A stretch of DNA of 42,363 nucleotides from Clostridiaceae bacterium (GTDB taxonomy: Bacteria; Bacillota; Clostridia; DSM-8532). Location of the stretch: assembly GCA_012839205.1 (NCBI GenBank), contig DUNT01000122.1:1-42363 (forward strand). The letters are read 5' to 3'. The translations under genes and the position numbers were made by a program. The notes below the pieces were generated by a model. That model saw nothing but the letters and a program-made list of their open reading frames with translations. It was not told where the DNA came from and made no database searches. The first letter of the stretch is position 1; every line of letters begins with the position of its first letter. Below are positions 1 through 42,363 of the stretch, piece by piece.

Positions 1-25
1 ACTACGTTTGATGGTATAATAGTCA

Positions 26-107
26 TGAGACTTGAACGCTCCTTTCTGGGAGGTAATGTGTTTTTTGGTGATTCCATTATACCAGAGGCGTTTCAGGTCT
101 CATTTTT
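26..107. terminator. Imperfect long hairpin followed by a T-run, possible terminator of an upstream gene
   Basis: The arms TGAGACTTGAACGC (26-39) and GCGTTTCAGGTCTCA (88-102) pair with one bulge. Inside them lies an interrupted centre, and a run of five T follows at 103-107. This fits a factor-independent terminator for a gene left of the window, but the loop is long, so a small inserted palindrome is the alternative. Confidence 0.35.
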
Positions 108-152
108 ATTATTAAGTTAACAGAACAAAAATAAATTTTAGGAGGTAGAATC

Positions 153-1073
153 ATGTTGGAATATGTAATTCCCGCGTTAATTGCACTTGTAGTAATAATT
201 GTAATCAGAAACATCAAAATCGTACCCCAGGCTCAAGCTTTTATAGTAGAAAGATTGGGTGCATATAAGGAAACCTGGGAAGTTGGGCTCCATTTTAAGG
301 TTCCATTGATTGACAGAATAGCTAACCGTGTTTCAATTAAAGAAAGAGTGCTGGATTTCCCGCCTCAACCGGTTATCACCAAGGATAATGTCACCATGCA
401 GATTGATACTGTGGTGTTTTATACCATTACTGACCCTAGACTCTTTACTTATGGAGTAGAGCGGCCTATCATGGCCATCGAAAACCTTACAGCAACGACC
501 CTGCGTAATATTATTGGTGATTTGGAACTGGACGAGACATTGACTTCCCGGGATACTATCAATAGTCAGATGCGCATCATTCTTGACGAAGCAACTGATC
601 CATGGGGAATAAAGATTAACCGCGTAGAGGTTAAGAATATTATTCCACCGACAGACATTCAGAATGCCATGGAAAAACAGATGAGGGCAGAACGCGAAAG
701 ACGTGAGGCCATCCTTAGAGCAGAAGGCGAAAAGACATCAAGTATTCTGGTGGCTGAAGGAAAGAAACAGTCCCTCATTCTTGAGGCCGAAGCTGAAAAG
801 GCAGCTGCCATTTTACGGGCTGAGGCAACTAAGGAAGCCACAATACGTGAAGCCGAAGGACAGGCAGAGGCAATTCTGAAGGTACAACAAGCTACCGCTC
901 AGGGCCTGAGAATGATTAAAGAGCAGGAATTAAGCAGTGAAGTTATTGCTATAAGAAGTTTGGAAGCTTTTGAAAAAGCTGCCGATGGAAAAGCTACAAA
1001 GATTATTATTCCGTCTGAAATTCAGAATATGGCGTCATTGGTAACATCAATAAAAGAGTTGTCAGACGATTAA
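153..1073 (+). CDS. SPFH/band 7 (stomatin/prohibitin-like) membrane protein
   Basis: This 306-residue protein has one N-terminal membrane segment (about residues 3-20), then a band-7/SPFH domain (about 25-190, with VPQAQAFIVERLGAYKETW and VLDFPPQPVITKDNVTMQIDT). A long Ala/Glu-rich coiled coil follows (about 165-250, many EAE and AEA units). Members of this QmcA/stomatin-like family form oligomeric membrane scaffolds and often cooperate with NfeD-type proteins or FtsH. The ATG is preceded by AGGAGG at good spacing. The C-terminus carries no further domain. No NfeD gene is seen downstream; one could lie left of the window. The family call is firm but the cellular target is unknown. Confidence 0.92.
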   Translation: MLEYVIPALIALVVIIVIRNIKIVPQAQAFIVERLGAYKETWEVGLHFKVPLIDRIANRVSIKERVLDFPPQPVITKDNVTMQIDTVVFYTITDPRLFTYGVERPIMAIENLTATTLRNIIGDLELDETLTSRDTINSQMRIILDEATDPWGIKINRVEVKNIIPPTDIQNAMEKQMRAERERREAILRAEGEKTSSILVAEGKKQSLILEAEAEKAAAILRAEATKEATIREAEGQAEAILKVQQATAQGLRMIKEQELSSEVIAIRSLEAFEKAADGKATKIIIPSEIQNMASLVTSIKELSDD

Positions 1074-1080
1074 GAGCATA

Positions 1081-1207
1081 TGTAGAGGTGCCTGTAGAGT
1101 GGGTAAATTGTGCCGCTTAAGTGAATCCGACAGTTGGGAGATGATCACTTCTCACACCCCATCTCTCGTTTCCAGTATATTGAAATCACTCACGGCACCT
1201 TCTACAG
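1081..1207. repeat. Palindromic structured element, copy 1 of 2
   Basis: This 127-base element has ends TGTAGAGGTGCC and GGCACCTTCTACA that pair with a single bulge. Pairing continues inward with GAGTG against CACTC. A central hairpin pairs GGGAGATG with CATCTCTC. A diverged second copy lies at 7951-8070 and shares both ends and the centre. Neither copy has a good ORF or a T-run expected of a terminator. It sits just after the SPFH gene and may be transcribed with it. A non-autonomous mobile palindrome or a repeated RNA element both fit. Confidence 0.75.
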
Positions 1208-1272
1208 TTTAACTGATTCTGAACCTGTACTGTAATTCTGAACACCCTCGTGTCATTTTGACCTTCAATTCT

Positions 1273-1354
1273 CTGTCATTCTGAGCGTAGCGAAGAATCT
1301 TTTGCGGCGACATAAGAGATCCTTCACTCCACTACGTTCCGTTCAGGATGACAG
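1273..1354. repeat. Dispersed inverted repeat of the GTCATTCTGAGCG type, unit 1
   Basis: The left arm starts CTGTCATTCTGAGCGTAG and continues to GAAGAATCT. The right arm, AGATCCTTCACTCC to GTTCAGGATGACAG, is its imperfect reverse complement. Repeats with this GTCATTCTGAGCG...AGGATGAC signature are scattered in many bacterial genomes, and their mobility mechanism is not settled. Weaker fragments (ATTCTGAAC) precede it at 1210-1265. Confidence 0.8.
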
Positions 1355-1360
1355 GGAGGT

Positions 1361-1428
1361 AAAGGATCCTTCACTCCACTATGTTCGGTTCAGGATGAAA
1401 AATGTGGAGCGTCAGCGAAGGATCTTTT
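1361..1428. repeat. Dispersed inverted repeat of the GTCATTCTGAGCG type, unit 2
   Basis: This second, adjacent unit starts AAAGGATCCTTCACTCC, passes through GGTTCAGGATGA, and ends GTCAGCGAAGGATCTTTT. Its arms pair (AAAGGATCCTTC with GAAGGATCTTTT). It shares the CCTTCACTCCACTA block with unit 1, so the gap 1210-1430 looks like a small cluster of the same repeat family. It ends about 20 bases before the stop codon of the DUF3810 gene. Confidence 0.75.
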
Positions 1429-1451
1429 CCATGACTCCTCTAACCACCTGG

Positions 1452-2582
1452 TTACCGTGACATATATTCACTATAGCTGCTCTTATATTCGGCCAGGAGA
1501 AGATCAATCATTCTGCCGTAGCTTTTGACCCCATCTTCCTGGCCATTTAGCTTAAGATAAGTATCATTCATTTTATTAGCGACTTCTTTAGTGATCCCCT
1601 GAAATTGCTTCCAGTACTCTATCTGTGCTTCCAGATCCCTTAAATATCCGGGACTGTAATTACTGACTACGTCAAAATAGCGATCAGGGCTTTCGGCATA
1701 AAGCGCGTTCATAGAATACTGCAGTGCCATAACACTTCCGGAATATTTGAAATCAATATCAGGGTGTGCCGTACAAGCCTTATATGCTATGAAATTTGCC
1801 TCATCTTCACGGGCAAAACCCCTTTGATGAGCCATTTCATGCATCACAGTTGAAGCAAGAGTCATTTCGGGGATATCAATATCAATATTCGCCTCACCTG
1901 TAAGGCAGGAATAAATACCTATTATATTTGAATGTGACATAAGCCTGGAAAGCAAAACAGGCTTTGGAGGACCATACTTTCCGCCTAAGAACGGATAGTC
2001 CTGCTCAAGGACTTCATATCCTTTATAAGCCCGTTTCAGAACAGATTTATATCCTCCTTCAACAAGCATAATTCCATCTTCATTTTCAGAAACATGTTCT
2101 CTTAATTCATTGGTTTCATCAACAAGCCAACGGCACAGGGCTTCCAAATCATCTACCGAAGAGTCCTGAATATTAATATTTGCAAGCTCTGAATAAGGCA
2201 ACCGCTCGTAATTAATATTCCACACCATCATCTGGACAAAAAACCACAGGGAACCTATCAGCACCATATTGGCAAGAAACTGCAATAGCAATTTACCTTC
2301 GCCTTTGACAATGACCTTTATAATAAGATATACAAACCGTATCGGAATATATACTACAAGTATTATAAGGGCAATTTCTGCAACCGAAAACGGAAATAAC
2401 CCCGTTAATATGCTTACAGGCTGCATAATAAATTTATAGATGCCTCTTGAATAAACTTTTTCAGTGAATAAGGGGTTATTAGCCATTACCAGTTTTATAA
2501 GCATGGCTAAAGGTATAAGTATAACAGATAAAAATTTATATTTTAGATTTCTTTTTTTGTCAGCTGATTTTTTGATATGCAT
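1452..2582 (-). CDS. DUF3810 membrane protein with HExxH zinc-protease-like motif
   Basis: This 376-residue protein has three hydrophobic segments in the first 125 residues (about 17-33, 55-90 and 98-120). A soluble domain follows and carries HEMAHQRGF at residues 248-256, then REDEANF (258-264). HExxH plus a downstream Glu is the usual zinc ligand set of gluzincin-type peptidases. The arrangement matches the DUF3810 family, whose substrate is unknown. The ATG is chosen because AGGTAAGG lies just upstream. The gene stands alone, converging on the repeat cluster. Protease activity is inferred from the motif only. Confidence 0.85.
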   Translation of the reverse strand: MHIKKSADKKRNLKYKFLSVILIPLAMLIKLVMANNPLFTEKVYSRGIYKFIMQPVSILTGLFPFSVAEIALIILVVYIPIRFVYLIIKVIVKGEGKLLLQFLANMVLIGSLWFFVQMMVWNINYERLPYSELANINIQDSSVDDLEALCRWLVDETNELREHVSENEDGIMLVEGGYKSVLKRAYKGYEVLEQDYPFLGGKYGPPKPVLLSRLMSHSNIIGIYSCLTGEANIDIDIPEMTLASTVMHEMAHQRGFAREDEANFIAYKACTAHPDIDFKYSGSVMALQYSMNALYAESPDRYFDVVSNYSPGYLRDLEAQIEYWKQFQGITKEVANKMNDTYLKLNGQEDGVKSYGRMIDLLLAEYKSSYSEYMSR

Positions 2583-2747
2583 AAATACCTTACCTAAAAA
2601 TTATGTAAAATTTATTATATATTATGTTCTTATATTTTATCATTAAATTTCAGCATAAAGAATAAAAATAACAGGCGCAATATTTCCGTGAATTATGTAT
2701 AATATGTCTTGAGTGGAAAAAAATCTATATTATCGGGAGGCGTTATT

Positions 2748-3131
2748 ATGATTGAGAATGTCAGTAACGAACTAAAAACTTATTTTGAGGGCAAACCTAT
2801 ACTATCTTCCTTATTAGCTTTTGATATGTACATACTTTTAGGATGTAGTGCCTTAAGATTTCTTGATATTTTTGTATATCTTGGTGGCATCATAAGCGGA
2901 CTTTTATTTTATGTGTTTATACTTGGGATTCTGTTATGTATTACAAAAAAGAATTTCTTTGCGCTGACTATTGGGTTGGGTGTCGAAGCACTGATTAATC
3001 TTATTTATCTAATCAAGTATATGACTGCTACTTATGCATTCTTTAGTTGGTCTTCACTTTTTGGCCTGATTATTTACGGCTTTTTTGCATATATGGCATT
3101 TAAGAAGTATTCAGCAAAAACCGGTGCATAA
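2748..3131 (+). CDS. Small multi-pass membrane protein, unknown function
   Basis: This 127-residue protein starts at the ATG preceded by CGGGAGGCG, not at a TTG further upstream that has no ribosome site. After a hydrophilic N-terminus (about 20 residues) it has three or four hydrophobic stretches, roughly 24-45, 50-70, 72-90 and 98-118. It ends with a short Lys-rich tail. I recognise no conserved motif. It is transcribed away from the DUF3810 gene and is probably monocistronic. Confidence 0.75.
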   Translation: MIENVSNELKTYFEGKPILSSLLAFDMYILLGCSALRFLDIFVYLGGIISGLLFYVFILGILLCITKKNFFALTIGLGVEALINLIYLIKYMTATYAFFSWSSLFGLIIYGFFAYMAFKKYSAKTGA

Positions 3132-3388
3132 AGTTGATATAAAGGGCAAAACATCTTGTCCCAGACACCATTGAATGGTATTATGTGGACGGGTAAATGT
3201 TGTGCCATGATTGACAAAGTATTCAGGGATATAAGCGGAGCGGCTAAATAAATACAAAACAATATCGTAGGGGCAAGTTACCTGTTTCTTGTCCCTAGTT
3301 TTGTCTTTAAGATTACAACTAAGCATTGTTGGATTACATACACGAATATACCAAATCAGAAAAAACTAATATACAAAGGAGAACCAAG

Positions 3389-3970
3389 ATGATTTCTAAA
3401 CTCAAACGAAAAACAGCTCTGATAACAGTTATTATGATTTTATTCGCGATTTTGACGGGCTGCGCAGCTCTTACAAAACCCATTGACCAAACCAGCGCAG
3501 GTAATCAAGAACTGTCACCTGAACAGGATGTAACTTTGATGCCTCCAGAAGAAGACGCGGCCAAAAAAGTATCTGATATATCTAATAATGACTCACAAGT
3601 TGAAGATGAGGATATCGTACCTGAAGATCAGGCCATTGAAGAAAAGATTGAGTTTTATCTTGATAAACTAAAAGACAGGAAGTATACCAGTACCTATAAC
3701 GAAGGGTACATTTGGTATACTGCGGCTGAAGAGCTTGGTAAAATTGGAAAACCAGCTATCCCCGGACTTATTGAAAAACTTCAAACACAAGATGATTATG
3801 AACGGGCATTAGCGCTTTACGGGCTTTTACTGGCAACACAGGATGATAATGTTAAGTCGTTTACAAGTGGAGAGTATATTAATGTCAATTTAGACTTTAA
3901 CAAGGAAACTCATCCTGAAATGGTCAAGACGGCAATGGCATGGTGGGATAAATACAAGGATAATTTTTAA
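3389..3970 (+). CDS. Lipoprotein with HEAT-repeat-like C-terminal segment
   Basis: This 193-residue product has a lipoprotein signal peptide: Lys/Arg-rich start, hydrophobic core and lipobox LTGC with the lipidated Cys at 25. A Glu/Asp-rich linker (about 30-90) follows. The C-terminal half contains a helical unit resembling a HEAT repeat (EELGKIGKPAIPGLIEKLQ), also seen in scaffold proteins. The ATG with AAAGGAG upstream is preferred over an in-frame TTG 63 bases earlier. It should sit on the outer face of the membrane. Function unknown. Confidence 0.8.
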   Translation: MISKLKRKTALITVIMILFAILTGCAALTKPIDQTSAGNQELSPEQDVTLMPPEEDAAKKVSDISNNDSQVEDEDIVPEDQAIEEKIEFYLDKLKDRKYTSTYNEGYIWYTAAEELGKIGKPAIPGLIEKLQTQDDYERALALYGLLLATQDDNVKSFTSGEYINVNLDFNKETHPEMVKTAMAWWDKYKDNF

Positions 3971-4036
3971 TAAAAAGGGGCTTGTGATTTTCCTCGATAT
4001 GCATTATAATAAGATTTCGGACGAAGGCTTAAGATA

Positions 4037-4065
4037 TTGACACTTAGCATGAGTAGCATTATCTG
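4037..4065 (+). promoter_or_regulatory. Probable promoter of tRNA-Pro
   Basis: A perfect -35 TTGACA (4037-4042) is followed after 17 bases by TATCTG (4060-4065), about 43 bases before the tRNA. The -10 box is imperfect. Confidence 0.5.
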
Positions 4066-4108
4066 CTGGTGGAATCGAAGATTTCTTACCGATGTCTATG
4101 TATGCTGT

Positions 4109-4186
4109 CGGGGTGTAGCTCAGGTGGATTAGAGTGCTTGCTTGGGGTGCAAGAGGTCGCACGTTCAAGTCGTGTCACTCCGACCA
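4109..4186 (+). tRNA. tRNA-Pro (anticodon GGG)
   Basis: The acceptor arms CGGGGTG and CACTCCG pair with one G-T. The anticodon stem CTTGC/GCAAG closes the seven-base loop TTGGGGT, giving anticodon GGG. The T-arm contains GTTCAAGTC, and CCA is encoded at the 3' end. A strong terminator follows within ten bases, so the gene is probably transcribed alone. Confidence 0.93.
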
Positions 4187-4190
4187 GGAG

Positions 4191-4228
4191 GAATCGTTGA
4201 AAGATAATTTCAACGATTCTTTATTTTT
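4191..4228 (+). terminator. Terminator of tRNA-Pro
   Basis: The 12-bp perfect stem GAATCGTTGAAA/TTTCAACGATTC with a five-base loop is followed by TTTATTTTTA. Confidence 0.9.
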
Positions 4229-4354
4229 ATTCAAATCGCCATATATTTATTGTTCGGTTTAATTATATTATGTATGCTGTCGGTTTTATTTTTTATAAAA
4301 ATATCTTTCATAATATTACACGGAAGAAGGCAGCAATAAAGCAGCAAAATAGAT

Positions 4355-4395
4355 AATAAGAAGCTGGTTACGGTTATTACCGCTACCTGCTTTTT
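4355..4395 (-). terminator. Probable terminator after araD
   Basis: On the minus strand GCAGGTAGCGGT pairs imperfectly with ACCGTAACCAGC around an AATA loop, 20-60 bases after the araD stop. A CTTCTTATTATC tract follows. The plus-strand reading ends in GCTTTTTC, so it could act in both directions. The stretch between 4229 and 4354 holds no gene that I can see. Confidence 0.5.
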
Positions 4396-4415
4396 CGTAT
4401 TTAATGACAATGATC

Positions 4416-5114
4416 TTATTTTTGTCCGTAATATGCGTTAGTTCCGTGTTTTCTCATAAAATGTTTATTTAGTATATAATCGGATGCGGGTTCAGCATTT
4501 CCGCTTGACAGCATAAGGGTGTTAAAAGCCATTTTAGCCACCTCTTCCAGGACTACTGCGTTATGAACGGCGTTATCAGGGCTTTTGCCCCAGCTGAAAG
4601 GCCCATGATCCTCCACAAGAGCACCGGGAACATAAATAGGATTCAATTCCTTAAATGCCTCTACTATTACATGCCCTGTATTTTCTTCATAATTACCTTC
4701 GACTTCTTCCTTAGTCATCTTTCTGGTGCAAGGAATGGAGCCGTAAAAATAATCGGCATGTGTAGTCCCAAAACAGGGGATAGATCTGCCGGCCTGAGCC
4801 CAGCTGGTAGCCCAGCTTGAATGTGTATGAACTATACCGTTTATTTCCTTGAAACTGCGGTAGAGAACAAGATGAGTGGCTGTGTCGGATGATGGGTTTA
4901 AATCTCCCTCAACCTTGTTTCCCTCCAGGTCAAGGACCACAAGATGTTCCACTTTAAGCTCATCGTAGGGAACACCGCTTGGTTTTATTACTACCAGGCC
5001 TTTGTCACGATCAATCCCGCTTACATTTCCCCATGTAAACGTAACGAGTCCATAACGGGGAAGGTCAAGGTTGGCTTTTAATACCTCTTCTTTTAAAGCC
5101 TTTAACATATTCAC
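4416..5114 (-). CDS. araD: L-ribulose-5-phosphate 4-epimerase
   Basis: This 232-residue enzyme interconverts L-ribulose 5-phosphate and D-xylulose 5-phosphate, the last step of bacterial L-arabinose catabolism. It is a class II aldolase-like zinc protein. The segment with [20 protein letters not shown] (about residues 95-114) supplies the two metal-binding His, and a later [11 protein letters not shown] segment (about 167-177) supplies the third. Length is normal for AraD. It starts 25 bases after the araR stop codon on the same strand with a GGAGGATG site, so the two are probably one operon (araR-araD). Confidence 0.95.
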
Positions 5115-5139
5115 ATCCTCCTGTACACAATTATCAAAA

Positions 5140-6234
5140 TTATTCTTTATTTCGATTTATACATGAATCTCCCGCAACCAGTTCCGGCATAAAAACCTTT
5201 TCCCGGGGGTTATTAAGATAGTCAGAATCTTCAAGAAGCTCAAGTAATAACTCTGCTGCGGTTTCCCCGAGTTTTTCCTTCGGATGAACAACAGTTGTAA
5301 GCCGCACCGGGCAGCTGGAGGCAATATGTGAATCATCAAAACCAGTAATACTAATATCATCAGGAACCTTAAGCCCCTGTTCAATAAGAGTCTGATATAT
5401 ACTAAATGCAATTTCGTCATTATAGCATGCAATAGAATCCAAGGTCAGTCCCATGCCAATCAAATTTCTGATTTCTGAAGATGGTTTGATTTTCCGATCC
5501 TCAGTGTGAAACCATATAACTTTCCTGGAATCGTAGGGCATTCCAGCTTCAGAGAGAGCCTTTACGTAACCATGATGGCGATTTATACCCTGCATATCGT
5601 CAGCTTTGAAAATACCGGCAATGTTTTTATGTCCCAGTTTAAGCAAATGACTGACAGCAAGGTACATACCATGAGCATCATCCAATATAACCTGTGATTT
5701 ACCTTTAAGATGCTGATAGCAGCCGTGAATAAATATATATGGGATATGCTGGATGTCCAGGGCCTTGTAGTAATCAGCGTTGTTTGAATATAGTGCGCTT
5801 TTTGTGGGTTCAATAATCAATCCCTCAAGATCTTTGCTCAACACCTCTTCAAGATACATAGTTTCTTTGGCCACATTGTTGTCAGTGTTTTTGAGCATTA
5901 TGCTGTATCCCCTTTGAGATAAAACAGTATCAATTCCCTGAATAACACGGGGAAAGATATAATCTGAAATGTAGGTGGTCAGCACTCCGATATTGCGGGA
6001 TTTTGCTCTGTTGATGCTTCTGTCCTTCACATACGTTCCCCGACCATGTTCGGTAAAAAGGTAACCTTCAGCTACCAATAAAGAGATAGCTTTTCTGACA
6101 GTATGTCTACTGACGGAAAAATCATCACAGAGCTCATTTTCCGAAGGTATGCGTTCTCCGGCTTTCATTCGGCCCATTATTATCTGCTGTTTAAGATAAT
6201 TCTTAAGTGCTGCATATTTTGTTTGTTCGTTCAC
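5140..6234 (-). CDS. araR: Arabinose-operon repressor, GntR-type N-domain with LacI-type sensor
   Basis: This 364-residue regulator has a GntR-like winged helix (about 1-70: [30 protein letters not shown]) joined to a periplasmic-binding/LacI-like sensor domain (about 80-360: [33 protein letters not shown]). This is the AraR architecture, and its length is close to that of Bacillus AraR. I start it at a GTG preceded by AAGGAG. The longer frame would run through an AraR-like operator and the promoter. AraR represses ara genes until L-arabinose binds. Operators beside its own and the araA promoter suggest autoregulation. Confidence 0.92.
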
Positions 6235-6253
6235 ATGAATACTCCTTGTTGAA

Positions 6254-6267
6254 CTTGTACGTACATC
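6254..6267. promoter_or_regulatory. AraR operator in front of araR
   Basis: CTTGTACGTACATC has the palindromic core TGTACGTACA (6256-6265), as in known AraR boxes. It lies directly downstream of the araR -10 box and upstream of its GTG start, a position where a bound repressor would block transcription. Confidence 0.8.
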
Positions 6268-6273
6268 ATTTAT

Positions 6274-6302
6274 ATTATATACAACAGTTAGTGTTTTTAC
6301 AA
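6274..6302 (-). promoter_or_regulatory. araR-araD promoter
   Basis: Read on the minus strand, TTGTAA and a perfect TATAAT are separated by 17 bases. The transcript would start near 6267, inside the operator. Confidence 0.75.
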
Positions 6303-6335
6303 GCATAAATGCTTTATTGAACGTTATGTTTTGTA

Positions 6336-6364
6336 TTGCAAACTAGAAATATATGGTTTATAAT
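6336..6364 (+). promoter_or_regulatory. araA promoter
   Basis: TTGCAA (6336-6341) and TATAAT (6359-6364) are separated by 17 bases. They lie back to back with the araR promoter. Confidence 0.8.
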
Positions 6365-6377
6365 AATTATAATACTA

Positions 6378-6391
6378 CTTGTACGCACATC
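6378..6391. promoter_or_regulatory. AraR operator in front of araA
   Basis: CTTGTACGCACATC differs by one base from the araR-side box. It lies just after the araA -10 box. The two boxes are 124 bases apart, a spacing at which DNA looping between bound repressors is conceivable (inference). Confidence 0.75.
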
Positions 6392-6416
6392 TAAAACTTA
6401 ATAGGAGGAGTCAGTT

Positions 6417-7898
6417 ATGCCAAGTTTAAAAAACTATGAATTCTGGTTTGTTACCGGAAGCCAATTCCTTTATGGTGAGGAACCTCTGAGACAAGTCGCA
6501 GAACACTCAAAAATCATAGCAGAAAATCTTAGTAAAAAGACACCCTATTCAATTAAATTTAAACCTGTAGTAAAAACCCCCGAAGAAATTTACCAACTAG
6601 CTGTTGACGCTAATTCAGATGAAACATGTGCAGGTATAATTACCTGGATGCATACCTTTTCACCTGCAAAAATGTGGATTAAAGGTTTAATGTCTCTTCA
6701 AAAGCCAATGTTACATCTACACACCCAGTTTAACCGGGATATACCCTGGGACAGCATTGATATGGATTTCATGAACCTGAATCAATCTGCCCATGGAGAC
6801 CGGGAATTTGGATTCATAGGAGCAAGGCTCAGAATGACCCGTAAGGTCATTGCTGGACATTGGGAGGATGAAAAGGTCGTTGACAGAATAGGCCGCTGGA
6901 TGCGCTCTGCTGTTGCTTTCGTATACAGTAAACATATTAAGGTTTGCCGTTTCGGTGATAATATGAGAAATGTTGCGGTAACAGAAGGCGACAAGGTTGA
7001 AGCTCAGATTAAGCTGGGATGGACCATAGACGGCTATGGTATCGGTGATCTGGTCAAGATGGTAAATGAAGTATCAGAGTCAGATGTTGATAAACTAATA
7101 AAAGAATACGAAAACCAATATGATATGTCACAGGTAAAGGGTTCTGAAGAAAAAATGGAAGCTGTGAGATACCAGGCTCGCATTGAGATCGCACTAAAGA
7201 CATTCATGGCCCAAGGCAATTTTGAAGCTTTTACCACTACTTTTGAAGATCTTCATGGTTTGAAACAATTGCCGGGTCTGGCTTCTCAAAGAATAATGGA
7301 AGCAGGTTACGGGTTTGGTGCGGAAGGCGACTGGAAGACATCTGCGTTGGTGCGTCTTGTAAAGATTATGGCTGATGGAAAAGAAACCTCTTTTATGGAG
7401 GATTATACATATCACTTTGAGCCCGGGAACGAAATGAATCTAGGAGCTCATATGCTGGAAATATGCCCCACCATAGCATCCGGGAAACCAAGAATAGAGG
7501 TTCATGCTCTTGGAATCGGCGGGAAGAGCGATCCAGCAAGACTTGTGTTCGACAGTGCCGCTGGACCCGCTGTATGTGCTTCATTAATTGATCTGGGGAA
7601 TAGATTTCGTCTTGTTATCAGCGTAGTTGATGTTGTTGAGGCTGCCCATGATATGCCTAAACTGCCTGTTGCCCGCGTGCTTATGAAACCGCAGCCTTCA
7701 CTGTCAGTAGCTACGGAAGCATGGATTCATGCAGGTGGCGCACATCATACAGTATATACTCAGAACGTTACTGTAGAGCAGCTGACAGACTGGGCTGAAA
7801 TGTGCGGTATCGAATGTATTGTAATTGACAAGGATACTAAAATCAGTTCACTGCTAAAAGAACTGAGATGGAATGAAATAGCGTACAAGCTGATGTAA
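6417..7898 (+). CDS. araA: L-arabinose isomerase
   Basis: This 493-residue enzyme converts L-arabinose to L-ribulose in the cytoplasm, the first catabolic step. Characteristic stretches are FWFVTGSQFLYGEEPLRQVAEHS at the N-terminus, TWMHTFSPAKMWIKG, LHTQFNRDIPW, and MEDYTYHFEPGNEMNLGAHMLEICP near the manganese site. The C-terminal HAGGAHHTVYTQ carries further conserved His. Length is typical. AGGAGGAG precedes the ATG. It has its own promoter and AraR operator, and no ribulokinase gene follows. The palindromic element after it separates it from the next gene. Confidence 0.97.
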   Translation: MPSLKNYEFWFVTGSQFLYGEEPLRQVAEHSKIIAENLSKKTPYSIKFKPVVKTPEEIYQLAVDANSDETCAGIITWMHTFSPAKMWIKGLMSLQKPMLHLHTQFNRDIPWDSIDMDFMNLNQSAHGDREFGFIGARLRMTRKVIAGHWEDEKVVDRIGRWMRSAVAFVYSKHIKVCRFGDNMRNVAVTEGDKVEAQIKLGWTIDGYGIGDLVKMVNEVSESDVDKLIKEYENQYDMSQVKGSEEKMEAVRYQARIEIALKTFMAQGNFEAFTTTFEDLHGLKQLPGLASQRIMEAGYGFGAEGDWKTSALVRLVKIMADGKETSFMEDYTYHFEPGNEMNLGAHMLEICPTIASGKPRIEVHALGIGGKSDPARLVFDSAAGPAVCASLIDLGNRFRLVISVVDVVEAAHDMPKLPVARVLMKPQPSLSVATEAWIHAGGAHHTVYTQNVTVEQLTDWAEMCGIECIVIDKDTKISSLLKELRWNEIAYKLM

Positions 7899-7950
7899 AC
7901 ACACTTTATTTGTCGCTGCGGGATGTACTAATCAGATTATCTAATTAAGC

Positions 7951-8070
7951 AGGTGCCTTTAGAATGATGTCAAATGCGCCGTTCTGGTAACCCAATAATT
8001 GGGAGGCGGGAGGTGCGATGGGTCACATCCCATCTCCCACTTAATACATTGACATCGCATACGGCACCTT
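7951..8070. repeat. Palindromic structured element, copy 2 of 2
   Basis: This copy begins AGGTGCCTTTAGAATGATG and ends CATCGCATACGGCACCT; these ends pair over about 25 bases with small bulges. A central hairpin pairs GATGGG with CCCATC, flanked by GGGAG and CTCCC. Blocks shared with the copy at 1081-1207 include AGGTGCC, TAGA, GCCG, TTGGGAG, CCCATCTC and ACGGCACCTT. Both copies lie shortly after a stop codon (here araA) in the same orientation relative to that gene. Confidence 0.75.
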
Positions 8071-8353
8071 TTCTTGTCAACAGCATAAGCTGCTTAAGCA
8101 GCTGACGGAGTATGTTATAACTCTTAGCAAATTTACTTAATGATTAACAATATGATTCTACACTACACTTCACTTAGTTTAGTTAATAATGGCATGATAA
8201 TTAGTGATGGATGTTCCTGCATTTATTTCTGCAGAGGTAACAATCCTGATTAAAATGACTAAAGATTATAAAGTAACCCTGAATAATAGTGAGTCTAATT
8301 TACGGAAAATTTAAAATAAATACTGGACTATAAAAACAATTCTTATAACTGTA
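8071..8353. other. AT-rich intergenic stretch, nothing recognised
   Basis: Between the palindromic element and the next promoter I see no ORF with a ribosome site, no tRNA and no strong hairpin with a T-run. Confidence 0.5.
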
Positions 8354-8381
8354 TTTACAAAAACCAAATGAATGCTAGAAT
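8354..8381 (+). promoter_or_regulatory. Possible promoter of the zinc-ribbon membrane protein gene
   Basis: TTTACA (8354-8359) and TAGAAT (8376-8381) are separated by 16 bases, 31 bases before the ATG. Each box has one or two mismatches to consensus. Confidence 0.4.
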
Positions 8382-8412
8382 ATAAATATCTATATATTTT
8401 GGAGGTATTGTA

Positions 8413-9780
8413 ATGAAAAATTGTCCTAATTGTAACGGTGAGAACAGGGATGAAGCATTGTTTTGCACAAAATGCGGCAATAAACTTGAAGAACAGCCAT
8501 CAAATACTGATATAAATACCATACAGAATGATAATACATCAGAAAATTCGGATCCAGGCGTTAATCAGGTTATTGAACCTACTGTACAACCTTCGGCAAA
8601 CGAAACTCCGCCTGTTGATCCCCCAAAGAAAAAATCCAAAGTAATGGTATATGTTATAGGGATTGTAGCAGTTATTGCAATAATTTTTCTTGCAATGAAT
8701 ATCTCTTTTGCTAAACCGGTAAATAAACTGATTAAAGGGCTAGTAAAATTATCAAAGATGAATAAGTACACAACAACTACAACCATTGATATAGCTTATG
8801 ATGGAGATGATGACGAAGCCGATTTTATAAGTGATTTTGCATTAAAACTGGAGACAGCTGCCGATGTAAATGACGTGCTTGCTCAAGTAACTTTGGATTT
8901 ATTGTATAGTAACAAATCTGTAATTGAAGTTGCAGCAGGAATAAATAACGAGGATGTTTACATTGATCTTAAAGACCTGCATAAAAAAGTATTTTACCAG
9001 GAAATAGAGGATGTATTTCCTGATTATCCTGACTATATCAATGATTATAAAATAATAAAGAAGGCATTTGACGATATTTCTTTAAAATTCGATACAAAGA
9101 ATTACATAAAAATTATTGATGAAGTTCTGGACGATAATATAAAAGGCTCCGGTAATAAGGTTACTGTAACCCTGGATTCCAAAACGATGTCAAAATTGGT
9201 CAAAGAGCTTCTGGAAGAGGCTGAGGATGACAAGAAGCTGAGGGAATCTATAAGAAAGAATGGCATCGATTTCATAAACAGAATTATCAAAGAAAAGAGA
9301 AAATTAGAAATAATTGATGTGGACGATTTAGAGGAAATACTGGAAATATTCGAGGATAAGGGTGATTTTGAAGATTTTTACCAGGAAGCAATAGCCAATG
9401 CCTTAATCGATATGGATTATATGGATTTCGACATAGATGATATAAACGAGCTGGAGCTCACATTCAGATTTGGTGCAGGCAATACCATAAAAGGTATAGA
9501 TTTTACGGGTGAAATAGATGATGAACTTGAGATAAATGTAAAGAATGACATTAAGAGCGGAGCAAGTTTCACAAAGTTTAACAAAAAGAACTCTATAGAG
9601 ATTAATGAGCTGATAAGTGGCGGAGATATTGAAGATGTTGCTGAGGAAATATCAGAAAATCTTATTAAAGCCATAAAGAAAAATAAAGATTTGAAGAATA
9701 AGATAGAAGATTTAACTGGTGAGGACATAGACGATTTAATTGAAATGTTTATGTATGGAGTATTAAGTCCTGTCTGGTAA
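8413..9780 (+). CDS. Zinc-ribbon, single-pass membrane protein with large acidic outer domain
   Basis: This 455-residue protein opens with a zinc ribbon (C4, C7, C18, C21; CPNCNGEN and FCTKCGNK). A Pro/Asn/Thr-rich linker (about 25-72) follows, then a KKKSK stop-transfer motif and one membrane helix (about 77-96). The remaining 350 residues are Asp/Glu/Ile/Lys-rich and predicted to lie outside. The zinc ribbon would be cytoplasmic. This layout is common in uncharacterised Firmicutes surface proteins. No catalytic motif is visible. Strong GGAGG site. Function unknown. Confidence 0.85.
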   Translation: MKNCPNCNGENRDEALFCTKCGNKLEEQPSNTDINTIQNDNTSENSDPGVNQVIEPTVQPSANETPPVDPPKKKSKVMVYVIGIVAVIAIIFLAMNISFAKPVNKLIKGLVKLSKMNKYTTTTTIDIAYDGDDDEADFISDFALKLETAADVNDVLAQVTLDLLYSNKSVIEVAAGINNEDVYIDLKDLHKKVFYQEIEDVFPDYPDYINDYKIIKKAFDDISLKFDTKNYIKIIDEVLDDNIKGSGNKVTVTLDSKTMSKLVKELLEEAEDDKKLRESIRKNGIDFINRIIKEKRKLEIIDVDDLEEILEIFEDKGDFEDFYQEAIANALIDMDYMDFDIDDINELELTFRFGAGNTIKGIDFTGEIDDELEINVKNDIKSGASFTKFNKKNSIEINELISGGDIEDVAEEISENLIKAIKKNKDLKNKIEDLTGEDIDDLIEMFMYGVLSPVW

Positions 9781-9808
9781 TTATAAACTGTGTAATGCAC
9801 AGGGTAGG

Positions 9809-9842
9809 AGAAGCCGGGCTTTGCCTGGCTTCTATTTTTCAA
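9809..9842 (+). terminator. Terminator after the zinc-ribbon membrane protein gene
   Basis: AGAAGCC pairs with GGCTTCT, with further C-G pairs across a small loop. ATTTTTCAATTTTTTT follows. Confidence 0.85.
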
Positions 9843-10004
9843 TTTTTTTATTATTACCTAAAGTTAAGCCTGGTTCCATAATAAGTAATATTGTTAGCTG
9901 TCCATAAAAATCATACAAAAATTAATAAAAATTATATTACAAAACGACATTTTATGATATAATTCAATAGATGATAATTTATGGGTTTAGGGAGGAATCG
10001 AAAA

Positions 10005-10244
10005 ATGAGGGCAACAGGATATGTAAGAAAGCTGGATTCACTTGGAAGAATAGTATTACCTAAGTCATTACGTAAAGAACTTAATATTAACGAGGGTGAT
10101 GACATCGAAATGTATGTTGACGAAAGTGGCAATGTGGTACTGGATAAATACACTCCAAGGTGCGTATTCTGTGATGTTGCAAAACCAAATACTATTGATT
10201 TTAAAGGTAAGGTTATATGTTCCGATTGCTTGAAGGATATGTAG
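10005..10244 (+). CDS. AbrB/SpoVT-type transition-state regulator with C-terminal CxxC pair
   Basis: This 79-residue DNA-binding protein has the swapped-hairpin AbrB fold at the N-terminus (MRATGYVRKLDSLGRIVLPK, then ELNINEGDDIEMY). The C-terminal tail has two CxxC pairs (CVFC and CSDC), suggesting metal binding. The start is the ATG seven bases after GGGAGGAA; an in-frame ATG 24 bases earlier has no site. AbrB relatives control the shift from growth to stationary phase and sporulation. The target set is not visible here. It is flanked by terminators, so it is monocistronic. Confidence 0.9.
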   Translation: MRATGYVRKLDSLGRIVLPKSLRKELNINEGDDIEMYVDESGNVVLDKYTPRCVFCDVAKPNTIDFKGKVICSDCLKDM

Positions 10245-10267
10245 TTTAGTTTAAAATATCAATTGCA

Positions 10268-10296
10268 ACGGCGGTATATTACCGCCGTATTTTTAT
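10268..10296 (+). terminator. Terminator after the AbrB-type gene
   Basis: The 9-bp perfect stem ACGGCGGTA/TACCGCCGT with a three-base loop is followed by ATTTTTAT. Confidence 0.92.
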
Positions 10297-10334
10297 GGGT
10301 ATAAATAATGTAGCATTATTTTTTGGAGGTTCCC

Positions 10335-11330
10335 ATGCATATCCGAGAGTATTTTGAAGATATTGAAGAGAGGCTCTTATTTGAATTTGCGTCTTTTAGC
10401 AGGAAAAGCAAAGGCCGGGACAGAGATGAAAAGCAATGCGACATAAGAACTGTTTTTCAGCGTGACCGGGACAGAATTATTTATTCTAAAGCTTTTAGGC
10501 GGCTAAAGCATAAAACTCAGGTATTTATTTCTCCGGAGGGGGATCACTACAGAACAAGGCTTACCCATACCCTTGAAGTTTCACAAATAGCAAGAACTAT
10601 AGCCAGGTGCTTAAGATTAAACGAAGATTTAACCGAAGCAATAGCCTTAGGGCATGATTTAGGACATACTCCTTTTGGACATGCAGGAGAGCGGGTTCTT
10701 AACAGAATAAGCACTTTTGGTTTTAAACACAATGAACAGAGTGTCAGAGTTGTTGAGGTATTAGAAAAAGACAGAAAAGGACTGAATCTTACCTGGGAGG
10801 TCAGGGATGGGATACGTTGTCATACAGGAAAAGATATTCCCTCAACACTTGAAGGACAGGTGGTTCGTCTCGCCGATAAAATAGCTTATATTAATCATGA
10901 TATTGAGGATGCAATCCGGGGTGGCATTATATCAGAAGAAGATTTACCCAAAGAATGCACCAGAATTTTAGGGAAAACCTCATCATTACGTATTAATAAT
11001 ATGATTACTGATATTATTATTAATAGCTATGGCAATAATTATATATGCATGAGTCCGGATTTTCAGGAATCCAGTAAAATGCTCAGGGATTATATGTTTG
11101 AAAATGTTTATATAGGATCTGTTGCAAAAAAGGAAGAATCAAAAGCAGAACTGATGATAGAAGAGTTGTATTTATATTTATTAAAAAAACCGGACCTGCT
11201 TCCGGCTGATTCTCAAAAAGCCATTGAAACTGAGGGACTTGAGAGGACAGTTCTGGATTATGTTGCCGGAATGTCAGACCGGTATGCTTTAAAGAAGTTC
11301 CAGCAAATTTACATACCGGTTTCATGGTAA
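10335..11330 (+). CDS. dgt: Deoxyguanosinetriphosphate triphosphohydrolase-like protein
   Basis: This 331-residue HD-superfamily enzyme hydrolyses dNTPs (dGTP in the classic case) to nucleoside and triphosphate. Metal ligands are H78 (RLTHTLEVSQIA), H107-D108 (ALGHDLGHTPFGH) and a later Asp (INHDIEDAI). The length is that of the shorter clostridial form. The ATG with TGGAGG upstream is preferred over an in-frame TTG 12 bases earlier. It lies immediately before dnaG and rpoD, a recurring clostridial arrangement linking nucleotide pool control with replication and transcription genes. Confidence 0.92.
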   Translation: MHIREYFEDIEERLLFEFASFSRKSKGRDRDEKQCDIRTVFQRDRDRIIYSKAFRRLKHKTQVFISPEGDHYRTRLTHTLEVSQIARTIARCLRLNEDLTEAIALGHDLGHTPFGHAGERVLNRISTFGFKHNEQSVRVVEVLEKDRKGLNLTWEVRDGIRCHTGKDIPSTLEGQVVRLADKIAYINHDIEDAIRGGIISEEDLPKECTRILGKTSSLRINNMITDIIINSYGNNYICMSPDFQESSKMLRDYMFENVYIGSVAKKEESKAELMIEELYLYLLKKPDLLPADSQKAIETEGLERTVLDYVAGMSDRYALKKFQQIYIPVSW

Positions 11331-11346
11331 AATAGTTTCAATTTAT

Positions 11347-11375
11347 TTTATAGCTTTAACATAGTTAGGTACAAT
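11347..11375 (+). promoter_or_regulatory. Possible dnaG-rpoD promoter
   Basis: TTTATA and TACAAT with a 17-base spacer lie in the 143-base gap before dnaG. Both boxes are imperfect, and readthrough from dgt is also possible. Confidence 0.35.
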
Positions 11376-11473
11376 GCTACAAGAATTTTGGTTTTTATCA
11401 GCAGCAAAATATTTAGCCAATAGGAAGGAAAAACAGACAATCTGTCGAATAATAAAATCTATGAGGTTACAAT

Positions 11474-13267
11474 ATGTATTACCCAGATGAACTAATCGAA
11501 GAAGTCAGAATGAGAAATGATATCATTGATGTAGCTTCAAGTTATATTAAACTTGAACGAAAGGGCAGAAGATATTTTGCTTTGTGCCCGTTTCACAATG
11601 AAAAATCACCTTCATTCAGTATTGAACCTTCAAAACAATTGTTTTATTGCTTTGGGTGCAATAAGGGCGGAAGCGTTATCCAGTTTATAATGGGTATTGA
11701 AAATTTAGATTTTTTGGAAGCGCTTAGGTTCCTCGCTGACAGAGCGGGAATTGTTCTTCCGGAACCTGATGATACTAAAGAAAAGGAGAAATCCATATTA
11801 AGGAAGCAAATACTGGACATTAATAAGGAAGCTGCAAGATTCTTTTTCTCTGCATTAGCCGGCAAAGATGGTGCCAGGGCACAGGCTTATTTAATAAAAC
11901 GAGGACTCATCGAAAAGACATTAAGACAATTTGGTTTAGGGTTTGCACCCAGGGGTTGGAATGATTTAACGAAAATTTTGTCAAAAAAAGGAGTAAAAAA
12001 CGAATTACTGCTGGCATCAGGGCTCTCCCTGCAGACCAAAACCGGAGAACTGGTTGATAGATTCAGGAACAGAATAATGTTTCCCATATTTGACATAAGA
12101 GGAAATATTATAGGGTTTGGCGGCAGAGTTATTGATGATACTCAACCAAAGTACATGAATTCACCTGATACACTGGTGTATAACAAAAGCCGTGAGCTTT
12201 ACGGCCTAAACTATGCCCGGCAAAGTAAAAGTAAGAGGTTATTGATAGTAGAAGGCTATATGGATGTTATTTCACTGCATCAGGCGGGAATAGATTATGC
12301 AGTCGCATCTCTGGGTACTGCACTTACGCAATCCCAGGCCTGGATACTAAAAAAATACGCTGAAGAGGTGATAATAGCATATGACTCGGATTCTGCCGGA
12401 CAAGCCGCTACGTTGCGGGGACTTGATGTATTGGAGAAAGCAGGCTGTAATGTAAGAGTTCTATTAATACCTGATGGTAAGGATCCCGATGATTATATCA
12501 GTAATAATGGACCTGAAAAGTTTAAAAACCTTGTGAATGGGGCAATATCTCTGCTGGATTATAAAATCAGAGTCGAGAAAAATATGTATAATTTGGATAC
12601 TATAGACGATAAACTAAAACTGCTGAACAGTATTGCAGATATATTAGCCGCTCATGATAACAGTATAGAAAGGGAGTTATATACAAAGAATTATGCACAA
12701 GAATATGGAATATCACTGGAGTCATTGAACAATGAAGTCCAAAAAAGGAGAAACAGGCAGATATCCAGACAAAAACCATATTCATATAATAAAAACATGT
12801 CACCAGGAAGGACATTTTTAGAAATTCCACAAATTGATACCAGATTTGGCGAATTGGAGCACATATTGCTGGTGATGCTTTGTAATGAGAATCGTTTGTT
12901 TGATAAAGTGTCAAAAAAGTATGGGCTTGACGCTTACATAGATAAAAGCGCAAAAAAAATAGCCGAAAAGTTATATAAAAGACTGGAACAGAACAAAACC
13001 TGTGTTTTTGCTGAACTATTAAATGTTCTGGAGCCTAAGGAAGCATCTTATCTGGTGCGGGTTGCAGAAACAAACAGTGGTTTAGAGAACACTGACAAAG
13101 CATTACAACAAATATTGAATAAACTGGAAATATTAAAACTGGAGGATATGCAGAAACAAACTATTGAAAGAATTAAGAATGAAGAAGATGGTATGATAAG
13201 GCAGAAATTAGGGCTTGAGTTCAGTAAAAGAGCAGAGAGAATCGCTGAACTAAAGAGAATGGCATAA
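11474..13267 (+). CDS. dnaG: DNA primase
   Basis: This 597-residue primase makes RNA primers for replication. Order of domains: CHC2 zinc-binding domain (C38, H41, C59, C62 within [11 protein letters not shown] and FYCFGC); the N-terminal catalytic part (about 120-250, with [10 protein letters not shown] and [14 protein letters not shown]); TOPRIM (about 255-340, [10 protein letters not shown] and [11 protein letters not shown], the acidic metal-binding residues); and a divergent C-terminal helicase-interaction domain (about 430-597). Length is normal. GAGG lies upstream of the ATG. The gap to rpoD is 31 bases, so they are probably cotranscribed (macromolecular synthesis operon). Confidence 0.97.
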
Positions 13268-13298
13268 TAATTTCAAAAATACGAGGGGTAGAGATAAT

Positions 13299-14549
13299 AT
13301 GGCAGAAAACAATAAAAAGAAAGCCGATTCTTTAGAAAAAAACAAAAAAGATATAAGTCTTAAAGACAATGAGATAGAAACATCAAAAGAATCAATATCA
13401 GAAAAGAAATTGGCTGCTGAGGAGAAAACCAAGAATAAACAGGCCGACAAAGAAGTGCCGAAGGATCCTAAAAATATTTTAAAAGAACTTACTAAGGAAG
13501 GAAAAGAGAAAGGTATACTGACCTATCATGAGATAGAAGATGCCTATGAACACGTAGATATTACTCCGGAGCAGATAGAAAAAATTTATGAAGCACTTGA
13601 AAAAATGGGTATAGAAATAGTTGCGGAAATTGGTGATGAAGAGCTTGAAGTAATCCCGTTTATTGATAAAGAAGATGAGGATGAAGACGAGGAAGAGGAA
13701 ATAAGCGTTCCCGAGGGCATCAGTATTGATGACCCTGTAAGAATGTATTTAAAAGAGATTGGTAAAGTTCCCCTTCTTACAAGTGAGGAAGAAATTGAAC
13801 TTGCCAAAAGAATGGAAAATGGAGATGAAGAAGCAAAAAAAAGGCTGGCAGAAGCAAATCTGCGCCTTGTTGTAAGTATAGCCAAACGCTATGTCGGTCG
13901 TGGTATGTTGTTCCTGGATCTTATACAGGAGGGAAATCTGGGCCTTATAAAAGCTGTGGAAAAGTTTGATTTCAGGAAAGGTTTCAAGTTCAGTACCTAT
14001 GCTACCTGGTGGATTAGACAGGCCATAACCAGAGCCATTGCAGACCAGGCCAGAACAATACGTATTCCTGTTCATATGGTGGAGACCATAAATAAACTTA
14101 TTCGTGTATCAAGACAGCTTCTTCAGGAACTTGGCAGGGATCCGACGCCGGAAGAAATTGCGAATGAAATGGGTATGAGCGAAGAAAAGGTGCGGGATAT
14201 TCAAAAAATATCTCAGGAGCCAGTATCATTGGAAACCCCTATAGGTGAAGAAGAGGACAGCCATTTAGGCGATTTTATACCCGATGATGATGCGCCGGCA
14301 CCTGCAGAATCTGCTGCGTTTACCTTACTTAAGGAGCAGCTGATTGATGTACTGGACACCCTTACTCCAAGAGAAGAAAAGGTACTTAGATTGCGTTTTG
14401 GATTGGATGACGGAAGAGCCCGCACTCTGGAAGAGGTAGGCAGAGAGTTTAACGTTACAAGAGAAAGGATACGTCAGATTGAGGCCAAGGCATTAAGAAA
14501 ACTTCGTCACCCCAGCCGCAGCAAGAAACTAAAGGATTTTTTGGATTAA
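13299..14549 (+). CDS. rpoD: Primary RNA polymerase sigma factor (sigma-70/sigma-A)
   Basis: This 416-residue housekeeping sigma factor recognises -10 and -35 promoter elements. Residues 1-55 are a low-complexity Lys/Glu tract. Region 1.1-like sequence follows (about 55-120), then an acidic run ([10 protein letters not shown]). Region 1.2 begins near [19 protein letters not shown]. Regions 2.1-2.4 contain [29 protein letters not shown] and [17 protein letters not shown]. Regions 3 and 4 follow, with a helix-turn-helix at [20 protein letters not shown]. The Lys/Glu-rich leader is longer than in Bacillus SigA. It is the last gene of the dnaG-rpoD unit. Confidence 0.97.
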
Positions 14550-14568
14550 AATAATAAGAGAAATCATA

Positions 14569-14621
14569 AAGGGTTGTGTCTCCGAATACTGTACGAGTTA
14601 TTCTGAGACAGCCCTTTTTTT
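14569..14621 (+). terminator. Terminator after rpoD
   Basis: AAGGGTTGTGTCTCCGAATA pairs with TATTCTGAGACAGCCCTT, with two mismatch or wobble positions, around a ten-base loop. A run of T follows. Confidence 0.88.
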
Positions 14622-14871
14622 AACAGGATTTAAAATTCTCATCATATCAATTTTCATTAAGTGCTTTCTTCGCTGCAATATGGATTTCTTTAAAATTAGT
14701 ATTGCCACAAATGTTTAAAGTATCCTAATAGGCCACACAAAGAATAATTGGTTGACAGTTCAATCGGTACCTTATTGACAGGGCACTTTTTTGCTAATCA
14801 AAGTGAGACTGAATAATTTATTGGAATAATATTTATTAAGTTGAAAATGCAAAACGGCTCCTTTCCTTGAC
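14622..14871. other. Intergenic stretch before the riboswitch promoter, nothing recognised
   Basis: There is no ORF with a ribosome site and no RNA gene that I recognise. Two TTGACAG copies occur about 22 bases apart (14753 and 14775 region), without a matching -10 box. Confidence 0.45.
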
Positions 14872-14900
14872 TTAACTTAGTTTTATGTTAACATTATAAT
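14872..14900 (+). promoter_or_regulatory. Promoter of the c-di-AMP riboswitch / SulP-Mrp operon
   Basis: TTAACT (14872-14877) and a perfect TATAAT (14895-14900) are separated by 17 bases. Transcription would begin about 10-20 bases before the aptamer. A TTGACT sits five bases further upstream but with a poor 22-base spacing. Confidence 0.6.
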
Positions 14901-14919
14901 ATAGTGTAATAATTTAAAT

Positions 14920-15036
14920 AACGATATCTCCGAATTTTTCAAAAGAAACGGGGGACCCAACTTTGGGGTGAATCCTAATTTTCAGGTAGGGCAACTTGGT
15001 GGCCCGAACCCGTCAGCTAACCTCGTAGGAGTTTCC
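14920..15036 (+). promoter_or_regulatory. ydaO/yuaA-type cyclic di-AMP riboswitch aptamer
   Basis: The conserved core is present in order: ATCTCCGAAT, CGGGGGACCCAA, GGGGTGAATCC, CAGGTAGGGCAA, GGCCCGAACCCGTCAG, CTAACCTCGTAGG. These are the hallmark blocks of the ydaO-yuaA aptamer. The closing stem is likely CTCC (14928-14931) with GGAG (15028-15031). This class binds two c-di-AMP molecules and typically turns expression off. A terminator follows directly, so it should gate transcription of the SulP gene and, if the unit is continuous, the Mrp genes. Confidence 0.96.
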
Positions 15037-15079
15037 AAGCGTTGTGTTGAGTTTTTTAGCTTAACCTGCGCTTTTTTTT
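15037..15079 (+). terminator. Riboswitch expression-platform terminator
   Basis: AAGCG pairs with CGCTT and GTTGAG with CTTAAC, around a TTTTTTAG-side loop with a small internal loop. Eight T follow (15072-15079). It starts only a few bases after the aptamer. Confidence 0.88.
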
Positions 15080-15146
15080 GTGCGCTCAAAAGTTTTTACA
15101 AGAACAGGCTTTTACTGGTATTACTACTTATTATGGGGTGAGTTTT

Positions 15147-16676
15147 TTGACAGAATTGTGGCCGCGTATTCGGTTTGACATTATAGGAGGATTAACCGCT
15201 GCAATTGTAGCTCTACCTCTTGCTTTAGCCTTTGGGATTGCAAGTGGAGCAGGTGCATTGGCAGGGTTATATGCATCAATCTTTGGTGGTGTTACAGCGG
15301 CCATATTTGGTGGTTGCGGTGTACAGATTACTGGGCCTACAGGTGCAATGACAGCTGTTTTGATCAGCGTTATCAGCCAATATGGGATGGGCGGCATGCT
15401 TCTGGCCGGACTTTTGGCAGGTCTGATGCAGGTGATTTTTGGATTACTTAGATTAGGTAAGTTCGTTAAATATCTGCCGCAGCCAGTAGTAGCCGGTTTC
15501 ACCAATGGAGTATCTATCTTATTTTTTATGACAGCAATTGATGATGCTCATAAAACCCTTACTATAACTATAATTACTGTATTAACAATTATTTTGGCTT
15601 TACGCTTTTTAAAGCAAGTTCCGGAATCCTTGTTAGGGCTTTTGATAGGGTTAGTCGTAAATGAGCTTTTCATTCACAGCCCACACGTTGTGGGTGAAAT
15701 TCCTTTTCGTTTACCCCAACTTGGATTTGACAATATGCCTTTTAGTGAGATTGGTAATCTGATTATGCCCGCTTTTACCATTTGTCTTTTAGGGGGAATC
15801 TCAGCGCTATTATCAGCTGAGGTCACCGATGGAATGCTGGGTACCAAGCATAACAGTAACCGGGAGATTATAGGCCAAGGATTAGGGAATATCGTCTCTT
15901 CATTGGTTGGCGGCATACCTGTATCCGGCGCTGTTGCTCGTTCTGGGGCAAATGTTCATAGTGGAGGTCGTACCCGGCTTTCAAGTATTATGCATTCTGT
16001 TTTTTTAGCGTTAATGGTTTTAGCCCTTGGTCCTGTTGTCAGGCGCATACCACTAGCCTCATTATCAGCTATTCTCATGGTTGCCTCGGTTCGTACGGCT
16101 GATTGGAAAAGTATAAAACTAATCCCGCGCGCTCGATGGAGCTACGGGGCAATTATGGTTATTACAACCATACTGACTGTGGTAATAAATTTAACTATTG
16201 CAGTGGTGGCAGGGGTATTAATCTCCGGGGTAATGGTGTTGGTAGAATTGTCATCTTCACCACGCAGAAAAATTGCTGGTGATGAAAGCTCTACATCAAC
16301 CACTATTTCTATTCATCCAGATATAGAAGTTATCTCTCTCCAAGGATTCTTATTTTTTGTTGGAGTAGAAAATTTAAGGCATCAAATAAGAGAGACGTCG
16401 ATAAAATCTGCATTGGTTCTGAATTTTTCTGATGTATGGGTGATAGATGAAACCGGGGCACTTGTGCTTAAGGATCTTTATTGGCAACTTCATAGAGAAG
16501 GAAAGAGCATGTATATTGCTGGACTTAATAGACAGCCACTTAGAGTTTTGACAAGACTGGGAGTAATAGATGATATTGGCGGAAACCGGGTGTACAGGAG
16601 CCTAGATACTGCAATTAAAAAAGTTACCCGAGAGTTGGTTCGGGATGGTTGCGACAAGTTTATATGTGTATCTTAG
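15147..16676 (+). CDS. SulP-family anion (sulfate or bicarbonate-type) transporter with STAS domain
   Basis: This protein of about 509 residues has a first helix with the SulP signature-like GGLTAAIVALPLALAFGIASG, then 10-12 further membrane segments up to about residue 385. A C-terminal STAS domain (about 400-500) contains VLNFSDVWVIDETGALVL. SulP proteins move sulfate, bicarbonate or other anions, often with Na+ or H+. I place the start at a TTG six bases after GGGGTGA, clear of the riboswitch terminator; a GTG nine bases earlier is possible. Being first in an Mrp operon suggests Na+-coupled anion uptake, perhaps bicarbonate; the substrate cannot be read from sequence. Confidence 0.88.
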   Translation: MTELWPRIRFDIIGGLTAAIVALPLALAFGIASGAGALAGLYASIFGGVTAAIFGGCGVQITGPTGAMTAVLISVISQYGMGGMLLAGLLAGLMQVIFGLLRLGKFVKYLPQPVVAGFTNGVSILFFMTAIDDAHKTLTITIITVLTIILALRFLKQVPESLLGLLIGLVVNELFIHSPHVVGEIPFRLPQLGFDNMPFSEIGNLIMPAFTICLLGGISALLSAEVTDGMLGTKHNSNREIIGQGLGNIVSSLVGGIPVSGAVARSGANVHSGGRTRLSSIMHSVFLALMVLALGPVVRRIPLASLSAILMVASVRTADWKSIKLIPRARWSYGAIMVITTILTVVINLTIAVVAGVLISGVMVLVELSSSPRRKIAGDESSTSTTISIHPDIEVISLQGFLFFVGVENLRHQIRETSIKSALVLNFSDVWVIDETGALVLKDLYWQLHREGKSMYIAGLNRQPLRVLTRLGVIDDIGGNRVYRSLDTAIKKVTRELVRDGCDKFICVS

Positions 16677-16731
16677 TGGGAGAAGTAACTAATTAATGTT
16701 ATATATTTTAACTTTTAAGAAAAGAGGTTTT

Positions 16732-17313
16732 ATGGTGCGAAAACGATCACTGATTCTTTATATTTTATTATTAATGTTTTGGATTGTGATTTCTGCGGAG
16801 ATTGATTTTCAACATGTTTTTGTTGGAGCAATTGTTTCCTTTGCTACTGTTTGGTTCTGGCAGGATCTTGGACCAAGACAGCCCAGTGTACCTACTGCCG
16901 GAGTATTCCTGCTATTAATCCGCTGTATGCTAATGATGGTATGGTATATTATTCAATCAAATATTGCCGTGGCAAAAACGCTATTGTTTAATAAGCCTCC
17001 GTCTAAGCCCATGTTTGTCATTATGGAAACTTCTATCATGAGTAACTGGGGGAGAGTACTGCTTGGTACCTGTATCACCATTGCCCCAGGCTCGGCAACT
17101 ATAGATATTGATCCGGAAACCGGCCGGTTCATTGTACATGCACTTACTGAAGAAACCGCAGTTGGCTTATTATATTGGCGGATTATCGATGAAATAGAAA
17201 GACTGGAAAAACGAATGAAAAGGGGTGAGACACATGTTGTGGATGTTGGCAGGACTCCTGGTATTAATTCTTCTGATTCTCCTGCGAGCGATTATAGGGC
17301 CGACAGTCCTTGA
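16732..17313 (+). CDS. mrpE: Na+/H+ antiporter subunit E (MrpE/MnhE-like)
   Basis: This product of about 193 residues has two or three membrane helices (about 6-23, 28-44 and 60-85), then a cytoplasmic domain with WGRVLLGTCITIAPGSATIDID and FIVHALTE, the typical MnhE pattern (also MbhA of membrane-bound hydrogenases). The ATG preceded by AAGAGG is chosen; an in-frame ATG 36 bases earlier is possible. It begins about 55 bases after the SulP stop and overlaps the next gene by 80 bases. It is part of the membrane antiporter complex. Confidence 0.9.
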   Translation: MVRKRSLILYILLLMFWIVISAEIDFQHVFVGAIVSFATVWFWQDLGPRQPSVPTAGVFLLLIRCMLMMVWYIIQSNIAVAKTLLFNKPPSKPMFVIMETSIMSNWGRVLLGTCITIAPGSATIDIDPETGRFIVHALTEETAVGLLYWRIIDEIERLEKRMKRGETHVVDVGRTPGINSSDSPASDYRADSP

Positions 17314-17545
17314 TCGTCTCATTTCTATTAATGCAATAACCAGTAAAGTAAGCGTTATTATTTTATTGATGGCTTTTGCAAGAAGCGAGTATGGTTTTAT
17401 CGACATAGCTTTCGTTTTTATGTTATGCGGATTTGTGGGTTCGCTTTGGATAATTAAGGTACTCACACCCGGCGACTGGCAGCTTAGGATACCGGGATTA
17501 AAAGGTTTTGAAGGTGAAAAAGAGGAAGGGATTTCAAATGATTAG
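17234..17545 (+). CDS. mrpF: Na+/H+ antiporter subunit F (MrpF/MnhF-like)
   Basis: This 103-residue, three-helix protein has the family pattern LLRAIIGPTVLDRLISINAITSKV near the N-terminus and DIAFVFMLCGFVGSLWIIK in the last helix. The start is the ATG after AGGGGTGA; an in-frame GTG nine bases earlier is less likely. It overlaps mrpE by 80 bases in another frame and overlaps mrpG by eight bases. The C-terminus is slightly extended and Lys/Glu-rich. It is a small structural subunit of the Mrp/Mbh membrane arm. Confidence 0.9.
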   Translation: MLWMLAGLLVLILLILLRAIIGPTVLDRLISINAITSKVSVIILLMAFARSEYGFIDIAFVFMLCGFVGSLWIIKVLTPGDWQLRIPGLKGFEGEKEEGISND

Positions 17546-17849
17546 AATTATTGCATATATCTGTTTTGTTGGCTCATTTTTAGCCTTCAGTTCCGGAACA
17601 TTAGGTCTTTTTAAATTTCCGGACCCCTACACCCGTATGCATGCATTGGGAATGAGTGACACTCTCGGGGTGGGTCTTGTTGGGCTTGGCCTTATTTTAC
17701 TTAGTCCCGACTGGATTTTGAGGTTTAAATTAATAATACTGCTATTTTTGTTCTGGCTTATTAACCCTACAATGTCACATTTGATTGCAAAAGCAGGCTT
17801 AATTCACGGTGTAAAACCTGTTAAAGATACAAAGCTGAAGAAAGGGTGA
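17538..17849 (+). CDS. mrpG: Na+/H+ antiporter subunit G (MrpG/MnhG-like)
   Basis: This 103-residue, three-helix protein carries GTLGLFKFPDPYTRMHALGMSDTLGVG, the clearest MnhG signature. The start is the ATG after GAGGAAGGG, which overlaps the end of mrpF by eight bases. It ends four bases before the next start. Equivalent to MbhC in membrane-bound hydrogenases. Confidence 0.92.
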   Translation: MIRIIAYICFVGSFLAFSSGTLGLFKFPDPYTRMHALGMSDTLGVGLVGLGLILLSPDWILRFKLIILLFLFWLINPTMSHLIAKAGLIHGVKPVKDTKLKKG

Positions 17850-17853
17850 GGGT

Positions 17854-18105
17854 ATGAATTTTGTAGCTGCTGATTATTGGATTATGTTCTTATTGCTGAT
17901 TCTGATAATTACATCTCTGGCCATGTATTTTATAAAGGATTTATTGCATGCAGTAATTGTCTATGGTGCATACACCTTGACCATGGCTCTTATATGGCTG
18001 CAGATGAATACTCCAGATCTTGCCATAACTGAAGCTGCAGCGGGAATATGCATGACAGTATTAATGATGATTGTTGTTTTCCGCACCAGCCGAAGGGAGG
18101 AATAG
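17854..18105 (+). CDS. DUF4040 / MbhD-like antiporter subunit (detached part of MrpA)
   Basis: This 83-residue, three-helix protein has LHAVIVYGAYTLTMALIWL and NTPDLAITEAAAGICMTVLMM. This matches the segment that in Bacillus-type Mrp complexes forms part of the C-terminal region of MrpA, and in archaeal Mbh is the separate subunit MbhD. The conserved Glu in ITEAA is expected to lie in the ion pathway (family knowledge). It starts after AGGGTGAGGGT and is separated by five bases from the next gene. Confidence 0.85.
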   Translation: MNFVAADYWIMFLLLILIITSLAMYFIKDLLHAVIVYGAYTLTMALIWLQMNTPDLAITEAAAGICMTVLMMIVVFRTSRREE

Positions 18106-18110
18106 CAACG

Positions 18111-18413
18111 ATGAGAAAAAGAATAAGGAATTTGTTCATTCTGATTCTAATTATAATGGCTGTCTATGGAATAATACTTGCGGTTGTAGAATTGCCTCCT
18201 TACGGTATGCCCGACAATCCTGTCCATAATGAAGTTTCTGAGCGCTATTTTAATGATGCTCTGGAAGATACCGGAGTTCTGAATATGGTAACTTCTATTG
18301 TGCTTGATTACAGGGCTTACGATACCATGTTCGAGACCATTGTTTTATTTACAGCAGCACTCGCAGTGGTTATTACCATAAAAACTTCAAAAAGTAAGGA
18401 GAATGGTAAATGA
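18111..18413 (+). CDS. MbhE-like antiporter subunit (detached C-terminal part of MrpA)
   Basis: This 100-residue protein has two helices, about 8-26 and 73-92, linked by an outer loop (PPYGMPDNPVHNEVSERYF). The VTSIVLDYRAYDTMFETIVLFTA motif is the hallmark of the MrpA C-terminus/MbhE. The ATG is preceded by GGGAGGAA. It overlaps the next gene by four bases (ATGA). Together with the DUF4040 gene it supplies what MrpA would carry as one chain. Confidence 0.85.
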   Translation: MRKRIRNLFILILIIMAVYGIILAVVELPPYGMPDNPVHNEVSERYFNDALEDTGVLNMVTSIVLDYRAYDTMFETIVLFTAALAVVITIKTSKSKENGK

Positions 18414-18832
18414 AAGACTTTATCCTTAAGCGTATGGCTTCAATAATATTGCCGTTTATTTGCATATATGGTTTTTACGTAATTTTACACGGCCATGTTT
18501 CTCCGGGCGGTTCATTTGCCGGGGGTATCATAGTGGGTTTAAGTTTTATCGCATACTCCACCATTTACGGTATTGAAAAAGGACGTAAAAAACTTCCGGA
18601 AAAAGTGCTGGTTGCAGCAGAGAGTTACGGCACCCTTTGGTATGGAATAATGGGGTTGGTAGGCATTATAAAAGGAGTTCCTTTCCTGGCAAACAAGCTA
18701 GCCGGAGTTGACCTGGGAGTGCCTGGAACCCTTAATTCAGGAGGATTGATTTCTTTTATAGGCTTTGGTGTTGGTATAAGGGTAGCCAGTACTATGGTGA
18801 CTTTGTTTTTTACTATGATGGAGGAAGAATAA
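18410..18832 (+). CDS. mrpB: Na+/H+ antiporter subunit B (MrpB/MnhB-like)
   Basis: This 140-residue, four-helix protein has the MnhB signature HGHVSPGGSFAGGIIVGLSFI and, later, NSGGLISFIGFGVGIRV. It starts by ATGA overlap with the preceding gene and ends by a TAATG overlap with mrpC, so translation is probably coupled. Equivalent to MbhF. Confidence 0.93.
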   Translation: MKDFILKRMASIILPFICIYGFYVILHGHVSPGGSFAGGIIVGLSFIAYSTIYGIEKGRKKLPEKVLVAAESYGTLWYGIMGLVGIIKGVPFLANKLAGVDLGVPGTLNSGGLISFIGFGVGIRVASTMVTLFFTMMEEE

Positions 18833-19212
18833 TGAGTGAAGTAATAAAAAAATTAATTATAAATTATCCATATTTCGCTGCTTTTATTTTATTTGCAATC
18901 GGAGCACTAACTGTGCTGACACGATCTAACCTGTTCAAGAAACTGATTGGAATTAATATTATGGAAAGCGCTGTTTTCCTTATGTTTGTTGCGGCGGGAA
19001 ATATTCGTGGTGGTTATGTGCCTATTCTAAATGGCAACAATCCCCAGACACTTTTCATTAATCCGCTGCCATCTGCTTTGATGCTGACCGGAATTGTTGT
19101 TAGTGTCAGTGTGACAGCATTTGCTTTAGCATTAATCCTTAGGTTATACCGCTCCTACGGCACTACCGATCTCCGTCGGATATACAAGATGGGAAACGAG
19201 GTGTCGGAATAA
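18832..19212 (+). CDS. mrpC: Na+/H+ antiporter subunit C (MrpC/NuoK-like)
   Basis: This 126-residue, three-helix NuoK homologue has LFKKLIGINIMESAVFLMFVA (the conserved helix-2 Glu) and DPLPSALMLTGIVVSVSVTA-like sequence (NPLPSALMLTGIVVSVS). It is part of the proton/cation channel module. It overlaps mrpB by one base and abuts mrpD without a gap. Confidence 0.93.
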   Translation: MSEVIKKLIINYPYFAAFILFAIGALTVLTRSNLFKKLIGINIMESAVFLMFVAAGNIRGGYVPILNGNNPQTLFINPLPSALMLTGIVVSVSVTAFALALILRLYRSYGTTDLRRIYKMGNEVSE

Positions 19213-20709
19213 GTGATATCAGCAATTTCAACTAACCTACCGGTATTTATAATTATTGCTCCTCTGTTTGTTGCTTTTGTTTTGCCAACCTTGGCAAAAA
19301 GAAAGAGACTGGTAGAAAACTTGGTTTTATCAGTTGAAGTATTGATGCTTTTGGGGATATGTTATCTGGCTTCAATTGTTTTGTTTCGAAAAGATATTCC
19401 TATAATATATCAGATGGGTGGATGGCCGGCTCCGTGGGGTATAGAGCTGAAGGTGGGTAGCTTAGGGACATTTTTCCTGCTAACTATAGCTATTGTAAGC
19501 CTGCCGGTAGCGCTTTTTGCCAGAGGTAATCTGACCCATGAGGTGGGGGGAAAAGAGCGGATCGCCAGGTTTTATGTACTCTATCTGCTGTTGGTGGGAG
19601 CATTGGCCGGAATGGCGCTGACTAATGACCTCTTTAATGTTTATGTTTTAGTGGAAGTAGCTACTTTAAGCTGCTGCGGGCTAGTAAGTGCCAGAAATCA
19701 TCCTAGGGCGGCTAAGGCAACCTTCACATATTTGATACTGGCAACACTGGGTTCTTGCCTTGTTATGGGCGGAATCGGTTTTATATATATCATTACCGGA
19801 CATTTAAATATGGAATTCGCATCTCGCGAACTTAGCATAATATGGCAGAATAATCCCCGTGTGGTCTGGATGGCTTTTAGCTTTATGTTAGTTGGTTTCG
19901 GGGTAAAATCAGCGCTCTTTCCATTACATGTCTGGCTGCCGGATGCACATTCTGTTGCCCCGTCTCCTGCCAGTGCTATTTTGTCCGGACTTGCTGTCAA
20001 AGGCTATATAATCTGTCTGTTAAAAGTTTTATATAATGTTTTTGGTCAAACTTTAATGCAGGCATACTCAGTACACAAAATATTGGTACTGGTTGGCATG
20101 GTTGCAATTATTGCCGGTTCCATATCTGCTTTAACACAAAAAGAGCTTAAGAGGAGACTTGCTTTTTCAACAGTGGCTCAGGTAGGCTATATCTTCTTAG
20201 GCTTTGGGCTTTTAAATACTAGGGGTTTGGCTGGCGCACTATTTTATCTTGCCAGTCACGCAGTAATTAAATCCACCCTGTTTTTGTCAGCAGCAGCTAT
20301 GCAGACTGCGACAGGCAAAAAGGAGATAAAAGATCTTTCGGGTATTGGCAGAAAAATGCCAATAACAGCTGCTGCCTTTACTGTCAGCAGTTTGGGACTG
20401 ACAGGTATACCACTGTTTTCAGGTTTCGTAGGAAAATGGAACCTTCTTCAGGGAAGCATGGAATCAGGGAGTATACTTCCGATTAGTGTAATTATTGCAG
20501 GGAGTGTACTCTGTGGGGCTTATCTTTTTCCGGTTATACGTATTGCCTATTTTGAAACTGCTCCGGAGAAAGATTGGAAGGATCCAAATCTTCCGCAAAA
20601 GCTGGCTCTTATTCTGTTGTCAGCGGTAATCGTGGTGTTGGGTGTAGTGCCAGGGCCATTTCTGGAGCTTGCTAACAGAGCTGCCGCTGAGCTGTTGGTG
20701 CTCCGGTAG
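19213..20709 (+). CDS. mrpD: Na+/H+ antiporter subunit D (MrpD, NuoM/N-like)
   Basis: This 498-residue protein of about 14 helices carries the proton_antipo_M pattern. The channel Glu lies in NVYVLVEVATLSCCG, the channel Lys in GFGVKSALFPLHVWLPDAHSVAPS, and a second Lys in the following SGLAVKGYIICLLKV. It is the main ion-translocating subunit, equivalent to MbhH. It starts with GTG directly after the mrpC stop, with GAGGTG inside mrpC as ribosome site. Confidence 0.94.
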   Translation: MISAISTNLPVFIIIAPLFVAFVLPTLAKRKRLVENLVLSVEVLMLLGICYLASIVLFRKDIPIIYQMGGWPAPWGIELKVGSLGTFFLLTIAIVSLPVALFARGNLTHEVGGKERIARFYVLYLLLVGALAGMALTNDLFNVYVLVEVATLSCCGLVSARNHPRAAKATFTYLILATLGSCLVMGGIGFIYIITGHLNMEFASRELSIIWQNNPRVVWMAFSFMLVGFGVKSALFPLHVWLPDAHSVAPSPASAILSGLAVKGYIICLLKVLYNVFGQTLMQAYSVHKILVLVGMVAIIAGSISALTQKELKRRLAFSTVAQVGYIFLGFGLLNTRGLAGALFYLASHAVIKSTLFLSAAAMQTATGKKEIKDLSGIGRKMPITAAAFTVSSLGLTGIPLFSGFVGKWNLLQGSMESGSILPISVIIAGSVLCGAYLFPVIRIAYFETAPEKDWKDPNLPQKLALILLSAVIVVLGVVPGPFLELANRAAAELLVLR

Positions 20710-20774
20710 GAGCAAATTATTTAGATAATGTAAGTAAGATGTGGCTCTTAAAGGAGCTTAAGGAGGATTAGAGG

Positions 20775-22217
20775 TTGCTTAGTCTTGTTATAGCTTTATT
20801 TAGTGGTGCAGTTGGTGGTCTTGTTGTAGCCATGATACCAGAGACCAAAAATCGTCTGCGTAACTATATAGTTTTATTATTTGCTGCATCCAGTGCATTT
20901 TTTACCTGGCATACAGCTTTGAAGGTATTTGCGGGAGAAAGAGTCAGAGTGGCTGGTGAATTGGGGGGGTTGGCTTTTAGCATTGATCCTGATCCATTAG
21001 GCGCAGTTTTCGGACTTATTGCTTCTACTTTATGGCTTTTTACCGCAGTGTATTCTTTTGGATATATGGCAGGAAAGCATAAACAGCGAACTTTCTTCAC
21101 TTTTTTTCTTATGTCTTTAACTATGACCCTGGGAGTAGCATTTTCAGGCAATCTCGTAGCACTATACCTGTTTTATGAGCTATTGACATTTGCGACTTAT
21201 CCCCTGGTGATTCATGAGCGAAGTGCTGAGGCCATGAAAGCCGGGACGAAATATATACTGTATAGTCTTTCCGGGGCAGGGGCAATCTTAATTGCCATTA
21301 TATTTACCTATGCCTGGTCCGGAAAGCTGGATTTTTCCAGTGGGCCAATGTTGGCAAATTCATTGGGTCCAGGACTTAACTGGCTCTTAATGCTATTTAT
21401 TGGAGGGTTTGGTGTTAAAGCGGCAATAATGCCGTTACACAGGTGGCTGCCGGCTGCAATGGCAGCTCCCACTCCGGTCAGCGCCCTTCTGCATGCTGTG
21501 GCAGTAGTTTATTCCGGCGTTTACGGGATTTTGCGAACTGTTTATTCCGTGTTCGGACATGAGCTTATTGGACAATTGGAAATAAGATACATACTTCCCT
21601 GGACTGCGGCCATAACTATCGTGGCCGGAATTGTTATAGCTGCACGACAGGATGTATTAAAACGGCGGCTGGCTTATCAAACTGTAAGCCACCTTTCCTA
21701 TATTCTTCTGGGTGCTTTTACACTTAACGCCTGGGGGCTGGCTGGTGCAATATTCCATATGATAAGCTATTCTACACTAAAAATCACTCTTTTCTTTTGT
21801 GCTGGCATTATTTCTGAACAGACCGGTGTGATTAAGGTAAGTAAAATTGGGGGGATTGGCAGGTTGCTTCCTAAAACAATGGCAGCCTTCAGTATTGCAA
21901 CAATGGGAATGATCGGAATGTTACCCCTTAATACTTTCTGGGGAAAGTATTACCTGATGAAAGGCAGTGTAGAAGCAGGAAAATGGCCTCTTGCTGTAGT
22001 TTTAATTATTAGCGGAATACTAAATGCAATATGTTTTGTCCCGGCTATTGTTAATGCATTTAATAGAGTGAGTACAAAAACATGCGAAGAAAAGGGAAGC
22101 AGGGTTTCACTTATGCTTGCTCCAACTCTGGCTCTGGTAATGATTGCACTTTTTATTGGTCTTATGCCGGGTATAATCTGGCCCGGGGTTGAGGCAGTTG
22201 TAAATTGGTTTTATTAA
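20775..22217 (+). CDS. Second NuoL/M/N-like antiporter subunit
   Basis: This 480-residue, about 14-helix homologue has LYLFYELLTFATYPLVIH (channel Glu), GFGVKAAIMPLHRWLPAAMAAPTPVSALLHAVAVVYSGVYG (shown in part) and VLKRRLAYQTVSHLSYI. The helix-8 Lys present in its two neighbours is replaced by the LHA type seen in NuoL/M. I use TTG as start because AGGAGGATTAGAGG precedes it. The 65-base gap after mrpD is the largest within the antiporter genes but has no terminator. It is an additional proton/cation half-channel. Confidence 0.88.
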   Translation: MLSLVIALFSGAVGGLVVAMIPETKNRLRNYIVLLFAASSAFFTWHTALKVFAGERVRVAGELGGLAFSIDPDPLGAVFGLIASTLWLFTAVYSFGYMAGKHKQRTFFTFFLMSLTMTLGVAFSGNLVALYLFYELLTFATYPLVIHERSAEAMKAGTKYILYSLSGAGAILIAIIFTYAWSGKLDFSSGPMLANSLGPGLNWLLMLFIGGFGVKAAIMPLHRWLPAAMAAPTPVSALLHAVAVVYSGVYGILRTVYSVFGHELIGQLEIRYILPWTAAITIVAGIVIAARQDVLKRRLAYQTVSHLSYILLGAFTLNAWGLAGAIFHMISYSTLKITLFFCAGIISEQTGVIKVSKIGGIGRLLPKTMAAFSIATMGMIGMLPLNTFWGKYYLMKGSVEAGKWPLAVVLIISGILNAICFVPAIVNAFNRVSTKTCEEKGSRVSLMLAPTLALVMIALFIGLMPGIIWPGVEAVVNWFY

Positions 22218-22235
22218 TTAAAGGGGGTCAAAACT

Positions 22236-24122
22236 TTGATACTTGCAATTCTTCCTGTTATTCCTCTTATAGGAGTGCTGTTTCTCCTTTTTAAGAGGGG
22301 CAGATTCATAAATATACCTTTGATTACCAGTGCTGTTGTTCTGGTTTTTGGAGTTTGCGGCCTGCAAAGTGTTTTTGAAGGAATTCCATTAAACTATACA
22401 GTCCCTCTTCCAGGGCCTGTTGCGCCGAATTTCCATGCTGACAGCCTGTCTGCTATTTTTGTGCTGGCGGCTGGTTTTATTTGGTCTGTGGTTTCTATAT
22501 ATGTGCCTGAATATATGGAGCAGGAAGGCAGAACCAAAGTCTTTGAATTATGTTCCTTATTAACTTTATCGGCGGTCCTGGGAGTTTTCCTGGCAGGCGA
22601 CTTATTTACTTTATTACTTTTCTTTGAGCTTATGACTGTTTCATCCTTCTTCTGGGTTATTCACAGAGGAAATAAAGAGGCAATAAGGGCGGGGTATTTT
22701 TACTTATTCTATAGTATCGTTGGTGGACTTTTTCTGGCTTTGGGAATAGTCTTTATGGGCACAGCCACCGATATTATGCCCATTATAGGATCAGGGCCGG
22801 TTAATCCTCTGAATTCTAAAGCATTTACCTGGAGTATTGTTCTGCTAATTATAGGATTTGGAATCAAGGCAGGCATGGTGCCGTTACACCTGTGGTTGCC
22901 TCATGCACACTCGGTGGCCCCTGCTCCCGGAAGTGCGCTTTTATCGGGATTACTTATTAAGGTGGGAGCATACGGGCTTATTAGAGTCGGTGAGTTTGCC
23001 GGCTGGGGTACATATTTGCAGGGAGGGGTTTCCTGGTTAGGATCAGGTCTTGCTGTTCTTGGTACCTGTACTATGTTGGTGGGAGTTTTGGCAGCTTTAG
23101 TCCAGAGTGATGCCAAACGGCTTTTGGCATATCATAGTATAAGCCAAATAGGATACATTATCCTGGGTTTGGGGATTGGACTTTATCTGGGACCAGATGG
23201 AGGCCTTGGTCTTATTGGCTCCATCTATCATATTGTCAACCATACCTTGTTTAAAGCAGCACTCTTTTTGGGTGTAGGTATCATCTATATTGGTACCAAT
23301 GAAACCAATTTATATAAACTGGGAGGGCTCTGGCGGCGTTTTCCTCTGACAGCTTTATTTATGTTAATAGCGGTTTTGGGTATTACTGGCGCACCCGGGC
23401 TAAATGGTTATGCCAGTAAGACTCTGCTCCACCATGCTGTAAGTCACGCTGCAGAAAATGGACCGCAATGGATTATATGGAGTGAACGGTTGTTTTTACT
23501 AGTGGGAGTCGGAACGGCTACGTCATTTATTAAACTTTATTATTTAATATTCCTGGGAAAGCCTGCTAAAGTTAAAGTCAATGAGAATAAATCATTTGGA
23601 ATGAATTTAGCTATGGGTTTACTTGCAGCTGTTATGATAGTAATTGGGTTTAAGCCTGAAATTTTCGCCAGTATTGCTGCAGCTCCGGCGGCACAGGTTT
23701 TGGGTATGAAAAATGCTGCAGCTACTTTGGAGAGTCTCTCTTTTTGGAATCCGAGTGATGTTTTAAGTATGATTATTACCTTAGCAATCGGAGGTTTAAC
23801 ATGTTGGCTGGGATTCAGAAGCGGAGCATTTCATTGGCATATTCCTGCCTGGCTGACATTGGAAGGCATTGGAAAACTGACAGGCATGAGTATTTTGTTT
23901 ATTTGGAGGCGAGGAGCTGAGTGGTATGGCTCAATAGTTGCAACTGCAGGCAGAGCATCCGGAAACCTGAGGGCTCGGCTGTTTAAGTATTTTCGCAGAT
24001 TCGATAAATCAAGGAGCGGAAACATTGGCAAGATTAATCTGACGGGTATCAGTGCTGATGCGGCATTATTAATTACAGTACTAATGTTTCTGATTGTGTG
24101 GTATGCTTTTATAGTCAAATAA
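22236..24122 (+). CDS. Third NuoL-like antiporter subunit with extended C-terminus
   Basis: This 628-residue protein has the core LLLFFELMTVSSFFWVIH (channel Glu), GFGIKAGMVPLHLWLPHAHS (channel Lys) and SALLSGLLIKVGAYGLIRV (second Lys). After about residue 490 it has extra hydrophobic and basic segments and ends in a final helix (ALLITVLMFLIVWYAFIV). This recalls the extended tail of NuoL/MrpA-type subunits. TTG start after AAGGGGGTC, 18 bases after the previous stop. It ends the operon; no hydrogenase or ferredoxin-type subunit follows. Confidence 0.88.
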   Translation: MILAILPVIPLIGVLFLLFKRGRFINIPLITSAVVLVFGVCGLQSVFEGIPLNYTVPLPGPVAPNFHADSLSAIFVLAAGFIWSVVSIYVPEYMEQEGRTKVFELCSLLTLSAVLGVFLAGDLFTLLLFFELMTVSSFFWVIHRGNKEAIRAGYFYLFYSIVGGLFLALGIVFMGTATDIMPIIGSGPVNPLNSKAFTWSIVLLIIGFGIKAGMVPLHLWLPHAHSVAPAPGSALLSGLLIKVGAYGLIRVGEFAGWGTYLQGGVSWLGSGLAVLGTCTMLVGVLAALVQSDAKRLLAYHSISQIGYIILGLGIGLYLGPDGGLGLIGSIYHIVNHTLFKAALFLGVGIIYIGTNETNLYKLGGLWRRFPLTALFMLIAVLGITGAPGLNGYASKTLLHHAVSHAAENGPQWIIWSERLFLLVGVGTATSFIKLYYLIFLGKPAKVKVNENKSFGMNLAMGLLAAVMIVIGFKPEIFASIAAAPAAQVLGMKNAAATLESLSFWNPSDVLSMIITLAIGGLTCWLGFRSGAFHWHIPAWLTLEGIGKLTGMSILFIWRRGAEWYGSIVATAGRASGNLRARLFKYFRRFDKSRSGNIGKINLTGISADAALLITVLMFLIVWYAFIVK

Positions 24123-24149
24123 TTTAATTAAATTATTTTATCAAATTTC

Positions 24150-24178
24150 TTGACATGATTTATATCATGCTGTATAGT
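24150..24178 (+). promoter_or_regulatory. infC operon promoter
   Basis: A perfect TTGACA (24150-24155) and TATAGT (24173-24178) are separated by 17 bases, just after the last antiporter gene. Confidence 0.85.
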
Positions 24179-24185
24179 ATTATAG

Positions 24186-24279
24186 GTAATCAAGCAGAAG
24201 CGATGCTTCTCACCTTGTTTGGCGCAAGCTGGCGGGTCAATAGCGTTATCTGGTACAGATTCGCATGTTGGCGTTCATA
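24186..24279 (+). ncRNA. infC-rpmI-rplT 5' leader (L20-leader-like)
   Basis: The leader opens with the hairpin AGAAGC-GAT-GCTTCT followed by CACCTTGTTTGGC, and continues to a terminator hairpin before infC. Leaders at this place in Firmicutes let ribosomal protein L20 repress its own operon by premature termination. I infer the same here from position and the stem plus terminator layout. I have not matched it to a covariance model. Confidence 0.55.
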
Positions 24280-24309
24280 ACAGGTGAAGTATAAGCTTTA
24301 CCTGTTTTA
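24280..24309 (+). terminator. Attenuator-type terminator in the infC leader
   Basis: The 10-bp stem ACAGGTGAAG/CTTTACCTGT (one G-T) is followed by TTTATTT. It ends 23 bases before the infC start and is therefore regulatory rather than an end of the upstream operon. Confidence 0.8.
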
Positions 24310-24331
24310 TTTATATTCGGAGGTGTTTTAT

Positions 24332-24847
24332 ATTAGTAAGGACCAAGTACAGATCAATTCAGCGATTCGTGATAAGGAAGTACGTTTGATTGATTCGGAC
24401 GGGACCATGTTGGGAGTTTTCTCAGCAAAAGAGGCACAATTAAAGGCAAACGAAAGGGAATTGGATCTGGTAAAGATATCTCCCAATGCGAATCCGCCTG
24501 TCTGCAAAATAATGGACTACGGAAAGTACCTTTATGAGCGAAACAAGAGAGAGAAGGAAGCCAAGAAAAAGCAAACTATTATTGAAGTCAAGGAAATCAG
24601 ACTCTCAGCAAAAATTGAGGATCATGACTTCAGCTTTAAAGCTAAAAATGCCATTAAATTCCTTGAAGATGGAGACAAAGTAAAGGTATCTATTCGCTTC
24701 AGAGGGCGCGAAATAGCATATTCTGCTCTGGGAAGAGAAGTAATGCAGAAATTTGCAGATACCGTCAAGGAATATGGAAAAGTGGATAGGCCACCTTCTA
24801 TGGAAGGCCGGTCAATGTCCATGATATTAGTTCCTCATAAAAAATAA
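24332..24847 (+). CDS. infC: Translation initiation factor IF-3, ATT start codon
   Basis: This 171-residue IF-3 binds the 30S subunit and controls start-codon fidelity. The N-domain is seen at ISKDQVQINSAIRDKEVRLI, with a Lys/Glu linker (YERNKREKEAKKKQ) and a C-domain (KEIRLSAKIEDHDFSFKAKNA, FRGREIAY). The only start with a proper site (GGAGGTG, seven bases away) is ATT, giving the ISKDQ start seen in Bacillus IF-3. Rare AUU starts let IF-3 limit its own synthesis. An upstream GTG frame would begin inside the attenuator and is rejected. Confidence 0.95.
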   Translation: MSKDQVQINSAIRDKEVRLIDSDGTMLGVFSAKEAQLKANERELDLVKISPNANPPVCKIMDYGKYLYERNKREKEAKKKQTIIEVKEIRLSAKIEDHDFSFKAKNAIKFLEDGDKVKVSIRFRGREIAYSALGREVMQKFADTVKEYGKVDRPPSMEGRSMSMILVPHKK

Positions 24848-24869
24848 ATAATAGAGGGAGGTTAGCTAT

Positions 24870-25067
24870 ATGGCAAAGCTTAAAACCCACAGCGGCTCAA
24901 AAAAGAGATTTAAAATTACTGCCACTGGAAAAGTAAAAAGAAGTCAGGGTTATAAAAATCATATATTGACGAAGAAGTCAACGAAAAGGAAAAGACAGCT
25001 TCGCAAAAGATTGGTTGCATCCGATGCTAACGCTGATATAGTGAAGCAGATGTTGCCCTACGCATAA
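24870..25067 (+). CDS. rpmI: 50S ribosomal protein bL35
   Basis: This 65-residue, very basic protein has the family pattern [20 protein letters not shown] and [17 protein letters not shown]. It starts 22 bases after infC with GAGGGAGG. Normal length. Confidence 0.97.
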
Positions 25068-25090
25068 AAAGAGGAAAGAGGTGTTAGGAA

Positions 25091-25435
25091 ATGGCACGAG
25101 TAAAAGGTGCTTTGCGTACGCGCGCAAGACATAAAAAAACCCTCAAGCTTGCGAAAGGCTATTTTGGAGCAAAAAGCAAGCTTTACAGAACAGCTAACGA
25201 AGCAGTTATGAAATCGTTAAGCTACGCATATAGAGACAGAAAGCAAAAGAAGCGTGAATTCAGAAAACTTTGGATTGCACGTATCAATGCTGCAGCTCGC
25301 ATGAACGGCTTGTCCTACAGCAAATTTATGCATGCTCTTAAAAAAGCAGGTATTAATCTAAACAGAAAAGTACTTGCTGATATGGCTGTTAATGATGCTA
25401 ATGGTTTCAAGATGCTGGTCGAAAAGGTAAAATAG
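25091..25435 (+). CDS. rplT: 50S ribosomal protein bL20
   Basis: This 114-residue, basic protein is recognised by [37 protein letters not shown] and [20 protein letters not shown]. It is an early assembly protein of the large subunit, and in Firmicutes it is the repressor acting on this operon's leader. The ribosome site is GAGG about 10-14 bases upstream with AGG nearer. Confidence 0.97.
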
Positions 25436-25471
25436 TTATTTTTTGGCGGGGATTAAACTCGCCCGGTTAAT

Positions 25472-25505
25472 AAGTCCCTCACAAGAATGTGGAGGGACTT
25501 TATTC
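25472..25505 (+). terminator. Terminator after rplT
   Basis: AAGTCCCTCAC pairs with GTGGAGGGACTT (one bulge) and is followed by TATT. The T-run is short. The next gene starts 21 bases later, so some readthrough is likely. Confidence 0.65.
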
Positions 25506-25525
25506 GTATATCCGGGAGGAATAAT

Positions 25526-26341
25526 GTGGCTGACAGGATTAGAATTACTTCTATATCAAATCAAATAATAAAAGAGGTCAGAAGTCTTAGTAGTAAAAAA
25601 GGCAGAACGGCTGCTCAAGCCATATTACTTGAAGGCTACCGGCTCGTAAAGGATGCATTGAATTCTGGAGCCATAATAAGATATTTTATTATATCCGATA
25701 ACTTTTTTCAGAAAGAAGAATTATTTCTTTCTCAAATGTCAAATATAAAAGCGGTGCAAGTCCCTGATGCGCTTTTTAGCCGCATCAGCAAAACCGAATC
25801 CCCGCAAGGAATTTTGGCAGTGGCCGAGATGCCTGTTTATAATAATAAGGAGATCTATGAGAGAGTTAAGCGAATTATAGCTCTGGAGAATATTCAGGAT
25901 CCCGGAAATTTAGGTACCATTATTCGTTCCGCAGATGCCTGTGGTTTTGATGCAGTACTATTGTCCAAAGATAGTGCCGATCCATATAACCCTAAGGTAA
26001 TCCGGGCCACAATGGGTTCGATGTTTCATATTCCGGTAATTATTGAGGAAGATTTTAGCCAGGCTCTGTTTAAACTGAAATCAAAAAATATTCTTCTTGC
26101 TGCTGCGCATATAAGAGACGCCTTACCATGCTGGCAGGCCGATATGTCGGAAAAGGTGGCAATTATTATAGGCAATGAAGGCAATGGCCTTTCGGACAAT
26201 GTATTAGAGTTGGCAGATATTAATGTAATGATTCCTATGCCGGGAAACGCAGAGTCGTTTAATGCTTCGGCTGCGGCATCAATATTGATATATGAATGTA
26301 TGAGACAGAAAAAAGAGAAGGAAAAAAACAAAATTTTCTAA
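25526..26341 (+). CDS. SpoU/TrmH-family RNA 2'-O-methyltransferase
   Basis: This 271-residue SPOUT enzyme transfers a methyl group from S-adenosylmethionine to a ribose in rRNA or tRNA. The N-terminal substrate-binding domain includes AAQAILLEGYRLVKDAL. The knotted domain has the three motifs NIQDPGNLGTIIRSADACGF, IIGNEGNGLS and PMPGNAESFNASAAASIL. I start at a GTG six bases after GGGAGG; the upstream in-frame ATG lies inside the rplT terminator. Which nucleotide it modifies is not evident. It commonly neighbours the rplT operon. Confidence 0.9.
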   Translation: MADRIRITSISNQIIKEVRSLSSKKGRTAAQAILLEGYRLVKDALNSGAIIRYFIISDNFFQKEELFLSQMSNIKAVQVPDALFSRISKTESPQGILAVAEMPVYNNKEIYERVKRIIALENIQDPGNLGTIIRSADACGFDAVLLSKDSADPYNPKVIRATMGSMFHIPVIIEEDFSQALFKLKSKNILLAAAHIRDALPCWQADMSEKVAIIIGNEGNGLSDNVLELADINVMIPMPGNAESFNASAAASILIYECMRQKKEKEKNKIF

Positions 26342-26346
26342 AGTCC

Positions 26347-26375
26347 TTGAAAATAATAACTATTTATTATAGAAT
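26347..26375 (+). promoter_or_regulatory. gap promoter
   Basis: TTGAAA (26347-26352) and TAGAAT (26370-26375) are separated by 17 bases. Confidence 0.7.
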
Positions 26376-26387
26376 ATCATGAGGAAT

Positions 26388-26405
26388 TTGTGATTTTGTT
26401 AACAA
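26388..26405. promoter_or_regulatory. Rex-like operator candidate at gap
   Basis: TTGTGATTTTGTTAACAA has a full right half (TTAACAA) and five of seven bases of the left half (TTGTTAA) of the redox-sensor Rex site. It lies just after the -10 box, where a repressor would block transcription. The match is by eye. Confidence 0.45.
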
Positions 26406-26418
26406 TTTTCTATAGTAA

Positions 26419-27450
<1,032 letters not shown>

Positions 27451-27501
27451 GAGCTTAGCTCAATAGTAAGAATTTCTTGTTAAATTGGCATAAACCACTA
27501 G

Positions 27502-27530
27502 AAAGAGCGGCCTTTATCGGTCGCTCTTTA
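27502..27530 (+). terminator. Terminator after gap
   Basis: AAAGAGCG and CGCTCTTT pair, with further pairs GCC/GGT, around a six-base loop. The stem's own T-rich end serves as the T-tract. Confidence 0.75.
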
Positions 27531-27600
27531 CATATGATGAACTGATTCAACAGATAAATACAATAAAGGGTAAATAGAATAATCCTTTACCAATTTTTTA

Positions 27601-27630
27601 TTGAAAATTATTATGTAAATAAGGTAAAAT
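27601..27630 (+). promoter_or_regulatory. pgk-tpiA-gpmI promoter
   Basis: TTGAAA (27601-27606) and TAAAAT (27625-27630) are separated by 18 bases, 70 bases before pgk. Confidence 0.65.
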
Positions 27631-27699
27631 ATATACGGCTGAAAGCCATTATTTTTATAGTTCGAAGTATAAAATCACCCCAGAAGGAGTTGTTTTTTA

Positions 27700-28896
27700 A
27701 TGAGTATGAAAAATAAAATGAACGTTTCTGATCTGGATGTTAAAGGAAAGCGAGTTATTGCTCGTGTTGATTTCAATGTTCCGCTGGATGCAGAAGGCAA
27801 TATCACTGATGACAAGAGAATAAAAGGTGCTCTTCCCACTATTCAGTATATTATAGAAAATGGCGGAAAGCTGATTCTGGTATCCCATTTAGGCAGACCC
27901 AAAAATGGCTTTGAAGCTAAGTTCAGCATGAAACCTGCAGCCGAGCATTTAAGCAAGCTCTTGGGCAAGGAAGTTGTTTTGGCTGCCGATGTTATCGGAG
28001 AAGATGCAAAAGCTAAAGCAGCTGCCCTTAAAGAGGGTGAGATTCTTATGTTGGAAAATGTCCGTTTCCACAAGGAAGAGACAAAAAACGATCCTGCTTT
28101 CGCAAAAGAGTTGGCCAGCATGGCTGATATCTATGTAAATGATGCATTTGGAACAGCTCACAGAGCCCATGCATCTACAGCAGGCCTGGCTGATTATCTG
28201 CCATCTGCATGTGGTTTCCTGATAAAGAAAGAGCTTGACTTTATGGGCAAAGCTCTTGATAATCCTGAAAGACCTTTTGTTGCCATCCTGGGCGGTGCTA
28301 AGGTATCTGATAAAATAAGCGTTATAGATAATCTTATAGATAAGGTTGACACATTAATCATAGGCGGTGGAATGGCTTATACCTTTTTCAAGGCTAAAGG
28401 CTATGGTGTGGGCACCTCAATTTGTGAAATGGATAAAGTGGATTTAGCTAATAGCCTGTTGGAAAAGGCAAAAGAAAAGAATGTAAATCTTCTTTTGCCT
28501 GTTGATAATGTAGTAGGTAAGGAATTCGATGCTAATACAGAGGCTAAAACCGTAACCTCTGATTCCATTCCGGAAGGCTGGATGGGACTGGATATCGGAG
28601 AAAAAACAATAGAATTGTTCTCAGATGCTATTAAAGGTGCAAAAACTGTAGTTTGGAACGGACCAATGGGTGTGTTTGAAATGGAGAGATTTGCAAATGG
28701 AACCAAAAAAATTGCAGAAGCTCTGGCCAATTCTGAAGCAATAACAATAGTAGGTGGCGGAGATTCTGCTGCGGCAGTTGAACAATTGGGATTTGCTGAT
28801 AAAATTACCCATATTTCTACCGGCGGCGGCGCATCCCTGGAATTCTTAGAAGGAAAAGAGCTTCCAGGTATTGCAGTTCTTAATGAAAAAAAATAA
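27700..28896 (+). CDS. pgk: Phosphoglycerate kinase
   Basis: This 398-residue kinase makes ATP from 1,3-bisphosphoglycerate. N-domain substrate site: [13 protein letters not shown] and LVSHLGRPK. Hinge and C-domain nucleotide site: [24 protein letters not shown] and [14 protein letters not shown]. Normal length, AAGGAG ribosome site. tpiA follows after 23 bases, in the same transcript. Confidence 0.98.
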
Positions 28897-28919
28897 AAAT
28901 CGAGAGGAAGATAAATATA

Positions 28920-29678
28920 ATGGCAAAACGTACAATAATGGCAGCAGGCAACTGGAAAATGAATAAAACTCCCACAGAAGCGGTGGAGTTTATAAACGGC
29001 TTGAAAGATATTGTAACAGGTTGTAATTCTGAGGTTGTTACGGCAGTTCCGTTTGTTTGTATTCCCGGAGCTGTTGAAGCCGCCAAGGGCTCAAATATTA
29101 AGATAGCTGCGCAAAATGTTCACTGGGAAGCAAGCGGGGCATATACTGGTGAGGTTTCTTGTGAAATGCTCAAAGATTTAGGAGTAGATTATGTAATAAT
29201 AGGACATTCAGAAAGACGTGAGTATTTTGGTGAAACAAATGAAATGATAAATAAAAAGGCAAGAGCTATTCTGGATGCGGGAATGATTCCAATTATCTGC
29301 TGTGGTGAAACCCTTACTCAAAGAGAACAGGGTGTAACAGCCGAACATGTTCGCTACCAGATTAAAGTTGCTCTGCTTGGCCTTAGTGCCCAAGAGGTAT
29401 CTGAACTTGTTATTGCATATGAACCAATCTGGGCAATAGGCACAGGAAAAACAGCTACCGATGAACAGGCAGAAGAAGTATGTGCCATTATTCGCCAGCT
29501 GATTGCTGAACTTTATGATAATGATGTTGCAGAAAAGACCCGTATACTGTACGGCGGCAGCGTCAATGCAGGCAACGCAAAAGCACTGTTTTCTATGCCT
29601 AATATTGACGGAGGATTGGTGGGTGGAGCAAGCCTAAAGATTGATGCATTCGAAAAAATTGTAAAGCATGATCAGTAA
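28920..29678 (+). CDS. tpiA: Triosephosphate isomerase
   Basis: This 252-residue TIM-barrel enzyme interconverts dihydroxyacetone phosphate and glyceraldehyde 3-phosphate. Substrate Asn/Lys lie in GNWKMNKT, the catalytic His in IIGHSERREYF, and the catalytic Glu in AYEPIWAIGTGKTA. The phosphate loop is LYGGSVN and GGLVGGASL. GAGAGGAAG precedes the ATG. Confidence 0.98.
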   Translation: MAKRTIMAAGNWKMNKTPTEAVEFINGLKDIVTGCNSEVVTAVPFVCIPGAVEAAKGSNIKIAAQNVHWEASGAYTGEVSCEMLKDLGVDYVIIGHSERREYFGETNEMINKKARAILDAGMIPIICCGETLTQREQGVTAEHVRYQIKVALLGLSAQEVSELVIAYEPIWAIGTGKTATDEQAEEVCAIIRQLIAELYDNDVAEKTRILYGGSVNAGNAKALFSMPNIDGGLVGGASLKIDAFEKIVKHDQ

Positions 29679-29691
29679 GATAGCTGCTATT

Positions 29692-29720
29692 ATGCCCTCC
29701 GGTACTTGTCCGGGGGGTAT
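29692..29720 (+). terminator. Strong hairpin between tpiA and gpmI, possible partial terminator
   Basis: ATGCCCTCCGG pairs with CCGGGGGGTAT (two wobbles) over 11 bp with a seven-base loop. The following sequence (TATGTCTTTA) is a poor T-tract. It could be a leaky terminator or an mRNA processing/stability element tuning gpmI relative to tpiA. Confidence 0.4.
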
Positions 29721-29762
29721 TATGTCTTTAAGGCAACAAATATAGAAAGGTATGGATTAATT

Positions 29763-31400
29763 ATGCTAAAAAAGAACGGATTTGTACCATCAGATGGTCC
29801 CATACTTCTTGTGATAATGGATGGGATTGGCATATCTGGAATAACAGAAGGAAATGCAGTAAAGGACGCTTATACTCCTAATTTAGACAAGCTTATGAAA
29901 GAGAATCCAAATATTTTACTAAAGGCTCATGGAACTGCTGTGGGACTTCCCAGCGATGATGATATGGGCAATTCTGAGGTAGGACATAACGCAATTGGCG
30001 CCGGCCAGATATATGCACAAGGGGCTAAACTTGTTACCGAAGCAATAAAAAGCGGAGAAATCTTTAGTGCCAAAGGATGGGGAGAAATCCGCTCAAATTG
30101 CGTGTCAAAAAACTCAACTCTTCATTTTATAGGGCTTTTCAGTGACGGAAATGTTCATTCTCATATCGATCATTTGAAAGCCATGATTGTTCAGGCGAAA
30201 AAAGAGGGTATCAAAAAGGTGCGTGTCCATATTCTGCTGGACGGACGAGATGTGGGCGAAACCTCTGCACTCGAGTATGTAACACCCTTTGAAACTTTCT
30301 TAAGCGAACTTAACGATTCGTCATTTGATGGCAGAATAGCCAGCGGCGGAGGCCGTATGTTTATTACTATGGACCGCTATGAGGCCAACTGGAGTATGGT
30401 TGAGCGAGGATGGCACACACATGTATTAGGCGAGGGCAGATTATTTAATTCGGCCACTGAAGCTATTGAAACTCTCAGAAAAGAAACAAAAGCAATAGAT
30501 CAAGATTTACCTTCTTTTGTCATTGCTGAGAATGGTAAGCCAGTTGGAACAATTGAGGACGGAGATAGCGTCATCTTCTTTAACTTCCGAGGAGATCGTG
30601 CAATTGAGATATCCAAAGCTTTTGAAGATCCCGGATTTAATTACTTTGACAGGAAGAGATGGCCTCAAGTTACTTATGCAGGGATGCTGGAATACGACGG
30701 AGATCTTCATATTCCAAGTCGTTATCTGGTTAATCCTCCCTCTATTAAGCATACTATGGGTGAGTACCTTGTTAAGGCGGGAATCAGCCAATTGGCGGTA
30801 TCTGAGACACAAAAGTTTGGTCATGTTACTTATTTCTGGAATGGGAATAATTCGGGTAAGTTCAGCGATGTATTAGAAACCTACTATGAAGTCCCTTCAG
30901 ACATAATACCCTTTGAACAAAGACCATGGATGAAGGCCGCAGAAATAACCGACAAAGTCATTGAGCTGATAGGTACCGGTAATTATAAATTTGCCAGAAT
31001 GAATCTGGCTAACGGTGATATGGTAGGTCATACCGGCGTTTATCAGGCAGCAAAGATTGGAGTAGAAACAGTGGATCTTTGTTTGGGAAGATTGATTCCG
31101 GTAATTGAAAAACTAAACGGAGTTTTGATAATTACTGCAGATCATGGAAATGCTGATGAAATGTATGAGACAGATAAAAAGACAGGTAAAGCAAAGGTTG
31201 ACTGCAATGGCAGGATCAAGGCAAAAACCAGTCATACATTGAGTAAAGTTCCTTTTATTATTTATGATACGAAAAACTCCGGGAAATACCGGCTTAAGGA
31301 CAAGGAATTCGGCTTGGCAAACATAGCTTCAACTATTGTAAATCTGCTTGGTTATGAGGCTCCGGATATTTGGGAAGAAACAATGATTGAATTTAAATAG
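29763..31400 (+). CDS. gpmI: Cofactor-independent (2,3-bisphosphoglycerate-independent) phosphoglycerate mutase
   Basis: This 545-residue alkaline-phosphatase-fold, Mn-dependent enzyme interconverts 3- and 2-phosphoglycerate. The phospho-acceptor Ser71 lies in MGNSEVGHNAIGAG. Metal ligands are in LLVIMDGIG, NLANGDMVGHTG and ITADHGNADEM. It is somewhat longer than the common form of about 510 residues. The ATG is chosen by homology; the ribosome site is weak (GAAAGG 12 bases away), and the in-frame alternative 57 bases upstream falls inside the intergenic hairpin. Confidence 0.95.
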   Translation: MLKKNGFVPSDGPILLVIMDGIGISGITEGNAVKDAYTPNLDKLMKENPNILLKAHGTAVGLPSDDDMGNSEVGHNAIGAGQIYAQGAKLVTEAIKSGEIFSAKGWGEIRSNCVSKNSTLHFIGLFSDGNVHSHIDHLKAMIVQAKKEGIKKVRVHILLDGRDVGETSALEYVTPFETFLSELNDSSFDGRIASGGGRMFITMDRYEANWSMVERGWHTHVLGEGRLFNSATEAIETLRKETKAIDQDLPSFVIAENGKPVGTIEDGDSVIFFNFRGDRAIEISKAFEDPGFNYFDRKRWPQVTYAGMLEYDGDLHIPSRYLVNPPSIKHTMGEYLVKAGISQLAVSETQKFGHVTYFWNGNNSGKFSDVLETYYEVPSDIIPFEQRPWMKAAEITDKVIELIGTGNYKFARMNLANGDMVGHTGVYQAAKIGVETVDLCLGRLIPVIEKLNGVLIITADHGNADEMYETDKKTGKAKVDCNGRIKAKTSHTLSKVPFIIYDTKNSGKYRLKDKEFGLANIASTIVNLLGYEAPDIWEETMIEFK

Positions 31401-31440
31401 TATTTTATTGCTTTTTAAAAAAGTATAGGTTATTATTGAT

Positions 31441-31466
31441 GCAGGGGCGAAAAGTCCCTGCTTTTT
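31441..31466 (+). terminator. Terminator after gpmI
   Basis: GCAGGGG pairs with TCCCTGC around a seven-base loop and is followed by TTTTT. It closes the pgk-tpiA-gpmI unit. Confidence 0.85.
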
Positions 31467-31497
31467 AAATATTAAAACTAAATAAATGGAGCAATAA

Positions 31498-31914
31498 ATG
31501 CGCATATTATGTATTGACTATGGCGATGCCAGAATAGGTGTTGCAATTAGCGATCCTTTAGGATTAACAGCACAAATGCTGGAGACAATAAAGTGGAAGA
31601 AGGATATTCAAAAACCACTTCAACGAATCAGGGAGATTTTTGAGGGTTATAATTGCGAGGCAATTGTGGTTGGCATCCCACGTAATATGGATGGTACTGC
31701 AGGTCCGCGGGAGATTAAAACCAGAGAGTTTATGAGGTTTCTGGAAGATGAACTGCCCGGCTCGAAGATAGTACCATGGGATGAGAGACTGACTACGGTT
31801 ATGGCTCAACGGGCTATGCATGATTTGGGTATTGTTGCAAAAAATCAAAAGAGCAGAATTGACCAAATGGCAGCTGCTTTTATTTTGCAAGGATATCTGG
31901 ATTCTTTAAAATAG
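31498..31914 (+). CDS. ruvX: Holliday-junction-resolvase-like / pre-16S rRNA nuclease YqgF
   Basis: This 138-residue RNase H-fold protein trims the 5' end of 16S rRNA precursors in E. coli, where it is essential. Acidic catalytic residues are in LCIDYGDARIGVAISDP and IVVGIPRNMDGTAGPR, with WDERLTTVMA and SRIDQMAAAFILQGYL toward the end. Ribosome site GGAGCAA. It is followed at 32 bases by DUF1292. Confidence 0.95.
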   Translation: MRILCIDYGDARIGVAISDPLGLTAQMLETIKWKKDIQKPLQRIREIFEGYNCEAIVVGIPRNMDGTAGPREIKTREFMRFLEDELPGSKIVPWDERLTTVMAQRAMHDLGIVAKNQKSRIDQMAAAFILQGYLDSLK

Positions 31915-31946
31915 GTATCTTTGTTAACTCGAAAGGAGAAAACAAT

Positions 31947-32252
31947 ATGGAATACGAAAATGAAATTATTGAATTGACCGGCGAAAATGGTGATTCCATC
32001 AAATGCGAATACCTTGACACTGTATTAGTTGATGACAATGAGTATGTTGTATTGCTGCCATTGGATGAAGACAATTGCGGCTGTGACTCAGAGGATTGTG
32101 ATGAATGCGGAGCAGAAGTCATCATTATGAAAATCGAAAAGACCGGCGACGAAGAGTATTTAGTTCCCGTTGAGGATGATGACGAACTTGAAAAAGCATT
32201 CGAAGCATTTCAGGATCAAATTGACTATGAAGATGAGGATGAAGACCTCTAA
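31947..32252 (+). CDS. DUF1292 acidic small protein
   Basis: This 101-residue, strongly acidic cytoplasmic protein matches DUF1292 (IELTGENGDSIKCEYLDTV, NEYVVLLPLDED, EYLVPVEDDDELEKAFEAFQDQ). It has a Cys cluster (CGCDSEDCDEC) that may bind metal. The family typically sits next to ruvX in Firmicutes (the YrzB neighbourhood), as here. No biochemical role is established. AAAGGAG ribosome site. Confidence 0.9.
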   Translation: MEYENEIIELTGENGDSIKCEYLDTVLVDDNEYVVLLPLDEDNCGCDSEDCDECGAEVIIMKIEKTGDEEYLVPVEDDDELEKAFEAFQDQIDYEDEDEDL

Positions 32253-32298
32253 TTAACAGCTTTGTATCTACTGAAGAAAAATGAGGTGGCACTAGGCT

Positions 32299-33357
32299 AT
32301 GATTAAGAAAACTATTTTATTGTTTATTCTATCCGGAGTGCTTTTATTTGCCTCTGCCTGTGGTGAGGCAACCGTAGAACCGGTTGCCACCATTACAGAA
32401 ACACCTTCGCCAACACCTGTCATAACACCAGAGCCTGTTTTGCCAACTGAACCCCCAATTTTTAATCCGGATTTCATAATACCGGACTCATCCATAAGAC
32501 CTGTAGCGGTAATGATAGATAACCAGGGAGACAAAGTATTGCCTCAGGGTGGGATCAGTCAGGCACAAATTATCTATGAAATACTAGTTGAATACAATAT
32601 CACCCGATATATGGCCCTTTTCTGGGGAACAATACCTGACATGGTGGGCCCTGTAAGAAGTTCACGCCACTATTTTCTGGACTATGTCCTGGAACATGAC
32701 GCAATTTATACACATGCCGGTGGCAGTACATATGCATATAAAGATATTCCAAAGCTAAAAATTCAGAATATTGATTATCAGGTTCATGGCTCTGCTTTTT
32801 GGGATCTTACGACTGATATATACAATTGGCAGGATTCATATACCTCCAGGGAAAGAATAGAAAAATTTGTTTCTGACAAAAAATACAGGACCGAGCCTAA
32901 AAAAGCATTTCCTTTTACTTATCATGAAGAGTTTACGGTACATGAAAACGGAACTGCGGCTGAGGATATCTCAATAAAGTTCCATTCATCAAAGGGGAGC
33001 AGCAACTGCGGATTTATATATAATCCGGAGACAAATCTATATGAACGGTTCAGGATGGGGAAACCCCATATAGAGCGCAATACAAATGAGCAGGTTAAAA
33101 CCGCAAATATAATTGTGCTAAAAATGTCCTCTCCGGTAATTGAGGGGGATACATACGGAAGAAGGAACCTTAAAAATATAGGCAGCGGTGATGGATTTTA
33201 TATCACTGGAGGCAAGTCAATCCCTATAAAATGGTCAAAGTCTGAAAGAGATGCACAAACAGAATACACCACTGAGGATGGAAAGCCTCTTGTTCTTAAC
33301 CGTGGACAAACCTGGATCGAGATAGTATCTAATCTGGATTATGTAACAATAAATTAA
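32299..33357 (+). CDS. DUF3048 (YerB-like) lipoprotein
   Basis: This 352-residue protein has a lipoprotein signal peptide (lipobox ASAC, Cys21) followed by a Thr/Pro-rich linker (about 25-55). The DUF3048 domain is seen at RPVAVMIDNQGDKVLPQGGISQAQIIYE and MVGPVRSSRHYFLD, and a C-terminal part ends VLNRGQTWIEIV. Homologue YerB of Bacillus is a surface lipoprotein of unknown function. GAGGTGG lies upstream. No terminator is obvious before the following repeat region. Confidence 0.9.
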   Translation: MIKKTILLFILSGVLLFASACGEATVEPVATITETPSPTPVITPEPVLPTEPPIFNPDFIIPDSSIRPVAVMIDNQGDKVLPQGGISQAQIIYEILVEYNITRYMALFWGTIPDMVGPVRSSRHYFLDYVLEHDAIYTHAGGSTYAYKDIPKLKIQNIDYQVHGSAFWDLTTDIYNWQDSYTSRERIEKFVSDKKYRTEPKKAFPFTYHEEFTVHENGTAAEDISIKFHSSKGSSNCGFIYNPETNLYERFRMGKPHIERNTNEQVKTANIIVLKMSSPVIEGDTYGRRNLKNIGSGDGFYITGGKSIPIKWSKSERDAQTEYTTEDGKPLVLNRGQTWIEIVSNLDYVTIN

Positions 33358-33384
33358 GAAAAAGCTATATGTCATTTTTACGAG

Positions 33385-33545
33385 ACAGTCATCCTGATGA
33401 TTGTGCAGTATTCCCTATTCCTGACTGCAGCGATAGCGGAGTCGAAGGATCTTTTTGCGTTAAACAAGGGAGCGGCTGTAGACTGCTGCGATTTAGCGCT
33501 CCATCTCCAACATCCAGTTTCTAGTCGTGCTCGCTGACGCAGTAC
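33385..33545. repeat. Decayed dispersed-repeat region
   Basis: It contains AGTCATCCTGATGAT, GCGATAGCGGAGTCGAAGGATCTTTTT and GGAGCGGC...GCGCTCC, all reminiscent of the repeats at 1273-1428, but broken and partly rearranged. It touches the stop codon of the LysR gene, so it may have contributed that gene's last codons. Confidence 0.5.
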
Positions 33546-34435
33546 TACAGTGGGGATGCTGCTTGTGTGATCTCCATAAGCCTCTTTGCGGCAGCCGAAA
33601 GAGAAACACTTCTTAAAAAACAAAAGCCTATGGACCGCTTAGGTATTTCGTCATCGAGTAATAATCTATAGAGCTTTTTACTGTTCAGATAATCTTGTGA
33701 AAACTCTTCTATTACGCATGCTATCCCAAAATTAAATCTGGCAAATTCCAGAAGCAAGTCATGAGAACCCAGCTCAATTTCAGGTTGCAGTTTTATTCCT
33801 TTTGAGGCTATATACCTCTCAACATATTGCCTTGAATTTGACATCCGTTCAAGGAATATCAACGGGTAATTCATTATATCATCCAAGGAATTACGTTTTA
33901 AACTCAAGTTCCTGTATTTTTCCCCGCAAACGAAAATGTCATGAATATCCAGGCATTTTACAATTTCCAGAGCAGGGTCCTTTACTGGCAGATTACAAAG
34001 AGCAATATCAATTTCTCCCGACTTTAACAGATTACATAATTCCATAGTTGTTCTGTTTATAATTTTTAGCTTTATATTAGGCGAGGCTTGATTAAACTTT
34101 TCAAGGAATGGCAATAAATAATATCTGGAGATAGTATCACCGACACCTATTTTCATCTCTCCTGAAAGTAAACCCCGTGCTTCTGCCAGCTTCTTTTCTC
34201 CGACTTCTATAAGATTTATTGCAGAGCTTACATATTCATAAAGAAGCTGCCCATCGGTTGTTAACTTAACTCCTTTTGAAGTTCTGGTAAAAAGACGTGT
34301 TCCAAGTTCGCTTTCCAGATTCATGATTGTCTGACTGATGGCAGGCTGTGTTGCATAAAGAGCTTTTGCAGCTTTTGAAAAACTCTGATGTTTGGCCACT
34401 AAACAAAAAACCCGGTATGAATCTAGTTTTATCAA
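33545..34435 (-). CDS. LysR-family transcriptional regulator
   Basis: This 296-residue regulator has an N-terminal winged helix-turn-helix (residues 1-60: FCLVAKHQSFSKAAKALYATQPAISQTIMNLESELGTRLF) and a LysR substrate-binding domain (about 90-290, EMKIGVGDTISRYYLLPFLEKF). It is divergent from the CofE-like gene with about 100 bases between, the usual place for LysR-type control of the neighbour. The effector is unknown. The C-terminal residues lie in repeat-derived sequence. Confidence 0.93.
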   Translation of the reverse strand: MIKLDSYRVFCLVAKHQSFSKAAKALYATQPAISQTIMNLESELGTRLFTRTSKGVKLTTDGQLLYEYVSSAINLIEVGEKKLAEARGLLSGEMKIGVGDTISRYYLLPFLEKFNQASPNIKLKIINRTTMELCNLLKSGEIDIALCNLPVKDPALEIVKCLDIHDIFVCGEKYRNLSLKRNSLDDIMNYPLIFLERMSNSRQYVERYIASKGIKLQPEIELGSHDLLLEFARFNFGIACVIEEFSQDYLNSKKLYRLLLDDEIPKRSIGFCFLRSVSLSAAAKRLMEITQAASPL

Positions 34436-34476
34436 GCCATAACACTTCCTTATACAGAATATTAGTCTTATTGATT

Positions 34477-34504
34477 TTACTTATATCATATTTATCTGTA
34501 TAAT
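34477..34504 (+). promoter_or_regulatory. Probable promoter of the CofE-like gene
   Basis: TTACTT and a perfect TATAAT are separated by 16 bases, within the intergenic region shared with the LysR gene. The poor -35 fits an activator-dependent promoter (inference). Confidence 0.5.
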
Positions 34505-34539
34505 ACAAATGTAGTTCATTGGTACGGAGGAATTGCTAT

Positions 34540-35730
34540 ATGGAAAGAATTGTGGGAACTGTTTCCCGAGGGCTTCGCACACCGATTATTATGCAAGGAG
34601 ATGACATAGCGCAAATTGCATCAGAAACGGTTTTAAGAGCATCTAAACTAGAGGGCTTTGAAATAAAGGACAGAGATATTTTAGCAATAACCGAATCAGT
34701 GGTTGCCCGGGCTCAGGGTAATTATGCCCATATTGATGCGATTGCAAAGGATATTAAAGCAAAGTTCGGGAATGATACGCTGGGGGTCATTTTTCCTATT
34801 CTAAGCAGAAACCGCTTTGCCGTATGTCTGAGCGGTATTGCTCAAGGAGTAAAAAAAATAGTTCTGATGCTTAGTTATCCTGCTGATGAAGTAGGCAATC
34901 ATCTTATAGATGCTGAACTCATGGATGAAAAGGGAGTGAATCCCTGGACCGATGTTTTTACAGAAAAAGAGTACAGAGATATATTTGGATACCACAAACA
35001 TGCCTTTACTGGTGTGGATTATATAGACTTCTATAAAACCCTTGTAGAAGGAAAGGGTTGCGAGTGCGAAGTGATTTTCTCCAACAATCCAAAGACAATA
35101 TTGAATTATACAAAAAATGTTCTTTGTTGTGATATTCATACAAGAAAGCGTACAAAAAGAATTGTAAAAGCAAATGGTGGGGAAAAAGTATATGGTTTGG
35201 AGGATATACTGGCGTGCTCTGTGGATGGCAGCGGATATAATTCCGACTATGGTCTTTTGGGGTCCAACAAGGCTACAGAAGATACTGTCAAATTGTTTCC
35301 CCGGGATTGTCAGGAACTTGTAGAAAGGATTCAGAGCATTATAAAGGAAAAGACAGGAAAGACAATTGAGGTTATGGTTTATGGTGACGGTGCTTTTAAG
35401 GATCCTGTAGGGAAAATATGGGAGCTGGCTGATCCGGTGGTATCCCCGGGATATACCAGGGGGCTTGAAGGTACTCCAAATGAAATAAAACTTAAATATC
35501 TGGCAGACAATAATTTTGCCGACCTTAAGGGTGACGAGCTTAAAAAAGCTATATCCGGATTTATTAATTACAAGAAGGACAACCTTGTGGGTGAAATGGA
35601 GTCTATAGGTACTACTCCAAGGAGACTGACCGATCTGATCGGTTCTTTGAGCGATTTAACCTCGGGAAGCGGAGACAAAGGTACTCCAATAGTATATATA
35701 CAAGGATATTTTAATAGTTTTTCCGATTAA
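34540..35730 (+). CDS. CofE-like (coenzyme F420-0:L-glutamate ligase domain) protein
   Basis: This 396-residue protein carries the CofE-like fold: VGTVSRGLRTPIIMQGDDIA at the start, RDILAITESVVARAQGNYA, and VYGDGAFKDPVGKIWELADP. In methanogens and actinobacteria CofE/FbiB adds glutamate to F420-0. Clostridia of this type are not known to make F420 by the complete pathway, and no other F420 gene is near, so a different amide-ligase role is likely. The ATG follows ACGGAGGAA; an in-frame TTG 21 bases upstream is rejected. Confidence 0.85.
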   Translation: MERIVGTVSRGLRTPIIMQGDDIAQIASETVLRASKLEGFEIKDRDILAITESVVARAQGNYAHIDAIAKDIKAKFGNDTLGVIFPILSRNRFAVCLSGIAQGVKKIVLMLSYPADEVGNHLIDAELMDEKGVNPWTDVFTEKEYRDIFGYHKHAFTGVDYIDFYKTLVEGKGCECEVIFSNNPKTILNYTKNVLCCDIHTRKRTKRIVKANGGEKVYGLEDILACSVDGSGYNSDYGLLGSNKATEDTVKLFPRDCQELVERIQSIIKEKTGKTIEVMVYGDGAFKDPVGKIWELADPVVSPGYTRGLEGTPNEIKLKYLADNNFADLKGDELKKAISGFINYKKDNLVGEMESIGTTPRRLTDLIGSLSDLTSGSGDKGTPIVYIQGYFNSFSD

Positions 35731-35767
35731 AAAATAGCGCATGTTTAGGTAAGCATGCGCTATTTTT
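35729..35767. terminator. Bidirectional terminator between convergent genes
   Basis: The long perfect stem AAAATAGCGCATG/CATGCGCTATTTT has a ten-base loop. It is flanked by A on the left and T on the right, so it serves the CofE-like gene and the small membrane protein gene on the other strand. Confidence 0.92.
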
Positions 35768-36050
35768 AACGCTTAATTAATATATCCAGTATTAGTGAAC
35801 CAAAAATTAACATAACCCAAAATCTGAAGGAATAGATTACAATCCACTCGATTATTTTGATCTGACCGCCAAAGAATGAAAAACCGGCCATAAAAGAGAC
35901 AGTAATAAAAAGAGCCAGTAAGAGGAAAGCCAAAAATACTATAGTACCTATTTTTAACATCAACTTACTATGTACATTAAGTTCGGTAAATTTTCTGATG
36001 GTAGAGTTGACCAGATTGCGAAATCGGCTTGTAGTATTTTTCTCATTCAT
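35766..36050 (-). CDS. Small two-helix membrane protein, unknown function
   Basis: This 94-residue protein has a basic N-terminus (about 1-30), two hydrophobic helices (about 34-58 and 68-90) and a short KR tail. The ATG follows AAGGGGG on the minus strand. I recognise no family. It converges on the CofE-like gene and shares its terminator. Confidence 0.7.
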   Translation of the reverse strand: MNEKNTTSRFRNLVNSTIRKFTELNVHSKLMLKIGTIVFLAFLLLALFITVSFMAGFSFFGGQIKIIEWIVIYSFRFWVMLIFGSLILDILIKR

Positions 36051-36302
36051 ATAAAATGCCCCCCTTATAATTAACTCACTATTACTAAGTTAACACAGTG
36101 ACATAACAATTATCAATTAATAAAATATGGAATCTATACTATTTAAGCCCTTTCAATAAATATTTTACGAAGACCGTCTTATGTATAACCCCTTATAATC
36201 TTTATCATTTATTCTGGATGCACATGGTAGCCTGCAGACTGGCAAGATACCCGAAAACTTTGATATAATCAATATCAGTGAATTAAATCTCGGGAGAAAG
36301 CA

Positions 36303-37388
36303 ATGAATAACAGAATAATAACAACTTATGGCCAGAATTTATGGAAAATGACAATAGATGTTCTCAGAAAGGCAGAACTGGAGAAAATGATACCAAAGGG
36401 CTCCTATATAGGAATAAAGCCAAACCTGGTGGTGGCTAAACCTTCATCTTCGGGAGCCACAACATCTCCGATTATTGTGTCAGCACTGATAGAATATCTG
36501 AAAGAGTATCAACATGATAATCTTGTTATTTTAGAGAGCTCATGGATTGGAGACAGTACTAATAGGGCATTCAAAGTCTGTGGATACCAGGACATATCTA
36601 AAAAATACAATGTTCCGCTTTTTGATATTAAGCAGGATACATATACAATGAAGACTTTTAATGGGATGAAGATGGAAGTAAGCGACAAGGTGCTCTCGCT
36701 GGATTTTATTATTAATGTACCGGTACTAAAGGGTCACTGTCAGACATTGGTGACAGGAGCTCTCAAAAATATGAAAGGATGTATTTCTGACAGAGAAAAG
36801 CGTAATTTTCATACCAGGGGGCTTCACAGGCCCATTGCTTATCTGAATAAGATAATAAAGCAGGATTTCGTTTTGGTTGATGGTATATGTGGAGACCTTG
36901 ATTTTGAAGAAGGTGGGAATCCTGTGCAAATGAACCGTATTTTTTGCGGTACCGACCCTGTGCTGATGGATTCATATATTGCGTCAAATATGGGGTATAG
37001 GCCATATGATGTTAATTATATAAAAATAGCTGAAGAAATAGGGGTTGGAAGCGCAGATATTGAAAATGCTGATATTATTGTACTTGATAAGGATGAAAGC
37101 ATAGCAAAACCATCCCCCTCAAGAAAAGTACAGAGGCTTTCACAATATGTAAATGAAAAAGACGCATGTTCGGCATGCTATGCTAATTTAATCCAGGCTC
37201 TGGCAAGGCTTGATGACGAAGGATTATTACATCAATTTAAGAATAATCCAATTTTTATTGGGCAGGGATACAAAGCTCAGGAGTGTGACGGGCTAGGTAT
37301 AGGAAAATGCACCTCGGGAGTAGACAAAAACATAGGAGGATGCCCTCCGTCAACACCTGCCATTCTTGATTTTCTTAAGAGTATATAA
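36303..37388 (+). CDS. DUF362 protein with C-terminal cysteine cluster
   Basis: This 361-residue protein has the DUF362 pattern: IGIKPNLVVAKPSSSGATTSP near the N-terminus, INVPVLKGHCQTLVTGALKNMKGC (shared Cys/Gly-rich core), and TDPVLMDSYIASNMGY. The C-terminal part has Cys at 289, 292, 328, 336 and 347, possible metal or Fe-S ligands. DUF362 proteins often carry ferredoxin-like domains and act with redox partners, but their reaction is unknown. GGGAGAAAG lies before the ATG. The next gene begins 23 bases later. Confidence 0.85.
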   Translation: MNNRIITTYGQNLWKMTIDVLRKAELEKMIPKGSYIGIKPNLVVAKPSSSGATTSPIIVSALIEYLKEYQHDNLVILESSWIGDSTNRAFKVCGYQDISKKYNVPLFDIKQDTYTMKTFNGMKMEVSDKVLSLDFIINVPVLKGHCQTLVTGALKNMKGCISDREKRNFHTRGLHRPIAYLNKIIKQDFVLVDGICGDLDFEEGGNPVQMNRIFCGTDPVLMDSYIASNMGYRPYDVNYIKIAEEIGVGSADIENADIIVLDKDESIAKPSPSRKVQRLSQYVNEKDACSACYANLIQALARLDDEGLLHQFKNNPIFIGQGYKAQECDGLGIGKCTSGVDKNIGGCPPSTPAILDFLKSI

Positions 37389-37411
37389 AACGATTAATGA
37401 GAGAGTGTTAA

Positions 37412-37975
37412 ATGATAAAACGGGAACTATATGAAAAAGTCTATAATATACTTGACAAAGTCACTCCACTTCAATCAGACTGCGGAGAACTATGCGGAAA
37501 GGCTTGCTGTCAATCGCCGGATGAAGATGCAGGGATGTACCTTTTTCCCGGTGAAGAAATTATGTTCACTGAACTTCCATCCTGGCTAAAGATTGAAGTA
37601 TCGGATTTTACCTATGGCGACAATAAGCCGGTGTTAATAGCAATATGTTCAGATAAATGCCAACGTGAATTGAGACCATTGGCGTGCAGGATTTTTCCTT
37701 TAACTCCATACATGACCCGTAGTGGAGTTATGAGCATAAAAATTGACCCCCGGGCAATTCCAATGTGTCCCTTAGCAAAAGAAGCTACATTGGATGAAAC
37801 TTTTGTTTCTGCTGTCGCAAGAGTTTTTAAGCTACTTTCGAAAGAGAAGGAAATTCAATCTTTCGTTTTAGCAGTTTCAAGATTAATAGATGAACAGGAG
37901 AGGATTCTTAATTTTTTTGTTGCTAAACAAAAGGCGAAAAAACAAAGGCGTGCTATTCGCAGGAAGAAGTATTAG
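37412..37975 (+). CDS. Cysteine-rich protein, possible Fe-S or zinc protein
   Basis: This 187-residue soluble protein has Cys at 24, 28, 32, 33, 79, 83, 92 and 119 (CGELCGKACC, CSDKC, LACRIFPLTPY). The CxxxCxxxCC...C...RP..CR..P spacing recalls YkgJ-type putative metal-binding proteins. A Lys/Arg-rich tail (about 167-187) may bind nucleic acid. It appears cotranscribed with the DUF362 gene, so the two may share a redox or metal task. Its ribosome site is weak (GAGAG). Function unknown. Confidence 0.78.
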   Translation: MIKRELYEKVYNILDKVTPLQSDCGELCGKACCQSPDEDAGMYLFPGEEIMFTELPSWLKIEVSDFTYGDNKPVLIAICSDKCQRELRPLACRIFPLTPYMTRSGVMSIKIDPRAIPMCPLAKEATLDETFVSAVARVFKLLSKEKEIQSFVLAVSRLIDEQERILNFFVAKQKAKKQRRAIRRKKY

Positions 37976-38036
37976 AAGACCCAGATTAAATAACATCTGA
38001 TACTGTGATAACTTTATTATTAATAACAATAATTTA

Positions 38037-38303
38037 TTAAATAAATAAACCATCAAATTTTCTTATTAGTGATACAAAAATGATTAAGAACACTATTATA
38101 TAGACAGCGATTTTAATTATTATGGAAATAGTTTTGAACATCAGTCTAAATAGTTTTGTAACAGTACTTAGGACAGCGTTTTTTGTCCTCTTACCACACT
38201 TTGGACATACGGCAGCATTTGCAAAAAACTCGTTACTGCACCGTCTACATTTCTTAAAATTATGAGTTATATATGACAATTCCGGACTGCCATAAGCTCC
38301 CAT
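38037..38303 (-). CDS. Small zinc-ribbon membrane protein
   Basis: This 88-residue protein has a zinc ribbon (C19, C22, C33, C36: KKCRRCSN and CPKCGKR) followed by one membrane helix (about 59-80). AAAGGGGATT precedes the ATG on the minus strand. Family function is unknown. Confidence 0.75.
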   Translation of the reverse strand: MGAYGSPELSYITHNFKKCRRCSNEFFANAAVCPKCGKRTKNAVLSTVTKLFRLMFKTISIIIKIAVYIIVFLIIFVSLIRKFDGLFI

Positions 38304-38451
38304 AAATAATCCCCTTTTATAATTATGATATCTTCAAAACTATCTTATTACATCCTTTAATATATATAAATAAGCATTTATTACTATTATTTCTTGTTAT
38401 TAGACCTATATTGAATTATTCGGGAATTATGCGCTTAGAACAGTATTATTC

Positions 38452-38487
38452 AAAAAGCGGGTTATAACCATAATAATTATAACCCGC
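38452..38487 (-). terminator. Terminator of tRNA-Leu
   Basis: On the minus strand GCGGGTTATAA pairs with TTATAACCCGC and is followed by TTTTTG, directly after the tRNA. Confidence 0.88.
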
Positions 38488-38488
38488 C

Positions 38489-38571
38489 TGGTGCGGACAA
38501 AGGGACTTGAACCCCCACGGTTTCCCGCTAGATCCTAAATCTAGTGCGTCTGCCAATTCCGCCATGTCCGC
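38489..38571 (-). tRNA. tRNA-Leu (anticodon TAG)
   Basis: Read on the minus strand it starts GCGGACA, pairing with TGTCCGC. It has the anticodon stem CTAGA/TCTAG with loop TTTAGGA (anticodon TAG) and a variable arm GGGAAACCGTG typical of class II tRNAs. The T-arm has GGTTCAAGTCC, and CCA is encoded. It has its own promoter and terminator. Confidence 0.95.
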
Positions 38572-38588
38572 AAACATGGTACTTTGCA

Positions 38589-38617
38589 ATTATAGCAACG
38601 GCTTTGGCGTTTGTCAA
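38589..38617 (-). promoter_or_regulatory. tRNA-Leu promoter
   Basis: On the minus strand, consensus-perfect TTGACA and TATAAT are separated by 17 bases, 18 bases upstream of the tRNA. Confidence 0.9.
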
Positions 38618-38785
38618 GTTCTCCGGAAAATCAGATAGCGTTAGCAGGTAATCTATATTTAAATTATTTTCATACACTTTGGAATACAATGGGGATTTCA
38701 TCATTAATAGCCTGAAAAACTTATACAGATTCTTGAATTATTCAGGTATATTTAGGTAATCATAATTTGAAGGGAGGTAGAGTAT

Positions 38786-40723
38786 ATGGCAAAATTATTT
38801 GAAAAGAATATAATAGGCGGCGTGGAGCTAAAGAACCGGTTGGGTATGGGGCCTATGGGCTTTGGTCACACAGATGCTGACGGCGGGTACTCAGACAGAC
38901 AAATAGAATACTATGTCGAAAGGGCCAAAGGCGGATATGGATTAATTTATCCGACTGCAACAAAGGTGAGTTCAAAATTTGAACCATCACCATTTCCCAA
39001 TATCCTTCAGGATTCACATCATGGTACAAGATTAAATATAATATGTGAAAAGGTACATCAGTACGGTGCAAAAGTATGTTCACAGCTCTCTTTAGGATTA
39101 GGCCGGGTTGGTATTCCATATCTGGATTTAATACCTAAATCATCAAGTAAAGTGCCTTATTTCTGGAATCCTAATATTATGTGCGAAGCCTATACAGTAG
39201 ATGAAATTAAATTTCTGGTTGATGAATTTGGTAAGGCATCACTCCTGGCCAAGAATGCGGGAGTAGATTTTATTGAAATACACGCATATGGCGGATATCT
39301 GATAGATCAGTTTATTTCTGACGTTTGGAATAAACGTGAGGATGAGTATGGCGGCAGCCTGGAAAACAGATTACGCATAGTTTACGAGATTAAGGATTCT
39401 GTGCGCAAGTATTGTGGCCCGGATTTGCCTATAATTATCAAGCTGACGCCAGTTCATGGTTTTGAGGGCGGACGTGAACTTGAGGAAGGTATAGAAATTC
39501 TGAAAAATCTGGATGATAAGGGGTTTGCGGCCTTTCATCTGGACTATGGAACTTACGAGTGTTGGTACAATGCCGTAACCACTGTTTATCAAAAGGAGGG
39601 AAATCAGCTGTTTGTTGCCGAAGCCGCCAAGAAAGCCGGAATCAAAACACCGTTGATTGTTCAGGGGAAATTAGCTGATCCCGATTTAGCACAAAAAGTA
39701 ATAGAGGAAGGAATTGCCGACTTTATTCTTCATGGTCATCCTTCGCTTACAGATCCTCATTGGCCTAACAAGGTTAAAAGGGGAGATGCGGAAGATATAT
39801 GCCCGTGTATCGGATGCAATGAGTGTATTTACGTTATAATGCTGAACAGACATACCACATGCGCTGTAAATCCTCTGTGCGGTATGGAGAAGGATTATGA
39901 GCTTACTCCCGCAAGAGAGAAAAAAGATGTCCTGGTTATAGGCAGCGGCCCAGGGGGTGCTACGGCGGCTATTACGGCAGCTCAGCGGGGTTTTAAGGTG
40001 GAGCTTTGGGAAAAGGATGCAGAACTTGGAGGGACAATCATTGCCGCAGGCGCGCCGGACTTCAAGGTGCCGGTAAAAAGATATGTGGAATATTTGCGCA
40101 GACAAATAAGCAAGAACGATATAAAAGTGAAACTGAATAAGGAAGCCACTGTGGAAGATATTATCAAACGTAAGCCTGATACGGTTATCCTTGCTGCCGG
40201 CAGCAATCCAATAATTCCAGAAATAGAAGGGCTTGATAAACTTCATGTGGTAGAATCTACAGCTATGCTTAAAGCAGGTACATGTACCGGTGACAAAGTT
40301 GTGGTGCTGGGGGGTGGCCTTGTTGGATGTGAGGCAGCACTTCATTTGGATGGTCAAGGTAAAGAGGTGACTATAGTGGAAGAGCTGGACGATATTCTGC
40401 TGACGGTAAAACATGCACTTAATAATGATCAGGCCTTGCGCAAGCTGATTGCGGAATCAAATATAAAAATATTAACTGCTACCCGTATGGTAAAAGGGCA
40501 GGAAGGTGAAGTTACAGTAGAAAAGGGTGGTGAAAAGCAGACAATTCCCTGTGATACCCTTGTAATCGCTGTAGGTTATGTTTCTAACAGGAATATGGAA
40601 GAACAGCTGCGAGGGAAAATTAAACAGGTAATAACCATTGGTGACAATGTCAAGCCAGGAAAGATTATTGATGCCGTTCATCAGGGCTATCATACAGCGC
40701 GTCTGTTGGAACAGTTGGATTAG
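38786..40723 (+). CDS. FMN/FAD/4Fe-4S oxidoreductase of the old yellow enzyme (FadH / enoate-reductase-like) family
   Basis: This 645-residue protein has an N-terminal FMN TIM barrel (about 1-330; GMGPMGFGH, HAYGGYLIDQFISDVWN, EYGGSLENRLR). A 4Fe-4S motif follows with C341, C344, C347 and C359. An FAD-binding segment (about 382, VLVIGSGPGGATAAITAAQRG) and an NAD(P)-binding insert (about 505, VVVLGGGLVGCEAA) complete it. This order is that of 2,4-dienoyl-CoA reductase, enoate reductase and bile-acid BaiCD/BaiH. It should reduce an activated C=C bond; the substrate is not evident. GGGAGG lies before the ATG. Confidence 0.92.
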   Translation: MAKLFEKNIIGGVELKNRLGMGPMGFGHTDADGGYSDRQIEYYVERAKGGYGLIYPTATKVSSKFEPSPFPNILQDSHHGTRLNIICEKVHQYGAKVCSQLSLGLGRVGIPYLDLIPKSSSKVPYFWNPNIMCEAYTVDEIKFLVDEFGKASLLAKNAGVDFIEIHAYGGYLIDQFISDVWNKREDEYGGSLENRLRIVYEIKDSVRKYCGPDLPIIIKLTPVHGFEGGRELEEGIEILKNLDDKGFAAFHLDYGTYECWYNAVTTVYQKEGNQLFVAEAAKKAGIKTPLIVQGKLADPDLAQKVIEEGIADFILHGHPSLTDPHWPNKVKRGDAEDICPCIGCNECIYVIMLNRHTTCAVNPLCGMEKDYELTPAREKKDVLVIGSGPGGATAAITAAQRGFKVELWEKDAELGGTIIAAGAPDFKVPVKRYVEYLRRQISKNDIKVKLNKEATVEDIIKRKPDTVILAAGSNPIIPEIEGLDKLHVVESTAMLKAGTCTGDKVVVLGGGLVGCEAALHLDGQGKEVTIVEELDDILLTVKHALNNDQALRKLIAESNIKILTATRMVKGQEGEVTVEKGGEKQTIPCDTLVIAVGYVSNRNMEEQLRGKIKQVITIGDNVKPGKIIDAVHQGYHTARLLEQLD

Positions 40724-40724
40724 C

Positions 40725-40838
40725 ATGACAGAACCCCGCACATACAAATCAAATAAAGAATTAAATAAAAGTCATGCAGTAGTTTTTGACAGCAACAGAA
40801 TTAAAGAAGATATTACAAGTCTCAGAATGAAGGTTTAA
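40725..40838 (+). CDS. Possible 37-residue hydrophilic peptide
   Basis: An ATG one base after the reductase stop opens 37 codons (MTEPRTYKSNKELNKSHAVV...) that end near 40838. The peptide is hydrophilic and matches nothing I know. There is no good ribosome site (only GGATTAG), so translation would need coupling to the upstream gene. Confidence 0.25.
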   Translation: MTEPRTYKSNKELNKSHAVVFDSNRIKEDITSLRMKV

Positions 40839-40964
40839 ATAGTATAAATGACGGTTTTTCAATTATTTATTATGTAAGGATAATTAAATATAATTATCCT
40901 TTTCGTCTGCTTATTTTTTCATAGATAGTAATAATGTGTCTGTCACTCCAATTATGCAGGCAAT

Positions 40965-40994
40965 ATTACATTTATCTTTTATTTATGGTATAAT
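40965..40994 (+). promoter_or_regulatory. Extended -10 promoter of the opine-dehydrogenase leader
   Basis: TATAAT (40989-40994) is preceded by TGG, giving an extended -10. The -35 match ATTACA (spacing 18) is moderate. Confidence 0.6.
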
Positions 40995-41000
40995 ACAAAA

Positions 41001-41142
41001 TATAGCTGTTAATAGAAATCCATCATGACGTTTTATAATCACGGAAATAAAGCGGTTTTTGATGGATTCCAAAGTGTATAAACTTCATAATAAACAGTTC
41101 AAATCAATCTATAAAAATACGTCGATATTTTACAGAAAAAAT
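41001..41142 (+). ncRNA. Structured leader RNA of unknown class
   Basis: The outer stem AGCTGTT (41004-41010) pairs with AACAGTT (41093-41099). A nested 9-bp stem AATCCATCA (41017-41025) pairs with TGATGGATT (41060-41068). A terminator follows at 41143. The layout (promoter, nested stems, terminator, then gene) is that of a riboswitch or attenuator. I do not recognise the core as a known class. Confidence 0.45.
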
Positions 41143-41163
41143 CGTGTTTATAAGCACGTTTTT
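41143..41163 (+). terminator. Leader terminator before the opine-dehydrogenase-like gene
   Basis: CGTGTT pairs with AGCACG (one G-T) around TATA and is followed by five T. It lies 79 bases before the start codon. Confidence 0.65.
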
Positions 41164-41241
41164 ATTGCGTTAATTCATTATTAACTTAATAAAGCTTGTT
41201 TAAAAATGCAGGAAAATATTATATACAGAAAGGATGATCAA

Positions 41242-42327
41242 ATGCGCATTTCAATTCTTGGGGCTGGTCATGCCGGTACAGCGGTTGCAGCAGACCTAAG
41301 TTTGCGAGGGCATGAAGTTACTTTAATTAAGACATCGCATGCTATGCATAATAAAAATTTTAATTACCTTATAAATACTGATGGTGCAGTTCGTCTTATA
41401 GAAAAAGGAAAAGCCCAATTAACGAATATAGCGAATGTTACTCGTGATTTATCACATATCAGTGAAAGTGAAGTAATAATCATCTATATTCAGACAAATT
41501 ACCACGAACAGCTGATAAAGCGGATAAAATCTTACCTTCGGGATGGGCAGATTTTGCTTCTGAATCCCGGGTACCTTTCGACAGCCTATGTGTTAAAATA
41601 CTGCGGAGATATTAAATTAACGGTTGTCGAGGCACAAAGCTCTTTTATAGATTGCCGGATTAGTGAGCCTGGAACAGTTAATATTACTTTCCGTAATAAA
41701 AGAAATCCATTGGGAGTATTTCCCGCAAGCCACAGGCAAGAGTGTGAGGCAAAACTTAATAAGCTGGGTTTTCCTTTTGTTTATCTGACCTCAGTAGTTG
41801 AGGCTGCGCTCCACAACCCGAACCTTATTGTGCACACGGTTGGAGGTATTATGAGTATTCCCCGTGTTGAAAAAACTAAGGGCGAGTACTACATGTACAG
41901 AGAGGTTTTTACACCCAGTGTATGGAATATATTGGAAGAATTGGACAATGAAAAAATGAATGTAATGGAGAAGTTAGGTTGCAAGCGTATTCCCTATGTG
42001 GAGGCCTGTAAATTTCGTAATACGTTAGATGATACCCGTGATGCCAAGGAAGTTTTCTTCTGGTATGCCAGCATGCCTGATCCGTTAAAGGGACCAACAA
42101 GAGTCGATTCACGCTATATAACAGAGGACGTACCCCAGGGATTAGTGCTTCTGGAAACTCTGGGTTCAGAGTATAAGGTGGATACACCAATTTGTTCCTC
42201 CCTGATAGATATAGCTTCAGCTGCATTGGGACGTGATTTACGGTCAGTAGGCAGGACATTGGAAAGGTTAGGAAAAGATAATTTAGAACGAATACTTCAA
42301 GAAGTAGGTGCTCGCGCATATGTCTGA
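41242..42327 (+). CDS. Octopine/nopaline-dehydrogenase-family NAD(P)-dependent enzyme
   Basis: This 361-residue protein has an N-terminal Rossmann fold (ISILGAGHAGTAVAADLSLRGHEVTL) and LLLNPGYLSTAYVL. The opine-dehydrogenase C-terminal domain follows (about 175-330), with HNPNLIVHTVGGIMSI carrying the conserved His. The family condenses an amino acid with a 2-oxoacid and reduces the imine, or runs the reverse. Substrates cannot be read here. The ATG follows AAAGGATGA; an in-frame ATG 36 bases upstream is less likely. A following frame overlaps its stop codon. Confidence 0.88.
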   Translation: MRISILGAGHAGTAVAADLSLRGHEVTLIKTSHAMHNKNFNYLINTDGAVRLIEKGKAQLTNIANVTRDLSHISESEVIIIYIQTNYHEQLIKRIKSYLRDGQILLLNPGYLSTAYVLKYCGDIKLTVVEAQSSFIDCRISEPGTVNITFRNKRNPLGVFPASHRQECEAKLNKLGFPFVYLTSVVEAALHNPNLIVHTVGGIMSIPRVEKTKGEYYMYREVFTPSVWNILEELDNEKMNVMEKLGCKRIPYVEACKFRNTLDDTRDAKEVFFWYASMPDPLKGPTRVDSRYITEDVPQGLVLLETLGSEYKVDTPICSSLIDIASAALGRDLRSVGRTLERLGKDNLERILQEVGARAYV

Positions 42328-42363
42328 GGTAATTAATAAGGCAGGAAGATGGGAAAGGTTATG
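42320..42363 (+). CDS. Start of a further gene, cut by the window end
   Basis: An ATG overlaps the end of the opine-dehydrogenase-like gene by eight bases and stays open to the window edge (MSEVINKAGRWERL). An alternative is the ATG near 42349 in another frame (MGKVM), with AAGG seven bases upstream. The sequence is too short to choose a frame or family. Confidence 0.35.
   Translation, partial: MSEVINKAGRWERL

Follow-up and report, generated by a model that had tools for sequence, protein, structure and literature searches.

The window, i.e., the whole stretch of 42,363 nucleotides analyzed here, contains a regulatory leader followed by 11 genes on one strand, namely a gene for an anion transporter of the SulP/SLC26 family and ten genes of the Mrp type (Table 1); an earlier note on this DNA had counted only ten genes. 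The start codon of the SulP gene is a TTG located after GGGGTGAG, whereas the ATG chosen for mrpE was deduced from a ribosome-binding site and from conservation with two members of the window's genus (L027 and L050).

Table 1. Leader elements and genes of the SulP–Mrp locus.
Feature	Position	Strand	Basis
Sigma-70-type promoter, TTGACT-16-TAACAT with TG extension	14867..14894	+	Consensus match and conservation
c-di-AMP riboswitch aptamer (RF00379, ydaO/yuaA)	14918..15046	+	cmscan 99 bits, full length
Intrinsic terminator (AAGCG...CGCTT stem and U-tract), expression platform	15037..15079	+	Conserved in relatives
SulP/SLC26 family anion transporter with STAS domain, 509 aa	15147..16676	+	Pfam Sulfate_transp 200 bits, STAS 54 bits
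mrpE	16732..17313	+	Pfam MNHE 94.5 bits
mrpF	17225..17545	+	Pfam MrpF_PhaF 34.8 bits
mrpG	17538..17849	+	TIGR01300 66.3 bits (cut-off 63.1)
MbhD-like subunit, counterpart of part of the MrpA C-terminus	17854..18105	+	Pfam MbhD 58.9 bits
MbhE-like subunit, counterpart of part of the MrpA C-terminus	18108..18413	+	Pfam MbhE 36.8 bits
mrpB	18410..18832	+	Pfam MnhB 84.5 bits
mrpC (NuoK-like)	18832..19212	+	Pfam Oxidored_q2 82.1 bits
Antiporter-like subunit D1 (NuoL/M/N type)	19213..20709	+	Best NCBIfam models MrpD, below cut-off
Antiporter-like subunit D2	20775..22217	+	Pfam Proton_antipo_M 183.6 bits; 6cfw_H 155 bits
Antiporter-like subunit D3	22236..24122	+	Pfam Proton_antipo_M 183.4 bits; 6cfw_H 183 bits; NCBIfam

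The Rfam covariance-model scan (cmscan) returned RF00379 with 99.0 bits (gathering threshold 38; E-value 1.9e-22) and matched model positions 1–134 of 134, i.e., a complete aptamer. The earlier note had placed a c-di-AMP riboswitch at the head of a unit of SulP and Mrp genes and had named a low score as an argument against this; the scan upheld the proposal, with c-di-AMP binding and control themselves being predicted. A Na+ riboswitch was not among the cmscan hits in the window. The promoter, which most relatives have at the corresponding position, predicts a transcription start at approximately position 14901. Likewise confirmed was the terminator described as directly following the aptamer. 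Its stem (15037–15073) and U-tract (to approximately 15079; −15.1 kcal/mol) lie directly 3' of the aptamer and are conserved in relatives, as is expected of an expression platform. Among 23 aligned relatives, the outer terminator arms were invariant, with sequence turnover within the stem; in a minority of members (L088, L087, L090, L104, and L081), the terminator was weak or had no clean U-tract.

It is quite probable that the riboswitch represents a transcriptional OFF switch for one unit, sulP-mrpEFG-mbhDE-mrpBC-D1-D2-D3, which would be on at low c-di-AMP. At high c-di-AMP (K+-replete conditions and low osmotic stress), the folded aptamer would permit the terminator to form, and transcription would halt. 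At low c-di-AMP (K+ limitation or hyperosmotic/salt stress), other pairings would hold the terminator arm, and RNA polymerase would read through into the sulP-mrp genes, yielding both an Mrp antiporter, which would expel Na+ against H+, and the SulP/SLC26-fold anion carrier. Regarding precedents, c-di-AMP lifts termination from 27% to 63% before kdpFABC of B. thuringiensis (PMC6488665), and the work on the Na+ riboswitch predicts and tests OFF action, with the c-di-AMP aptamer apart from its terminator (PMC9337991). Since c-di-AMP favors K+ export (CpaA; PMC6488665), an OFF switch would suit Na+ expulsion better than K+ efflux.

The P4-loop CTTGG and the tail CCAAG, which are able to pair, were kept in all readable members, and CCAAG shares three bases with the start of the terminator arm, so that the polarity of the switch cannot be read from the sequence alone. 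Loop–tail pairing in the bound aptamer might take the AAG of the terminator arm and prevent termination, which would make the riboswitch an ON switch. This appears very improbable, because the terminator stem could still form from GCG/CGC without the AAG, and the experimentally tested precedent is OFF (PMC6488665). A recurring antiterminator pairing was sought by folding transcripts ending before the 3' terminator arm, but none was common to all members. The pairing partner came from the 3' strand of the aptamer in three members (the window, L083, and L106) and from the 5' leader in many others; due to these differences, no antiterminator is claimed. Folding of the leader alone gave no signal compared to shuffled sequences (z −0.35), the pseudoknotted aptamer making such folding uninformative.

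The homologues of MrpB, C, E, F, and G encoded in one cluster all exceeded the gathering thresholds of their Pfam families (MnhB, Oxidored_q2, MNHE, MrpF_PhaF, and PhaG_MnhG). MrpA is divided between an MbhD-like and an MbhE-like piece, and the large antiporter-type subunits number three instead of two. As judged by eye from sequences and alignments, each of these three Proton_antipo_M-type subunits keeps the TM5-type Glu and the TM7-type Lys; the closest solved chains to D1 were 6u8y_H, 6cfw_H, and 7qru_D. Since no hydrogenase-like redox subunit was found among all 11 assigned operon genes, the operon is of the Mrp and not of the Mbh type. Hence, the earlier description as a complete Mrp/Mbh-type operon holds for the completeness of the gene content, but not for the Mbh part. 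The gene set points to an Mrp-type (CPA3) antiporter with predicted Na+(K+)/H+ exchange. It resembles the irregular group 3 Mrp clusters (PMC5703873) in its MrpB, C, E, F, and G homologues, its NuoL/M/N-type subunits, and the lack of a redox module, but differs from them in the split MrpA, the three large antiporter-like subunits, the SulP gene in front, and the riboswitch in the leader.

The proposed co-transcription is consistent with the region between the SulP gene and mrpE, where no plus-strand terminator was called, as the earlier note had supposed; that note had named a terminator or a separate promoter at this junction as an argument against the unit, and the analysis gave no such refutation. 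Promoter-like matches to the consensus across the region remained at chance level (25 found versus 29.8 expected). Internal promoters are possible in large operons, and a consensus scan can miss them.

To the survey proposed in the earlier note, of how often this riboswitch precedes such genes, 33 loci encoding close relatives of the SulP protein (window included) contributed; they belong to six GTDB families of one phylum. The riboswitch was located just 5' of the SulP gene in 30 out of 31 loci with enough upstream DNA, L096 and L105 being left out of this count because they lie at contig ends. Excluding the window, it was present in 29 out of 32 loci, with 91–103 bits and one score of 74 bits for a copy truncated at the end of its contig. 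Most of these relatives escaped a strict core motif owing to differences to the window sequence near AACC(T/C)CG; cmscan recovered their riboswitches. The Mrp set followed the SulP gene directly in 29 out of 33 loci (28 out of 32 without the window), in the same order and with short gaps. The arrangement is shared by about 30 species of uncultured Bacillota and, judging from these comparisons, looks like a genuine conserved unit for the response to salt and pH rather than a one-off.

The exceptions are also informative. In L027 and L050, SulP was cleanly lost, and riboswitch and terminator were kept before mrpE, indicating that Mrp itself is a retained target. L102 and L106 carry riboswitch and SulP without Mrp. 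In L102, SulP runs into an F-type ATP synthase operon, and in L096 it is followed by hypothetical genes and NuoL-like subunits. L101 represents a counter-example, having neither riboswitch nor Mrp. That each partner occurs alone under the riboswitch would suit SulP and Mrp being mere neighbors, one of them controlled by the riboswitch and the other passively read through. We consider this distinctly unlikely, given that gene order and close spacing of the two were preserved in 29 out of 33 loci and that the SulP distances agreed with the Mrp distances (Mantel r 0.90, with 0 of 2000 permutations as high). Furthermore, the genes flanking the cassette in the window were absent around the close-SulP loci, and a fixed neighborhood therefore does not hold the cassette together.

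The earlier note had also suggested that SulP uses the Na+ gradient produced by Mrp. In a stricter form, SulP would be a BicA-like Na+/HCO3− symporter and the operon a c-di-AMP-gated bicarbonate uptake unit serving carbon or pH needs. BicA indeed ranks with the top models and the closest solved relatives of SulP, and ion-translocating machines come after SulP in most loci. However, of the residues coordinating Na+ in BicA (Asp258, Thr262, Gly300, and Thr302; PMC13249358), the aligned positions are Ser219, Ser223, Gly261, and Val263 in the window, with Ser219, at the Asp258 position, being invariant in all clade members that could be checked. Moreover, SulP scored below the NCBIfam cut-offs for BicA (244.5 bits versus 880), DauA, and sulP, and Mrp stays under the riboswitch in the two genomes devoid of SulP. 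The suggestion is weakened accordingly, and the symporter is an unlikely explanation.

Most likely, SulP carries an anion that balances the charge or the acid load arising from Mrp. Prospects are nearly even that it does so as a Na+-independent carrier (exchanger or H+-coupled) for HCO3−/Cl−, sulfate, or dicarboxylate, offsetting both the charge and the proton load of electrogenic Mrp or supplying a counter-anion during osmotic adjustment; this would refine the OFF-switch explanation without excluding it. The loss of the canonical TM8 acidic residue and the presence of Arg265 in TM10, as in SULTR4;1 (phmmer alignment), are consistent with such a carrier. So is a looser tie of SulP to varied ion-translocating machines, which survives in Mrp (29 loci), the F-ATPase (L102), and the NuoL-like subunits with hypothetical genes (L096). 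On the other hand, a new acidic residue close to Ser219, namely Glu225 of the same stretch (Lys in L098), could assume ion coupling, and the substrate cannot be deduced from sequence. SulP shares the Sulfate_transp and STAS domains with BicA, SLC26Dg, and other SulP/SLC26 carriers, but differs from them in the TM8 Ser, the TM10 Arg, and the equivalog scores below cut-off. The closest solved chain was 5da0 (SLC26Dg). A gap relative to the Pfam profile suggested a missing helix in SulP, but this was opposed by the nearly gap-free alignment to 5da0.

The processes for which control by c-di-AMP is established are chiefly the movement of K+ and osmolytes and the remodelling of the cell wall. With a conserved RNA switch before an operon for a predicted Na+/H+ antiporter and an anion carrier, this control would also reach the balance of sodium, protons, and anions in a broad set of uncultured Bacillota. 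As a tentative possibility, the riboswitch may govern a dedicated anion–cation module, in which SulP works with an ion-translocating machine, usually Mrp and in one lineage the F-type ATP synthase, for coupled Na+, pH, and anion balance; if true, this would add an anion-transport branch to the c-di-AMP regulon. Versions with only SulP, only Mrp, or the ATP synthase under the same switch offer a natural comparison for the question of coupling. In the literature examined, no paper tied the RF00379 riboswitch to SulP or Mrp.

Compared to known systems, the riboswitch before kdpFABC of B. thuringiensis likewise comprises a full-length aptamer and then an intrinsic terminator before a cation-transport operon (PMC6488665), but its target is a K+ importer instead of SulP and a predicted multi-subunit Na+/H+ antiporter. 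The Na+/c-di-AMP riboswitch tandem of Dehalobacter (PMC9337991) shares the c-di-AMP OFF switch, predicted for the window, within a sodium/osmotic program; the window has no Na+ riboswitch, and the target is transport instead of beta-lysine synthesis. Joint regulation of an Mrp-type system and an anion transporter is also known with a protein repressor and SbtA, as compared to the RNA switch, SulP, and predicted single operon here.

Further targets of the riboswitch in the family were lysine 2,3-aminomutase, dapB, a Na_H_Exchanger antiporter, citrate synthase, and cell-wall hydrolases, which fit a salt/osmolyte program. Three f46-family genomes of the same class have riboswitch and mrpE on one contig but were not accepted as cases of Mrp control, since the riboswitch is situated 3.8–5.4 kb downstream of the mrpE gene, before what appears to be a lysine 2,3-aminomutase gene.

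The SulP gene of the window and the Mrp unit behind it are headed by a c-di-AMP riboswitch. As claimed in the earlier note, an aptamer is present and a terminator follows it immediately: the Rfam covariance model RF00379 was matched over its whole length with 99 bits (gathering score 38), beginning 23 bases downstream of an extended -10 promoter, and a stem with a T run was found behind it. The proposed unit of SulP and Mrp genes extending to position 24122 was likewise recovered, with ten genes downstream of SulP and thus 11 in total, rather than the ten originally counted. Intergenic gaps within it are located at 16676-16732 and 20709-20775. At the SulP-mrpE junction, terminator prediction gave no call for the + strand, and the number of promoter-like matches across the region did not exceed chance level, in line with the assumption that no separate promoter or terminator divides the two.

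Positions and gene order of the features analyzed
Feature	Position	Strand	Details
Promoter, extended -10	TTGACT at 14867, TAACAT ending 14894	+	
c-di-AMP aptamer (RF00379)	14918-15046		
Terminator	stem 15037-15073	+	T run; directly 3' of aptamer
SulP gene	15147-16676	+	start TTG; first gene after leader
Genes after SulP	to 24122		mrpE, mrpF, mrpG, MbhD-like, MbhE-like, mrpB, mrpC, three NuoL/M/N-type subunits
ATP synthase operon	L102		a, c, b, alpha, gamma, beta, epsilon (gamma, beta, epsilon read by eye)
RF00379 copy 1, own genome			upstream of dapB-like gene (name read from sequence, no family search)
RF00379 copy 2, own genome			upstream of SH3/NlpC-type cell-wall hydrolase (NlpC name read from sequence, no family search)
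RF00379 copy 3, own genome			SulP-Mrp unit of the window

To determine how often this riboswitch precedes SulP-Mrp genes, as proposed in the earlier note, genome contigs were scanned with a four-member SulP alignment. The arrangement proved to be recurrent. In addition to more distant homologues from Bacteroidales and spirochaetes, 32 other loci encoding a SulP 51-74% identical to that of the window were detected (L077-L106, L122, and L124), RF00379 lying just upstream in 29 (cmscan) and Mrp following in 28 of them. Including the window, the riboswitch was present in 30 of 31 testable loci and Mrp in 29 of 33; at L096 and L105, contig ends leave only 120-164 bases before SulP, making the riboswitch untestable there. 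Since two pairs of loci share a MAG (L086 and L101; L088 and L097) and L094 and L095 are near-identical, these represent approximately 30 independent genomes. In an even draw of 398 genomes of the phylum, the close SulP occurred in 13, belonging to six families. None of the genes flanking the unit in the window (dnaG, rpoD, infC, and rplT) turned up in the vicinity of the close-SulP loci. The distance matrix of SulP agreed with that of Mrp (r 0.90), a result that joint vertical inheritance alone would also produce. The sole true absence of the riboswitch concerned L101 (6226-7929), where the MAG of L086 encodes SulP a second time; this locus also lacks Mrp, and its SulP carries Ala at the position of BicA Thr262.

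Among the loci without Mrp, L102 (8379-16418) features the riboswitch and SulP followed by an F-type ATP synthase operon, whose alpha subunit bears an OSCP-like N-terminal stretch (Pfam OSCP 22.3 bits, at the cut-off). At L106 (10001-11595), the riboswitch precedes a SulP broken into two frames, possibly reflecting decay or an assembly error, and in L096, SulP is followed by HypA, other hyp-like genes, and two Proton_antipo_M proteins.

Within the window's own family, mrpE was present in eight of 32 genomes, six of them with the riboswitch directly upstream, either with SulP (the window, L008, L029, and L052) or without it (L027 and L050); in the remaining two (G018 and G023), Mrp occurred without SulP and without a riboswitch on its contig. 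The L027 leader aligns to the window as far as ~15131 and resumes at ~16700 after ~100 bases, and that of L050 as far as ~15091, resuming at ~16703 after ~10 bases. Judged from these alignments, SulP has been removed and the switch fused to mrpE, which would make Mrp a target in its own right. In a class-level sample, mrpE was matched in 35 of 245 genomes, and among these 35, no riboswitch immediately before Mrp was found outside the window's family.

The transporter clearly belongs to the SulP family (Sulfate_transp 200 bits, STAS 54 bits; closest solved chain 5da0), and it missed the NCBIfam cut-offs for DauA, BicA, and sulP. The earlier note had suggested that SulP uses a Na+ gradient made by Mrp. 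BicA-style Na+ coupling is unlikely, because the Na+ ligands of BicA (Asp258, Thr262, Gly300, and Thr302; PMC13249358) align with Ser219, Ser223, Gly261, and Val263. Among the clade members compared, Ser219 and Arg265 are invariant and Glu225 nearly so; in the Bacteroidales homologues, position 219 is Glu and position 225 is Thr. Regarding Mrp, the TM5-type Glu and TM7-type Lys, both essential in Bacillus MrpA and MrpD (PMC5703873), are kept in all three large subunits (by eye). Their nearest solved chains comprise 6u8y and 6cfw, whose annotation reads NADH dehydrogenase or monovalent cation/H+ antiporter subunit, and bacterial Mrp subunits; the window unit lacks a redox subunit.

Promoter and aptamer are conserved in the relatives' leaders, and the terminator arms AAGCG...CGCTT are kept in most members. 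In an alignment restricted to 23 terminators with clear stems, from which seven members with shifted, weak, or interrupted ones were excluded, the outer arm columns are invariant, and the inner stem varies yet still folds. Every readable leader of this group contains CTTGG in the P4 loop and CCAAG on the strand after P1, the latter overlapping the terminator arm by three bases, whereas other target classes feature CTCTTTC/GAAAGAG or CCTATT/AATAGG. When 99 riboswitches from every target class were pooled, loop/tail complementarity averaged 15.9, compared to 11.9 (sd 0.32, maximum 13.2) in 300 tail-swapped shuffles, a contrast inflated by kinship among the sequences. This excess and the class-specific sequences support a predicted pairing of the P4 loop with the tail strand; in the hydrolase class, the tail is likely the ribosome-binding site.

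By precedent (PMC6488665), c-di-AMP would promote termination in the SulP-Mrp leader, and the operon would therefore switch on at low c-di-AMP. Since a known K+ exporter is stimulated by c-di-AMP (PMC6488665), this behavior is easier to reconcile with Na+ expulsion, under salt stress or K+ limitation, than with K+ efflux. Switch and transporters are already known individually, the new part being their conserved combination. A literature search, not covering the original gene lists in Nelson 2013, yielded no link of RF00379 to SulP or Mrp.

The window's own genome (2.3 Mb) contains three RF00379 copies, and the riboswitch was present in 41 of 61 genomes (own plus 60 relatives). Classification of the first downstream genes in 73 retrieved flanks yielded dapB-like genes and NlpC-type and LysM cell-wall hydrolases, dapB and cell-wall genes being familiar targets (PMC9337991 and PMC7266159, respectively), as well as citrate synthase, lysine 2,3-aminomutase and HMGL-like enzymes, SulP-Mrp or Mrp operons, and one CPA2-type Na_H_Exchanger gene (L065, G025:C40). 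The L065 riboswitch carries the CTTGG/CCAAG sequence identical to the SulP-Mrp class. Within the window's family, several genera carry citrate synthase genes preceded by the riboswitch (L005, L024, L043, and similar loci; called by Pfam for L005 and L024, by sequence resemblance for the others). Two same-strand riboswitches ~1.2-1.4 kb apart were observed both at G189:C25:16665-18187 and at G093:C1:2367553-2369008. At L134, L135, and L136 (G093, G189, and G144), a c-di-AMP riboswitch, an apparent lysine 2,3-aminomutase gene, and a possible acetyltransferase gene lie downstream of an Mrp operon in the same orientation, which places salt-response genes next to one another.
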